Of a stretch of 64,000 nt of DNA, positions 1 to 64,000 are shown piece after piece. A program made the position numbers and the translations under genes. Origin of the DNA: Isoetes taiwanensis (Eukaryota; Streptophyta; Lycopodiopsida; Isoetales; Isoetaceae); contig JAJEKV010000110.1 in NCBI GenBank assembly GCA_021234155.1, positions 1,392,338 to 1,456,337 on the forward strand, read 5' to 3'. Positions within the stretch are counted from its first letter, which is position 1. Each line of letters begins with the position of its first letter. The notes under the pieces are model-generated. The model did not search any database and had not been told where the DNA came from. It saw nothing but the letters and a program-made list of their open reading frames with translations.

Positions 1-3000
1 GTTTATGCCCCTAATCAGCCTTCTCAATGAGGTGCTTTATGGGCCCTGATTCGAATAAGTTGCGAGTCCTTGGTGGGTTGCGAGGCTAAACTTGGTTGTT
101 GTTAGGGGACTTCAATATGGTAGAGCCCGAGTAGAGGATCGCTCACGGTTCGGATTCCGTTGTGCATGGGTTTGAGAGGGACCAAAGTGGTCTCGTTTGT
201 TGCGAGGATTTGGCCTTGGTTGAGGTCCACAGGGACTTGTCTTTCACCTATTATAATAGGCAGATTGGTGCGGGCGGGCATATGCTAGGCATGACCGGTG
301 TTATGCTTCCCCATGCGCCGGATGGTGTGCCCTCTTTCTTGCCGGAGTAACGATGCAATGGACTTCCATTTCTGATCATTACCCTCGGGTTTTGTCGGTC
401 GGGGCGATTGCCTCTCGGCCCTCTAGGGCGGTGTTAGTTTGAACACCCGGCTTACGGGCGATCGCGGTTTCGGCCCGGTGCGGGGAGTTGTGGCTTGATA
501 CCTTTTCATCTCTGAAGGGTATATGCGGTATGGTGACCGCCTTGGCGGTGAAGCGTTTTGCCAAGGTCTTTGGTAGGCGCGCGTGTCTGGCCGGGGGCGG
601 CGGGGAGTTGCATGGTCTCTATCGGGGAGTTGGAGAGGATTCGTAGCAGCCTTCGATGGCATTAGGGAGAATCTGATGTTGCAAACGTATTGTTGCTCGG
701 AGCAGGTTAAAGTCGCGGGAGGCACGCGTGTGAAGGCGACCCTTACCTGTTGAAGGTGGAGGACACAAGTTCGCCGGTGTTCTTGAGCGGCTAAGGCGTG
801 GCGATATCACGATTTATGGCGTTCCTTGCTTTGCCTGATGGCCGGACTTTGGAGGATCCCGCTGATTTGCAGAGGTATGTGCATGCCCATTTCTTAGGGT
901 TTTTCGCACAGCGCACTCTTCCCTATGAGCAGGAGATGCAGGAGCTTGTTTTGGGGGCATTAAACCATCTATTACGCCTCTCACCGGCGAGAGCTTGGAG
1001 CGAGGAGCTCTCGAGAGAGGATTTAGCGGCGGCATGTATGTGCATGGCCAAGGATAAATGTCCTGGGCTGGATGGCATCCCTGTGGAGTTCTTTCAGACT
1101 TATTGGGAGTGGGCTGGTGAGTCGGTGTACCAGGTGTACCTTGAGTTGCTGCAGTCTTCTCAAATGGATAGGATCTTGAATACTACATTTCCTTGATTCC
1201 TAAGGTTAAGCAGCCTTCTACTATTAATGATTGGAGGCCTATCTCCTTGTTGTCCTCGGTGTATAAGATTATTGCGAAAAAGCCACGAGAGAAGTTGAAG
1301 CCGGTGTTGACTTCTTCCATTAGTAAGGTGCGATGCGGGTTTCTCCACAGGAGGAACATTTTGACTAATGTTGCCGCAGCTTATGAGGGGCCTTTATTGG
1401 GCGGAAGAACGAGTCAAGGCATTGCCTATCTTAAGCTTGACTTTGCCAAAGCTTACGATAGTGTCCGTTAGGGAGTTCTTATGCGCCATGATGTTAGCGT
1501 TGGGTTGTGGTCCACGCTTTACGAGACGATCATGAAGTCATAGGTAGGGCCACGGGCTCTACGGTGGTGTGCGGGGTGAACCCTCGCCTTTTCTCCCTTA
1601 GGCGAGGGGGTGCGTCAGGGGTGCCCTTTGGCGCCGTTTTTGTTTATGATTGTGGCAAAGGCACTGTCTCAGTTGTTTTTGGCTGCAGTGGAGGAGGGAG
1701 TGGTGGATGGGCTTCGGATGCAGGATGGTAGCCAACAGATTATTAACCAATTTGCCGATGACACGTTCCTCTTCTTGGTGGCAGAAGAGAGGAATTTGCG
1801 GAATGTGAAGGGTTTGTTGGATACTTTCTTGGCCTCAGGCATTCTTCTGAATTGGGGTAAGTGCTCCGCATTAGGGGCCCAGTTGACTCTGCCTCCCCCT
1901 TGTTTGGCTCTATTCCCTTGGAAGGTGCTTCCAGATAATGTGTGTACTAAGCTGTTGGGTATTCCCTTTGGATGTTTCCATGGGGAGGGTGTGGGATGAG
2001 ATTTTGCAGGGGCTGCAGAAACACCTCAATTGGTGGAAGGGTAGCAAGTTGTCCATGGCAAGTAGGATCACTATTGTCAAGTCAGTACTTTGTAGCACTC
2101 ATGTGTATACAGCATCTGCGATGCTAGCTCCTGAGGGTAAGATACAGGCTTTGGATAAGATTGTTCGAAATTTTGTGTGGGGTGGGGATGATGAAGGGGC
2201 GGTTGTTAAAGTGGCTTGGTGGAAGTGTCTCCGCCCCCGGGAGGATGGGGGCTTGGCCATTCTGGATTTGGCGATGCATAGTAAGGTGTTGATCTCCAAG
2301 TTTGTTTGGAGCATTCTGCAGGATGGAGCATCTTCTCCTGATGCTTGCCGTTTGTTGTTCGCGATCTCTTAGCCATTGTGTAGCGTTTGGAAAGCCGCCT
2401 GCATGCATGTGGAGTTGCCACAGGCAGCTGTTGTATGGTCTCCGGCCTTTCCCACATGCATCCCCTTTTCTCCACAGGGGAGTGTTGCGGGCTTGAGATC
2501 GTAATGCGTGTGCTCTTCCGATAGATTATGCCTCGGTTTATCACCACTCTTCTCCTTTCTTGTGGGTTCCTCTACCCCCTACGCACTTGCCCTTGGCTGC
2601 CACTTTGTGCATGCTTTCGAGCAGCGAGGCCCGTTGGAGGCGAGCTGCTGTGTGCTCACCTTGGAGGATTGGTATTGGGGTGGTCAGCTAGCCCGTGGGG
2701 AGTTCTTTTGAGCTCGCTTTTCGCTGAGGCGATGGCCAGGGCTATCACGGGAGCACGGGGCGGGGAGTATTCCGCTACACATACCTATAGTCCCTCGGGA
2801 TGATGTCTTTGGTGCGGGTTTGGAAGGTTCATCCGGATGTTGTGTCTTCTTGCTTTGTGCGGTCTTCTTCTTGGTAATCGGCTATTCATGACACCTTGCC
2901 CTTTGGCAAGTGGTCTCGCAGCGGCTTCCGGGTTCTCGATGGCGCCGGTTTGGATGTGGACATGGAGCTCACTTCCCCACCGAAGGTTAGGGTGCTTACA

Positions 3001-3602
3001 TGGCGGTGGTGCACCGGCTGTATCGTGGTGAATGCCCTTGTGAGTCGGTTTAGGCGGGTGTGAGCCCTCTCTGCCCTTGTTGTGGCCTTCATCGTTGAGA
3101 TTATGGAGCATTATGCGGTTTTATGCCCTCACTTGCGTGCTGCCTGGGAGTGGGTTAGGGCTCTGTTTCAGGTGAGATTGACTAGCCCCATTCTTTGCTT
3201 CATGTGTATCCCGGTGCTTGGCCGCTCTTGCGGCGATAAAGCCCTTGCATCCGTCGCGTGGCTTGGTTGGTGTGGCTGATTTGGAAGCGCGGTTGTGGAT
3301 CTTTCGGGGGATTCAGCGACTGCGGCCTCTCGATTCCTCGACTCAGGTACAAGCTATTTCAAAGCTTTCTGGTGTTCCCGGGAGTAGTAGAGCGGAAGTT
3401 TGCCATTTGGCAGGACTTCTTGGGTGTTGTAGATGGTGATGGTCGGTTTGTACAGTAGTGGAGTTGCAGTTTTTCTGTGAGTTTATTGTGGAGTGTCGAG
3501 GTATTGCTGTCTCTTTGGGGCAGTTCTCCTTCCTCCTCACTTGCTTTGTAACATTACCATTCTTTTAATATATTGATGACATAGTTCTTCAAAAAACAAA
3601 AA
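1..3602 (+). mobile_element. LINE-1 family, copy A (3' part, cut by window start)
   Basis: Non-LTR retrotransposon entering from the left edge in the middle of its endonuclease domain and ending in an A-rich tail at 3591-3602. Order along the + strand is endonuclease, reverse transcriptase and a C-terminal zinc-binding segment, as in plant L1-type ORF2. It matches 16079-20322 along its whole length, apart from a 650-bp insertion in the other copy. The two bodies differ by many clustered substitutions and small indels, while the flank after the A tail (3603-4966) is nearly identical to 20323-21687. The shared flank shows segmental duplication, not two separate insertions. Confidence 0.9.
60..3470 (+). 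pseudogene. LINE ORF2 (endonuclease, reverse transcriptase, zinc segment), multiply frameshifted
   Basis: The endonuclease part shows GDFNMV near 108-125 and SDHYP near 372-387. Reverse transcriptase starts near 1040 with KCPGLDGIPVEFF, followed by NDWRPISLL (about 1230), LDFAKAYDSV (about 1440), MRQGCPLAPFLF (1610) and the catalytic-site equivalent FADD (about 1755). A zf-RVT-like stretch with WMWTWSSLP near 2950-2985 and a CPCC-type cluster near 3070 ends the protein. These blocks lie in different frames, so no protein is made as the sequence stands. Reverse transcriptase and endonuclease would act in target-primed insertion. The frameshifts are mostly 1-3 base indels; they may be real decay or consensus error (see findings). 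Confidence 0.88.
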
Positions 3603-4966
3603 CTAGCAAAAGGCACACCAGAAGGCTTTGGCAAGGTCAAATTGGTTAGGTTTTTAGACTTGGTAGGTACGAAGATAAATGTCTATTTCTTGGTTGATCG
3701 AGTCGACAACGAAGACACACACAAGACATCCTGAAATAGAGGTAGACAAGAATGGAAATAAGGATTAACATGGCAAGACATGTTCAATATGGGAATCTTC
3801 TAGAGAATCTTAAGGGACAAAACAATAGTAGTTAAAGTATTGATCTTAACCAAGGTTCAAGTACAAGTAACATGTAAAAAAAGAAAAGTTACTAACGCTA
3901 ATAGACCTCAAAATTGATAAGGTAAATGAAGCTCCATAAACAAAGAAGAGCAGGTAAAGGTCTATGTTTTCTAGTAGATTGTTTGCATGTGCGGTTGTAG
4001 GAATTATCATGATGTGACAAGGCTTTTACTGTCTCGTTTGTGTAAAGTATATTTTTATTCAATTCTCGTTCAGGCAGGTGAGTAGCGGGGTCTTTTTATG
4101 TTAAGACTGCATCATTTCTATAGTTTAAATTTGACTTCCAAGATGCAAAATGGGCTATGCACAAAGAAGGGCAGTTAAAAGCCTAAGTTTTCTACGCCTC
4201 AAAACTTGTGTACTTGAATTGGTTGTTTGCATGTATTGAGTTGCAACGGAGGAAGCTATTACGCATGCTAGGTGAGTGGGAAGGTTCTTCAAGTTAAAAT
4301 TATGAAATTTATATTCTGTGGGTGTAGACAGTGCTACATTACTGTTGGTGAAGCCATCATTTCATTGCCCCTAGTTGCTTGAATTGTATCATTTCTCATT
4401 ACCATGGAGTTGTTGCAAAATGGGGCAAGTGAGTGGCAAGATTGGTGTCACTTTAGGATCAAGAATGGTATTCATGTTGTTATATAAACTGCTATTTTAG
4501 GACTTCCTGGCAAACACGGGAAGATTATTCATGACTAGAGATATGCAATCAGACCAGCATATATTATAATTAAATAACTATCAAATCAAACCTGATTAAT
4601 AGCGCCTACAAGCATATTTAAGCGGATGCTAGAAACTGCCATAATCGAGCAGAGCCTAAAACCATGTTCAAGGATTAAACTATCAAAATCTGATTTTGCT
4701 ATATTTTATCACCTCCAGAGCCTTTGGAAACAAACCTGACAGTAAACATTCAAACTTTTTAAAACTCAAGACTGCATAAGCAAACCTGAATGAAGTTTCG
4801 CCCCACATATCAGCACCTTTTTATGAATCTAACACAGCCGAACATAAGCATCACAAGGTCATTTTTGCACCAATCATCAATGCCTGTAGCCGAATACAAT
4901 GGATGTTTGAGCTTTTGATCTGCAATAGGCTTGCAGGAAAGGTCCAAGGCCAGATCTGCCCTAAGC
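3603..4966. repeat. Duplicated non-LINE flank, copy A (1.36 kb)
   Basis: Unique-looking AT-rich sequence directly after the LINE A tail, repeated at 20323-21687. By eye the two copies differ at roughly 17 substitutions, mostly transitions, and one 1-base indel, about 98-99% identity. Identity stops at about 4966, where copy A continues with cccta and copy B with tgctac. No coding region is evident in it. Confidence 0.9.
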
Positions 4967-5428
4967 CCTAATCATTTTGGGATACGTGTATACAAGATGA
5001 CACTTCTCAGGTGTGTGAGGTTATACGCATGCTTTGATATGGATATGATGTGCTAGATCCTCCAGGTTGCTTAAGGCAATGAATCTTTGTGCAAAATTAT
5101 GCAAAAAGGCATTAATTATATTAGGATATCTAAAGCAAAATAAAGTAGTTGCACTCAGATCTGAATATCTCGAGCTATCTTGACCTTTTTCAAATGATTT
5201 TTGGCAGAAAAACCAAAGAAACGTTGTGATGAGATGTAGGAAAATGCTTGGCTCAATTTGGATCTGGGATGTCTGAGAAAATTGGGTTCAAATTTGGAAG
5301 AAAATTTGGCCAGTGCACTTCCCTGAGACAAAACAATATCTGCACACTAAAATAATCATATCTCGAGTTTTATTGAATCTTTTTGCATGATATTTTTGAG
5401 ATGACTATCAGAAAAAAATTGTAGGAAC
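4967..5428. other. Intergenic, no gene recognised
   Basis: AT-rich sequence with no convincing open frame, tRNA or element end. It may hold upstream exons or the promoter of the Ulp1-like locus that follows, but nothing marks them. Confidence 0.4.
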
Positions 5429-6539
5429 ATGTGGGAAAAAAACCAGCTGAATATAAGGGTTCTGCCAACCAGCCGATATAAGGGTTCTGCCAACCAGCTA
5501 AACACTATGATATGTCCAAATAGTTTTGCTCCAGACAGATTGGATTCCAATTTCCTTTTGGAGCAACTCAAACCATGGCTGGAAGGACTTCTAGCTGCAG
5601 AAAATGTGCCTGCTTATGTGAAGGAAAATCAAATGTGGAACATGTGGAATTCTGAAGAGTGGCGCAACTGCATGAAAATACTCGACAAGTATTTTCATAA
5701 ACGAAACCCTTTGAAAATCAATATAAGTAAATTTTTTTCTATGATATGTGTTAAAATATTTGAATGGATTGTGAGCAAATGTTCTCGTGTGTGTTTAGCT
5801 AGAGATGATAGAGCTTCGGCAGTCTTTGTCTATCTAAAGCCACATACACATTTGGAAGTGGTGTTGAATGGAACTAAAACTATCGTGATTAGCTCCACCG
5901 ACATCAAAATTTTGGAAGTTGATACTCAGTGGTTCAATGATCAATTGATCCTCCTCTTCTCAAGGTGATACTTTCATTTGATTTGTGATCATCCGGATTG
6001 TGCCATCATATGCATATGTTTGCAGATGCATGGAATACTACTTGATGCTCCAAGGAATGAGCCATCCCTTTCATTTCTTTGACCCTCTTTTTCACTCGAC
6101 ATTGTCCAAGAACACAAATAGTTACAAAACAATAAGGAAACGTGTGAATCTGGATAAGTGCTAGTACATGTTTGTGCCTGCTTGTGATGGACATCATTGG
6201 ACCTGTTTTCTGATCGTAAGCCGCGCGTGTCTCGCACAGAGATATAAACCAGGAATATATCACTTTGATAGCATGGGCTTGCATGGCAGAAGCAGACATA
6301 TTGAGAGGTTAGTGCTTGCTCATTGCATTTTGTTGTTGTCACACAATGACAACAAACTTTGAATGTAGGTTCCTGGAATTGCTTGGACACAATAATTTCA
6401 GCTTTACAACATCAGATGTTATGAAAATTTCCAGAATGCCTCTTCAAATCGATGTCATTCATGTGGCCCTGCCGTATGTTCGTTTCTGCTAAAATTTGTG
6501 AGGGGGGTACTTGAAAGGAGTGAATATATTGTTGCCTAA
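5429..6539 (+). pseudogene. Ulp1/C48-type (SUMO protease-like) cysteine peptidase, disrupted
   Basis: Three exons can be joined in phase: 5429-5964, 6026-6307 and 6369 onward, with introns of 61 bases (GT 5965, AG 6025) and 61 bases (GT 6308, AG 6368). The end of exon 1 reads VDTQWFNDQLI, the start of the Ulp1 fold (family pattern W-L-N-D). Exon 2 has HHW (His codon 6195-6197) and HFDSMG (Asp codon 6267-6269). Exon 3 has MPLQ, then after a one-base frame change CGPAVCSFLLKF with the presumed catalytic Cys at 6462-6464. Breaks: an in-frame TAG at 6162-6164, the frame change near 6450, and loss of the Asp that normally precedes the Cys. A 25-bp tandem duplication lies in exon 1 (about 5453-5498). 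C48 peptidases cleave SUMO-like modifiers; here activity is unlikely. The start is uncertain and upstream exons may be missing. No flanking inverted repeats were seen, so whether it is host- or transposon-derived is open. Confidence 0.7.
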
Positions 6540-7444
6540 TCTAGTAAGTTAACTCAAATGTAGCAGACAAACCAAATACTGTTATTGACAAAGTGTGGTT
6601 AACTACAAGTTGTGGACATTACATACCAGGATCTAGTTGATGTTAGAGTGTTCATGCTTGAAATTTTAAGATTAGAAGCAACAAAAGCTGGAATTGGGAC
6701 GAACATATGTATTGGGAAGTATATAGGTGCATGAGTCACTTCGTACTTTCAAATAACTGTATATCTTTCGAGTAAGAGCATGCTACCTTACAACATGTAT
6801 GTACTACTACTCTTGAGCGTAGCATAATTTCTTTTAGCCAAGATTGAAATGTAGATACCTTAAAATACTATTGTGTACTTGCACAGAAGTATACAAAAAG
6901 GTACCTTTTTGGTAAATTTTTATGTAGACCCTAACATACTTTCACCCTTTCTTATGTACATAATTGTCACTGTAACCTTGATTCATTTGAATGAAAATTC
7001 ATATTCAATTATATGTTCTTTGTTACAAAATAAGCCATCAAGTGTTCAAAAGAATTCAAAACTTCAAAAAAAAATCAAGACAAACTCATTTTCACAGTTG
7101 AAGCACAAAACTTCAGATGAGTTCTGAAAATTACAGAATGGTTTTATATTTCATCCTCATCTGTAAAATTTTCTCCTCATCTAAAGGATCCAGCCTATAT
7201 ACATTCATATTTTGACGTTTAGTTGGTGGATAGTCTGCAAGACTAGCCCTCTATGAGGACCCTGGATCAAGCAGACAAATCCTAGTATAGTATGTCACGC
7301 GAAATTGCAAAGAAATCAAAACAAAAAGAAGGAAATAGAAAAGCAAAGAGACTATATGCCAAGATAAGAATTCTTGAATATCAAAAGGAGTACATGAGAT
7401 CTCGTTAAGACGAGAAAATGGAAACAAAACGATACTAAGTCTCA
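6540..7444. other. Intergenic, AT-rich, no gene recognised
   Basis: Short frames such as 6873-7127 are lysine- and asparagine-rich and lack family features. I see no repeats, RNA genes or element ends. Confidence 0.4.
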
Positions 7445-8535
7445 AACTTGAGATTTAACTCTATTGATATATATCGTACAATGGTCTTGGGCCCAGAATC
7501 GACATATGGCAGAGCCTTTGTGATATCGATCACCAACTCTTGGATCATATGCTTGATTTGAGGGAATCTTTACAGTGCCATCATTAGTGCCCGGAATCCC
7601 GCTAATTTAAGGCCGAACTCCCCGAAAGCAGTCATTTGTCTTTCCTGGTCCTCTTCTTTGACGGGGGTCGTGGGTTTCTGCGTGGTTTTTGGCAGGGGCG
7701 TGGGTTTACCACCTGACGCCTGACCTAGCCCCTTGCCTTTGACCTGTGTTGTGTTCAGGAATAGTCCAGTGCCTGGCTGCACAAGACTAACACTCCCCCC
7801 CCCACCAGAGAACACTCAGAGGAGAGAAAAACAGGCACAGTTTCTGAAGGTGGAAAGCCAGGAACCTTCTCAAAATCATCCTGTCGACTATGAGGACGAG
7901 CCTCAGAGTGATACTTCTGGATGGGATCTTGTCGATCCTTTAGAGCGTCCGAGGTGTTTACCCCAATGGAGGGTGACGCGTCTAGCAAAAAACCAGACTG
8001 CGCCATGCCTTCAAAAGCACGGTGAGCCTCGGCGGGGACATACTGACATTCAATGAGGCGACAAGTTTGGAGACCAAAAGCACCAGCACTGGCATTGGGG
8101 TTGCAATAGTAAACTGGACGTCGACGGGCAATTGAACATACGAGAAGACACTTCAAAGTAGCACAAAAACCTGCTTGATGGTGCACTGATGGATCCGGGG
8201 ACGTGGAAGCTCGGTCCAAGAATTGAGTAAGTCCCAGACGGGATGAGCAGTGTTTTGCCAACCTCGTTCATTAGGAATGTATATTCAATTGCATTTATGA
8301 TCCAGGAGCGTGGATCCCACCTAAGGTCTATAGAGATGTGTGTCTGGGTCCAATCAACGCGACCAGCCAGAGCCTTGGTCCAAAAGGAGGAGCGCCAATC
8401 AGAAGTAAGAAACTGACAGCGTGGAGAGCTCCCAATGACACATAAGGGGTATCATGTTGAGGAGGAGGCTGCATCATAGGCTACTGATGGTCTCGGAATG
8501 CATGAAGCAGATCAGCATCCAAGGTTTGACACCAT
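7445..8535 (-). other. Degenerate coding-like stretch, family not recognised
   Basis: On the - strand, pieces of natural-looking protein occur in shifting frames. One is around 8270-8350 (DWTQTHISIDLRWDPRSWI), one is a 168-codon frame at 7755-8261, and one is 7570-7815 followed, after one stop, by RFPQIKHMIQELVIDITKAL. I cannot assign a family. It directly follows the broken 3' side of the LINE at 8541-12574 and may be another repeat that truncated it. Confidence 0.3.
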
Positions 8536-8540
8536 CGTTC

Positions 8541-10001
8541 TCATTCTGAACAGGAAAGAAGTGTATTGATAGGAGGAGGAACCCAGTCCACAGGAATGAT
8601 CTCGCCATCAAGATAGTCACGGAGACTGTTGGCTAGATTCTCTTCATTGGGAGGAATAACTATAGAGTCATTCATACAATCAATAGAAGATGGAATTATG
8701 TTGTCTATAAAAGCTAAGAAATCCTTCTCTCTGGTAGCATCAATTTGATCAGGAGGGACCTTTGAAAAGAAAAAGGCATAGTTATCTTGAAAGAATAGGA
8801 TCATCCAAAATAGTACTTGCATCAGTTCTAACTTGTGTGATGGAATTTCTAAGCAGCCTATTTTTAGCCATTTTGAAAAAGAACTTAGAGCCACCATAAT
8901 CCATCTCCTTATTAAACTTGACTTTGCATTTAAATGCAGAACTTTTGGCCTCACATTCCTCAATATTCTTCAGATAATTCTCTATCATTTCCTCATCAAT
9001 CTGGAGATTAGTATTATAAGGATCCTCTTGAAGAAGAGACTTTATTTCCCTCATTTGAGAAAGAAAACTTTCCTTCTCCTTTAGTCTCAAGGGATATCTA
9101 CTCTTATACCACTCTTTGATCCAATTCTTGACCATCTTAATTTTGTAGTAGAATGTCTTCGTAGAATGACCATTGCTATCAATGTGAATATTCTGGTAAA
9201 ATTCTCTAAAGTCCTTAAAAAAAGAGTCATTGTTAAGCAATGCACAATTGAATTTATAAGAGACACTACCATCTCTTGGAATCTGAATTATGTGACGAGT
9301 ACTCAGAAATTGGGGTTGATGATTAGAAATAACAATACCTTCATCACTGATAATAAAGCAGTTATCCCAAAAGGAAGAATCTCGACTACAGACATAAAAT
9401 ATGTCCAAGGTACAGTAAACTCTTTTATCTCCCTTTTGCGTATTAGACCAAGTAAAAGTAGCAGTGGAAGAGGGCACATAAACCAAAGAGGAATCAAATA
9501 TAAAAGCATCCCAGTTTTCCTTTTCTAAGCTGGACATATTAATTTTGTTGCCAAGGTTCATATTCCAGGAAGGAGTGTTGTTAAAATCACCAGCAACAAT
9601 CCAATCAGTAGTAGGATTGCTAGAGACCCAAGAACTGATCTCAGACCACAGGGATTCCCTTTCTTTAGGATTGGTGGAAGCATAGATATTAACAACCCCA
9701 AAAGTAGACTCCTGAATTGTATAGATAACAGCGTGCCACATCTTGGAGGGGGAATTGAAGAAGGAAACATGTTTTATATTTCTCCAGATCATAGCAAGAC
9801 CACCACTTCTACCACTAGCTTCAATCTAAGTAGAAGAGGCACCAGGGTAAATCCAATCACCAAAATTGGAAACTTCAAATTTCGGAAGCTTGACTTCCTG
9901 AAGGAGGATAATGTCAGCATTGTAGTTTCTGACTTGGGAGATAACTCTCCTTTTAATAGGGCCTTTGATACCCCTAATATTCCAAGAAAGGACCTTCATT
10001 G
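8541..10001 (-). pseudogene. LINE-2 ORF2: endonuclease plus start of RT region
   Basis: Reads MKVLSWNIRGIKGPIKRR from 10001 downward, the standard N-terminus of LINE apurinic-like endonucleases, then ADIILLQEVKLP, WIVAGDFNNTPS and an SNHQP-type segment in place of SDH-P. One in-frame TAG sits near 9826, just before the 336-codon open frame at 8782-9792. The frame shifts once near 8790 and continues to 8541. Helical linker sequence before the reverse transcriptase is present; the RT catalytic core is absent because of 3' truncation. Confidence 0.85.
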
Positions 10002-10119
10002 AAGGGTCAACACCTAATTCAAAAAGGAAAAAGATGGAGGGAGAGTTAAACTCTGGCAGATCTTCGTTTTCCCTTTCCCTTTTTATTTTTACTTCTAGTA
10101 TTAGCAGCAGGAGTATTTT

Positions 10120-12574
10120 TCAAATTTGTAAGACTGTTATGGAGAAATCAACTCTTTTAGTTTTGACCTTGACCTTTGCACTAGAAGGCAAGGATTTCTT
10201 GCTTGAAGCAAGAGAAGGATTATCAGATAAGAAATCATCCCTTTCCCAATTTTCCTTGTCCACATCACAATCACTATCATCTGAGATCCCACCAAGAACA
10301 AACTCAAACATTTTATTTTTAACAGAGGATAGCATAAGTTTTTATCCATCTTACAATCAGAACAAAATTGAATTTGCTTAGAGAGGGACGAGTCATGACC
10401 TGTGAGGTTTGTATCAACATCAGTGTTATCTTTGATTACATTTTCCCATTCAGGAGCCACTATTTGATCCTTATTAATCACCATATCCATTTCTCTTTTA
10501 GGAATATCTTTGACTATGTCATCATCCATCAAACTTCATGAATATTGAACAATTTGTCATTAATCCAACTTGAACCCCTCTTACAATGAAGCTAATTGCT
10601 CTGCAATTTCAGAGGAAATAGTTCAGGGAGAAGGATTGTTTATAACATCGGTTGGAGAAAGATCAATAAGAGAAGGGAGAATATTGGCAGATTTGGCAAA
10701 AGAGACAAGCTTGCTAAAGTTCCTTGGTTGGATGTGGGAGAGTGCTTGCTCAACATTAAGTCAACATCAAGGCCAGAGTTAAGGTCAACTAATACCTAGA
10801 AATGGTTAGAATTATCAATTATTTGGCCCTCCTCCATTTGATCATCATGTTGCACTAGAACTGAGTCAGGAACTTCCTTTGTTGAATACTCAGAATTGAC
10901 CTTGCCAATTTCAATATCTTTATTCCAGATATTAACATTTGGAGGCGGAGCAGGTACAACTTCCACAATGGTATCCAATGGATTTATCTCATCTTTAATG
11001 GCATTGTCTTTTTTATTAAAATAATCAGCCTGCTTCATTACTTTCTTTGCATTATGTTTGCTTTTCTTGCCTAATGAGTCATTCTTACCCTTATATTGGT
11101 TTGAAGAATCAAATATTGACTCTTTTCTTTTGGATAAGCCTTTATCATCCAAAATGATTTTATTCAGGGTGACATGCAGATCCTTGACCTTATCTTTATC
11201 CACATTTTTCTTGTTTGCATTACCTTCATGGTTCTGTAATACTTTAACCACTTGAGAGATATTTCTGTCTCTGCTATCTATCTGCTTGTTTTGATCACTT
11301 TCCTTACTTTGAAAAGCCCCATCTTTTTGAGCCTGTGCTTCTCTTAGCATTTTCTTCTTCTAAATTCTCTTGTAACTGCCATTGACCTTGGTCCAAACAA
11401 ATTTGTTATCTCTAGAAATGATACTTAAATAAGAAGATCCAGCAATGTCCTTATTAACCCTGTAAGAGACCTGGTCAATGACTGTACCATTTGAATTATG
11501 ATTCAAATATTGATTGTTGACTTCATGACCAGCTTTGTTAACAGGTTGGTTGACCTGCTGATTGACTTGGCAATTATCATTTTGATTATCATGTTGACTC
11601 TCCACCTGTACAGTATTGACCAGTTTTTCTTTGCAATTTTCATACCAGAGGTGTCTAACTGTACAAGTTTGGCAGTGAAGTGGCAATTCAGACCATCTTA
11701 ATGATAGATGAGCTCTCTATCCAAAGACATCCTGAAAAGGGATTTGCAAGGGGATTTCCTTTGAGAGATTAAGCTGAATGAAAGAGCATGGAGGTATATT
11801 CCGTACAAATATAAGATCCAATTGAGTCAAAAAGAAGTTTAAGGCAATCCTCATTCCAGTAGATGGGATTTAGGCCATGGAGAATTGTAGAAGCAACACA
11901 GAGCTTGTCCCGGTTTCAAATTTAGGGTTCCATTTAAGAAAGGAGAGCTGGAAAGTCTCGAATGTTAAAAGACCATGATTGAGGAATAAATTGGCAATTC
12001 TTTTGCTTCCACATTCAATCATAATATAAGGGAATTGAAGCCAATAAACAGCATTAATCAAGATACCTTTGTGAAGATTCAGGCAGAAGGACCAGAGTTT
12101 ATCCAATTTGATCCCATGTTTATTTACCCTCACAATTACAATAGAGTGTTGAAAAGAAATTAATTTAGCATGCACTGAGGGGAGATCCAAGGAAATACCG
12201 TTGAAAAGTTCGCGCTTTTTTGCTCCAAAAGGGGGTTTGAAAGGTCAAAGATTTCCAAGAACCTTGTTCAAGGAGTCATCAGAATGATTTTCCTGGGTCG
12301 ATTTCTCCCCATAAGGCAACGGGACGTTGATGACAGGATCCAAGGCTGGTAATTGATCTTTGTAATCCAGATCTTTTGAAAGATTGTCCCAGCATGAAAC
12401 ATTGAAAGAGAGGGGATCCATCGAAGACTGCCCACCCAATGAGTTAGCAAAATTACCAAAGAAAATGAAATTTTTAGGATTTTCATGATAGGATCTTAAC
12501 TGTTGGAGAAGTTTGGGATGATCAGAGGGCACAAAATCTAGAAATTTAGAGTAATCCTCTTTTTTAAAGTCCAT
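10120..12574 (-). pseudogene. LINE-2 ORF1 (DUF4283-like nucleic-acid-binding protein)
   Basis: From ATG 12574 one frame runs down to about 10796, broken only by stops at about 12247, 11868, 11704 and 11357; further pieces follow to 10120. The stretch near 12190-11900 (IVRVNKHGIKLDKLWSFCL, then FETFQLSFLKW) fits the DUF4283 fold of plant LINE ORF1 proteins. Near 11640 a Cys-x2-Cys...His...Cys cluster (LHCQTCTVRHLWYENC) looks like a degenerate zinc knuckle. The C-terminus is lysine-rich (KVKVKTKRVDF). Family role: RNA binding in the retrotransposition particle. Confidence 0.72.
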
Positions 12575-12685
12575 TACAAAGAACTAGGGGAAAACTACAA
12601 AAGTACGAGGAAAATGGGTGTGGTGCAGGAGAGAAAATCAAAAGACAAAGGCAAAACCGGGAATTGGAGACTTCATTTGCAAGAA

Positions 12686-13057
12686 TCATTGCTTAGAATA
12701 CACCTTGACCAAAATCTTCATGTCAGTCCAGTCATAATGCACACAGAATATGTCTTTGATTCCAACAAATTCCAGGAGCCAAGAATCAACAATTTCAGTT
12801 TCAAATTCCACTGAACTCGGCATAAAGAAGTATTCTGGAGAGAATAACTCTTCAGGAAAATATTGTTTGGAAATTAAAGAATTCCACAATTCTAAAGGTG
12901 ATCCTTTCAAAAAACCACAAGTTAATCTTGAATTATGCTTGATAATTATGAAGATTCTGGTATCCATCTGCAGCTCTTGGTGACAGGAATCATGTGGGAT
13001 GCAAACCCCTACAAGGCTAGCGGGATTAATCCACCAATTTGACTCCAAACCTTTCAA
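12686..13057 (-). other. 123-codon open frame upstream of LINE-2 ORF1
   Basis: An open frame on the same strand as LINE-2 ORF1 and just 5' of it. It has balanced amino-acid composition but no family I recognise. It could be the LINE 5' region, an unrelated gene fragment or chance. Confidence 0.25.
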
Positions 13058-13145
13058 GATTAGCAGAGGAAATTAAGAATTGGGTTTGAATCGAAAAGAC
13101 CAAAAAATCAAGAAAGAAGGCGCTCATTGCTGACGTGTCCACCTC

Positions 13146-13825
13146 ATGGAGCATTTTGCGGAGTTCCTCATCAATGGCTTATGGCCAATAAAAGTCGGTA
13201 CTCCTTTTCATCATGCAAAAGCTCAATGTTATCACTGTCAGGAGTGGGGCCACACCACCACGAGGTGCCCACAACTCCCTCAAGTTCAAGTACAACTTCC
13301 AGACACTAACCAAACTACCTCGGTCCGCCTCACAGCTTATCAACTCTGGGTAGCCAATGGGAAACAAGGCCCCGCCTCCACGTTGAAAAAACCACCTCGA
13401 GCGCCTCAACAGCAGAGGGCCCGACAAACTCCTCCACCTGCTGTATTGGACCAACAAGCTCAAGAAGAGATCTATCAAGCTCTCAATCCTCCGGTACAAC
13501 AATCCAACTGGGTTGGTCTGGTCTCACGCTAGCACCTAGGTACCCGCCCTTTGATGCTCACACCTCACGACACACGCACCGCTTTTGCGATAATCACGCC
13601 CCTCATGAGGAACGTAAAATGGTGCATTTTGCTCCTGGACTAGACAACTTCATGCCTCATGTTATGCCCAAAGTCCGTCAAAGTATTCTAAAGCTCATGC
13701 AAGCTGTTGAAGGATGCACGCTGGCCAATGTTCACGCTACCACACGCCAACAAATACGAGGCACCCTTACGTCTACGCTTGGCTTTATCAAAGGGCGCAT
13801 TGGGTCCGACACGCTGCAAGAATAA
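13146..13825 (+). pseudogene. Retroelement gag/ORF1-like fragment with CCHC zinc knuckle
   Basis: Frame 13146-13532 contains CYHCQEWGHTTTRC, a perfect Cys-x2-Cys-x4-His-x4-Cys knuckle near residues 28-41, followed by a Pro/Gln-rich tail. Such knuckles bind RNA in gag and LINE ORF1 proteins. A second frame at 13619-13825 may be a continuation after a frame change. It lies directly upstream of the LINE-1 copy B 5' region, and whether it belongs to that element is unclear. Confidence 0.55.
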
Positions 13826-14045
13826 TTCGGTTGTATGCACCTCACAACATTATGTATGCCTTGATCTGGTGTCAGATTTCAGCGTGCTTAGGCTCGTTGG
13901 AAAGCTTGTTCCGAGCTCTTTCCGGTGGTGTATAGCATCTGCTGTTTTGCATGTGGTTTGTTGCCGCAAACAGCTGGTTTCTGGACTGGTTCGGATGTCA
14001 TGGCTCTGCCGCATGTGCTGATGGGGATCGATTGAGCCTCATGGC

Positions 14046-15119
14046 TTGGGGCTGAAGCCAAGGGAGATGGCGAGGAGGAAGAATCCTCCAGTAAAGGGGA
14101 AGGGCGCGGGTCTCGGCATGCATGAAGAGGTGGGGGCTGAAGGAAGTGGCATGCAATTGGTGGCAGAGATGAGGGAGCTCTTGGAATCCCCCTCGGTTGA
14201 GAGGTATGTGGATTGCTCTTCCTCTCAATATAATTCTGAGACCCCAGTAGATTGTGTTTTGGAGACTCCGGTCTTGATCCCATCAAGCATGCCCCCTTTG
14301 AAAACTGGATCTGTGATGCTCTCTTCCCCTGTGCTTGGGAAGGGATCACTTGCTGGTGATGCGCCCTCTTCTAGGGTGCATGTAGCTGATGTACCTCCTG
14401 GGGTGCCCCTGGATACCTCTCAGGATGCCAGGGCGGCAGCCCCAACTCCTGTGCGCCCGGCCTGGCGGAGCAATGACGCTGTTGCTCGCATCACTCGGCC
14501 GGGGTTTTCAGATTGCATCAAGCGCAAGGCTCCGGAGTGTAGGACTGCACGTGTTCAAGAGGCTCTGAAATTTGTGGAGGATCATCACTCTGTTGACCTG
14601 CAGGCAGCTCTTCCAGAGATTCCATGGATAGATATTGATCATACCAGACATGTTCAGACCATTGAGAATCTAGTTTCATTTGTGGTATTGGGCTACTTCA
14701 CGGGTTACATATTGGACACGAGGAGGTTTAGCTCTTGGCTTGCTAGACATCTGAGGCGGATTGGTTTGCCCAGGTATCAGTCTCTGAAATTCCTACCAAA
14801 TAATTTCTTCATAATCATGTTTGAGGCTGAGTCTTCTGTGCAACAATTGGTTAGTCGAGGGGTGGATACTTTGGGTGAATCTTATGTGTTGTATCAGTAT
14901 TATACTCCGGCAATGTCCACCAGTTCTTTGACAGCGGTTAAAATCCCATGTTGGTTCCAGATTCAGGATCTTCCTCTTGATCTGATGGTGCCTGATTTCT
15001 TGGTTTCTATGGCCAATGGCCTGGGTGTATATTTGGCTCATTCTATTGTGCAGGTCCCCAAGATCTGTGTTGCTCTGCCTGCTTTGCAGCCTGTGCCCAC
15101 TTCTCTTCCAAAGGCATAG
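14046..15119 (+). CDS. LINE-1 ORF1 (DUF4283-like), open for 357 codons
   Basis: An uninterrupted frame. A likelier start is the internal ATG at 14067, which gives the basic N-terminus MARRKNPPVKGKGAG. The first third is low-complexity Ser/Pro/Val. From about residue 200 the protein matches the DUF4283 pattern of plant LINE ORF1: a block ending LPRYQSLKFLPNNFFIIMF, then VKIPCWFQIQDLPLDLM and MANGLGVYLAHSI. It stops at 15119 just before where a zinc knuckle is expected; the DNA at about 15180-15235 still resembles one (Cys..Cys..His) but is scrambled by indels, so the stop looks secondary. Family role: RNA binding and chaperone in the retrotransposition complex. It is striking that this half is intact while everything downstream is frameshifted. 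Confidence 0.72.
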   Translation: MGLKPREMARRKNPPVKGKGAGLGMHEEVGAEGSGMQLVAEMRELLESPSVERYVDCSSSQYNSETPVDCVLETPVLIPSSMPPLKTGSVMLSSPVLGKGSLAGDAPSSRVHVADVPPGVPLDTSQDARAAAPTPVRPAWRSNDAVARITRPGFSDCIKRKAPECRTARVQEALKFVEDHHSVDLQAALPEIPWIDIDHTRHVQTIENLVSFVVLGYFTGYILDTRRFSSWLARHLRRIGLPRYQSLKFLPNNFFIIMFEAESSVQQLVSRGVDTLGESYVLYQYYTPAMSTSSLTAVKIPCWFQIQDLPLDLMVPDFLVSMANGLGVYLAHSIVQVPKICVALPALQPVPTSLPKA

Positions 15120-15749
15120 TGGTCCCCGCATTTTCTCTTCCGATTGAAGCTTTTGAATGGCTCTACGAGATCCGGGCGGATGTTTCCATCTATTGTGCTA
15201 CCAATGACCATGTTGATGATCCCGCCGGTGGTCGTGATGTGGTAGGGTTGCGGTGCTTATGCAGTGCCCGGATTCCTCCGCTCCCGAGGGCAATGCATGT
15301 AAGACTCCGTGGTGCGGTGGAGTGGAGTTGGACGAGGTGGTGTGGTTGGGAGAGATGGTGTGGGGCGAGGCCGGGGCGGATTTGTCACCGGGCCGCCCAT
15401 TGGATGGCGGGGCTAGGGGCGGGTGGCTTAGGGAGGGCCAGATGATTTGGTTGTGGCTAGGTCTCGAGGACGTGGGTTGTGGGAGGGGCTGGTGATCCCC
15501 GTGGGGATGTCCCAGAAGCGTATGTGCCGAAAGCATGAGGTGGCTGGAGCAGCCCGGGTGGGAGGTAGAGACTAGTGTGGCCCATGACTCTATGGAGGTG
15601 TACTGGGGACTTCCAACACGTGTTGGAAGTGGAATCTCACGTGAGCTACCGTGGGTCACATTGCTTAATCCTCCCTCTAGATGATGACTCGTGGGAGTGG
15701 GCTGATGGCCCGGTGGGTAGGCATGTGGGGCTGGACACTTCTCTTCCCG

Positions 15750-18700
15750 GATGAATAGGTCGATCCTTAGTTGGAATGTGCGGGTGCGGTCCTCTAGTAG
15801 TAAGAGGGCCCGTGTTTCTTTGGCACTTCGGCGCTAAGGCCCCGATATTGTTTGCATTCAGAGCATAAGTGTCCACCGAGGGTGATATGTCTAGGCTCAT
15901 GGATATGGTTGGTAGGCGCTTTTGCCTCTATTGCTTCTTCTTCCGGGCGGACTAGTGGGGGTACTCTTATTGCTTGGAGGATGGATGTGCGTGTCCACGT
16001 GACTGCTGCAGAAAGCGTGTTTGGTCAAGGGGCAATAATTAAGTGGTTGGAGGGAGGGCAAGAGTGGGGATTGTTAATGTTTATGCCCCTAATCAGCCTT
16101 CTCACGGGGTGCTTTATGGGCCACATTCGAAATAAGTTTAAGTAGTCCTTGGTGGGTTGCGTGTCGCTTGGTTGTTGTTAGGGGACTTCAATATGGTAGA
16201 GCGAGTAGAGGATCGCCTCTGTTTGGAACCCAGGTTGTGCATGGGTTTGAGAGGGACCAAAGGGTCTCGCTTTGTTGCGGATTTGGCCTTGGTTGAGGTC
16301 CCCGGGACTTGTCTTTCACCTATTATAATAGGCAGATTGCGCGGGCCGGGCATATGCTAGGCATGACCGTGTTATGCTTCCCCATGCGACCGGATGGTGT
16401 GCCCTCTTTCCGCCGGAGTAACATTCTCATGACTTCCATTTCTGATCATTACCCTCGTGTTTTGTCGGTCGGGGCGCTTGCCTCTCGGCCCTCTAGAACG
16501 GTGTTTCCGCTTTGAACACCCGGCCGGCCGATGCGGATTTCGCCCGCCGCGAGTTGTGGCTTGATACCTTTTCATCTCCTCAAGGGTATGTCTGGTATGG
16601 TGACCGCCTTGGCCGTGGTGAAGCGTTTTGCCAAGGTCTTTGGTAGGCGTGTGCGGCAGAGCGGCGGGGAGTTGCATGGTCTCTATCGAGTTGGAGAGGA
16701 TTCGGGCGCAAACTTCCGATGGCATTAGGAAGAATTTAGTGTTGCAAACGTATTGTTGCTCTGGAGCAGGTTAAAGTCGCGGGAGGCACGCGTGAAGGCG
16801 CCCCCACCCTGGTTGAAGGTGGGGACACAAGTTCGCCGGTGTTCTTGAATCGACTAAGGCGTGGCGATATCAAAGATTTATGGCGTTCCTTGCTTTGCCC
16901 GATGGCCGGACTTTGGAGGATCCAGCTGATTTGCAGAGGTATGTGCATGCCCATTTCTTAGGGTTTTTCACACAGTACTCTTCCCTATGAGCGAGAGAGA
17001 TCACGGGGAGCTTGTTTTGGGGGTTTGTTAAACCATCTATTCTCACTCACCGGTATTGAGAGCTTGGAGCGGGAGCTCTCGAGAGAGGATTTAGCGGCGG
17101 CATGTATGTGCATGGCCAAGGATAAATGTCCAGGGCTGGATGGCATCCCTGTGGAGTTCTTTTCTTGTTTATTGGGAGTGGGCTGGTGAGTCGATTGTAC
17201 CCGGTGTACCTTGAGTTCTTGCAGGTCTTCTCAAATGGATAGGATCTTGAATACCGCATGCATTTCCTTGATTCCTAAGGTTAAGTAGCCTTCTACTATT
17301 AATGATTGGAGGCCTATCTCCTTGTTGTCCCTCGGTGTATAAGATTATTGCGAAAAGCCCCGCAGAGAAGTTGAAGCCGTGTTGACTTCTTCCATTAGTA
17401 AGGTGCGATCTGGTTTCTCCCTCGAGGAACATTTTGACTAATGTTGCCGCAGCTTATGAGGGCCTTTATTGGGCGGAAGAACAGGTCAAGGCATTGCCTA
17501 TCTTAAGCTTGACTTTGCCAAAGCTTACGATAGTGTCCGTTAGGAGTTCTTATGCGCCATGATGTTAGCGTTGGGTTGTGGTCCACGCTTTACGAGCGAT
17601 CATGAAGCCGCATAGGTCAGCACGGGCTACGGTGGTGTAGGGTGAACCCTCCCCCTTTTTCTCCTTAGGCGAGGGTGCGTCGGGGGTGCCCTTTGGCGCC
17701 GTTTTGTTCTGATTGTGGCGGAGGCACTTGTCTCGATTGTTTTTGGCTGCTACTGATGGAGGAGGGAGGGTGGATGGGCTTGGATGCGGGATGGTAGCCA
17801 GCCAGATTATTAACCGGTTTACCCGATGACACGCTTCATCTTCTTGGTGGCGTAAGAGAGGAATTTTATGGAATGTGAAGGGTTTGTTGGATACTTTCTC
17901 CTTGGCCTCGGGCATTCTTGAATTGGGGTAAGTGCTCCGCATTATGGGCCCGATTGACTCTGCCTCCCCTTGTTTGGCTCTATTCCCTTGGAAGGTGCTT
18001 CCGGATAATGTGTGTACTAAGGGGTTGGGTATTCCCTTTGGAGGGATGTTTCCATGGGGAGGGTGTGGGATGAGATTTTGCGGGGCTGCAAAAACACCTC
18101 AATTGGTGGAAGGGTAGCAAGTTGTCCATGGCGGTGGGATCACTATTGCCAAGTCAAGATTTTTTGTAGCACTCATGTGTATCTGACATCTGCGATGCTA
18201 GCTCACGAGGGTAAGATACAGGGCTTTGGATAAGATTGTTCGAAATTTTGTGTGGGGTGGGGATGATGAAGGGGCGGTTGTTAAAGTGGCTTGGTGGAAG
18301 TGTCTCCGCCCCCGAGAGGATGGGGGCTTGGCCATTCTGGATTTGGCGATGCATAGTAAGGTGTTGGTCTCCAAGTTTGTTTGGAGCATTCTGCAGGATG
18401 GAGCATCTTCTCCTGGTGCGGCGCTGTTGTTGCAGTCTCTTCGCCATTGTGTGGCATTTGGAAAGCCGTCTGTGCATGTGGAGTTGCCCTGGGCACTGTT
18501 GTATGGTCTCCGGCCTTTCCCACATGCATCCCCTTTTCTCACAGGCATGGAATAAATTACTACTCCTATATTTTAGTGTAGCCAAAATAGGTTTAGCTAA
18601 ACTACCTTCAAATTGAGGCTAGAAGTTTCTAACACTTGGCTAAACTAAATGGTTTTTCTCCATCACAATTTCTTGCTTTTGGCTAAACTTTCACAAAATG

Positions 18701-20190
18701 GAAAGGCAAATATTAGCCATCACGCTATAGTAATTTAAAAAAATCCAAACATTTTGGCAAAGATATTGAATTTATTGTAAATACATAAATCAAGACAATG
18801 TTCAAAAACCTAAAAAAAAGGGACTACATTGTTCCTTTTCCTCTAATGCTTCAACTCTGTACTTGGAACAAGAAAGAAAGTGGGAAGAAAAAGAAAAATA
18901 GAAACTCTATTTAAAATTTCTTAAAGTTAGTACATACATTGGTGTTGAATTTTGGGCTAATCTATCCATTTTTCCAAGCCCACTCTATCTTAGGTTTAGC
19001 TAATCGATGTCCTGATGGATATATCTGGAGATAAAGGTTTGGCTATTCAATCTAAAAACTCACTTGGGCTGCAAAAAAATTGGGCTAAAATTTTCTTTTT
19101 TTAAGGCATTTTTTCCTTTTACTTTAGCCATTTTTCTTAGCAAAACTGCTACAAAATAGCCATTTGGCTAACCTTAGCCGTTATTTTATTCCATGCTCAC
19201 AGGAGTGTTGCGGGCTTGAGATCATGTGCGTGTGCTCTTCCAGATAGATTATGCCTCAGTTTATCACCACTCTTCTCCTTTCTTGTGGGTTCCTCTACCC
19301 CTGCCAAGACTTGCCCTTGGTCGCCCTTTGTGCATGCTTTCGAGCGCAGCCCGTTGGAGGCGAAGCTTTGTGCTCACCTTGGAGGATTGGTATTGGGGTG
19401 GTCAGCTAGCTTCGTGGGAGTTCTTTTGAGCTCGCTTTCGCCTGAGGGGCAGTGATCGGGCTATCTGGGAGCACGTGGCGGAGAGTATTCCGCTACACAT
19501 AGTCCCTCAGGATGATGTGTTGGTGCAGGTTTGGAAGGTTCATCCGGATGTTGTGTCTTCTTGCTTTGTGCGGTCTTCTTACTGGGTACTGGCTATTCAT
19601 GACACACTGCCCCCTTCAGGCAAGTGGTCTCTGCAGCTTCCGGGTTCTCGATGGCGCTCGGTTTGGATGTGGACATGGAGCTCACTTCCCCCACCGAAGG
19701 TTAGGGTGCTTCTGTGGCAGGTGGTGCACCGCTGTATCAGGGTGAATGCCCTTGTGAGTCGGTTTAGGCCGGGTGTGAGCCCTCTCTGCCCTTGTTGTGG
19801 CCTTCATCGTGAGACCGGGAGCATTAATGCGGTTTTATGCCCTCACTTGCGGTGGCCTCACTCGATTGGGTTAGGGCTCTGTTTGGTGAGATTGACTAGC
19901 CGCCAGCTTCTTTGCTTCATGTGTATCGGTGCTTGGCCGCTCTTGCGGCAGCAAACCCTTGCATCCGTCGCGTGGCTTGGTTGGTGTGGCTGATTTGGAA
20001 GCGGGCGGTTGTGGATCTTTCGGGGGATTCAAAGCTGACTGCGGCCTCTCGATTCCTCGACTTCGGTACAAGCTATTTCAAAGCTTTACGGTGTTCCCCG
20101 GAGTAGTAGAGCGGAAGTTTGCCATTTGGCGGGACTTCTTGGGTGTTGTAGATGGTGATGGTCGGTTTGTACAGTAGTGGAGTTGCAGTT
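15750..20190 (+). pseudogene. LINE-1 ORF2 copy B, many frameshifts
   Basis: The endonuclease N-terminus RSILSWNVRVRSSSSKRA is at about 15755, LLLGDFNMVE at about 16172 and SDHYPRVLSV at about 16440. RT blocks match copy A (KCPGLDGIPVEFF near 17125, LDFAKAYDSV near 17510). After the 650-bp insertion the C-terminal part reads LPPPKVRVLLWQVVHR and CPCCGLHRETGS (about 19785-19820), a zf-RVT-type segment. The frame changes dozens of times. Within the RT, about 250 bases (18230-18480) are almost identical to copy A, between patches that differ heavily. Confidence 0.86.
18546..19195. mobile_element. Non-autonomous hAT-like insertion (650 bp) in LINE copy B
   Basis: The ends are inverted: it starts CATGGAATAAA and ends TTTATTCCATG (11 bp). 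It is bounded by 8-bp direct repeats CTCACAGG at 18538-18545 and 19196-19203. Copy A shows the empty site with a single target copy (ctccacagg, about 2470-2478). An 8-bp duplication is typical of hAT elements. Repeated subterminal motifs of the kind GGCTAA / AGCCAAA occur near both ends, also usual for hAT. There is no transposase frame, so it must be mobilised in trans. Confidence 0.85.
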
Positions 20191-20322
20191 TTTCTGTGAG
20201 TTTATTGTGGAGTGTCGAGGTATTGCTGTCTCTTTGGGGCAGTTCTCCTTCCTCCTCACTTGCTTTGTAACATTACCATTCTTTTAATATATTGATGACA
20301 TAGTTCTTCAAAAAAAAAAAAA

Positions 20323-21687
20323 CTAGCAAAAGGCACACCAGAAGGCTTTGGCAAGGTCAAATTGGTTAGGTTTTTAGACTTGGTAGGTACGAAGATAAAT
20401 GTCTATTTCTTGGTTGATCGAGTCGACAACGAAGACACACACAAGACATCCTGAAACAGAGATAGACAAGAATGGAAATAAGGATTAACATGGCAAGACA
20501 TGTTCAATATGGGAATCTTCTAGAGAATCTCAAGGGACAAAACAATAGTACTTAAAGTATTGATCTTAACCAAGGTTCAAGTACAAGTAACATGTAAAAA
20601 AAGAAAAGTTACTAACGCTAATAGACCTCAAAATTGATAAGGTAAATGAAGCTCCATAAACAAAGAAGAGCAGGTAAAGGTCTATGTTTTCTAGTAGATT
20701 GTTTGCATGTGCGGTTGTAGGAATTATCATGATGTGACAAGGCTTTTACTGTCTCGTTTGTGTAAAGTATATTTTTATTCAATTCTCGTTCAGGCAGGTG
20801 AGTAGCGGGGTCTTTTTATGTTAAGACTGCATCATTTCTATAGTTTAAATTTGACTTCCAAGATGCAAAATGGGCTATGCACAAAGGAGGGCAGTTAAAA
20901 GCCTAAGTTTTCTACGCCTCAAAACTTGTGTACTTGAATTGGTTGTTTGCATGTATTGAGTTGCAACGGAGGAAGCTATTACGCATGCTAGGTGAGTGGG
21001 AAGGTTCTTCAAGTTAAAATTATGAAATTTATATTCTGTGGGTGTAGACAGTGCTACATTACTGTTGGTGAAGCCATCATTTCATTGCCTCTAGTTGCTT
21101 GAATTGTATCATTTCTCATTACCATGGAGTTGTTGCAAAATGGGGCAAGTGACTGGCAAGATTGGTGTCACTTTAGGATCAAGAATGGTATTCATGTTGT
21201 TATATAATCTGCTATTTTAGGACTTCCTGGCAAACACGGGAAGATTATTCATGACCAGAGATATGCAATCAGACCAGCATATATTATAATTAAATAACTA
21301 TCAAATCAAACTTGATTAATAGCGCCTACAAGCATATTTAAGCAGATGCTAGAAACTGCCATAATCGAGCAGAGCCTAAAACCATGTTCAAGGATTAAAC
21401 TATCAAAATCTGATTTTGCTATATTTTATCACCTGCCAGAGCCTTTGGAAACAAACCTGACAGTAAACATTCAAACTTTTTAAAACTCAGGACTGCATAA
21501 GCAAACCTGAATGAAGTTTCGCCCCACATATCAGCACCTTTTTATGAATCTAACACAGCCGAACATAAGCATCACAAGGTCATTTTTGCATCAATCATCA
21601 ATGCCTGTAGCCGAACACAATGGATGTTTGAGCTTTTGATCTGCAATAGGCTTGCAGGAAAGGTTCAAGGCCAGATCTGCCCTAAGC
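20323..21687. repeat. Duplicated non-LINE flank, copy B
   Basis: Partner of 3603-4966, collinear and almost identical. It marks the 3' boundary of the segmental duplication at about 21687. No gene is evident in it. Confidence 0.9.
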
Positions 21688-22447
21688 TGCTACATCCGGG
21701 TCCAATGAGCATCTGCTTGTCCACTTTGTGTTGGCCGCATCCACAGATGGACGGCCTTAAACTGGCCAGAAAATTGCCCTTTCACATGTGCAGACCTGCA
21801 GGATTTTCAAACGGCATTTTTGGGCAACGATTTACCCGTCCCTGTAAACCTGATTCTATGCTACAGGTTTTGGCACAGAGGGCATCAATTTACCCTGCAG
21901 AGCAAAGGAGATTTTTGGGCAACGATTTACCCATACCTCTAAACCCGATTCATGCCGCTCAGATGCATGCGTCCACGCCAGAATGGAAAGGAGAGGCCGT
22001 CGTCAAAAGCAAGGATAGATGGTTTTGTTACCTGAAGAAAAGTTTTGAATCCATGAACAACAAAATGAAATCAATAGAATAACCTCGACGCAAGGTATTC
22101 CCTGACTCTTCCCATCTCCGTGCCCATTTTTGACCGAATTTCTAATTTCCCTGGCCTTAGATTTGTAGAAGCAGAGATCTGAAGGTGGAAAATAAGGCAC
22201 ATCAGATAATGAGATGGAAATTACACGTGGATAGGCTAGAATTTGAGGAAAGGCTGTAGGCCCGGTAGGGCTGGTGTGCTAAAAAAAAAAAAAACATTAC
22301 GTATGTCTCAGCGATTTAGTTGGTTTCGCGTACGCAAAAAATTTTCGGCGCCCTTTTTTTGCCGTATTTTTTATGTATTATACTTTAAAATTGTGCAATA
22401 TCATACGAATCATATGTATTGACTATATAACGTATGCAGTATTGAAC
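21688..22447. repeat. Non-coding stretch with a 95-bp-spaced direct repeat
   Basis: The segment beginning atttttgggcaacgattta at 21816 recurs at 21911 and stays similar for about 45 bases. An A-rich run lies near 22280. The 152-codon frame here has no family features and looks like chance. Confidence 0.5.
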
Positions 22448-22802
22448 TTATCCCTGATTGCAAGGTACCTGTTTGCTTAATAATTTTGAGTTGACATCAT
22501 GATACGGAGCATATTCTTCTTTAAATAATTTGCAAAATTTTGTCCAAGGGTTGATTTTCACAACTCTTCCCATAAGCAGAAGCAGCATCTCCCCTGAGTA
22601 GCAATGTAGCGTGCAACACCCTTGTTGCATCTCCCTTCTTGATGGCATGAAAGTATGTCTCTAGCCAATTAAGCCATTGAATGGCTTGTTCTGCATTTTC
22701 AGAGCCAATGAATTCAAAATAATCCCTTTTTTCCAATCTGCTAAAATTGTCTATAAAAGTAGCAAAATAAAATTTGCCTCCAAGACTTTGCATTTTCAAC
22801 AC
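22448..22802 (-). pseudogene. LTR-retrotransposon gag fragment
   Basis: The - strand reads FEFIGSENAEQAIQWLNWLE, then YFHAIKKGDATRVLHATLLL and GDAAS, the pattern of the Retrotrans_gag domain (F-x-G...W...YF...A..LL.G.A). After a frame change it continues as WTKFCKLFKEEYAPYHDVN, the next conserved block. No LTRs, protease or polymerase are nearby, so it is a truncated gypsy-like relic. Confidence 0.68.
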
Positions 22803-23226
22803 ACATTAGAAATGCACCAGAACCGCATTCTCGCCCTCAAGGATTCTAGACTCCCCCATAGTGCAGAAGAACCCTTGGTTCTTCAAGGATGCTCTAAAAT
22901 GATCAAAGGAATGTCGCAGATAGGTTGCAGTAGAGTTCTTCCCTAAAGTGACCTCTAGTGTGATTTCACTCCTTGGTTCAAGAAATATCGGGGTTTAATA
23001 GCATATGTGAGAGAAATTTGAAACTTACAGGGTAACATAGAAATTGCCAAGAAATTTTAAGTCGGGCTTTCTCTTCATTGTTCTTCGTAAAATTAGTAGG
23101 GAGAACATTTCGCCATATTTCAGCCCATATTAAAACAGGTAATCTCCTGCGGCTGGCTTCCCTCTCCTCCCGCGCTTCCTCTCTTTGTCTGATAACGGTT
23201 TTTTCAAGTTTTGTGGCTGCGATGAT

Positions 23227-23236
23227 GCCACGTGGC
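23227..23236. promoter_or_regulatory. G-box (ACGT-core palindrome) upstream of CURT1
   Basis: The sequence gccacgtggc is a perfect 10-bp palindrome holding the CACGTG core, about 390 bases 5' of the CURT1 start codon. G-boxes are bound by bZIP and bHLH (PIF/HY5-type) factors at many photosynthesis genes. The link to CURT1 is inferred from position only. Confidence 0.45.
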
Positions 23237-23267
23237 AACGAAAAGTTCTCCCCCCTAATTTTATGTT

Positions 23268-23354
23268 GGATAATCCGCGCATGCAGGCCCTTACGCAGGG
23301 CTCGGGCTCGCCACGCCCTTACCCTGCGTAAGGGCCTGCATGCGCCGATTATCC
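23268..23354. repeat. Near-perfect inverted repeat (33-bp arms, 21-bp loop) in CURT1 5' region
   Basis: Arms 23268-23300 and 23322-23354 pair with one mismatch; the inner 24 bp (23277-23300 with 23322-23345) pair perfectly and include gcatgcaggcccttacg. The loop is GC-rich and contains partial repeats of the arm. It lies about 270-360 bases before the CURT1 start codon and could be a small foldback element or a structured leader. Confidence 0.8.
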
Positions 23355-23626
23355 CTAACTAAATTAGCTAATTAGATATCTAGATTAGCTGATAAGTTGA
23401 GCAAGGAATTTTAAGTAGGGGTTTCTCTTCATTGTCACATGTCCAGTTGAATGCTGCCTAGTGGCGTGACATTAAAATACTATCTATCTATCTCTAAAGT
23501 AGCTGATTGGAATTCTCGATTAGCTGGTAAGTTTAAAACTCGTAACTTAGTTCCTACACCATTTGGTGAATAAATTTTGGAGTACAAAAGTCTTCCTACG
23601 TGCCTGTGAGCGCCGTAGCTCTGGTG

Positions 23627-24805
23627 ATGGCTGCGGCCTCCTCTACCCTGGTGAGCGGGTGTGGCTCCGCAGTGCCAAATCTTCGACAAACACTGATCGT
23701 CAAGTCCTCGAAGTTTTTATTGCTCAAAAGAAGCTCCCGTATATCGGCATTTCCGCAGCTAAAGTTACGCATCAGAAGAACAGGTTTGTATACTGTGATC
23801 CCCGTAGTCTCTAATAGCTGCAATAAAATTATTGGCACGCTCTTTTTTCGCGTGGGGTAGAAGTTATACCCATCAGCACTGAAAAGGCAACAGAATTTTG
23901 AGCTCAAGCATGACCGCTAGGTTTAAAAAATTATTAGTCCTTCATGGGCGGGCAATAAATACAGCTAGAAACGATTCCTAGTTATTGCAGTTGTGGGAAA
24001 AGGGTAGAAGTTCGACTTATCAGTCCAATGGTAGCACATTTTTTGGAAGTTTTATTTAGGGATATTTAGATTTGTTAGTCACCTGGACTAGGCATGTTGA
24101 ACGATAGTCGCTTATGTTCAAGTGGAAAACTTTTCTATTTACAGGATTAGGATTTGTAAGGTCTGACCGAATTGAAGCCAAAGCAACACCTTCCGAGGAC
24201 TCAGATTCAGATGCATCACAAAAAGTTTTAGATTTTGTCAATGATCTCAGAAATAAGGTCAATCAAACAGCTTTTTCTTATTTTTTATTTCTTACCAGTG
24301 CTTTGTTTGTTAAAGCTTCTTGCTATAATAGTGGGATGGAGTGGAGAACAAGTCAAACGTCATATTATATGCTTGTGCGGCACTTGTGATTCTATGGTTC
24401 TCTTCTGCTGTTGTCAATGCAATGAACTCTGTTCCCCTGGTATTTAATTATGTCTTTCCACTTTTTTGTTTCTCAGTCAGAAATTAATTCTCTGACTTTT
24501 ATAAAACAGCTACCCAAGGCAATGGAGCTTGTGGGGCTGGGCTACACTTCTTGGTTTGTTTATCGCTATCTTCTCTTCAAGGTTGGTTTCTATTTAGTGA
24601 TATAATGGATCTTTTAGCAGAGTCATATACAGGATCTTTTAGCAAAGTAGCATTTGATTGATCTCCTTTTTCTACTTGTTTCATCTCAACTACATTTTAC
24701 TGTTCTCAAGTCTCTCTCTTTTGCATTTCACAGTCAAACAGGGAAGAGCTTCTTGCTGATGTTGAGGAGCTGAAAGAAAAAATAACTGGCTCCAAGAAAG
24801 ATTAA
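23627..24805 (+). CDS. CURT1: CURVATURE THYLAKOID 1 (CURT1) family protein, 5 exons
   Basis: Exons 23627-23783, 24145-24257, 24332-24439, 24510-24581 and 24734-24805 join in phase with GT-AG introns to give 173 aa. Exon 1 encodes a Ser/Arg/Lys-rich chloroplast transit peptide (MAAASSTLVSGCGSAVPN...). Exon 3 gives WDGVENKSNVILYACAALVI, the start of the first membrane helix; exon 4 gives LPKAMELVGLGYTSWFVYRY, the family signature at the second helix; exon 5 ends in a short charged coiled coil (EELLADVEELKEKITGS) and TAA. Length and layout match land-plant CURT1 proteins. CURT1 oligomerises at grana margins and bends thylakoid membranes. An upstream in-frame GTG is ignored because the ATG fits the transit peptide. 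A G-box and a strong hairpin lie upstream. No disruption seen; probably functional. Which paralogue (A-D) it is cannot be told. Confidence 0.95.
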
Positions 24806-26526
24806 GTCAAACTGATGTTGGCTCGTTTTTTGTCAGCTGCAAAGCTTATTATTTATTTCATTGGGTTGTGCCACAGGAAATAAGTGCACATTGCCATTTC
24901 TTTATTTCTTCATTTTACTGATTTAAACTGTTGTATATTACCCTGATTGATTTTTACTTTATGCTTAATGGTGTTGCAGGTTTAAGCTTGGCCATTGGCA
25001 GCCTTAATAATAATTGAAAATTGTGTCTTCTGCTTTCTTTACACCTACCAAATGTTTTGGCCGTGCTTATGCCAAAAGTCAGAATCAGTATGGTTATGAC
25101 AAATCTGCATATAACCTTGAATGAGAGACTTACCGAGAGACTTACCTCTTGTGCGTGCCATCTTGTGTAAATTACTAGTTTCTTTGAGCTAATGGCGAGG
25201 GCAAAACCAAAAGCAAAAGATTTAAACTAAACTAATCTAAAGCGTAACACAACGAGAGAAATTCAGCTCAATGGCGCAAAAGTTAAGGACATGTTCAAGG
25301 TCCTATACCGCTTTTGTTTTTCTTTTCTCTAATCTAACTGTGACCGCAAAAAGGTGGCAGTTAGAAATATCAGTTTTGATTAGATTGTCAATTGGTTTAA
25401 ATTTTGCACATTGACAAAAATGCCTTACTCATGTCACTTTCTATTCTGCTCTTCGCCGTCTGGCCATTAATGATAGGACAATTTTGTCTTTTCCCACCCA
25501 TCTGCTGTTCACAAAATTGCTCAAGCCAGAACGATTTTTTTGTACTCTAAGGAATCTACACCGCTTTGCCGGTCGGGGGATGTCATCTTGGCTTTTTGGC
25601 CCAAAAGAACCAAGAAATTCTTGCTTCTTTTGAAGGGTGATAGAAACATTCTTGCCGTGGCAAATTGATAGGACCAAAGATAAAGGTTAAAACTGTTCAA
25701 AGGGAGCGTCTAACTATTTGTTCTGGATTGCCTCTTCTGTGTTCAGTTTCGTATATTCATTCTGAAATGAAGCTAAATATGTTTCCATACATTTTCATGA
25801 GCTCTAGGATGGACTCGCCAGGATTGCTATTCTACCATGAGCCTTTATATTTAGGAACAGGCCACTTGGCTTACCCTTTTGTACCTCTTCCAATAGAAAC
25901 ACCAAAGTATAGTGCTTTGTGGAAAAATGGTGGACAACTTCTAATCAGAGATATTATCAATGTATAACGATTCTTATGTGCGACTCAATTTGTTTTCTCC
26001 TGTGCTGCTTCAGCGCAGGGGCTATTTTCAGCTGCTGATTGTTTTCCTCCCCGCAATGCGTCCTGGACGGCGCGACAGCTGAAGCTCTTGAACGGGGCTG
26101 AGATTTTTGTTTTCAGCACTGGGTCAGCCAGTTTTTAGCTGGCCCAGCGATATTTCTCCATGTGGGTCCCCCATTAGACCAACATTCCTGCCTCATCAGT
26201 GCAAGCAAAAGGGATTTACACCATGAACCAAGATGAGCACCCATGTTTATAACTCAAACGATCCTGCCTATGAATACAACCGACTTTCAGAAATTAAAAC
26301 ATTTTAAGAGCATATCTTGATTTGGATAAGATTGAAATTCAAAAACTTGATAGCTGAATTCTGATGAGAAGATACAAGTAGGGACCAAACCACAGAAAGA
26401 GGTCTGTTGTCCCACAATATGCCTGCCTTGATAATAGATGCAATTAAATTCCACTGCATGATCATTGATACTGGAATCATATTTCCATGTTTCACATGCA
26501 GCTGCTCTATTATCTTCTACCTAACC
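24806..26526. other. CURT1 3' region and intergenic space, no gene recognised
   Basis: Contains the likely 3' UTR (a possible intron lies before about 24980) and AT-rich sequence. The open frames at 25441-25677 (-) and 25665-25967 (+) have no recognisable domain. The sequence lies between two convergent genes, CURT1 (+) and the homeodomain gene (-). Confidence 0.45.
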
Positions 26527-28915
26527 TCAATTTGATTGTGTTGATTCTATTTGTCTGGCTTCCCCATGCACACCACCATTTATGGACAAAGCCTTAAGTG
26601 CTGCCCTCTGTCTCTCTGATTTTTCACGTCTTCTGGGGTCAGACCAATACCTTGTTAATGCATCCCATTGATCTTCTGAAACATCCCCTGGTCTTTTCCC
26701 TCCCTGTTCAATCAAGCGCATTACTTTATGACGCTTGAAATTTAAGGCTCGAGCTATCTGCTTTTTTAAATAGTTGTCATCAATTGGACCTCCATTATAG
26801 TCAAACTTTGTGTCCATATACTCTCGAATTTTAGCAATGCCATCTTCTGGTTGGAGTGCAATATGAGGAATGGAGATGTCAAGGAACAGCAATGCAGAGT
26901 ACCGTAAAAGTGAGTTCCACCAGCTTCCGTTCGCCCCTATAGGCTTCCCATCCACAACTGTCACTGTAGTTCTGTCACAGTCAGAACCATCCATTCTGAT
27001 CTTTGCCAGTCTTTCCCTCCTCTCTGATCTTGAGAGTACTTCATCATCCCTTCTGTATGTATCTTTCACTTCAAGGATATTGTCTTCCTTCTCGTAATCC
27101 TCCATTTCTCTCTCCCTGTTTTTGTCTGACCAAACAATTCTGTAGTCGTCTTTATCTGAGGTGGGAGGATCAATGTCAATATCCAATCTACAAGGTGCAC
27201 TATGCAATACAGGTGCTGTGGTAAATGGTTCATCACTGCCAGTAGATGAATCACGTGAACCAATACCCTGATGTGTGTTTCCCCTGAATAAGGGTGAAAC
27301 CTCTGGTCCATGCTGAGGTGATGCTTCCCAATTTTTAGCATGGTCTTGGCAAGCCATTCCTCGCGATCTTTGATTCAAGGTTGGACAGGAAAGCGAGTGG
27401 TCCAATTTCTGTAATGTAGCATTATTCCTAGATTTAGCTTTGTGTTTAGGGATAATATCGGAGGATGATGGATTAGGCCTTTGAACAATTCTGATGGTAT
27501 AGTTAGATGTATGAGTTTGCAATCTCTTGTGTCCAGTTTGATGTGAAGGTGAGAGGGACAATGAGCTTCTAGATTTTTCTGAAGGAAGAGAAGGAGTAGA
27601 GGAGCAGGATGCTGAGCTAGTTGATTGACAGGGAGATGACGGCAGATTTTGTGGAGTACAAACATCAGGTGCATAGCCATCAAGAATACTTCTTGCAGTA
27701 GCAACGCCCAATCTATTAACAATCTCAATAAAAAGAGCCTTGAGGTCTCGGTCATAAGTATCTGAACTTGTCCTCATATTATTCAAGACATTACGGATAC
27801 GGTCTCTTCTATCAGCATTCTCTCTTCGATTATTCCGTTTCTGTTCCCTTTGTCTCCTTCCAACCATAGTCATCCCTTCTTTGGTCCAGCTTTTACTTTT
27901 ATTTACTTCCTCTTCTATGTCCTTACTTTCAGTAGACGCGTCATCAGTTATTGTCTTAGAATCACTGCTCCTCTCTACAGAATCAGTGGTGGAAAGGTCA
28001 TGGTTTTGGTACTCGTTTTCAGCCCTATAGGGTTGTTTTGAAGAATAGGTATTCATTCTCCATGCATCAGGTGGAGTGACATCCCGATCCGATCTCCTCA
28101 TCAGGTGCCCAGGATCTTGTAACCTTCTGTTACATCAAAAACATCATTATTAAATGAAATCCTGATATAAGAAGATAAACAAATTACTATACCCTGTTAA
28201 TTTGTAATACTCCTGGGTATTTCCCTGTTGACTCATTTCTTCAGCCTTCATCTTTACAATTTGACACTCTGCTGGCGTCGGACTCTCAGAAACTCGGCTC
28301 TTCAGATTTAGTGAACTTGAAACGAATTTAATTGGTTTTCGATACTCTGCTGTACATTATGTTAAAACTCCTTTACTATCAGAATTTTGACCTAAGCAGA
28401 TGTATTTTCTAAAAAAACAAATAGATGTAGTTATTGAGCTTGTGCTGTTTTGACAAGGACAAATGCTTACCATCATGGACCAAGACATCAGAAGGGTCTG
28501 ATTGCTGAACCTCCTTAAACGAGAGCTTCATATCTGGGCTCACTCCATTACGATGGCTACTCAAAAAAACTTTCCCATTTTCAAGATTCTCTTCATCCTG
28601 CTCTGACTTGGGTCGTTTGCCTTTAGAAGACTCAACATCTGTATCAACCTCTGATTCACCATCTCTCTGGACAATTTTCTGTTTTCTCTTTGCTCGGGCC
28701 TTTCTATTGTGAAACCAGTTATGAACATTTGCTTCTGTAATGTGCCCTTGCTGGCTAAGTTCTGCAGTAATTTCCTTAATCCTTTGCTTGTTAATAGTAC
28801 CTACTTCCTCTTCAAAAAGCTTCATAAGTACTCGGAGCTGGTCGTCACTTGGCTTCCAACGACCTTTTCCCGCTCCCATGTCTAAAATTGATTGATGTTC
28901 GAGAGTCTGCTCCAT
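26527..28915 (-). CDS. WOX-type homeodomain protein fused to a transposon-protein-like C-terminal domain, 3 exons
   Basis: Exons 28915-28471, 28349-28193 and 28126-26527 join in phase (GT-AG throughout) to a 733-aa protein. Residues about 17-80 form a homeodomain: GRWKPSDDQLRVL, then INKQRIKEITAELSQ and the recognition helix NVHNWFHNRKARAKRKQ. The long spacing and the ITAELSQ-ITEANV-WF-N-KARAKRKQ pattern fit the WOX class, nearest to the ancient WOX13-like clade in my judgement. An acidic linker follows, then exon 2 (SESPTPAECQ, QEYYKLTG). Exon 3 holds a basic likely nuclear signal (RRQREQKRNNRRENADRR), a Ser-rich region, and a C-terminal block with KFDYNGGPIDDNYLKKQI, RPGDVSEDQWDALTRYW and SDPRRREKSERQRAALKALS, resembling plant Ptta/En/Spm transposon proteins. 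Nothing breaks the frame over 733 codons. The 5' UTR has an acceptor just before the ATG (ttattcag, near 28923). The acceptor of exon 2 is a tandem NAG site (start 28349 or 28346). Predicted role: DNA-binding regulator; the fused domain's job is unknown. Confidence 0.85.
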
Positions 28916-31243
28916 TGTATGTCTGAATAAAAGGATTATTAACTTCCATTGATATCAAACTAAAGTAGCTGAAACACACAATCAGTAATTGATACATAGG
29001 ACAGCATTCTTTAATTCCCAACATAATGGAGATTCAGTTTTTCCTGCAATTCCAAGAAGAAAGCAGCAGTTTCAAAATTACAGTTTATTATTCATTCGAA
29101 CCAAAACGGAGTTAGCAGCAGAGAAAACAAGAGATAAGCTGCAGCCTCCAACTCTTGTAGCACATAAATTTCAGCAATGATTCTGTGATAGCAAATATGA
29201 CGATTCCGTGACAGGAAAGAGAACCATATTTTGAATGTCAGTAGGAAGAGCCCTAGCTAAGGCAAATAGGCAGTATGTAAAGAATGACATAAGATGAGCA
29301 GAGGTTACTCCAGGTAGTGTATTTACCATGGATTGAACATGAAAAAAGGGCTTGATAGTTGGTGTCACTTTGTTTATTCTTAGGTCTTTAGAAGCTTGAT
29401 GCAACACCCATTATTTGAATATCAGACGCAATCAAGCAACTCCACACTTTGGTATTTTTTGCATAAATAGTCCTCATAACGAAAACTAAGGTTCTACAAA
29501 TCTTGAGAAAAAGATTCACAGCAGGGAAGCAAAGAAAAGTCACCTCAATCACGATATGCTGCTTACCTTATCTGGGGCTTTAACATCTTGTGTTTATTAG
29601 CCAGATAAGACCTCAAACTGAAAATAGGCCATTAAAACGAATTCGCTATGCAAATATTGGAAGGGTGTCAAATGTCTTGCTTTGCAAACATGGAACACCA
29701 CGTGATCAGACACCTAGTAGGCTATGAAACCCCAAAAACTCATGCTTAAAGCTGGGATCCTGCTCAGCCATAAATGTGGCCCGTTGCAGACTAGGAGGAG
29801 TATTTTTTAATTATCAAATTGATCGTTTAATTGAGAGTAAAGCAAGGGAGATTAGACGCATCTAAAAGTCGGTTAATAGTGAGATTAGTGCACAAACTAA
29901 ATCTTGACGGAATATATAAGTATGTTGAGAAAATGCGAATAAAGCCTATGAGAAGGAATAGAATAGATCACCAGCATTTTCACTTGTGGCTAAATCATGA
30001 TAGACAAAATCCCCATCTGGTCTTGCAAAGCCCAAACGCAAAATCAAGCAATCTTTCCCAAAAACCCCAAATTTTCCTCAACCTCACCTCAGACTGAACC
30101 AATTGCTTAGTCGGTTACTTCAATCCCTGCCCAAAACAAGACTCCATGCTCCACCCGATGCATCCATTACAGGTTCGGAAGCCACAGCTCTCCGATTGCA
30201 GCTAATAAGACCTGTTTCTTCAAAACTTATCAAATACTTCATCGCCCACCTTCGTATGATCATTTCCGGCAGCTTCGGGGCTCAAAAAAGGGTAGATCTG
30301 ACTGGAAAAACAGGGGCATTGTCTTCACGCATTGTTTGCCTGAATCATCACATCATTTTTGTGCCTATAAGGCTAGAATCGGCGCCGGATTTGATGTTTT
30401 CCCACTCAGTAATGCACCCTTAGTTTTCAAGGAGGGCTACTATCAGTCCCTCTCAGAGTGTCTCAGAGTGCCGCCCGGTAACAGATAAACGGGTTAGATT
30501 TGTCCTGAAAAACGTGGCAGTACCAGAACCGTCCATGGCAACGCCCAGGGCGTCAAATATAAAATGAATAATTGAGGGTTTTTTTGAAACGGGTTCAAGG
30601 TGTGAAAACGCCTTTGGGATTTTGTAATTAAATTTGAGCGGCATGCTATTGGTCGGCATTCTGATTGTATATTTTCGGTTTCCATTTTAATTGCGAAAAT
30701 GTAAAATATTAATATTTAAATGAGGCCTTCATAATTTTGGAAACGCAGGCGCCGCCAAAGCAATTCCTTTTTCTGCCGCTCGAAACTCGTGTCCATTGTG
30801 TCGTCAACGCCATCTGTACGGCACGCGTACGGCAGTGTAGGACACGTCAGCGTCCGACGTGGACCCATGTCTTTGGAAGTAGAAAAGAAGGTAAAAAGAG
30901 GGACATTTCTTTTTGTCTCCTCGTTGGGTGGGAGGTATGTCCAAGAATCAACCTCGACCCGCTGATGTCGGCATTGCGCGGACAATTTGGCCATGTCCAC
31001 AAGTACGAATATATTATGTCAAATGTTGCAACCCCCACCAAAAATTGACCCCACTACAAGGGAGCATATGCCCCCATTTTCTCTAGTCTCGTCTCAGTCT
31101 TCCTTATTCTTTGCATGTGCTTTTCTTGTCTACTGTGTTACCTATATAAACTCCTGTACCATTTTTTTCTCCATATATGTCGCCTTCACATGACTTGGAC
31201 ACGTCTATTCTTACTTTTACCTACATTTTCAACCATAGGGCAG
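28916..31243. other. 5' leader and promoter side of the homeodomain gene; no other gene recognised
   Basis: On the - strand a splice acceptor ends near 28923, so a non-coding first exon should lie upstream, probably in the 29-30.5 kb interval. ACGT-core motifs cluster at 30835-30865 (acacgtcagcgtccgacgt). The small frames here have no family features. The left end of the Mutator-like element bounds the region at 31244. Confidence 0.4.
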
Positions 31244-31860
31244 GGGGTGAAAATATTCTTACCCTGGTTTTGGTGATTCCATCGCGGTGAATGCACTCCC
31301 GCGGAATCACAGACCCTTCGGGAACGGGATCCGTTCCAGAGGCCGCGTTTTCCGTACCTGACAGTCAGGTGTACTCTCTGATGGATCGCAGCCGTCCGTC
31401 TGCAGGGTGCATCGTGGCCGTCCGTTTTATACCTCCCCTGCGGAATCACAACGGGTGGATTCCACGGGAGGGAATACTGTCGACGATATCCCGCCAGGCA
31501 GAATCACCACGTGAACTATTCCGCCGGGCGGAATCACCGATTTGCAATTCGGCCAGACGGAATCACCACGGGTGAATTCCGTCCGGCGGAATCACCAATA
31601 GTAAATTCTGTCCGGCGGAATCACCAAAATATAAATTTCGTCCGGCGGAATAACCAAAATATAATTTCGTCCGGTGGAATCACAAAAATACAATTCCTCC
31701 TGGCGGAATCACCAAAATACAATTCCTCCCAGCAGAATCACCAAAATACAATTCCGCCCGGCGGAATCATCGCAATGTAATTCCTTCCGGCGGAATCACC
31801 ATATCGTGAATCAACCGGATGGAATCACTGCCACTGAAAGATGCATCCATGCCACGTCGG
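31244..31860. repeat. Left terminal inverted repeat with palindromic-unit array
   Basis: The first ~200 bp is the unique inverted end. From about 31440 to 31830 about a dozen units of roughly 29-30 bp follow, each centred on tccggcggaatcaccaaaat or a variant. The unit core (GATTCCGTCC / GGCGGAATC) is itself palindromic. Units vary at several positions, so the array is not freshly amplified. Confidence 0.88.
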
Positions 31861-31882
31861 CATGGGATATCCGTCGCTATTT

Positions 31883-31890
31883 TATATAAA
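31883..31890 (+). promoter_or_regulatory. TATA box at the inner edge of the left TIR
   Basis: The sequence tatataaa lies just inside the array and about 300 bases before the chosen start codon of the Ulp1-type gene. The 5' leader after it is pyrimidine-rich (ctttctctctctgtg, about 32087-32101). As in MuDR, transcription would start from the TIR. Confidence 0.5.
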
Positions 31891-32193
31891 AAGCCTATTT
31901 AAATTCAGGGCCAAGCTTTCGCAACTTTTGAATTCAATGCTGGACGCCGGCCATTATTAGCCGTACACTGCTATCTGACAAGGGGAATGATTGCAGAGTC
32001 ATTACCATATCACCGCATGCCACGTCAACCCGTAAAGGATAGTGATCATATCCGAAAGAATCACAACCGTTAGCGCCAAAAAATCCCTTTCTCTCTCTGT
32101 GTTTTACCAGAATTCTACCTCAGAGCTTCATTCCGGCGCCTCCGCTCCTCCCGCTCGAATTCTTGTCCCTTTCTTATCGCAACTCTCTGTTCA

Positions 32194-34529
32194 GATGGAT
32201 CAAAGCCGAGAAACATCAGTTAATGAGAACTTCCAGACAGAATCTTCTGCTAACTCGGCTTTCATCTTCCCTGTCAATAATCCCTTGCCGGAAGAACTGG
32301 TCGATTCAGAGGTGGACTCCCCTCCTAAATTTCTTCCAGGTTTTGGGCCAGTTGGAGGCGCAGGTCCCATGGCGGATCTTCTATCTGTGGAGGCTAAGGT
32401 TATTACTCGAGCAGCCGACTTATTCCCCGGTTTTTGGGGGGAGCCCTCAGTATCCCCGAGGTCTGTTCCGACAGCAGGTAAAGAAAGGCTGATTGCAAGG
32501 ATTTCTTCCCGGCAGCAGGTAAAGAAAAGGCTGATTGCAAGGATTCAGAAGAAAAAGTTGATTGCAAGGAGCCTGAAATAGATTTCGGGGAGGATGCCGT
32601 GGAGAATCCTCCTCGGGAAAATGCCAAATACATGGATGATGAAATCCCAAACTGGAAATTGGATCGGGGAGATGGCCGGTGGTATTGTTTATTCGGTGGG
32701 TGCAGCAGTAGTTACACGAAAAAATGGGATCTGGAGATCCACAGGCTCGCTAAGCATTCCATGACCAATGATTACAAGCTGCCAGCACTCGCCAGAGGCA
32801 ACTGCTCCAGAAATGAGCAGGAGGAAGAGGAACTTTGAATTGGTCAAGCTGGAGCGGAGCGCGGATGAAGATTATCTTTGGCAGCATAATCTTAGGCGAA
32901 TTTTGGTGAGGGCCAAGCGAAGGGCCGAAGCTATGGCAGATGAGCAGATTGAGCACGGACTTCTTAATCCGGCTATGAGGTCTGCGTGGGTCAATCAACA
33001 GATGGAGATAAGGCGGACGGTAGAGGAAACTCTGGAGGAGCAGAAGAGGGAAGCAATTAGAAAAAAGATCGCCAGCAGTTTTGGTTTGACAATTGAAGAG
33101 ATGAGGGCCGAGATTTCTTTCTCCAGAGAGCAAGGTCAGGTAGAGAATGATGATTTCAGTAAGGAATTGGCACAGGCAGACAGAGAGTTGGCATCCCCAC
33201 TCCCAGGAAAGTGAGCAAGCTCCCACTTAGGAGCTCGCCGAGAACTCCAAGGAAGAAGAGAGGGGCAAAAAAAAACAGAGGACTGCATAGCCCCTAACCA
33301 CATAGTGTTTGAAACCTCCAGCTATATTCAGGGTTTGCGTGAGGCAATTCAATCAGCAGGTCTCCCCGACCCCAGAGCAAAATCCGAAGAGGAGGGCACT
33401 TTAATTGAGATCCCCATGATGCATAGGCTGGAAGCTAACTTTTTTAATTCTGTGTTTTCTTATCGATCAGGTCTTATACATAGGAGGTGGACCTGTAACT
33501 TCACATTCAAATACCCACTGACACTATGCAGCACAGCCATTCGGGTGGGCAAGAAATCATCAGCAGCAGAATTTCGCGTGTATGGCAACTTCGCCCAAGA
33601 TTTCATGACAGTTCCCGGTCCTGGAGATGATGTGGATTACAGAATCAATGAAGAGTGTGTCGGTGCCTATCTCCTGTAAGTCACGGGTATAAGCACTACC
33701 CAAGCATTGCAAACTTTGATTCGCTGACTATATTGCTCTCTGCAGGGCCTTGATACATCCCAGCATGTTTTCGTGCATCCCGCGGCCTTTGGCCTATTTT
33801 TGCAGAACAGTTTGGAAGGTCAATCAGGTGCATATGATATGTTTGCTAAATTAATCCCACTGAAACCCTTCATCAGGCAGAATTGGCGGATACAGAACGT
33901 CGGGTTCTATTACTTCCCAGTCATGAGCAGGTAAAGAATCCGTTTTAAATCCATTCATGGGCAATTGAACCTAAAATTCGGTTTTGCAATTGTTTGCAGC
34001 AATCACTGGAGCTTATTCATATTGGTTTCAGACCCCGAGGCATGCCGCAAGCTCCAGATACCTTGTCCAGTGTTGCTGCATTTGGATTCAATGTCGGGCA
34101 TGCACTCGAGCTTGCACTGTTTCGCCACTTTGTGAGTTTATTTCTGCCCCTTTCAGGTCCATTTTTTGTTTCCTCTGATTCCTTTGGCCACAAATTCGTG
34201 TCCAACATTATGAAGAGGTGGAATTTCGAGTTCTCGAGATTGCACAATGCCTCCTGCGTCTCTTTGAAGGTCCCTCAGCAAGAAAACACCCAGGATTGTG
34301 GTATTTACACGATTTGTTTCATCAAGATGTTCCTGCAAGATATGTGCAACACCAAAGACCAGTCTGTGGGTATTTTGTGTGTCCAATTTTATCTAATCTT
34401 ATTCGAACTTCCTACTAATTTTCCCGGTTGCAGGTTATGGATACTTCCAAATGGTTTGGGAGTGCTGAGATCGATCAGACGAGGTCCTCATTTGCAGTGA
34501 TGCTACAAAAATTGGGAGACTGTGTCTAG
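32194..34529 (+). CDS. Transposon-borne C2H2 zinc finger plus Ulp1/C48 cysteine protease (probably disrupted)
   Basis: Start ATG 32194 (MDQSRETSVNENF), then an acidic region and a C2H2 finger (C-x4-C-x12-H-x4-H; CLFGGCSSSYTKKWDLEIH, about 32686-32755). A charged helical segment follows (about 32815-33200). Introns that keep phase can be placed at 33211-33321, 33676-33810, 33931-33999, 34131-34217 (acceptor weak) and 34366-34433; stop TAG 34527-34529. The protease core reads FYYFPVMSSNHWSLFILVSD (His codon 34004-34006), LLHLDSMSG (Asp codon 34085-34087) and VPQQENTQDCGIYTICF (Gln, and Cys codon 34297-34299), so the whole His-Asp-Gln-Cys set of Ulp1 peptidases is kept. Two problems: a 41-bp tandem duplication (32478-32518) and a frame change at about 32770-32838 with no usable splice sites. 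Known family activity is SUMO precursor processing or deconjugation; in this element a role in transposition or host evasion is only a guess. Confidence 0.75.
32478..32559 (+). repeat. 41-bp tandem duplication bounded by AG|GT
   Basis: The segment 32478-32518 (gtaaagaaaggctgattgca...cag) is followed by a close second copy from 32519 (gtaaagaaaaggctgattgc...). Removing 32478-32518 restores the reading frame into the zinc-finger exon. The duplicated unit starts with GTAAAG and ends in CAG, so it looks like a minimal intron but is shorter than usual plant introns. Confidence 0.75.
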
Positions 34530-34925
34530 CAAAGAAGAAGCACATTCCACTTGCCCGAGGGAGATTGGAGTGAAACCGGTGGCCCTATGACCCGTTTAAG
34601 GATCAATGGCCCTTGATTTTTATTATGTGTGAATAGAACAACAAAAATCCCAGCATTGCTGGGTTTAATCTGAATTCCCGACTGTATCCGAATTTGAATT
34701 CATGTGAATTTGAATTTGAATGTATTTGAGCGCGAATTAGAATGTTTGAACTTCAAAATTGGAATATGTCGTAGATACCACCACAAAAAAAAAAAAAAAA
34801 AAAATCTGTACCTAATTATAATTTCTGGCCAACAATATGCCATATGGTCGAAAATGTAAGTTGGTGATTCCTTCCTGTGGTATCTCTAAAGTTGTCATCT
34901 TTTCGGTGGAATCACAAGATGGAAA
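34530..34925. repeat. Middle of the Mutator-like element: A-run and a third TIR-like patch
   Basis: After the Ulp1-type stop codon there is AT-rich 3' sequence with repeated gaatttgaattt-type motifs (34690-34730) and an A-run at about 34783-34804. At 34862-34940 the TIR-type motifs reappear (ggtgattcc, ggtggaatcac, attccatgtcgtggaat). This suggests an older nested end or internal rearrangement exactly where the transposase homology stops. Confidence 0.6.
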
Positions 34926-36109
34926 TTCCATGTCGTGGAATGTCTGCCGCCATCATAGCATGCCGCATCATAGCATCCTAAAAAGGAGCAACCAAACCTA
35001 TTCTCATTTGTCTTGTAAGTGGAGTCAAGGCATATAGCTCTATCCTTTCCAAATCTCACCATGGCATCCTTTTGAATGGGAGTCATGACCCCAAGTTGAA
35101 AGATGTCATCTTGCTCGTAGTGGAAGACACAATCTTGATGTTGTTGGGCCCACATATGGATGCTTGTTGCTTGGTCTTCATGCAACTTCCAAACAATTCG
35201 AGCCACCAATTTATCAATATTGTAGAATTCATGCATCTTTAACATGTCGTTCCTGGACAACCCATCCAAACCAACTAGCTCCTTCTTCAAGTTCACCCTC
35301 TCCTGGTGGATGTTCATCACCATTTTAGGTGTTATATATTGCACTAGCTTCTGTTTGATCCATTCTTTCTTTTAAGCTGTGAGCCATGGTGCTAGCCTAT
35401 ACCTCAACCCTTTCTCAATAGGTTGTGCTTTACCATGGCAGATTGCACCTTGCTGGTTCACATGATCCCATTTGTGGTAGGTAATTTGAGTGCAATTGGG
35501 AAGAAGATAGAGCTGTTTCAAAGTAAAATGACATTGACAACCCCTTCTAACACTCTCCCCCCTCTCAATCCTCTTCCTTCTTTGGCCTGGAGGGGGACGT
35601 TGATCCTCAACAACATAAGCGTTATCAGAATTGTCTTCTGGCCCAAAGACACACCAGTACCTTTGTTGCACAAGGAATGAATCAGACATGCTTTAAAATC
35701 CAAATGAATAATCATAAGCTAGGGAAAGGAAATGCACACCTCTTCAAAGTCAGATATGAACCTTTGCCCGGTTTGGATAGCTCTTTATTCCTTTGAGAGC
35801 TTCTTATGTAGAAACTGCATGGTGCCTCCCCATTTTTTTGCTCCCCGGCAATGAAATCACCAACCCATGAGGTGGAAATGTGACACACCCACACCAGTTG
35901 AGTACCCTTCCCTTGCGGTTCAGGACTCTGGTGCTCTAATATAACCCAGGGTAGTCGACTGTGATCAAAATGCCTTTCCGCAGGGTCTGTTTGCTAGATG
36001 CCTGCTTGCAGCTGTCACTAAAAATGTAATCAGAGCTTGCCCCGCTGCAAGGACATGGAAATCAGTTGTTCCAGGCACTAACCTCCTCAATCTTCTCGTC
36101 CAAATCCAT
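34926..36109 (-). pseudogene. MULE/FAR1-type transposase, truncated after the first catalytic Asp
   Basis: The - strand start is probably ATG 36109 (MDLDEKIEE followed by a GTTAGT donor). A later exon (35689 downward) has RYWCVFGPEDN, RRGCQCHFTLKQLYLLPN and HVNQQGAICHG, a GCM1/WRKY-type zinc-binding module seen in SWIM-family MULE transposases. After one in-frame TAA (about 35371) it continues KKEWIKQKLVQYITPKMVM, then VMTPIQKDAMVRFGKD and CLDSTYKTNENRF, which holds the first Asp of the DDE triad (D-x-TYKTN). Homology ends near 34945, where TIR-like sequence begins, so the rest of the DDE core and the SWIM finger are missing. It is transcribed inward from the right TIR, opposite to the Ulp1-type gene. 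As it stands it cannot be active. Confidence 0.8.
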
Positions 36110-36975
36110 GCCAAACTCCTCGCCGCTGTCGTCGAACAGAGGAAAGGCAGGTGATTCCAATGGAGGAACAGAGCAGGTGATTCCATCGGATGGTATGAAC
36201 AGCAGTAATGATATGGAGTCTCAATGTTGAGACGTGTCGAACATGCAACTGCATAGCTGCTTCCACTTGGGTGATTCCGCCGGCGGGAATCCCATCTGGG
36301 TGATTCCGTCGCGAGGAATCCCATCTGGGGTGATTCCGTTGGACGGAATCATATTGTGGTGATTCCATCGGATGGAATCAGATTGCAGTGATTCCGTCGG
36401 ATGGAATCTGATTGTGGTGATTCCGCTGGGCGGTATCAGGATCAGGTGATTCCATTGGAAGGAATCAGAATATGGTGATTCCGCCTGGCGGAAGTGGAAC
36501 GGGGTGATTCCGTCTGGCGGAATTACAAATTAGTGATTCTGTCCGGCGGAATTACAAGTTAGTGATTCTGTCCAGTGGAATTCTTCAGGTTGTGATTCTG
36601 TCCGGTGGAATTCTTTAGGTTGTGATTCCACCGGGCGGGATATCATCCACAACATTCCGTGCCGTGGAATCAGTGGCGGGTGATTCCATCTGGCGGAATG
36701 AAGGGAATGTGATTCCATCGCGTGGAATAATTATGTGGTGATTCCGTCCGGCGGTATTCTACCGTTGTGATTCTGTGGGGAAGTATAAAACGGACGGCCA
36801 GGATTCAACATGCAGACAAACGGATGCGATCCATCAGAAAATACACCTGTCTCTGTGTCACGTACGGAAAACGGGGCCTTCGAAATGGATCCCGTTCCCG
36901 GAGGGTCTGTGATTCCGCGGGAAAGTATTCACCGCGATGGAATCACCAAAACCAGGGTAAGAATATTTTCACCCC
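36110..36975. repeat. Right terminal inverted repeat with palindromic-unit array
   Basis: From about 36150 to 36780 there are some 18 units of the type ggtgattccgtcggatggaa, inverted relative to the left arm; from about 36760 to 36975 comes the unique end matching 31244-31450. The array is longer than on the left, so the arms have expanded or contracted independently. Confidence 0.88.
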
Positions 36976-37679
36976 AGGGGCATGTAATTGCATGGATAGT
37001 CTCCAAATTGGACTAATCAAAGTGATTAAGAATACCTCCAAGTAAGCTGCCTAATATTTGTAACCATTCCAAAAACTCATCGAGTGATCCGAAATACAAG
37101 TCCAATAACATCAAATTAATTCAAGAGCAATGTTTTTGGTCAATTCGCTCGGCCACATCATCCTAACAATTTTCAACTATAGTTGGTTGTTGTGTAATCA
37201 TGCATTTGTTGTGTCATTGATATCCATTTCACTTTCACAACTTCTTCTCCAATTGACTCAACTTTTGGTCCAAATTTTTGGTTCGATGATTCGGGTATAT
37301 ATTGCATATATATCACATATGGTTGTCTGACTAGGGAGAACATATGATGTTTGAGGTGATACAGACCCTTGAAGGTGCGACGTGGCAAAATGGAGGGTTG
37401 TGATGGATGGGAGCATGGCCATGGATGTTTTTCATAAGTGGGACCATCGTAGCCATAGTTTTTGTTGATGTGGCAATTTGAATGGTAAAAGAAGCATTGA
37501 GAAGTGTTTGCAGGGTCAAGGGCATCTATGGTCGACTAGTTTTGAACTTGAATTGGATTGGAGATTCTATAAGCTTAGCACAAGAACTGGTCTAATCGGC
37601 TTTATATGCAATACTCGACTGAGCTATATTGTAAAGACTGGAATGATGTAAATGCGACCTAATCGCCTATGATTCTAGG
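36976..37679. other. Intergenic, no gene recognised
   Basis: AT-rich sequence right of the Mutator-like element. The small frames at 37130-37525 lack family features. Confidence 0.4.
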
Positions 37680-37818
37680 AAGATGAATGATGCAGAACAG
37701 CGTTACCCCACGCATGACCAAGAATTGCTTGTCGTCGTGCGTGCCTTGCATATGTGGAGGCATTACTTACTTGGGAGACGATTCCAGTTGGATATAGATC
37801 ACCAAAGCCTCCAATAGA
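37680..37818 (+). pseudogene. Ty3/gypsy RNase H fragment
   Basis: The translation KMNDAEQRYPTHDQELLVVV, then RALHMWRHYLLGRRFQLDI and DHQSLQ fits the junction region of gypsy reverse transcriptase and RNase H (family pattern E-x-RYPT-x-D-x-ELL...W-x-HYL-x-G...DH-x-SL). It ends in a stop, with no LTR or integrase nearby: a short relic. Confidence 0.85.
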
Positions 37819-38640
37819 TTTATGGCACAATGTTATGAAAAAAAAACAAAGATATACCATCCTACAAAAATTAGGATGCCAGCACTTTTGAGGTTAACCT
37901 TGATGTGCCCTTCAAGATTCTACAACAAGAAAGCACATTGAGTAATGCAAGTAGGAAAAATAATTACTTTCAAAACTGAAGAACATGTTGAAACTTTTGT
38001 CACTAACAACTGATAAACCCATAAGTTGCCAACTAGTGAACCTTTGCCATTGCTTAACCCTTTCTAAACATTAGCTTGTCAACTAATGAACCTTTGCCAT
38101 TGCTTAACCTATAAACAAATGTTTTAACTGAATTGATACTCCTCAATGTACATACATTTAACTTCACACACTCGACTATAAAATGGGATAAGTTGTGCTT
38201 GGATTGAAAGATGCTTTTAATTGACAAACAAAGATAGATAACAAAAAGTCATATATTTTTGGCACTAGTTCATGTTTAACGTTCTCAGTTCAAACTTTAG
38301 ATTAGACTATGAATGGGATGATACGACTCCAGTTTAATTTAAAGTTATCTTCATTTTTATATTTGTCTGTACCCATAGGCCAATTGGACTCCGTGGACGA
38401 TAAAAACTCTATTCTATTCTATTCTATTTTTTGCCATTTTGTGGAAACTTCTCTTTGCCATTCCATTACATGCCATGCCACACAGCATTTGCATGTATTG
38501 TGAGTGAGAAGAAAGAAATTGGGCACTATCCCAGCAGATGCCATGACATGATCACCACACCTTAATACATCAATGGATATATCTCTCATTTTGGATGCAT
38601 GTTCTTCAGTTGTAGGGCTTCTGGCATAAAGTGACCTTAG
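37819..38640. other. Intergenic, no gene recognised
   Basis: AT-rich. A short motif (gtgaacctttgccattgcttaacc) recurs near 38036 and 38086. A ctattctattctatt microsatellite sits near 38410. Nothing coding is evident. Confidence 0.4.
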
Positions 38641-39375
38641 ATGCTAACAACAATCTCTCTCTGCACCTTGAACACATAATAATCACATTTGCATGACTTT
38701 TCTTCATTTGTTTTTTGTTGCCACTATTGTCCTTACCATCGAATCTGGCTAAAACTACACAGCTTTCATGGATGTTAACAAAAGTTTCCCTTTGTTATTT
38801 GCATGAATTTTATTCATTTTGTTTTTTGTTATCACTATTCTGAATTTTGGAGGAAACCTGGAAGCCAAAACGGTATAATTGATCAGATCTGATCAGCACT
38901 TATACTTTCAAACCTACACAAAAATGCCTAGCTTATATTGGCAAGTGCCCCATATGTCCTCTGACTTTTAAACTGTATTTTGGCATGTCCAAGTTTTGCT
39001 CAATATAGATACCCATATTCCATCAGGCATTACACTTGAATAGATCTTGTCAGCTCTTACCATCGAACCTGGATAAAACTACCTAGATTTCATCAATGTT
39101 AACAATAATTTCCCTTTGTACCTTGGACACATATTAATCGTATTTGCATGACTTTTACCTATTTGTTTTTTTGTTGTCACTATTCTGAATTTCGGAGGAA
39201 ACTTGAAAGTCAAACTGGTATAATTGATCAGATCTGATCAGCACTTATACTTTCGAACCTGCACAAAAATGCCTAGCTTATATTGGCAACTGCCCCATAT
39301 GTCCTTTGATTTTTAAACTGTATTCTGGCATGTCTAAACTTTGCTTGATTGAGATACTCATATTCCACTATGAGA
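38640..39375. repeat. Tandem repeat, ~345-bp unit, two full copies plus a partial
   Basis: Unit 1 runs from about 38737 and unit 2 from about 39060 to 39375; a partial earlier copy begins near 38645. Both full units hold a perfect 16-bp palindrome, tgatcagatctgatca, at 38880-38895 and 39225-39240, exactly 345 bases apart. The copies are diverged at many sites. Confidence 0.82.
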
Positions 39376-39546
39376 TGAATCACATGGATATCTCCAACCT
39401 GATCAATATATCCTAGTATTAACTTGGTACTTGGATATCTTAGAGAAATTATTTATATTTGCAAACTTGCACATTTCAAATTGTCCAAATAGGCCTGTTT
39501 TTGGGTTGCCCCTAGGGGGGCAAACCCTTGTTTATGTGGGTTTATG

Positions 39547-39586
39547 GCATATCCTAGGTATATGCTAGAATATACCTAGGATATGC
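39547..39586. repeat. Perfect hairpin, 17-bp arms and 6-base loop
   Basis: Left arm gcatatcctaggtatat (39547-39563) pairs perfectly with 39570-39586 around the loop gctaga. It sits just 3' of the 345-bp tandem repeat. Confidence 0.9.
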
Positions 39587-39690
39587 TGATGACTGCTCAA
39601 AACTTACTATTCGCTGTAAACTCTCGGTCACCTGCGTTCTGGATCCAGGATGCTCCAACCGAGTAACTGGCAGGGCAGACCGAAGAGGAT

Positions 39691-40620
39691 ATGATTTGCA
39701 AGCAATCCTCCGACCAGAGGCCATCGCTTTTCTCGAGGGTTTGGTATAGTTGGGATTTTAGCCTCTGCCATTCTGAAGCTTCCATCGAGACTGTTGTTGC
39801 CCTAATCTGCCACGAGTTTGAACGAAAACTGTCTGGGTTAGGGGCCTGGCAGAATGGGGAAATCTGCAAGGCCATTTGGGGAACAGACAACGTGGATTTA
39901 AAGAGATTGCACGAGCAAGCTGCTGAGACAAAACGGGCAGGGATTCCATGACAGAAAAACGCATGCTCTGATGCACTTGGTATGCCGAAAGGTGAGAATT
40001 TGACCTTACATCTTGCGTTAATTTATCCATCTGCTTCATTGCCAAACAAAATTGTATAGACTGCTGACATTGACACATCTTAAAATATAGGCAAGGTTGT
40101 AATTAAGCACCATTCCCAGCTTGATGGTAACAATGAGGAATTGCCGAAGCACAAAGCTGCAGAACAGAGTCTTCAGGCTAAATGTAGTCCAGTGTTCCCT
40201 GATAGAGATAGTCCAGTGTCACCTGATAGAGATACCAAGTCTCAAATGGTTGAAGCACCATCTATTTCAGATGGTGGAAATGCAAGGACCATTGATCTCA
40301 TTAGAGAAAAAGAGATAAAAAATTGTGGCAATGCTGCAGCTGATGATAAGTCAGCAGACTATTTTGCTCAAGAAGATACAGAATGTTCAAAAATGCTTGC
40401 CCAGGATGTTAATGGTCTGCAGGAACCAGTTTTAACTGAAAAAAAAGACCAAAATCTGTTTCTGATGACTTTGATATTAAGGGGCAAACAATTGTCATTG
40501 CTTCAGCAATAGTTGTTCCTGAAGATCAGGGGGCTAGGCCTGAATATAAGTTCCTAGTCAAGTGGGTTGGGAGAGCCCATATTCACAATGATAAATCATT
40601 CTTGCAATTCTTTGCAGAGG
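39691..40620 (+). pseudogene. Chromodomain (CHD3/PICKLE-related) remodeler fragment
   Basis: A frame at 40141-40512 encodes a polar Ser/Asp/Lys-rich region. After a shift in the A-run near 40440 the other frame (40446 onward) reads SVSDDFDIKGQTIVIAS and ARPEYKFLVKWVGRAHIHND. The EYKFLVKWVGRAHIHN block matches chromodomains of plant CHD3-type helicases. No helicase motor follows. The frame at 39691-39951 is open but not recognised and may be an upstream exon or unrelated. Most likely a gene fragment or pseudogene; the role of intact relatives is reading histone tails and sliding nucleosomes. Confidence 0.55.
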
Positions 40621-41138
40621 TACAAATATTTGCTCTGTCCTTCCGGTTTGATTCAGACACCCTTGCAGCAATTTATGAATTAAATCAAAACACGTACCTT
40701 CTTGCTGGAGAAATTGGTCGCAAAATTTATGTCAGTTGTGTTGCTTTTCGGGATTGTGTTCATGATGGCATTGCACAAGCGTATCATAATCCGCCTTATG
40801 GAATGCAACCATGCTGCAATTCCATACACTTCCTGTATTCTGACATAACCTGAAGGGCAGCAAGGGCCAGTTACGTTCCAACATGCTCTCCTTGAAATGC
40901 AACACCATGATGCAATCAAGGCACTTGCAACAATTTTCAATTGATTTTATTTTTAGAATATGAGTGTGAAAAACATGTTAAAACAGAATAGTATGCCACT
41001 CTTGCACTTGCCTGGCTTTCACACTGCAGCTGGAGTTTTATTTAAAGTGCAACATATTGTAACAATCACATAAAGATCTTAAATACTGCATGACATTTGG
41101 AGGGTTTTGTATATTAATTATATGAACTTAATTTTTAA

Positions 41139-41635
41139 TGCAGGGTCAAATATTATTGGATCTTGCTCGGAGCTTTCAATTTCCAACTTTTGAACAGGTG
41201 AGACTCCATGCATTAGTTGCAATACCAAACTTCCAGATAAAGTTAAACACTTGTGAGTTTATTTGCAGTCTCCACAGTCCCTTTTATCTGCAATGGAAGA
41301 GAGTGTAAAAAATGCACCATGTATAGCATTAGTCTCAAAAGAATTCACAGTATTGCTTTGAGATATATATGTGAGAGGTATTTATATCATTGCCAAATCA
41401 ATTTACGTTTACAGCTAGGATATAGTATTGAGAAAATACCGGCACTTGGTCACCTTTCAGCTCTGAGTGAATATCAAGAAGCTAGTGATGATAACTATCC
41501 TCCTTTAACAGATGGCCCTGTCGCGAAAGACAACATCATGCCTATGCCAAGTAGTAAGAGCACTGATCTCTTTGTAAGTGTTCTGAGTACCCTGTTTTGT
41601 CGAATCGTCATAAGCAATATCCTATACAGATAGAT
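41139..41635 (+). other. Possible further exons of the remodeler-like relic
   Basis: Two stretches look like exons: GQILLDLARSFQFPTFEQ followed by a GTGAGA donor (about 41145-41200), and GYSIEKIPALGHLSALSEYQ with a downstream GTAAGT (about 41417-41574). Both are on the same strand as the chromodomain piece. I cannot confirm that they belong to the same gene. Confidence 0.3.
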
Positions 41636-41639
41636 GCCT

Positions 41640-43785
41640 CATATCATGAGCTTCCTCTTTTTTAAAGTTTTATAGTTATAGAGTCATGTGTTCAACTCTA
41701 ATTTTGCTGATATATCTAGGAATGAACACAACAGCAGCGCGTTCGCAATGGAGGAAAGTAATGCCCTTGCACTTGCAATTGTTCCATCTGGTATGGTGTT
41801 ATTCGTATTGTTACCTAATTATTGGGAATGATGAGTCATTTTTTCTAATTCTATAAATACAGATCTTACTTCAAATGGCACGCCAACTTCCCATAATGCA
41901 GATAATGGCTGGAGCTTTGACTCAGGGATATGCAAGCTGCCGATTTGTTAGGAAGCTGATTCTTCAATGGTAGTGCAAATGGGCTATTGTTAGGAAACAG
42001 TTTTACCACTAGCACTGGTTCTGGAATGCAGGGAAATCACTTATCCACAAGTGTACAACATTTCATTTGAACAAATTTCCTTCCACTGGAGGACGTCAAG
42101 GTGCTTCAATATGAATCATTGCATGTTGCATGCAAAAATTCTCACTGCAGAGATGTTCAGAAAACAAGCTGTTTATATCAACACAATTGGTCATCAAAAT
42201 GAATCGGCGTACATAATGAGAATTTCATGCTTTGCTATTCTTCATGGGTAAAAGCTTTTTCTAGAGTATAATATTAATATTTTGCTCTGTCAGAAGTTGA
42301 AATTGAAATTTGTAGTGCACTGGTAGGAATGTCAACTTAAGGTCGGAGGTCACCAAGATCAAAAACATGTTGCCTCCCTTTTTGTACTGCAACTATAACT
42401 TTATACGGTATTGATAATTATGGTCCTAGCATATGTTTATTTATTTGAAGGTTTCATTTTGAAGGATGTTCGATTATAAGTCACTCTCATTTGTTGTTTT
42501 AATATTTTAATCTATGTGAAGCTCATAAGGAGGACATTTGCTGTTTTAATATTTTTATTGTATCTTAATGGAAGCATGGGGATTTTAGGGTATGATCCAC
42601 AGTTGTGGGAGTCCTAAATGTGTAGAAGCATAGGAACGACATTCTTTGCAGCATTTTAGACCAGCATTTTAGACTTAAAAACGTTGCCTTCACATAATAA
42701 ATGTTGTTTAAATGTATGTCCATGATTCACCATTATATCACCAAGTCTGATTTCTCTAAGTGTGCCATGTGATTTCTATTATTCGATAGTTAACTTTAGA
42801 CTACCATAAGGATTTTGCTTAAGAGGAAGTAGAGCCATGATATGTAGTGAGCTTCATTTGGGATCTAGAAGTTGTGTTTTAGGATTGATAGATCACAAAT
42901 GAAGAAGACAAAATGTTTATCAAGAAGTTTAACAATACAGACAACCATAATTAAAAATTTGACATTATACTTTATGACACTTGCATTTTGAGTAGCCTGG
43001 ACTCTTAGCAATATTGCATCAGGAACATTTGAACATATATGTGTTCCCACGGGACTCGTTAGAGTTTGGGACTCATTAGAGTTTGGCGTGAATTTGAGTT
43101 TTTACTTGCTAGAATTTTTATCTTAAAACCTTCCTAGAATTCTTCATAGTAGTTCATTCTTTTTCGTCACTAATCTCATGCAATTAATTTCTTTTAGGCA
43201 TGCATGACTTTGTTCTAAACGCATGTTCTTGATTGCATGAAGGAGATGATTAAAAATGAAGTAATCTCAAAAGAATTAGCATTGTGATCTCGGCTGGTTG
43301 AAAGGTGCACCCAAGGCTATTAGCTATGCAAAACTTTAACCCAAGGGTTCTCACTTTCTTAAGAGTCAAGGGAGTACATGGTGAAAGAAGTTATCTGGCA
43401 TAATTGTCACGAAGTTATCAAATATTCTGCATGCGATGGTACACGTTTTGGGGATCCTTAGCTTCTAATTGAAGAACTTATGCTTCCAATTGAGATGTGG
43501 GAATATAACAACCCTGGAAACATGTAAAATTTGAGCCCTTTAGTATCCAAATAGGATCATGAATATAGACAAATAAGACTCCGTGCTAAGATAATGACCA
43601 ATCGACTTGATACAAACATATATTACACAACAGAAACTTGGCCATGAGATGAGACAACATTGTAGCAAACACCCCCATAGCATTCTTAAAGCCTTCAGCC
43701 ACTATAATATAAGTGTCATATATGTTAATAAAATATCTATGGAAACTAAGTTTACATGAAAACTAAGATAAATTTTGACAAATTC
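41640..43785. other. Intergenic, no gene recognised
   Basis: About 2.1 kb of AT-rich sequence with many stops in all frames. The 66-codon frame at 42051 has no features. No element ends or RNA genes seen. Confidence 0.4.
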
Positions 43786-44390
43786 CTCTACAGAGAGTTG
43801 AGGAATCTATGGTAATTTAAGAGAATCTAGGGGATTTTCTCAGGATCTTAGAGAATGTAGGGGAATTTCAAGAGAATCTTAGGAAATCTATGAGAATCTC
43901 AAAAGAATCTTATGAATCTAGCAAAATTTAAGAGAATATTCATAAAGTCTTTAAGAATCTAGAGGAATCTTAAGAGAATCTTGGAGGAATCTAGAGGAAT
44001 CTTTGGGAATCTAAGAGATGTAAGGGAATCTTCATAAACACTTTGAGGACCTAGAAGAACCTTGGAAAATGTGAGGAAAACTCTATAGAATCTTGAAGAA
44101 TCTATCCTTAACAAGATTTTTGGTAACTTTGCAGAATCTTGAAAAATCTAAAGGAATCCTAAGGAACCTAGGGGAATCTACAAATAATATTTGAGAATCC
44201 AGGGAAATCTTGGAAATCTAGCGAGTCTTCGTAGAGTGTTAAGGTACCTAGGGAAGTCTTCATAGAAATTTGGAGTCTATGGGAACCTTTATAGAATCTT
44301 CAAAAATCTAAGGGAATGTTCATTGGACCTTATCGAATCTTATGAGATTCTAAGGGAATCATATGAGGATTATAGAATCCTTATAGCGTT
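43786..44390. repeat. Degenerate array of GAATCT-type units
   Basis: About 600 bases made of variants of gaatctagaggaatcttaag with spacing of roughly 10-25 bases. Units are strongly diverged and the period drifts, so it is an old low-order satellite-like array. It ends just before the PPR fragment. Confidence 0.8.
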
Positions 44391-44410
44391 TACAAAACGT
44401 TGTCCTCCGT

Positions 44411-44662
44411 AATGGGTTAGATTCATACTCCACTTTAAATGACAATCTTATCCGCCTCTTTGCTTCTTATGGATGTTTACTTGAGGCCAATCAAGGTTTT
44501 AACGGAATGGCAAAACCAAGCATATATACATGGAATGTTGTCATTTCTGCAAACAACAATCTTGGACAATGTGACAGTTGATTTGTACATCAGAATGCAG
44601 ACATTAGAAGTGATAATTATGTTTGTATTACTGTTCTGAAAGCATGCGCAAAAAAACAAAAT
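44411..44662 (+). pseudogene. PPR (pentatricopeptide repeat) protein fragment
   Basis: The frame reads NGLDSYSTLNDNLIRLFASY, then GCLLEANQGFNGMAKPSIYT and WNVVISANNNLGQC, a stop, then SDNYVCITVLKACAKKQ. The spacing fits PLS-class PPR repeats of plant organelle RNA-editing factors (N-x-LI-x-LFA...G-x-L-x-EA...F...WN-x-II...VLKACA). Only about two repeats remain, with an internal TGA and no start, so this is a relic. Confidence 0.8.
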
Positions 44663-46673
44663 GCATCTGGATCTGGAACCAACTGATGTTTGTGTGAAGT
44701 AATATTTTGGCTATGCTTTCTCTGAAGCACTTGAACAGGCCGAATCCGAATTGTGATTGTGTCTGCACGACATAAAACACGTACGGACACTTCTACAACA
44801 TTAAATAACTCAATTGCATACACAATTCAATCGAGGGGCACTTGTGGAGGGGCTTGTACATGAATGTAGGGGGCCTACAAATTGATTGTCAGAACATGGT
44901 AGGGGTCTACTTTAATTTAAATATTGTGAAAACATGACCACGGTTTGATTTAGGCCACTTCACCCTCGAGAAATTGGAGGGCAACCCTCCGTGCGCAGCA
45001 CCTTGTTTTTATTATTAATTGGGTCTTAGGGGCGAGGTCTGCATAGGTTTGCTTGCTATATCATATTAATTTTCTTGTTGTGCTCGAATTTTCTACTGCA
45101 TCCTAGATAATGTAAAACTTCTAGGTTTTTCTTCTGATGGTCTTGATGCGTATCACATTAAATATTTTTAAAGATATTGGAACTGCTAAAGGAATAAAGC
45201 ATGCTGAGAATTAGAGGACTGAGCAAGGAATGTTATCCCGTTCCATCACTCAACTTACAAACACCTGGTGATTGTATCAACTTCATGAAACCAGCTCTAT
45301 TATATTTTTATGCTCTGAACTAAGCATTTGACAGGAGCTCCACATGAATGGACTTTTGCTGCATGCTGCTAAGGTAGGAAAAAAATGTCATTTCATGAAG
45401 GCAAACAAAGGGCATTATTATAAGCAAACTTCATGAAGTCCTTACTTAGCAGAATTTAAGTCTTTTTTGCAAATATCCTTTCTAGATTTGAATCTCTACA
45501 TATGTGTGCAAAGATAAACATAAAGAACTGAACATTCAACAAACAAATTAATGCTAAACAAAATGCAGCAACTTTCTCACTCCTCTTTTATGTAGGATGT
45601 ATATTGATTATTTTTTAAGACAACTTTATAGCTAGTAATAACAACATGCCATGTTTCTCCTCACTTCCCAACTAAATAAACTACTACAAATATTAAACAT
45701 TTCGAACTTATAGTTAAACTAGAATGTTACCCACTTTCAGTGGGCATTCCATCTGATATTGTCTCTGAGATTATTATGTCCTTGATGTGTTTTCCAAGTC
45801 ATGCATTGCATCATGGTGCTTGAAATGAGTAAAAAAATGCAGATGTAATTTATTGGGGTATGGTTGCCATGTTTCGCGCACTTAAGAGGCAAACTCTTGT
45901 AGGTCGAGATACATTTGCGCGCTGAGACGTCCACCGGGTGTTTTGGGTACCTAATGACCTGGACTACAACATTGCAGAACAACTTTTTCCAAAAATCTCT
46001 AAGGTTGACAAGTTATGGCATCCTGAGTAGGGGGGTCTAGGCTCCCCCGTCGTTAATTCGATAGCCTCATTCGCGTATAATCGGAGCCTACCGTCGCCAG
46101 CTCTATGGACCCGCTATGACGCTGAGTGTGCCAACTGACATGGCACTTAACACTACGTACGTCTGCCAGTCTCCCGCGAGGGGGGGCCGGTGCATCAATG
46201 AAGGCCTCACGATTACACCATTTTCGCCATGCAGAGGCCCCCTCGCCCTCCACGGTTGCCCGACTATCGTGCCCTAGGAGTAGCGGATACCGTCCCCAAA
46301 CTGGCCCACCTTCGCCGAATTTCCAGCCTCAATCCTTAAACCCTTCCTAATTCTTCAATCGATTCGCCCCTAAATTGCTCGGACCGACTCTGCTCTGGCT
46401 GCAGTGGGAGAAATTGGTCATTAAAGCGAAGCTTTTTGGATATCTAGTTTGCTTAGGCAGCGCCAGACCCATCATTCCATTCGTTCTTTAAATTCGGAGT
46501 TCATTGTCTCTCAGCGACATTCTCGGTATTCTTGATCAGCTCTATCCCGAAGCGGCCGCAATTGGGTAAAAGCAAACCATTTGCCTCCTTCAACATAATT
46601 TGGATGTTTCTGGTTTAGTTTAAACATGTTTTTCTTGCATTGACACAGGCACAGCGGAGAATATGGATCAAGC
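44663..46673. other. Intergenic, no gene recognised
   Basis: AT-rich to about 45,900, then GC-richer from about 46,000. The segment from 46,050 to 46,560 is pyrimidine-rich and may be a 5' leader: it ends in a plausible donor (gtaaaagc, 46566) and is followed by an acceptor (ttgacacag, about 46650) just before the small gene below. Confidence 0.35.
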
Positions 46674-47015
46674 ATGTCGTACAAGCTTCCCTGGATGCGG
46701 CCCGACACAGGACCTTTGCCGGTCCGGAAGGAGAGAGGGGCACCGTCGCTGGCAAGCGTCCTCGCGCGCATCGAAACAGCGTTCCCGTCCCAGCAGCTCC
46801 GCGACTTCAACAACTCCGACTTTTTTACAATTCGTAATTGCCTTGTTACACCGGCGAGAGGTTACGTCTTTGTAGGATCAACCCTCCATGTTGAGGTGTC
46901 TCCGGAGATAGCAACCCGGGTTGAAAGGGCGCGCTGTGAGACTGACCTAATCCACTGCCAGATTGTGGTTACTGAGGAAGACAACGTTCTATTTGAGAGC
47001 CCTGTTGGGCCTTAA
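46674..47015 (+). CDS. Small hypothetical protein, 113 aa
   Basis: Frame MSYKLPWMRPDTGPLPVRKE... has balanced composition (ASVLARIETAFPSQQLRDFN, then GYVFVGSTLHVEVSPEIATR) and stops at 47015. It is preceded by a likely intron with a pyrimidine-rich acceptor and followed by a T-rich 3' region with aatgaatat near 47210, which could serve in polyadenylation. I do not recognise a family. It could equally be a decayed transposon gene. An ATG 11 bases upstream opens a different frame. Confidence 0.4.
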   Translation: MSYKLPWMRPDTGPLPVRKERGAPSLASVLARIETAFPSQQLRDFNNSDFFTIRNCLVTPARGYVFVGSTLHVEVSPEIATRVERARCETDLIHCQIVVTEEDNVLFESPVGP

Positions 47016-47803
47016 TTGCTTCCAGCCTTGTCTGCAATGGCTCCACTGGACGACCTCACTTCTTCACCTCCTCTTTTTTGGCTGATAAGAATGTAGAACT
47101 TCCCTCACCTGCCAATGTTTGATCTATAATGTGGCCTGCGGGTCAAGAATTTTTGTGATGGGCCTAAGTGCCAACTTTTGTATCAGCCCTCGGGCTTCTT
47201 TGAAATGAATATGAGTTACACACTTGCAAATAATGCACTTTAGTTTTTGTCTTCACACAGTTCTTATTTACATATAAATTATGTGTTTGTGTTTAGCATG
47301 ATCCGAATGCAACAGAACTTTTCAAATTGGGCTGATGATCCCCTTCATTTGAAGGCCAATGTAACTCATATTATATGCCATGAGATTTGATTTTAAGGTT
47401 AGACCAATTTATCAAACGTAAATATACATTGCAAAGAATATAGGGTTGATTTCATATTTAATGTTGTGTTGCTGCTACAAGTGCTGCTACCTTAGTTGTC
47501 TAAGGTCTCGTCTATGGTCTCAAATCCTTTGTCTTGACTACGCCATGTGCAAATGTTAGATGTTAGTATTGTATTAGAAATGTCAGTTCTCTTAAGCGCC
47601 TGCTGTAGACTTAACACACCTGGTTAGTGAAAGTGTTGCCCTCCTCGAATCTTGGTGTTGGTACTGACCCTTCAGACATATTTGCCCTCCAAGTCTTTGC
47701 AAAACTTCACATCCATTCCTCTGGCCCAAGAGATTATGTCCTTGTCCACGCCTATTTCGACCATTTTTCGAATGATCCTAGCTTTGTCTATGGCCCTATC
47801 CCG
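47016..47803. other. Intergenic, no gene recognised
   Basis: Probable 3' region of the small frame before it, then sequence without recognisable features. Confidence 0.35.
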
Positions 47804-48629
47804 TCATCTTTGGGGTCGAATGTCTGCTACATAATTGACCCAACCTTGCGTATCCAATCTCATGGAATTCCCAGGGCCAATACCTGCGTGTGGCTGTGAC
47901 TCTCCCTCCCTGTTGACCAAGTCCCAGGTCTTCAATGGTGACCTGATTGTACTAATGGAGTTTGTACGAGTCGACCCGGGGCGGGGAAGCCTTCTAAACA
48001 CATCACGCACACCGACAGCGTCTTCCGAGCACAGATGAGTATCTTCCAGGCTGCACATAACATTCACTTCATCTTCACTATCATGGTCACCTGCATGATC
48101 ACTAGTAGCGGGTGTGGTCAATCCACTAACATCTTTGAGGTCGGGGTCCATGTTGAATGATGTTCTCAATATTGGATCCATGATTGGACTCAACCCTTGC
48201 CTTATCCTCATTTTGTTTCTAACCTCTAACCTTTTGCTCCTCACCTCATCACTCATTGGTCTCTACGAAGGCTAAGACTGCGCAACCCTTGAGATGCCCA
48301 CAGGGTACATGAGTGCCCTAAGTCTAGCGATGGGGCTTCAAATTCTGCATCAGCCTTCTTCCTATTTTCCCTCTCTTCCCTATTACATTTGAGCTCTCTT
48401 GGCGACCTCTGTCTTTCCAATTTCCTTCTAGCACTTTTCGAGGTTTCACGGCTGCAACTTGCTCATTCTTTAGTCTTCTTTGCCTCAGCCCTCCTAGACC
48501 TTTCGTGACCAAGGCCTCCACGAAGCCATCACTAGAGATGTGCACCCTTCCACTTAGGTGCGAGACTACACCCCGATTCCTTGCCCTCCGTGGATTGAGG
48601 CTGTTGCATGCGGGCTGTGATGTCCTCAC
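47804..48629 (-). other. Two open frames downstream of the pogo-like transposase
   Basis: Frames at 48324-48629 (101 codons, basic) and 47804-48256 (150 codons, MSDEVRSKRLEVRNKMRIRQ, then an acidic middle) share the strand of the transposase and may be its C-terminal tail or a second transposon gene. No domain recognised. Confidence 0.35.
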
Positions 48630-48702
48630 TTACGTGGGGGCTGCACACATGCATGTGTTGTTCCCATGTCACCCGGATGGTACCACATGTTCGATGAGGG
48701 TC

Positions 48703-50366
48703 TTAAGGTTGAATCAATGGCACGATGTTCCCCATCAGTGCATCTTCTCGGGGAGATGGATGCATATCATGTCTTTCAATGTCCACATTGTCAACTACAT
48801 GTTCATGTACTCCAATAGGCTCTTGGCCACCATGCTCACCTGTGCGAGGGCCGCGGTGCCTCCCATAAGCTGTTGCAAGTCGACCCACGTTGAATTGCTC
48901 CAATTCCTCATCCTCCAAGTTGGCTGCATTTTCTTGGCCTACACTTTGGATAATCTGCTCCATGGGCACTCTACCAAACCTGCCACTTTCCTGGCACGGC
49001 TTAACCTTGTCCGGTTGAATGGCCAAATCCCGGTTGCTCTAAACCACGCCTTGATGTTGCTAGGTGTCATTACGATTCAATGGCACGTGAAATGAGCTAC
49101 GCAATGTCCTCCCTCTTGGTTCAGTCCTCCTTTGATAACCATGTAAGAAGATCTCAATCTCTTGAAAGCTGCCTTGAATGGTGCAAAGCATGCAACATCA
49201 AATGTTGTAACCTATGTGATGTGTGGGGTGGAAGTAGGGCAAAATGTATGCCCATTTCCTTAGGCTGCCAAAATCACTTCCAGCTCCCACATGGCTGCCA
49301 TGGCCATCCATATTATCGGATGTGGTCTTGATGGAGATACTCCACCGGGAACCCTAGCAACAAAATGTGACAACCAAGAGTTGAACAATTACGTAGTCAT
49401 CGGGCCGAGGGCTGCCGCGGCAATTGCCCCTTCCTCACATCGGCAATGTTATCTTGCCTCATCCAAAGTACCCTTGAATATATACAAATTAGGTATCTTA
49501 AACCCTTCACATTTACACATACGGAATGGTCACCCACTCCCTATTGTTCATGACCACCTCATTGACCCTATGCTCCCCGGAAATGCACTTATATATAAAA
49601 GGGGGTATGGCGGTAGCAAAAACCCCCTTGTATCACATAATTTTTAAAGGCAATTTGACCCCTTTGTGTATAGATATTGCTCCAAATCGGTTTGCTAAAA
49701 ACACCCCTAACCCCTCATACACATGCAAATGGTCCAAAAACACCCCTCAGTTGAACTCTCATGGGTTATCTGGCCCGATCAAAGGTGAATCCCCGGGTGC
49801 TCCCCTTTCCTCCCTATGATCTTCATGCCCTTCACCTTACCGGCTTGGATGCCGGTCTCATCGGCATTCCGGATCCTAGAAGGGGGAAGTTGAACTTCGT
49901 CATAGATTTGTCTCGGACCAGCATAGAAGTTATCCGGTTCTCTTGGGTCATAGCCTTGCGCCCGGCGATATCTAGTGTCTCTGCGGCTTCTTAGTGTAAC
50001 CTCTGGGTGCCTTTGTTTGAACAGCTTCCACCATTTACTCCCGGGAACCCAAGAAATTCGAGTTGCCCCCTCCATAGCCATCACATGCTTCCCTTTCCTT
50101 GGCGGTGAGAGTGTAACCCCATTCCACCTTTCGGCCACTGGAGGTGCCAGGTTGACTAACTCTTCCTCTTGTAGAGTCGTTAGGATTTGTGGATTACCCG
50201 GTCTGTTTGTGAGTTATCGGCCATCTGGCCGGTCCCTTATTGTTGATTCGGGATTCGGACCTTCTAGATGCCTCTCTAACAGATATATCATACTCACTTA
50301 CCTCATCCAAGATATGCGCCATTTGATCTTGATCCACTGCCCTCGTTTGCTTGGCCTCCTTGGCAT
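48703..50366 (-). pseudogene. Pogo/Tigger-like (DDE_1) transposase, frameshifted and interrupted
   Basis: The - strand starts at ATG 50366 (MPRRPSKRGQW). A psq-type helix-turn-helix follows (ILDEVSEYDISVREASRR), then the CENP-B-like segment WWKLFKQRHPEVTLRSRRD and the first catalytic Asp in RIRNADETGIQAG, the conserved N-x-DETG of pogo transposases. A 218-bp repeat (49577-49794) splits the gene; on its far side are NREWVTIPYV, IPNLYIFKGT, LLPPHTSHRLQ and finally IQPDKVKPCQ, all in DDE_1 order but in several frames. Family role: cut-and-paste transposition at TA sites. Inactive here. Confidence 0.82.
49577..49794. mobile_element. Small repeat element M1 (218 bp) inside the pogo-like gene
   Basis: Ends are weakly inverted (ccggaaatgcac at the left; gtgaatccccgg at the right) and flanked by tgctcc on both sides. 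Internally it has spaced A-run/C-run units (aaaaacccccttgtat, gacccctttgtgtata, aaaaacacccctaacccc, aaaaacacccctcag). It interrupts the transposase homology cleanly, which proves insertion. Confidence 0.72.
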
Positions 50367-50383
50367 TGTGGGAGATGCACCCG

Positions 50384-50611
50384 GGGGATTCACTTATAAC
50401 AAAGGGGATATGCCATCTGGCGTTAGGGGTAGTAAAAAACCCCCTAGTATACTGACTTATGAAAGCTATTTTAACCCCTTTAAGTATATGGTTTACCCCA
50501 AATAGTGGTTAAAAAACCCCTAGTATGGTACGTATGCCTACGTAAAATGGTAAAAAAAAACCCTCAAGTATAACTCACATGGTTTTATGCGCCCAAAACA
50601 TATGAATCCCC
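50384..50611. mobile_element. Small repeat element M2 (228 bp), same family
   Basis: Inverted ends ggggattca (50384) and tgaatcccc (ending 50611). Four units of the type aaaaaaccccctagtata occur at about 50436, 50470, 50512 and 50552. It lies 18 bases upstream of the pogo-like start codon. Its target duplication is unclear. Confidence 0.7.
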
Positions 50612-52173
50612 AGGAGATCCCCAGGGAGATCGGCCGATTTGTAGTGTCCGGCGGCTTCCTCCTTGGAGGCGATAACTCTTTTCCTTGATGTAGGTACTCA
50701 CATCATTCTTGGCTTCACCCTCGTCTCCTCTCCGACCTCTTGTGGAAACCATGTCTATTATCGTGCTCCTCAAGACACGATATCGATAAGCACGGAATTT
50801 GGAAGTTGAAGTTGGCTTTTATTATGTTAGGAGCCTTTTCCTTTTTTCCCTTTTGCCTTTTCATTCTTCTATTCCACTGCTTTTCCACCGTGAGATTAAT
50901 CGTCTAACCTCTTGCGAGGAAAATGCTCTGGAATGGTAGCGAATTCAAGTAAGGGGCATTGAATTCTAATTTGAATCGATATGATCGGGACTCTTAACCA
51001 CGACCACGGTGGGCGGAAGCTGTTCCACAATTGTAGACAAAACAATTACACAACAGCGGGAAGCGGGGGCTTCACGCTTAAGCGGAGCTCTATTGCGGTC
51101 GATGGTCAACAAGCGCCGCGACAAGCGGCAAGCCCTTTGCATCGGCGTAGCTTTATCGCGGTTGCCGATTACCGATTACGACATCCGGGACACATGGGCG
51201 GCGCGCCGTCGTCCGGGCCATAGCGGCCTCGGGGCGTGCACACCAACATCCACGGGCCACACCGTGGTGAAGGCGAAGTCTAACCCGCGGTCGAAGGGCC
51301 CCTTTCGGCATGCCACATGGCGATGTTGCGTCGAGCGAGGGGGATGGCGGTGCTCAGGGGCCGATCCGCGATAGGAGGCAACCATACCCTACTTGTAGTT
51401 TAACCAACTATTTTATTTCTTTCTGCGTCAAGTGCGAGATGTTACGTGGATAAACATATTTCTCTTCACCAAACCAGCTCTTCAAATTGCTAAGCTTGGC
51501 ATTTAAACATATTTCTCTTCACCAAACCACCTCTTCACATTGCAAATCTTTTTAGGGCACCATAAATAGTAAGTATTGATTACCCGTTACAAAGCTACAC
51601 AACTTTGACAAAATAATCTATTCAATTCTAGCTAGTTCTAAATAAACAAGACCTTGCCAAAATTTGGGAGCCAAAGGGAAAAAAATCCTAAACAATCCTC
51701 CATAAACAAGACCTTTCTAAAACTTCAATATCTTGAAGGAAATAAATCAACTACATTCTAGCTTTTTAATAGAAAATAAGACCTTGCCAAAACCTTATGA
51801 TGTGCCTTTTGTGCTAGTTTTATTTTTATTTTTGGTCTTGTATTTGCAAGTTGTTTATCGAGTGTTTTTTTTTTTATGTTGTGCACTAACATAAACTATA
51901 AAAGCAAGAAATTAAAGCACATGGTTGAGAAGACAACAGAACATGTCTGAGCATGAAGATCACGATACAACTTGAGAGCACTAGCAGAGTGACTTCTTAG
52001 TGCCGCATTTGAGAACCCCGAGCTTCTCTTCTTTCTTCTAAAACATAAACGCCGACCTAGAATTCAGGGCCTCCTAGCAAGCAGAGAGAGCAGCGGAACA
52101 TGCCAGAGCTAATGAGTTCCGCATAGAGAACTAATACGGTAGTGGGCAATGGAGGACACATCCATCTGGACGT
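50612..52173. other. Intergenic; GC-rich block and a 53-bp direct repeat
   Basis: 50981-51385 is a GC-rich block with frames of about 80 and 120 codons that match nothing I know. At 51452 and 51505 the same segment (aaacatatttctcttcacca) is repeated at 53-bp spacing. Motifs of the type ataagaccttgccaaaa recur at about 51650, 51710 and 51780. No gene recognised. Confidence 0.45.
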
Positions 52174-52621
52174 CCGTATTTAGAGTCCGGGATGTGGTAT
52201 TTCCGGACTTTCTTGATGGTATTTCTGGACATCCGTTACAGCCAAGTGGGATTTCTGGCCAAAAAAGTGGTATTTCCAGCCAAAAAGGGTGGTATTTCTG
52301 GCCAAAAAGTGGTATTTCTGGCCAAAAACCAAGCGCGAAACTGCGCGGCGGAGCTGAAATCTTTGGTCGGATCGCTCTTGCAGCTTCGTGGATGGCTTGA
52401 ACTGCTTCAAAAGCCCTTCTAATCACTTTATCTGCCTCTTTAACGTTAGTTTGATGAAGAGAGGAAGCGATTTGAGCCCAGATAGAGCCGGATTGATCTA
52501 AAAATGCCCCAAAACAGTTGATTCTGGGCTTGAAACTGTGAAATTACAGTGGCTGATAACGGGTGGCCGGAAATACCACAAAAAAAGTCCGGAAATACCA
52601 CATCCCGGACTCTAAATACGG
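52174..52621. mobile_element. Foldback-type element, 448 bp, ~70-bp inverted ends
   Basis: The left end ccgtatttagagtccgggat is matched by its complement ending at 52621. Pairing continues for about 70 bases on each side (gtggtatttccggactt...). Inside the left arm, ggtatttctggccaaaa-type units of about 18-22 bp are repeated four times (about 52246-52330). No transposase. Target duplication not clear. Confidence 0.85.
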
Positions 52622-53480
52622 CGGTCCCATCTAAGAAGGAAGATTGCATTATCACAGAGGTGCATGAAGTTTGTCAGGATAACAGACCAGGCTATTGTCC
52701 GCAGGGAGGGAATAGAGGGAATGAGATAAGGAAGAAATAAGTGATTGTATCATTAGCAAACTGGTAGTCTGTCCTATCCTCCTTCTTCTTTTCTGTTTGA
52801 TGTATCTAAAATGCCCCTCCCCCCGCAATAAGTTCGTTGACTCATTGTAGATGCATTTTAGACACATTAAACAAGAACATCACAAAAAGACGAGTAAATT
52901 AATATCTCTAAAGCTCGAGTGGAGAATGGAATGTCGCTAGGCTGCTTTTTTCGAGGGCCGTAATCAAGAGAGTTCTGGGATCTCTTGTTATGTAATCTTT
53001 GGAATCGTCGAGTTTTCCCGAGCTTCCTTTCCTTTGCCTCTCTGCCTCAATGCCACTCAGTCACTTGCTAAGTATCATTGCTCAGAGAGGCAGTGAAAAA
53101 GAGGCTCGCAGAAATAATAATCCTTCTAAAGGTGCCATGGTTGGGCTTTCAAGCGGTTTGATTGATTACCACTCTAAAAATGGAAGCTTAGTTGCTCACT
53201 AAGGTTAAATCGATCCTGTCTGGGAGTTACGGGAAGTTTTCTTACCTCCACATGTAATCTCCTAGAACTTCAAGTGTGAGAACGCCACCCAATTTCAAGC
53301 CATAATATTGCTTAATCTTCTTCATTCCCAGTATGTTGGGCTTTGCCAGAGATACTCTCCTCTATTTTCATTCCATCATCCCATGAACTTGGCTCTAGAG
53401 CATATAACAGATCCGAGAACTTCATATATTGCATTTGGCTTCTTAAATCATCATCATTCCATCATGACCCCTTAAAAGCT
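52622..53480. other. Intergenic, no gene recognised
   Basis: No convincing frames. The 67-codon frame at 52999-53202 lacks features. The LINE-3 relic may begin near 53,400. Confidence 0.35.
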
Positions 53481-54900
53481 ATTGTCCTATTATCTGAGGC
53501 GACCTCTGTGAGCCAGTTGCTATATGCGGATGATGTAGCTTTGCTAGCCCACCACGGCCCGGCGGTATGCGGCGACATTTGGATGCCCTCGATTGGGTTA
53601 CGTGGGGCAGCGGGAATGGCGGTGAACTTGCACAAAACTAAGCTTCTCGCGATCTGTCCTCGCAACACCCTATCCGGGAGTTATATTACGGGGGGGCGGG
53701 AAGTGGAGATGGTCGCGGAACTTCAAGTATCACAGGAATTGATTTCACTACTAACATCTTTGTGGGATGAGTGTGTGGAGAGGAGAGCCCGGTCTTGGTG
53801 GAAGGCTTTATATGCGATGCAAAAGCGTGTTGCGGGATAGATCTCTGTGGCTGGCGAGGAGAGCACACTGTTTAGGGCTTTAATGGTAGGTCTTTGCTAT
53901 ATGGGGTGGAGGTTTGGGGCCCAGCGGTTAGCAAAAACACGTGGGATAGGTTGGAAAGGGTGCGAGAAAGCTTTCTTGACATATAGCTTGGGAGTGAAGG
54001 ACAAATGCCCGTATCAGATTTTGTTGTATGAGGCGGGGTTACGGCCTTTCTGACGATACGCTATCTTGTTGAGGCATCTTACTTGCTTCCATAAGGTGGA
54101 TGGGATGGATGAGCATCGCTTGCCCCCCAGGCCGTGTTGTTAGCGGGGCCCCAGTATTTGAAGAGGGTATGGCACGAGCAGCATTGTAAGGGATGGTTTA
54201 GGAGGTGGTCTATGGATTACCAACGGATGGTGGCAGCGGTCCCGATCTTGTGAGAATGGGCAATTGGATGCGGGCTATGCTGCCACCACAGTGGGATGCC
54301 TCTACTCTTGCAAAGCCCAAGGCGAGCACTATCACGCTCAGTTAATCCGGCCTTGAGCATGGACCCCATCGGTGCCCGAAAGCACACATCTCTGTGAAGA
54401 AGCGGAGAGCTATTGCTGCCATAAGGGCGGGTTCCCATTACCTCGAGGTTGAAACAGTCATTTGGGGAGTGAATGGCGGGCACGGGATCCCGGGGGAGGA
54501 GAGGATATGTCGGTGTTGTGAGATGCGTGATAGAGGATGAGCACCATGCCCTCGGTGGTGCCCGGCATATGCCCATGTCCGGCGGTGCACAGCGATCTTA
54601 GATGCTCGACACACGCTACATCGATTACTCGCATCACCTATGGTAGCCTTGTTGGGAGCTTACATCCTGCGATTTTGGGCCGTCCGGACTTGCTCTTGGG
54701 GGCATGGTATTTGAGCCCTCTTGTTAGGGTTTTCCTCCCAAGTGGGGGTTTTCATCCGGTAGTAGGGTTCTCTTTGTCTGATTATATTGTTTGTTTTGGT
54801 GTTGGGGTTTTGGCTTTTTTGCTGTTCTGCATGTACGAGTCTCATAGGCCTCGGCCTCAGGTGGGCGTTAAAATAAACTTCCTTCCTTCCTTCCTTCTGT
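53480..54900 (+). pseudogene. LINE-3 family: RT palm to C-terminal zinc segment, frameshifted
   Basis: Reads TSVSQLLYADDVALLAHHG with the YADD catalytic site at about 53525, then GMAVNLHKTKLLAICP, the next RT block. Later come GVEVWGPA (about 53900), LGVKDKCPYQILLYEAG and GGHGIPGEERICRCCEM (about 54475-54525), a Cys-rich C-terminus related to the fragment at 61679. The 5' half is missing and frames change often. The element runs to a (TTCC)n tail at 54879-54897, a common way for LINEs of this type to end. Confidence 0.8.
54879..54897 (+). repeat. (TTCC)n microsatellite tail of LINE-3
   Basis: About five units directly after aaataaac at the 3' end of the LINE-3 relic. Confidence 0.85.
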
Positions 54901-55580
54901 TAAAACACTTTATAAACCACGCACCATTTACGCAAAGACAAACATAAACATCACAAATCCGGTCTTATCTTCTTCATTTTATAGAAATCCTTGCTGATCT
55001 TTTCTCGCCTTTCTATGGCCACTATGCTCTGCGGTTCCAGCGAACTAATGGGCTATTTCTACTGTTAATAATCGCAAGCCCGTGCGATTTTCTCCCAAGA
55101 TCTTGCACCTATTGGGAAGAATATGATCTAATGATCATCTAACGGGTTCTACACCCGAAAGGTATGATAGACTATCCGGTCCCTTGATTCTATAAAATAA
55201 TTCTTGTGGGCGATGGAGTTTTTGCATCGGGGAATTGTCTCAAATTCCGTGAAGTCTCATGGGCAGATCATAATGAATGTTTCAATCTGTTTTACGCATC
55301 GGTTAAGCGAGTTTGTTTCATTAATGCAATCCATTGCCCCATAGATGGGGACACTCCTGCTCAATAGCAAAAGTCAAGGCTCTGATAACCACCACATTAT
55401 TGTGCAACCTACCTAATATCGGTAGAAGAGATAATACTTGCACATCGAATCACGGAAATCTCGAGGTCCAAATGGTTGTTCTTTGCATGTATTTATGCGA
55501 AATTAAAACATAGTGGCATTTACCAAAGTGCTCGATGCGAGCCAAAATCGAGCTTGCTTGAAAAAGCCGACCATATCGTC
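54901..55580. other. Intergenic, no gene recognised
   Basis: No open frame or element end that I can support. Confidence 0.35.
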
Positions 55581-55639
55581 GTTTGCATAAAATGCTCAAC
55601 TCCCCAATGATGTTTCTTATCCTCTATCTCTGCCTACCC

Positions 55640-56110
55640 AAGCTTAAACACAACGAAAAAGGTGCTCCAATACCCTATAAAATACCCTTAAAAATGCCTA
55701 TAAAATCCCCTTTTAAAGTTGAAGAGCAGGGGGATAAAATGTATTTTTTTGAATCGGGTGTTGGCCTAATCCCCTTTTCCTCATTTGTATGATAATACCC
55801 GTTATGTTGGTGTCGCAATCCCCAGTCAATAATACCCTAAGTAATACCTTATTTCAAATCATACCCTATTATCATTTGCAAAATAATACCCCGTTTCAAA
55901 TAATACCCCATTCCAAATAATTCCCTATTTTAAATAATACCTCATTCCAAATAATTCTCTGTTTTAAATAGTACCCCATTCCAAATCATTCCCTGTTTCA
56001 AATAATACCCCATTCAAATAACATACCACCTGTTTCAAATAACATACCACATTATCATTAGGTAGGATAATACTCTATGACCATAAGAAAATACCACATA
56101 TCATTTGTAA
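55640..56110. repeat. Degenerate array of AATAATACCCC-type units
   Basis: Variants of caaataataccccattc repeat with a period of about 17-20 bases for some 450 bases, strongest at 55850-56050. The array is AT-rich with regular C-runs. Confidence 0.8.
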
Positions 56111-56640
56111 GTTAATATATTTCAAAAATAAGTTGATAAGTAACAACTTGGCGAGTTAATCGGTAACAAATAGACAAAGTGTAATAAAAAATGATCAGTT
56201 TCAAGAAACAAATCGATATACAAAATTCTGCTTGACCAGGTTGTTTCCTGGCAGTTAACTGAGAATTCTTGCTCAATAAGTACTCTACCACTAAATCGTC
56301 TTGCTTTGTTCTTCTCTCCCACGAACTTGTCCACGTTTGAGATTTTCGGGAGGAACATACATACATACAACACACTAGGCACTCTGACCTTTTTTTGTTT
56401 ACCTTCATTGTAAAAAACCCTTGGTGCGGGGTTTTAATCCGCAACATATTAAAAAGAATGCAAGCATGCTTTGTAAAAAGCAACATATTAAAAAGAAATT
56501 TTAGATTTTAAGACTAACTAAATATTAATCACATTACCTTAACTCCAAGGTGTTCCACGAGGGATTACATGCTTCTCTTGAGAAGACCGCGATATTCTCC
56601 TCCTCTTCCTCTGAAATGAACAAATAAAAGCAAGTCATTC
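56111..56640. other. Intergenic, no gene recognised
   Basis: The 124-codon - strand frame here has no recognisable domain. Confidence 0.35.
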
Positions 56641-56699
56641 CACTTGCAACCGCGTAACCAACTCGGAGTTGTTACAAATGAGGGTGGCCCCCTTATCTC

Positions 56700-57960
56700 T
56701 GCTTTAAAAAGCGTGGATCTGCGGTACAAGATTACCGTCATCATCGTGCGTTTACGGTTCGGGGTTCATTTGCTAAAATATCACTTGTGCTTGCATTTAC
56801 GCAAGCTTCCTCATAACCATTACACTTCTTGGGGCTTATAGTACACATGCTCTAACCTTCTCAATGCTACTCTTGCAGCGGATCTCATGTCCCCAATCCG
56901 ATGCACATAATCCACGAATATTTTGGCCCGAGAACCATGAGCGGTGGTTCATCACGCATCCGTTCCACATACTCCTTAGTACTCCTTAGTATGTGGGTCA
57001 ATGAATTGCAAGCTCTTAAATAGTTCATCATCAATTTTCTCCGGATATGAAACAATGTTCCCCGGATGTGAATTTCTCCTTCATAATCTGCTCCTTTACG
57101 GGTCTCTGCGTCCATGTCTTGTTCATTTTCATTCATTATTATATTTGGGCGGGCAAGCACATCCAAGATAACCAAAATATTTTGCACCCAGAGCTTTTTC
57201 GGGCGGTGGCAAATATGTATTTAGACCGGATGTCACATCAAAGCGTGCAAAGACAACACGGAGCAAAATTTCCATATTTTGGCGGGGAGTTTTTGCAACT
57301 TCGTGTCAAGTAAGTCAAGCTGCTCAACTTGCTCTACCCTATCATTGCCTTTCCTACCTCTTGCGGCAATTATTTCTTTCGACTTCTTGTCGACCATGTC
57401 CCATGTAATCTCATTGGATCTTTCTTAAGCGGATTGTCCATTAACCTATCCTTCCTACTTTTGCTCTTTTCCCAGCCTCCTTGGGTTCTTCATCGTTACA
57501 CATCTTCATCGAGTCATTACGTGCAATAATATCCTCGGGCTCCTCATCAACGTATTCGGGTTCGAACACGATGCTTCTTAAATCATCACTCTCTGCTTTC
57601 TTGTTTCATGTAATTCAAAGCTTTTGCATTGCTCTTGCTCATTTTCTTCTTTGCATCTTTGTTAGCTAAAATTAAGGCGGAAAATCTTCTAATGTGACAA
57701 GAGCTTTGATGTATAGGCGAGGAACCTTATCGGTTTCTGTGACCCTAATGACCTTCTCAAAATTTGCTTGTTTATTTTATCAAAGCTCTCCACGTAGACT
57801 TACCCGTCATTAATCTTCATGTGGTTCCTCATCTGCTCCCTTTGTTGTGGCCCATTTAATTCATCAAAGCGCTTATCCTTGGCTGATTTAACAATCCGGC
57901 GTTGGCAAAAATAGTATCCGCGGTGCATAGTTGGCTGATTTAACAATCCGGTTGCCGCGT
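56700..57960 (-). pseudogene. eIF3 subunit c (translation initiation factor) pseudogene
   Basis: Going down the - strand: SAKDKRFDELNGPQQREQMR then NHMKINDG (about 57905-57800), [12 protein letters not shown] (about 57405), [13 protein letters not shown] (about 57345-57310), ILVILDVLARPNIIMNENEQ (about 57180), [18 protein letters not shown] (about 57095), [18 protein letters not shown] (about 56975) and [19 protein letters not shown] (about 56865-56810). Order and spacing match the N-terminal half of plant eIF3c, a core subunit of the eIF3 scaffold on the 40S ribosome. Stops and frame changes abound and no introns are evident in the matched span, which suggests a processed copy or an intron-poor relic. 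The start and the C-terminal PCI domain are absent. Confidence 0.82.
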
Positions 57961-59555
57961 CAAATCTTGATAAGAATTTTCTTCAAGGCAAGATCTAAGC
58001 TTCGAAAAAAACATATATCGTCTTTTGAATGATAAATTGCGTGAGCGGAGGCGGGTTTATAGATTAAAAGATTCAAAAACTTCGAATAGAGTTCTATAAA
58101 GGCTTACCTTTACGGCGCCACACCACCTCAAAAGAATGCACGGATAGAGATTACGTAATACCTTGCTCAAGCCGGAGACTATGGCGGAAACATCTAGCAC
58201 GGATGGTTCCTAAACATATCATCCATGGCCAATCTTGGCTGAAGCTTCGTTCTTGGGAGGAAATGGTAGAGGGCTTTTCCCTCAAAATTGGTTAGTAGAA
58301 TATTTGTCATATATAATGTCCGTGTATATAATGATGTATATAATGTTGATGCTTATAAAGGTGGGTGCCCAACCTATAGGGAAAATGAAAATAAAACTAA
58401 ACTATCAAACTTGGAGCATCCTCATGGCCTATTGCTGATAATAGCCCATTGCTATTGGGTGTCACCATTACCTCAGTCTTACATCTTGAGGCCATTTAGA
58501 CACACATCCCTACATATGCAGAATAAGTATATGAGGTAATCTATCTTACATCTAAAGCCCATGTAGGCAAGTCTTACATTAAGAGTCCATTTAAACACAT
58601 ACCTCTACATATGCATGGCATTTGTCAAGCACAGCTATGCCATTTTGTTAGAAATTACTCAATAAAATCATTGCCCATTGCCTTGTGATATTCTTCTTCA
58701 CAATTGGTCCCTTCACAATGGGTTCTTCATAATGCTATCTCCTTTTTGTTATTGTTGTTTATATAACAACATTCTTTCCCATCTGAAAATTTTACTAACT
58801 TATAACTATTGTTGTCTCTGCAAATTTAGCTAGCAATGCATCACTTAAGGCTATGTAGAATCAAATAAACACATTGGTTCTACTAACAACTCTGTTTACA
58901 TCAATGTCTTCCAAAATTAAATGCACCCAAACATAGATCATGACAAGTTATTTGATATGAGGGGTCAATGTTATGGCTTTGGATTTGGACCAAAAGTTAC
59001 GCTTGGACCAAAATTTGTTGCAAAGTTTGATGCTCCTCTAATCAAGCGGGTTTTGCATAAAATGCTTAGTTATCATGTGACATGCCACATTATCAAAAAA
59101 CGCCATGTCCCAGATGGAGTGCATAAGATGCTTAGTCATCGTGTGACATGCCATGTCATCATGGAGAAATATGCTTTTTAAGGTGAGAGCCAAGATCAAA
59201 GCGCCAAGATACCATACAAAGTGCTTTTTTTACTACAACTTTCCTTGAGGGCTGAAAAGGTAATCCTAGTGAGTATGCACTCAAGCAGATACATGAGCAT
59301 TAGCAGTTGGTTGTAGAGACAACGGAAAAGGAATTATTTGGGTTCCATCTGTAGGAACAAATGGGTTCTTTCTTTGGATGAGACCTCTTTGAAGGTGTAC
59401 TTTATCAGTTGTTTAGTCCAAAAAATCATTCTTATTTCACATCATGAAGGTACGGTTCTGGCTTATGAGCTAATCCGACCACCTACATATGACCATTTAA
59501 TATATTGAAAGTAGATAGTATTTTAATAAAACAAAGCTGACTTGAGTAAATATTT
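57961..59555. other. Intergenic with small local duplications
   Basis: A segment ccggattgttaaatcagcca is duplicated at about 57895 and 57940, at the eIF3c relic edge. About 41 bases around ataaaatgcttagttatcat (59056) recur at about 59121. No gene recognised. Confidence 0.45.
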
Positions 59556-60000
59556 AGCCCGATTATCTGACCATAAATTCACTTTTAATTGAAAATACCC
59601 TTTTCCTTGAAATTACCCTTTTGCTAGAAAATACCCTGGTATTTATTGCAATCCTCTATTTTTTTGGTAATTTCCCTTTCATTCAATCCCCTTTTATTTG
59701 AAAATACTCCAATCCATTTGCAAATTCCCTTCTGAACTAGTCTCCCTTTCTTGAAAATTAGCAAATTCCTTTTTGAACTAGTCCCCTTTCCTTGAAATTA
59801 CCCCAATCTATTTGCAAATTCCCCTCGACCCAATCCCCTTTTTTTTGAAATACCCGATGTACATTTTGCAATCCCTATTTCTACCAATTCCCCATTAGAA
59901 TATACTCTTTTTATTCAAGAATCCCCCTTTCTACTAATCTCCCCATACCATATACCCTTTTGTTCAAAAATTCTCCATTGCAAAGAAAATAACCCATTGC
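59556..60000. repeat. Degenerate array of GAAAATACCC / AATCCCC units
   Basis: Variants of tttgaaaataccccaatcc repeat irregularly for about 440 bases. Similar in style to the array at 55640 but with a different consensus. Confidence 0.7.
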
Positions 60001-60485
60001 TCTCGGAGTCCCCAGGTTCCTCAATGGGGGATTCTCCGAGGATGTGAGCACCTTTTTAAGTTGTGAAAGCTTGGAGCACAAAATCGCCCAAAAATGAATC
60101 TTGAATAGCTAGAAACAGATTCACATTCAAGAAATCTCGACGGGGCATTATTACCCTAAAATTTGTTTTGCCTGGATGAGTCGAAGCGAAGAGATTGATT
60201 TCAAACAAATTTTAATAGGTGTCAATCGATCACGAACCAAAATTGTATATGCATTATACATGAGTGAAAATAAGGTTTGCTACTATGGTTAAATTGCACC
60301 ATCAGGCTAGGACCAACATGGAATATTCCATTTTAGGCTAAATCCTAGCCGTCATGATGGAAGCCTAAAACTCGAATACCAATAGTATAAAAATATGCCT
60401 AAAAAAATTCGGTGCATTTATTGGCTCCCCGATTATGGGTTGGATTCAATGGGGTATTAGACTCGTAGATTGGCTTCTATTTTGC

Positions 60486-60517
60486 AAGTCGAATACCAAA
60501 AATGGGGTATTCGACTT
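60486..60517. repeat. Perfect hairpin, 12-bp arms
   Basis: aagtcgaatacc (60486-60497) pairs with ggtattcgactt (60506-60517). Other copies of gtattcgact / agtcgaata lie at about 60590 and 60707, so this interval has several interspersed inverted copies. Confidence 0.85.
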
Positions 60518-60587
60518 GTAGATTCATGTAAATTATGTATTTGTAAAATTATGTAAGTCAAATCGCCCAAAAATATTATGTTGAGTC

Positions 60588-60655
60588 GAATAAGCGGGTT
60601 TGAACTCGCGCAAGAAAGTTAAAAACCAAACTAACTAACCATCTGCGCCACGCAA
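60588..60655 (-). ncRNA. tRNA-like sequence (tRNA pseudogene or tRNA-derived SINE head)
   Basis: On the - strand a pol III A-box-like tggcgcagatgg is followed by an anticodon-arm-like ggtttttaacttt and a T-arm gcgagttcaaacccgc with a B-box-like gagttcaaacc. D- and T-arm motifs are in the right order and spacing. The acceptor stem does not close, so it is not a working tRNA. The loop would read TTT or TTA. A SINE head is possible, but no clear body or tail was seen. Confidence 0.45.
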
Positions 60656-61678
60656 TAATATGATTAATTCTCATGTCATAATAAACTATAATTTTTCTAC
60701 GCGGCGTATTCGACTCGCCGTTTTTTGGAATTCAACCCCCTTTTGAGAGCCAATATTTCACTCGAAAAAATTAGCTCATTCATTGGATACATAATGGTTT
60801 ACCTTAAATACATAATGGTTAAGCTCATTCATTGAATACCAACAGTATAAAACATGTTGAATTCCTAAATTTATAAGAAGCATTAAACTATTAATATATT
60901 ATTCCTTCGCATTTTGACTGTCAGTTTTCATAGCCTTGGAGAATTTCAAGGATTAAAATACAGACGTATTTATTATATTCAATCATTAAAAGTTACCTTG
61001 ACACTGGCCTAATTAATATTGTTGACCTAGTTGAAAGCTTCAAACGAAGAAACACAACATAATACATAAAGGTTACCTCAAACTGTGTTGGTGGATTGGT
61101 ACTAGATCCAAGAAGTGAAGTGGATGGTTGTGATATATACAAATAATCACGAAAAAAAACTAGAGCTGGGAAGAGGAGTCGTTGGAGTTCGAAATAGAGA
61201 CTGAGCAAGGTTGGATGCTGCCAAAAATGGGCAAAACAGAGGTCTACTTGAAGCATTTGGAGCATTGGAGGATATTATGGCTTCTTCAAAGAACTGAATC
61301 AAGGGCAGTATGCGCCAGTTGCCGCAGGCAAAGAATGTAAGGAGAGAAGACGACAAAATAGCAGTGATTAGCAGGCTAATTGACATAGATGTCGATGAGG
61401 ACACCCTAGAATCCACGAAACGATGCACCTCAGGTTAGGCAAGCCTGCTAACTAAATGAACCGTATGAAAATCTTGCCTGAGAATCCTGATTTAATGTCT
61501 CGAATTGATGGCATTCTTATGCTTTGGCTCACAGTATATGGAAAAACATCCCAACAATAAGAGAACTTTGGTTTTTCAAACTACACCCAAGGCAAAGGCC
61601 GAAGGAATTTGTTAGAACCAGGGAAAAGAAGGCCAAGATATAAGAAACAAGAGATGATGATTATTCTGGGCATTCTAC
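60656..61678. other. Intergenic, no gene recognised
   Basis: Frames at 60993-61428 (- strand) have no recognisable domain. Confidence 0.35.
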
Positions 61679-62375
61679 CTAAATGCACTTTGCGAACCTA
61701 TCTCCTTCACTAGCTAGTTGCTTTAGAATACTTGGCCATCGTGCTGCAATTTTTCTACTTGCTCTGCTTGAATTTTGACATGCACTCTTGATACTGATCC
61801 AGCATCCGTATTGAGCCGTGCTCAATATCACATGTAAGGATTGATTGGGCCTGACGAACTCAACGTGGCATGTCCTAATTTGATCATATGTTGGACAGCT
61901 CTGAAGGGTGTGATATTCATCTTCAATGGCTCCCACTTGGAAAACCCAGACATAGCTCGCCCTGGCGTGGTTCCCCAACCCATCTGTATATCTCAATCCG
62001 GAGACGGTGTGCACCTCCAACTGGGTTTCATCCTGTGGAACCTGTTAAAACTACATGAATGGGAGGGGGTGGTTTTTGACCCTTTTCCGTATGTAATAGT
62101 AGAGGTCAAAGGGGTTTTTGGATGTTGTTCTAGTTGTAAAAGCATACAAAAAGGATCAAATATGCCTGTTCGAAACACGTATACTAGGGGTTTTTTGGCT
62201 ACTTTACGCACGCAGTTGGCATGTCCTATATAAAGAAGATGGATCCCCCATGGTGCATCTGTATGAATCGAGGCAATGAGTATGTGCCTCTTCATAGCAA
62301 ATGGATACGCTGGTAGCATTGCAGACCATGTTCCACTGTGGAGTTTGAGGTTTTTTGAATTTTCTATCAACTAGC
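61679..62375 (-). pseudogene. LINE 3'-terminal fragment, split by repeat M3
   Basis: On the - strand, frame 62020-61679 holds YTDGLGNHARASYVWVFQVG and AIEDEYHTLQSCPTYDQIR, the Cys/His-containing C-terminus (E-D-E-x-H...C-P-x-Y) seen in LINE-3-like proteins. Upstream, past M3, LPAYPFAMKRHILIASI continues the same protein. All RT sequence is absent: a 5'-truncated insertion. Confidence 0.62.
62036..62250. mobile_element. Small repeat element M3 (~215 bp), same family as M1 and M2, inverted
   Basis: Complement of the M-family layout: ggatccccc at the right end, and inner units ggtttttgaccc, aaggggtttttgg and taggggttttttggc. The block around tatactaggggttttttggc matches the complement of 50434-50455 in M2. 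It interrupts LINE homology. Possible imperfect target duplication (acagatgcacc / acaggatgaaacc on the - strand). Confidence 0.62.
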
Positions 62376-62649
62376 CAAGTTGGAGAATTTTGAACAAAGT
62401 TTGAGATTTGAAAGCAATGATAGAGTGTCCGAAGGGCAATGATAATGTGTCTCTAAAAATTTCTATTAGCTAATGTTTTAATGCTCAGGTACACTTGTAT
62501 TGGAAGAAGAAATTGAACATGTTGAGAAATTGAACACTCAATTGAATCTTGTACCATACAGGTTAATATAATGGAATTTTGAAGTTGTGTTTTTATTTAA
62601 TAAGTGTCCTTTATGTTTACTTTATGTTTTTTTTACTGATAGGTGTCTG

Positions 62650-63375
62650 GGGCCGGTCCTCAATGAAGAGGAAACTGCTCATATTAGATGTTAATGGTGT
62701 TCTAGTTAAGACTTATCATAGGGACAGTCCAGTGCATGTGGACAATAGCCTGTACATCACAAAAACAAGCAGAAAACTAGTTGTGGTAAGGCCTAATGCA
62801 CGAGAATTCCTGAAAGAAGCAATGACTCATTTTGATATAGCCATTTGGTCTTCCATGAACCAAAGACAATGTGAATGAAGTTCTAGATGTGATAGCACCA
62901 ATCATTAGACGAGACTTTGTATTCATATGGGATCGAGTCTAAGTGCTTGGAGATGCCATTAGATGGCCAATTCAGGTCTTCAAAACCATTGTACATGAAG
63001 CCTCTGTCAAGAGTTGTGATTGACTACCCACAATATGATGGGCTGCTTTGCATATTGTTGGATGATAGCATTCACAAAACTTTTGCTTCTCCACCATTCA
63101 CATCTCTCTTGATACCATCCTTCACACTTGATCCAGATGATACTATGTTGGACAAATACATGCAGGTGCTTAAAGATGTTTCTCAGGTTGAAGACTTCAC
63201 ACAAATTCTGAAAGCAAACTGCAGACCAGAAGATTACACAGAGGAAGCACTTGACATTTTGGATACAATGGCAGAGCAACAATTGGGAGAGGAGACATCA
63301 ACACTGGTGAAGATTTATTGCAATGGTCAACTACAATGGCTAAGGGAGACTTATCCACTTTTCGAAAAACGGTGA
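62650..63375 (+). pseudogene. FCP1/HAD-type phosphatase-like gene, frameshifted
   Basis: After an acceptor at about 62642 the frame reads RSSMKRKLLILDVNGVLVKT, then RKLVVVRPNAREFLKEAMTH and FDIAIWSSMNQRQ, the N-terminal half of an FCP1 homology domain. Two one-base frame changes follow (about 62868 and 62932): the middle reads NEVLDVIAPIIRRDFVFIWD in one frame, the rest SSKPLYMKPLSRVV and LLCILLDDSIHKTF in another. The catalytic DxDx(T/V) motif is LDVNGVLV, so the second Asp is Asn, as in a plant subgroup whose activity is doubtful. A possible upstream exon (LVLEEEIEHVEKLNTQLN) lies near 62495-62550. Either a pseudogene or a gene with consensus errors. The 152-codon end (62917-63375) is otherwise intact. 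Confidence 0.72.
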
Positions 63376-63580
63376 AAAGGTACAAAAGTTTCTTGACATG
63401 TAGGTCAGTGCTTGTAATTTTTCATTGCAAATGTACAGGCCACAATACATGAGGCTTTACAAGCCACAATTTTGATGTACAAATTTTGATATAAATATAA
63501 ATCTTCAGTTTACAATGACTAAATCAGTATGAATGTTTTTAAATCATTATCTCTTGCATACAGTTTTTTGATTTGTAACT
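63376..63580. other. Spacer between convergent frames
   Basis: AT-rich, probably 3' sequence of both neighbours. Nothing else seen. Confidence 0.4.
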
Positions 63581-63997
63581 TCAACCCGAGTTTGGGAGGT
63601 TACACATTATTTGTTGGCAGGTGTCTTCAGCCATAGTATACAATCCACAATTCTCTTCATCTGCAATCATTTCAAAGTTAGCTAATCTTACTAGATGGCT
63701 GTACACACTAGCCACAGGTTGGTCATCCAGTAGCTCAAATTGGAGACCATCCAACTGTTTATAATAATGTCCTGAAACAATAACAGATTCAACCCCAAAT
63801 ACATTTCCCCATCCATCTACATAGTCTTCCAGCAATGTGTTTTTTGCTTCTCTGCACTTTAAGACATAAAAATCAACTCCCTCTTCATTACCTTCTTCTG
63901 CATTGACAGCAAAGTTATCTCCAACCTCAACCATAGAACTAGTTATATCATAGTCTTCTTCTTCTTCCTCCTCTTCATGTTCATCTTCTATCTGCAA
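63581..63997 (-). CDS. Unrecognised protein, C-terminal part (runs off window)
   Basis: An open frame of at least 138 codons reaching the right edge. It begins with a Glu-rich acidic run, then GVDFYVLKCREAKNTLLEDY, VDGWGNVFGVESVIVSGHYY, QFELLDDQPVASVYSHLVRL and a C-terminus AEDTCQQIMCNLPNSG. Composition and hydrophobic spacing look like a real folded domain, uninterrupted in contrast to its surroundings. I do not recognise the family. The apparent Met near 63997 is probably not the true start. Confidence 0.5.
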   Translation of the reverse strand: MQIEDEHEEEEEEEDYDITSSMVEVGDNFAVNAEEGNEEGVDFYVLKCREAKNTLLEDYVDGWGNVFGVESVIVSGHYYKQLDGLQFELLDDQPVASVYSHLVRLANFEMIADEENCGLYTMAEDTCQQIMCNLPNSG

Positions 63998-64000
63998 GTC

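Follow-up and report, generated by a model that had tools for sequence, protein, structure and literature searches.

The window analysed here, a stretch of 64,000 nucleotides, contains at 31244-36975 a Mutator-like element (MULE) copy that is decayed and has lost part of its interior, and the positions of its features are collected in Table 1. The ends of the element (31244-31363 and 36856-36975) are inverted over 120 nt with 92% complementarity, and the inverted match extends to 31363-31438 and 36777-36852 at 86%. Arrays of ~29-bp units are present in each arm, and the element holds 30 occurrences of the core GTGATTCC/GGAATCAC, where 50 first-order Markov resamplings gave an expectation of 0.4. 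An Ulp1-type gene enters on the plus strand from the left arm, with a C2H2 pattern ahead of its Ulp1 exons; the minus strand encodes the N-terminus of a transposase, which runs from the right arm toward the centre. One frame of the window matched Peptidase_C48 in Pfam (E=4e-7, 30.5 bits), and all four Ulp1 residues, His, Asp, Gln and Cys, are retained. The inverted ends, the array-bearing arms and the full His-Asp-Gln-Cys set in a gene entering from the left arm had been described in the sequence-only reading of this DNA, and all were recovered.

Table 1. Features of the MULE copy in the window (positions counted from the first letter of the window).
Feature	Position	Strand	Basis or remark
Left TIR, outer part, begins GGGTGAAAATATTCTTACCCTGG	31244..31438	+	inverted match to right end; matches in genome
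Left-arm array, ~29-bp units, core GGAATCAC	31458..31830	+	
Ulp1-type gene, first exon, ATG at 32195	32195..33676	+	reading frames; segments U1 (32804-33178), U2 (33290-33676)
C2H2 finger CLFGGC...HRLAKH	32686..32757	+	by-eye reading of frame; pattern recurs in other copies
Ulp1 catalytic exons, segments U3-U6	33758..34613	+	C48 match; segment alignments
Ulp1 catalytic codons	His 34004, Asp 34085, Gln 34279, Cys 34297	+	
Between-gene motif array, remnant	34864..34945	.	
Internal-deletion junction, ~3.8 kb relative to L003 (3859|7671)	34967..34977	.	
N-terminal remnant of transposase, from zinc-binding region as far as first catalytic Asp	34991..35692	-	
Right-arm array, core GTGATTCC	36171..36790	-	
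Right TIR, outer part	36777..36975	-	

Neither gene of the window copy is intact, because the first Ulp1 exon is split among several frames and one stop each lies in the last Ulp1 segment and in the transposase remnant. The N-terminal portion alone is left of the transposase, ending at the first catalytic Asp. When the copy was compared with the full-length element L003, the interior was collinear except for the one large deletion. The array remnant between the genes was considered as a third arm or a nested element and rejected, since full-length copies have a between-gene cluster. No 9-bp target-site duplication was found when the flanks of the window copy (TAGGGCAGG vs CAGGGGCAT) were compared by script.

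Separate frames of the window gave no Pfam match to a transposase, SWIM or finger family; no PF10551 match was found in the remnant, which stops before most of that domain. The transposase, SWIM and finger domains of the element were identified via other copies. Segments joined from these copies matched the MULE domain PF10551 with E=2.4e-14 (54 bits vs a cut-off of 27.6), in agreement with the earlier call of a MULE transposase remnant, and joined exons matched Peptidase_C48 with E=4.6e-11 (43.4 bits vs 20.7), so that both families named for a profile search lie above cut-off. SWIM on joined segments reached 19.3 bits, just below its cut-off of 19.6. Where the copies could be aligned, the transposase catalytic residues were D in 15/16, D in 11/13 and E in 16/17, the CxxH motif had its Cys in 9/9 and its His in 11/11, and each SWIM Cys or His was present in 13 to 16 of 16. 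The Ulp1 catalytic residues were likewise conserved where aligned among 18 loci (His 14/14, Asp 17/18, Gln 15/17, Cys 14/15). Searched against the PDB, the joined Ulp1 exons resembled SENP7, SENP8 and SENP5 only weakly (E 0.012 to 0.88).

The C2H2 pattern upstream of the protease exons is shared by lineages A and B and by some of the D copies. Its residues were present, where aligned, in 13/13 (Cys), 10/14 (Cys), 13/15 (His) and 14/15 (His) copies; the second Cys was altered in L010 and in the D copies L017, L018 and L019. The finger of the D copy L015 scored 21.1 bits against zf-C2H2, below the cut-off of 25.2, and the A copy L004 had no finger match in the Pfam search.

A left-end query (31244-31450, 207 bp) gave at least 41 matches in the 1.66-Gb genome, both own ends included, with the best 40 of 1098 first-look candidates scored. 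From the genome, 23 stretches were sampled for the MULE family, three around plastid-type genes and one for a second C48 family. Contig C840 (34.6 kb) carries an unbroken rbcL frame of 475 aa and, some 8 kb further along, a 414-aa frame that matches EF-Tu with 418 bits, below the model's cut-off of 522; a stronger EF-Tu match and a second rbcL frame are located on the long contigs C1037 and C1052. Plastid-encoded tufA is an algal trait that land-plant plastids have lost, and the rbcL looks like one from a streptophyte alga, so that such an alga was taken as the probable host. Full-length relatives with TIRs, as anticipated for a search with the outer ~200 bp, were found within the same genome and are ~7.5-12 kb long. 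The A copies with both ends (L001-L006, n=6) measured 8.5-9.5 kb, the two B copies, by their ends, ~12.1 kb (L012 with L024) and ~11.1 kb (L013 with L025 and L026), and the D copies with both ends (L014-L016, n=3) 7.5-7.9 kb. The TIRs of A and D are recognisably similar (GGGTGAAAATATCCTTACCCTGG in A and GGCTCAAGATACTTCTACCCTGG in D), and that of L014 is 509 bp long at 98.6%. Both arms of the window copy match arms of the full-length copies.

Identical 9-bp target-site duplications were found by script in 11 of the 15 elements of which both ends were read (L002, L003, L004, L005, L012, L013, L014, L016, L021, L022 and L023), for L012 with the left end set 2 bp shorter. In L001 a 9-mer common to both flanks lies 3 bp off the left end, and L006, L015 and the window copy had no 9-bp duplication among these 15. 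L007, L017, L018 and L019 lie outside this set.

The full-length relatives carry a DDE transposase gene facing a gene for a C2H2 finger and an Ulp1 (Peptidase_C48) domain. With window queries, the best 150 transposase matches and 135 Ulp1 places (150 rows minus 15 same-place rows) were compared. Among the matches listed there were at least 59 pairs within 15 kb, the window's own pair counted, and 59/59 were convergent; they comprise 59 transposase and 58 Ulp1 matches, one Ulp1 match being paired with two transposases. An Ulp1 partner accompanied 22 of the 25 listed transposase matches closest to the window. Queries from lineage D, for which the best 150 transposase matches and 141 Ulp1 places (150 rows minus 9) were used, gave at least 51 pairs within 15 kb among the matches listed. 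Fifty of these were convergent (49 transposase and 50 Ulp1 matches); the two genes of the remaining pair are 13.6 kb apart, and another transposase, convergent with its Ulp1 match, lies closer. With the D queries, an Ulp1 partner accompanied 16 of the 25 and 31 of the 50 best listed transposase matches. All pair counts are lower bounds drawn from the best-scoring candidates, and the two sets overlap, the C1072 pair being in both. An Ulp1 partner was not detected for 91/150 (window query) and 101/150 (D query) of the listed transposase matches, partly because copies decay and only the best candidates were scored. The MuDR-like convergent layout with an Ulp1-type, zinc-fingered second gene, which the sequence-only reading had drawn from the window copy, is repeated in many other copies with both genes in facing orientation.

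Selective constraint was estimated as dN/dS for segments of both genes, bracketed counts giving pairs used over pairs possible after pairs with <30 shared codons or saturated differences were dropped. Between A and B, the four transposase segments gave 0.14 (18/18), 0.17 (16/16), 0.17 (16/16) and 0.15 (16/16), and the six Ulp1 segments 0.14 (16/18), 0.10 (18/18), 0.13 (16/18), 0.17 (8/18), 0.12 (8/18) and 0.13 (9/18). By these estimates the Ulp1 gene is under purifying selection and constrained as much as the transposase between the two subfamilies (0.10-0.17 vs 0.14-0.17). Some other Ulp1 comparisons look less constrained. Values were 0.15-0.50 for Ulp1 and 0.26-0.48 for transposase within A, 0.12-0.66 and 0.12-0.24 within D (0.54, 0.56 and 0.66 coming from 4, 6 and 3 pairs), 0.20-0.38 and 0.14-0.26 between A/B and D at dS 1.5-3, and 0.18-0.98 and 0.08-0.59 for the single B-B pair. 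The values are raised because frame-broken copies were retained in the comparison.

Trees of the transposase, built without the window copy (too little sequence), and of Ulp1 both split A/B from D and show the same D groups. The position of L019 within D differs between the two trees, and L011, called A, is nearer B in the transposase tree. Taken together, the sequences show that in this transposon family the transposase and the Ulp1 gene have long formed a unit under constraint, and their lasting joint retention suggests a need of the element for the protease.

An open frame between the genes of A and B copies (ORF3) was not accepted as a third gene. Its dN/dS was 0.43-0.53 (A-B 0.46, 16/16 pairs), it matched no Pfam family even at E values up to 1 and nothing in the D copies at E 1e-3, and its orientation is opposite in B copies.

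Arrays of lineage-specific 8-bp motifs are found in the arms of the family's elements and also in the interval that separates the two genes. A-type cores (GTGATTCC/GGAATCAC) numbered 25-49 per A element (n=7, L001-L006 and the window copy) against 0.4-0.5 expected by the same resampling, and D-type cores were absent (0) from all seven; the partial B locus L012 had 24 A-type cores and 0 D-type. D-type cores (GTGATCCC/GGGATCAC) numbered 27-46 per D locus (n=7, four partial) against 0.4-0.7 expected, with 1-4 A-type cores per locus. In the 18 copies for which core positions were determined (L001-L007, L010-L019 and the window copy), the transposase and Ulp1 coding blocks, with limits defined by the segments, make up 28-39% of the sequence and hold 0/620 own-lineage cores. 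Between 2 and 37 cores per copy lie between the genes, in 18/18 copies, and the remainder lie outside. Core direction was nearly uniform per arm in four A elements and mixed in three D elements. The fingers of A and B have the same helix letters and these lineages share one motif type, while the D finger and the D motif both differ. With just two lineages, which also differ in their transposase N-terminus, this covariation would fit either protein as the reader of the motif.

The window copy is an old member, shortened by deletion, of a MULE family with two convergent genes, and we consider it fairly probable that the finger-Ulp1 protein of this family serves as a helper isopeptidase recruited by the arrays. 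The transposase would move the element via the TIRs, and the promoters of both genes would sit within the arms. The motif arrays would recruit the finger-Ulp1 protein to the element, where it might act on DNA-associated proteins, candidate targets being silencing factors or the transposase complex, and free them of SUMO or a related modifier. Such recruitment would keep the own family expressed and mobile. We infer that the finger-Ulp1 gene is the natural candidate for the array reader, and the element-encoded helper is possibly an anti-silencing factor reading the arrays, like VANC in Arabidopsis. An extension that we put forward tentatively, and regard as somewhat doubtful, is that this MULE clade evolved its own sequence-specific anti-silencing, in which finger-Ulp1 reads the arrays and strips SUMO-type marks from silencing proteins, motif and protein co-diverging as do VANC and its targets.

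The Ulp1 protein could instead aid transposition itself, for example by deSUMOylating the transposase or repair proteins, with the arrays as binding sites of the transposase and not of the Ulp1 protein. The same pairing and constraint evidence applies to this explanation, and the discussion of PMC2836005 proposes that Ulp1/OTU domains take part in transposition or repair. Furthermore, the short copies L021 and L023, with matching ends and flanking 9-bp duplications, have transposed, which makes the ends sufficient in cis. However, cores lie between the 3' ends of the genes in every copy of the position set, where end-binding is unnecessary, and the protease gene has a finger pattern of its own; we regard transposition aid as a rather unlikely account. 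It is much less probable that the Ulp1 gene is a captured passenger, a piece of a host gene that was transduplicated and does nothing for the element. Gene capture is frequent among plant MULEs, PMC2528002 interprets the Ulp1 of grape MULEs as repeated transduplication, and many listed transposase matches have no detected Ulp1 partner. Against this stand the convergent pairing fixed in two distant lineages, the low dN/dS between subfamilies, the conserved catalytic residues and the matching tree groups.

That two unrelated repeats were joined by chance to give the feature in the window hardly seems credible. The missing 9-bp duplication would fit such a junction, but the arms match each other at 92% and both match the arms of full-length copies, and the one large deletion is the only break in collinearity of the interior with L003. 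Unrelated arms, which had been named as grounds for giving up the element, were rejected, as both arms belong to one TIR family that is present at either end of full-length elements. Recombination between two family members at the window site is possible.

The helper reading can be compared with several known systems. Maize MuDR has two convergent genes between long TIRs and makes 9-bp duplications; its second gene is mudrB, whereas the second gene here encodes a C48 protease. MULEs with an Ulp1 gene have been reported from Arabidopsis, melon, rice, maize, grape, hydra and lancelet (PMC2528002; PMC2836005). Plants and animals are thus both represented among earlier examples, and the architecture as such is of a known kind. 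What is new here is a fixed finger-Ulp1 partner together with motif arrays in a TIR MULE lineage, probably of a green alga. In the KAONASHI MULEs of Arabidopsis (KI-MULEs, with KIU genes) the Ulp1 (C48) gene is reversed relative to the transposase, as here (PMC2528002); however, KI-MULEs are non-TIR, whereas the present family has long TIRs, a C2H2 finger, motif arrays and probably a green-algal host. Of the earlier proposal of a distinct MULE lineage, the separation from KI-MULEs by long TIRs stands, while novelty of the architecture does not. The other Ulp1-MULEs (melon, rice, maize, grape, hydra and lancelet) share the combination of a MULE with Ulp1 and are reported to include TIR and non-TIR types. 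In grape, PMC2528002 describes an association scattered over unrelated families and in both orientations, in contrast to the one orientation and old pairing found here within one genome. Ginger1 is likewise a transposon with an Ulp1 domain, but it has a different transposase class, and there Ulp1 forms the C-terminal part of the transposase itself (PMC2836005). MULEs with tandem TIRs are known (PMC3310237). In a 2026 review (PMC13317346), Ulp1 capture by non-TIR MULEs is placed in angiosperms and the precise function of Ulp1 in these elements is called unknown; among plants, a host that is probably a streptophyte alga would fall outside that group. No charophyte Ulp1-MULE report was found among the titles and opening abstract lines listed from the open-licence literature, and PMC6446971 has no mention of peptidase/protease, C48, SUMO, accessory or charophyte terms.

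These elements bear on the open question of why unrelated transposons carry Ulp1-type proteases. One genome offers a pairing that is fixed in orientation, constrained and old, with a finger pattern and lineage-specific arrays, and this system allows asking directly which protein binds the arrays and whether the protease affects the chromatin there. In its motif layout the family is similar to VANDAL, which has short, dense, family-specific motifs in non-coding regions (PMC5735166). VANC proteins bind such arrayed motifs in non-coding VANDAL DNA and cause methylation loss (PMC5735166; PMC10398659), and some VANC genes carry Ulp1, according to the 2026 review (PMC13317346). The reader in VANDAL elements is VANC, whereas the candidate in the present family is the finger-Ulp1 protein.

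Between the two convergent genes, A and B copies hold a further open frame (see the table below), on the Ulp1 strand in A copies and on the opposite strand in B copies. Its dN/dS was 0.43-0.53 across A and B copies; no matches were found against Pfam, and no counterpart was found when one was sought in D copies. The full-length A copy also has tandem repeats between its genes (L003:5203-6019); their periods range from 15 to 144 bp, and they differ from the arm motif.

Locations of between-gene open frames, shorter copies and an example of the second C48 family
Feature	Location	Strand	Length
Between-gene open frame, A copy	L004:4779-5234	(-)
Between-gene open frame, A copy	L001:5090-5584	(-)
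Between-gene open frame, B copy	L012:6154-6600	(-)
Between-gene open frame, B copy	L013:4328-4759	(+)
Shorter copy	L021		1.4 kb
Shorter copy	L023		0.49 kb
Shorter copy	L022		5.1 kb
Second C48 family, example locus	L027 = C1055:4637000-4644500

The MULE ends seem sufficient for mobilisation in trans, since the three shorter copies keep the ends of the family and identical 9-bp duplications. There is also a second C48 family: of the 52 PF02902 genome matches listed, 25 show a 91-aa open frame. This family may be another Ulp1-bearing mobile element.

A probable plastid contig (L009 and C840:20428-30006) has an rbcL gene together with an EF-Tu (tufA) frame that is divergent, which suggests a green-algal host for the element-bearing genome.

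Judged by eye, the third and fourth Ulp1 exons apparently join in frame only when ~25 nt between them are skipped (window ~34131-34157, and the corresponding position in other A copies). In the D copy L014, ~64 nt separate the frames at the matching place. A gap of ~25 nt is very short for a plant intron.
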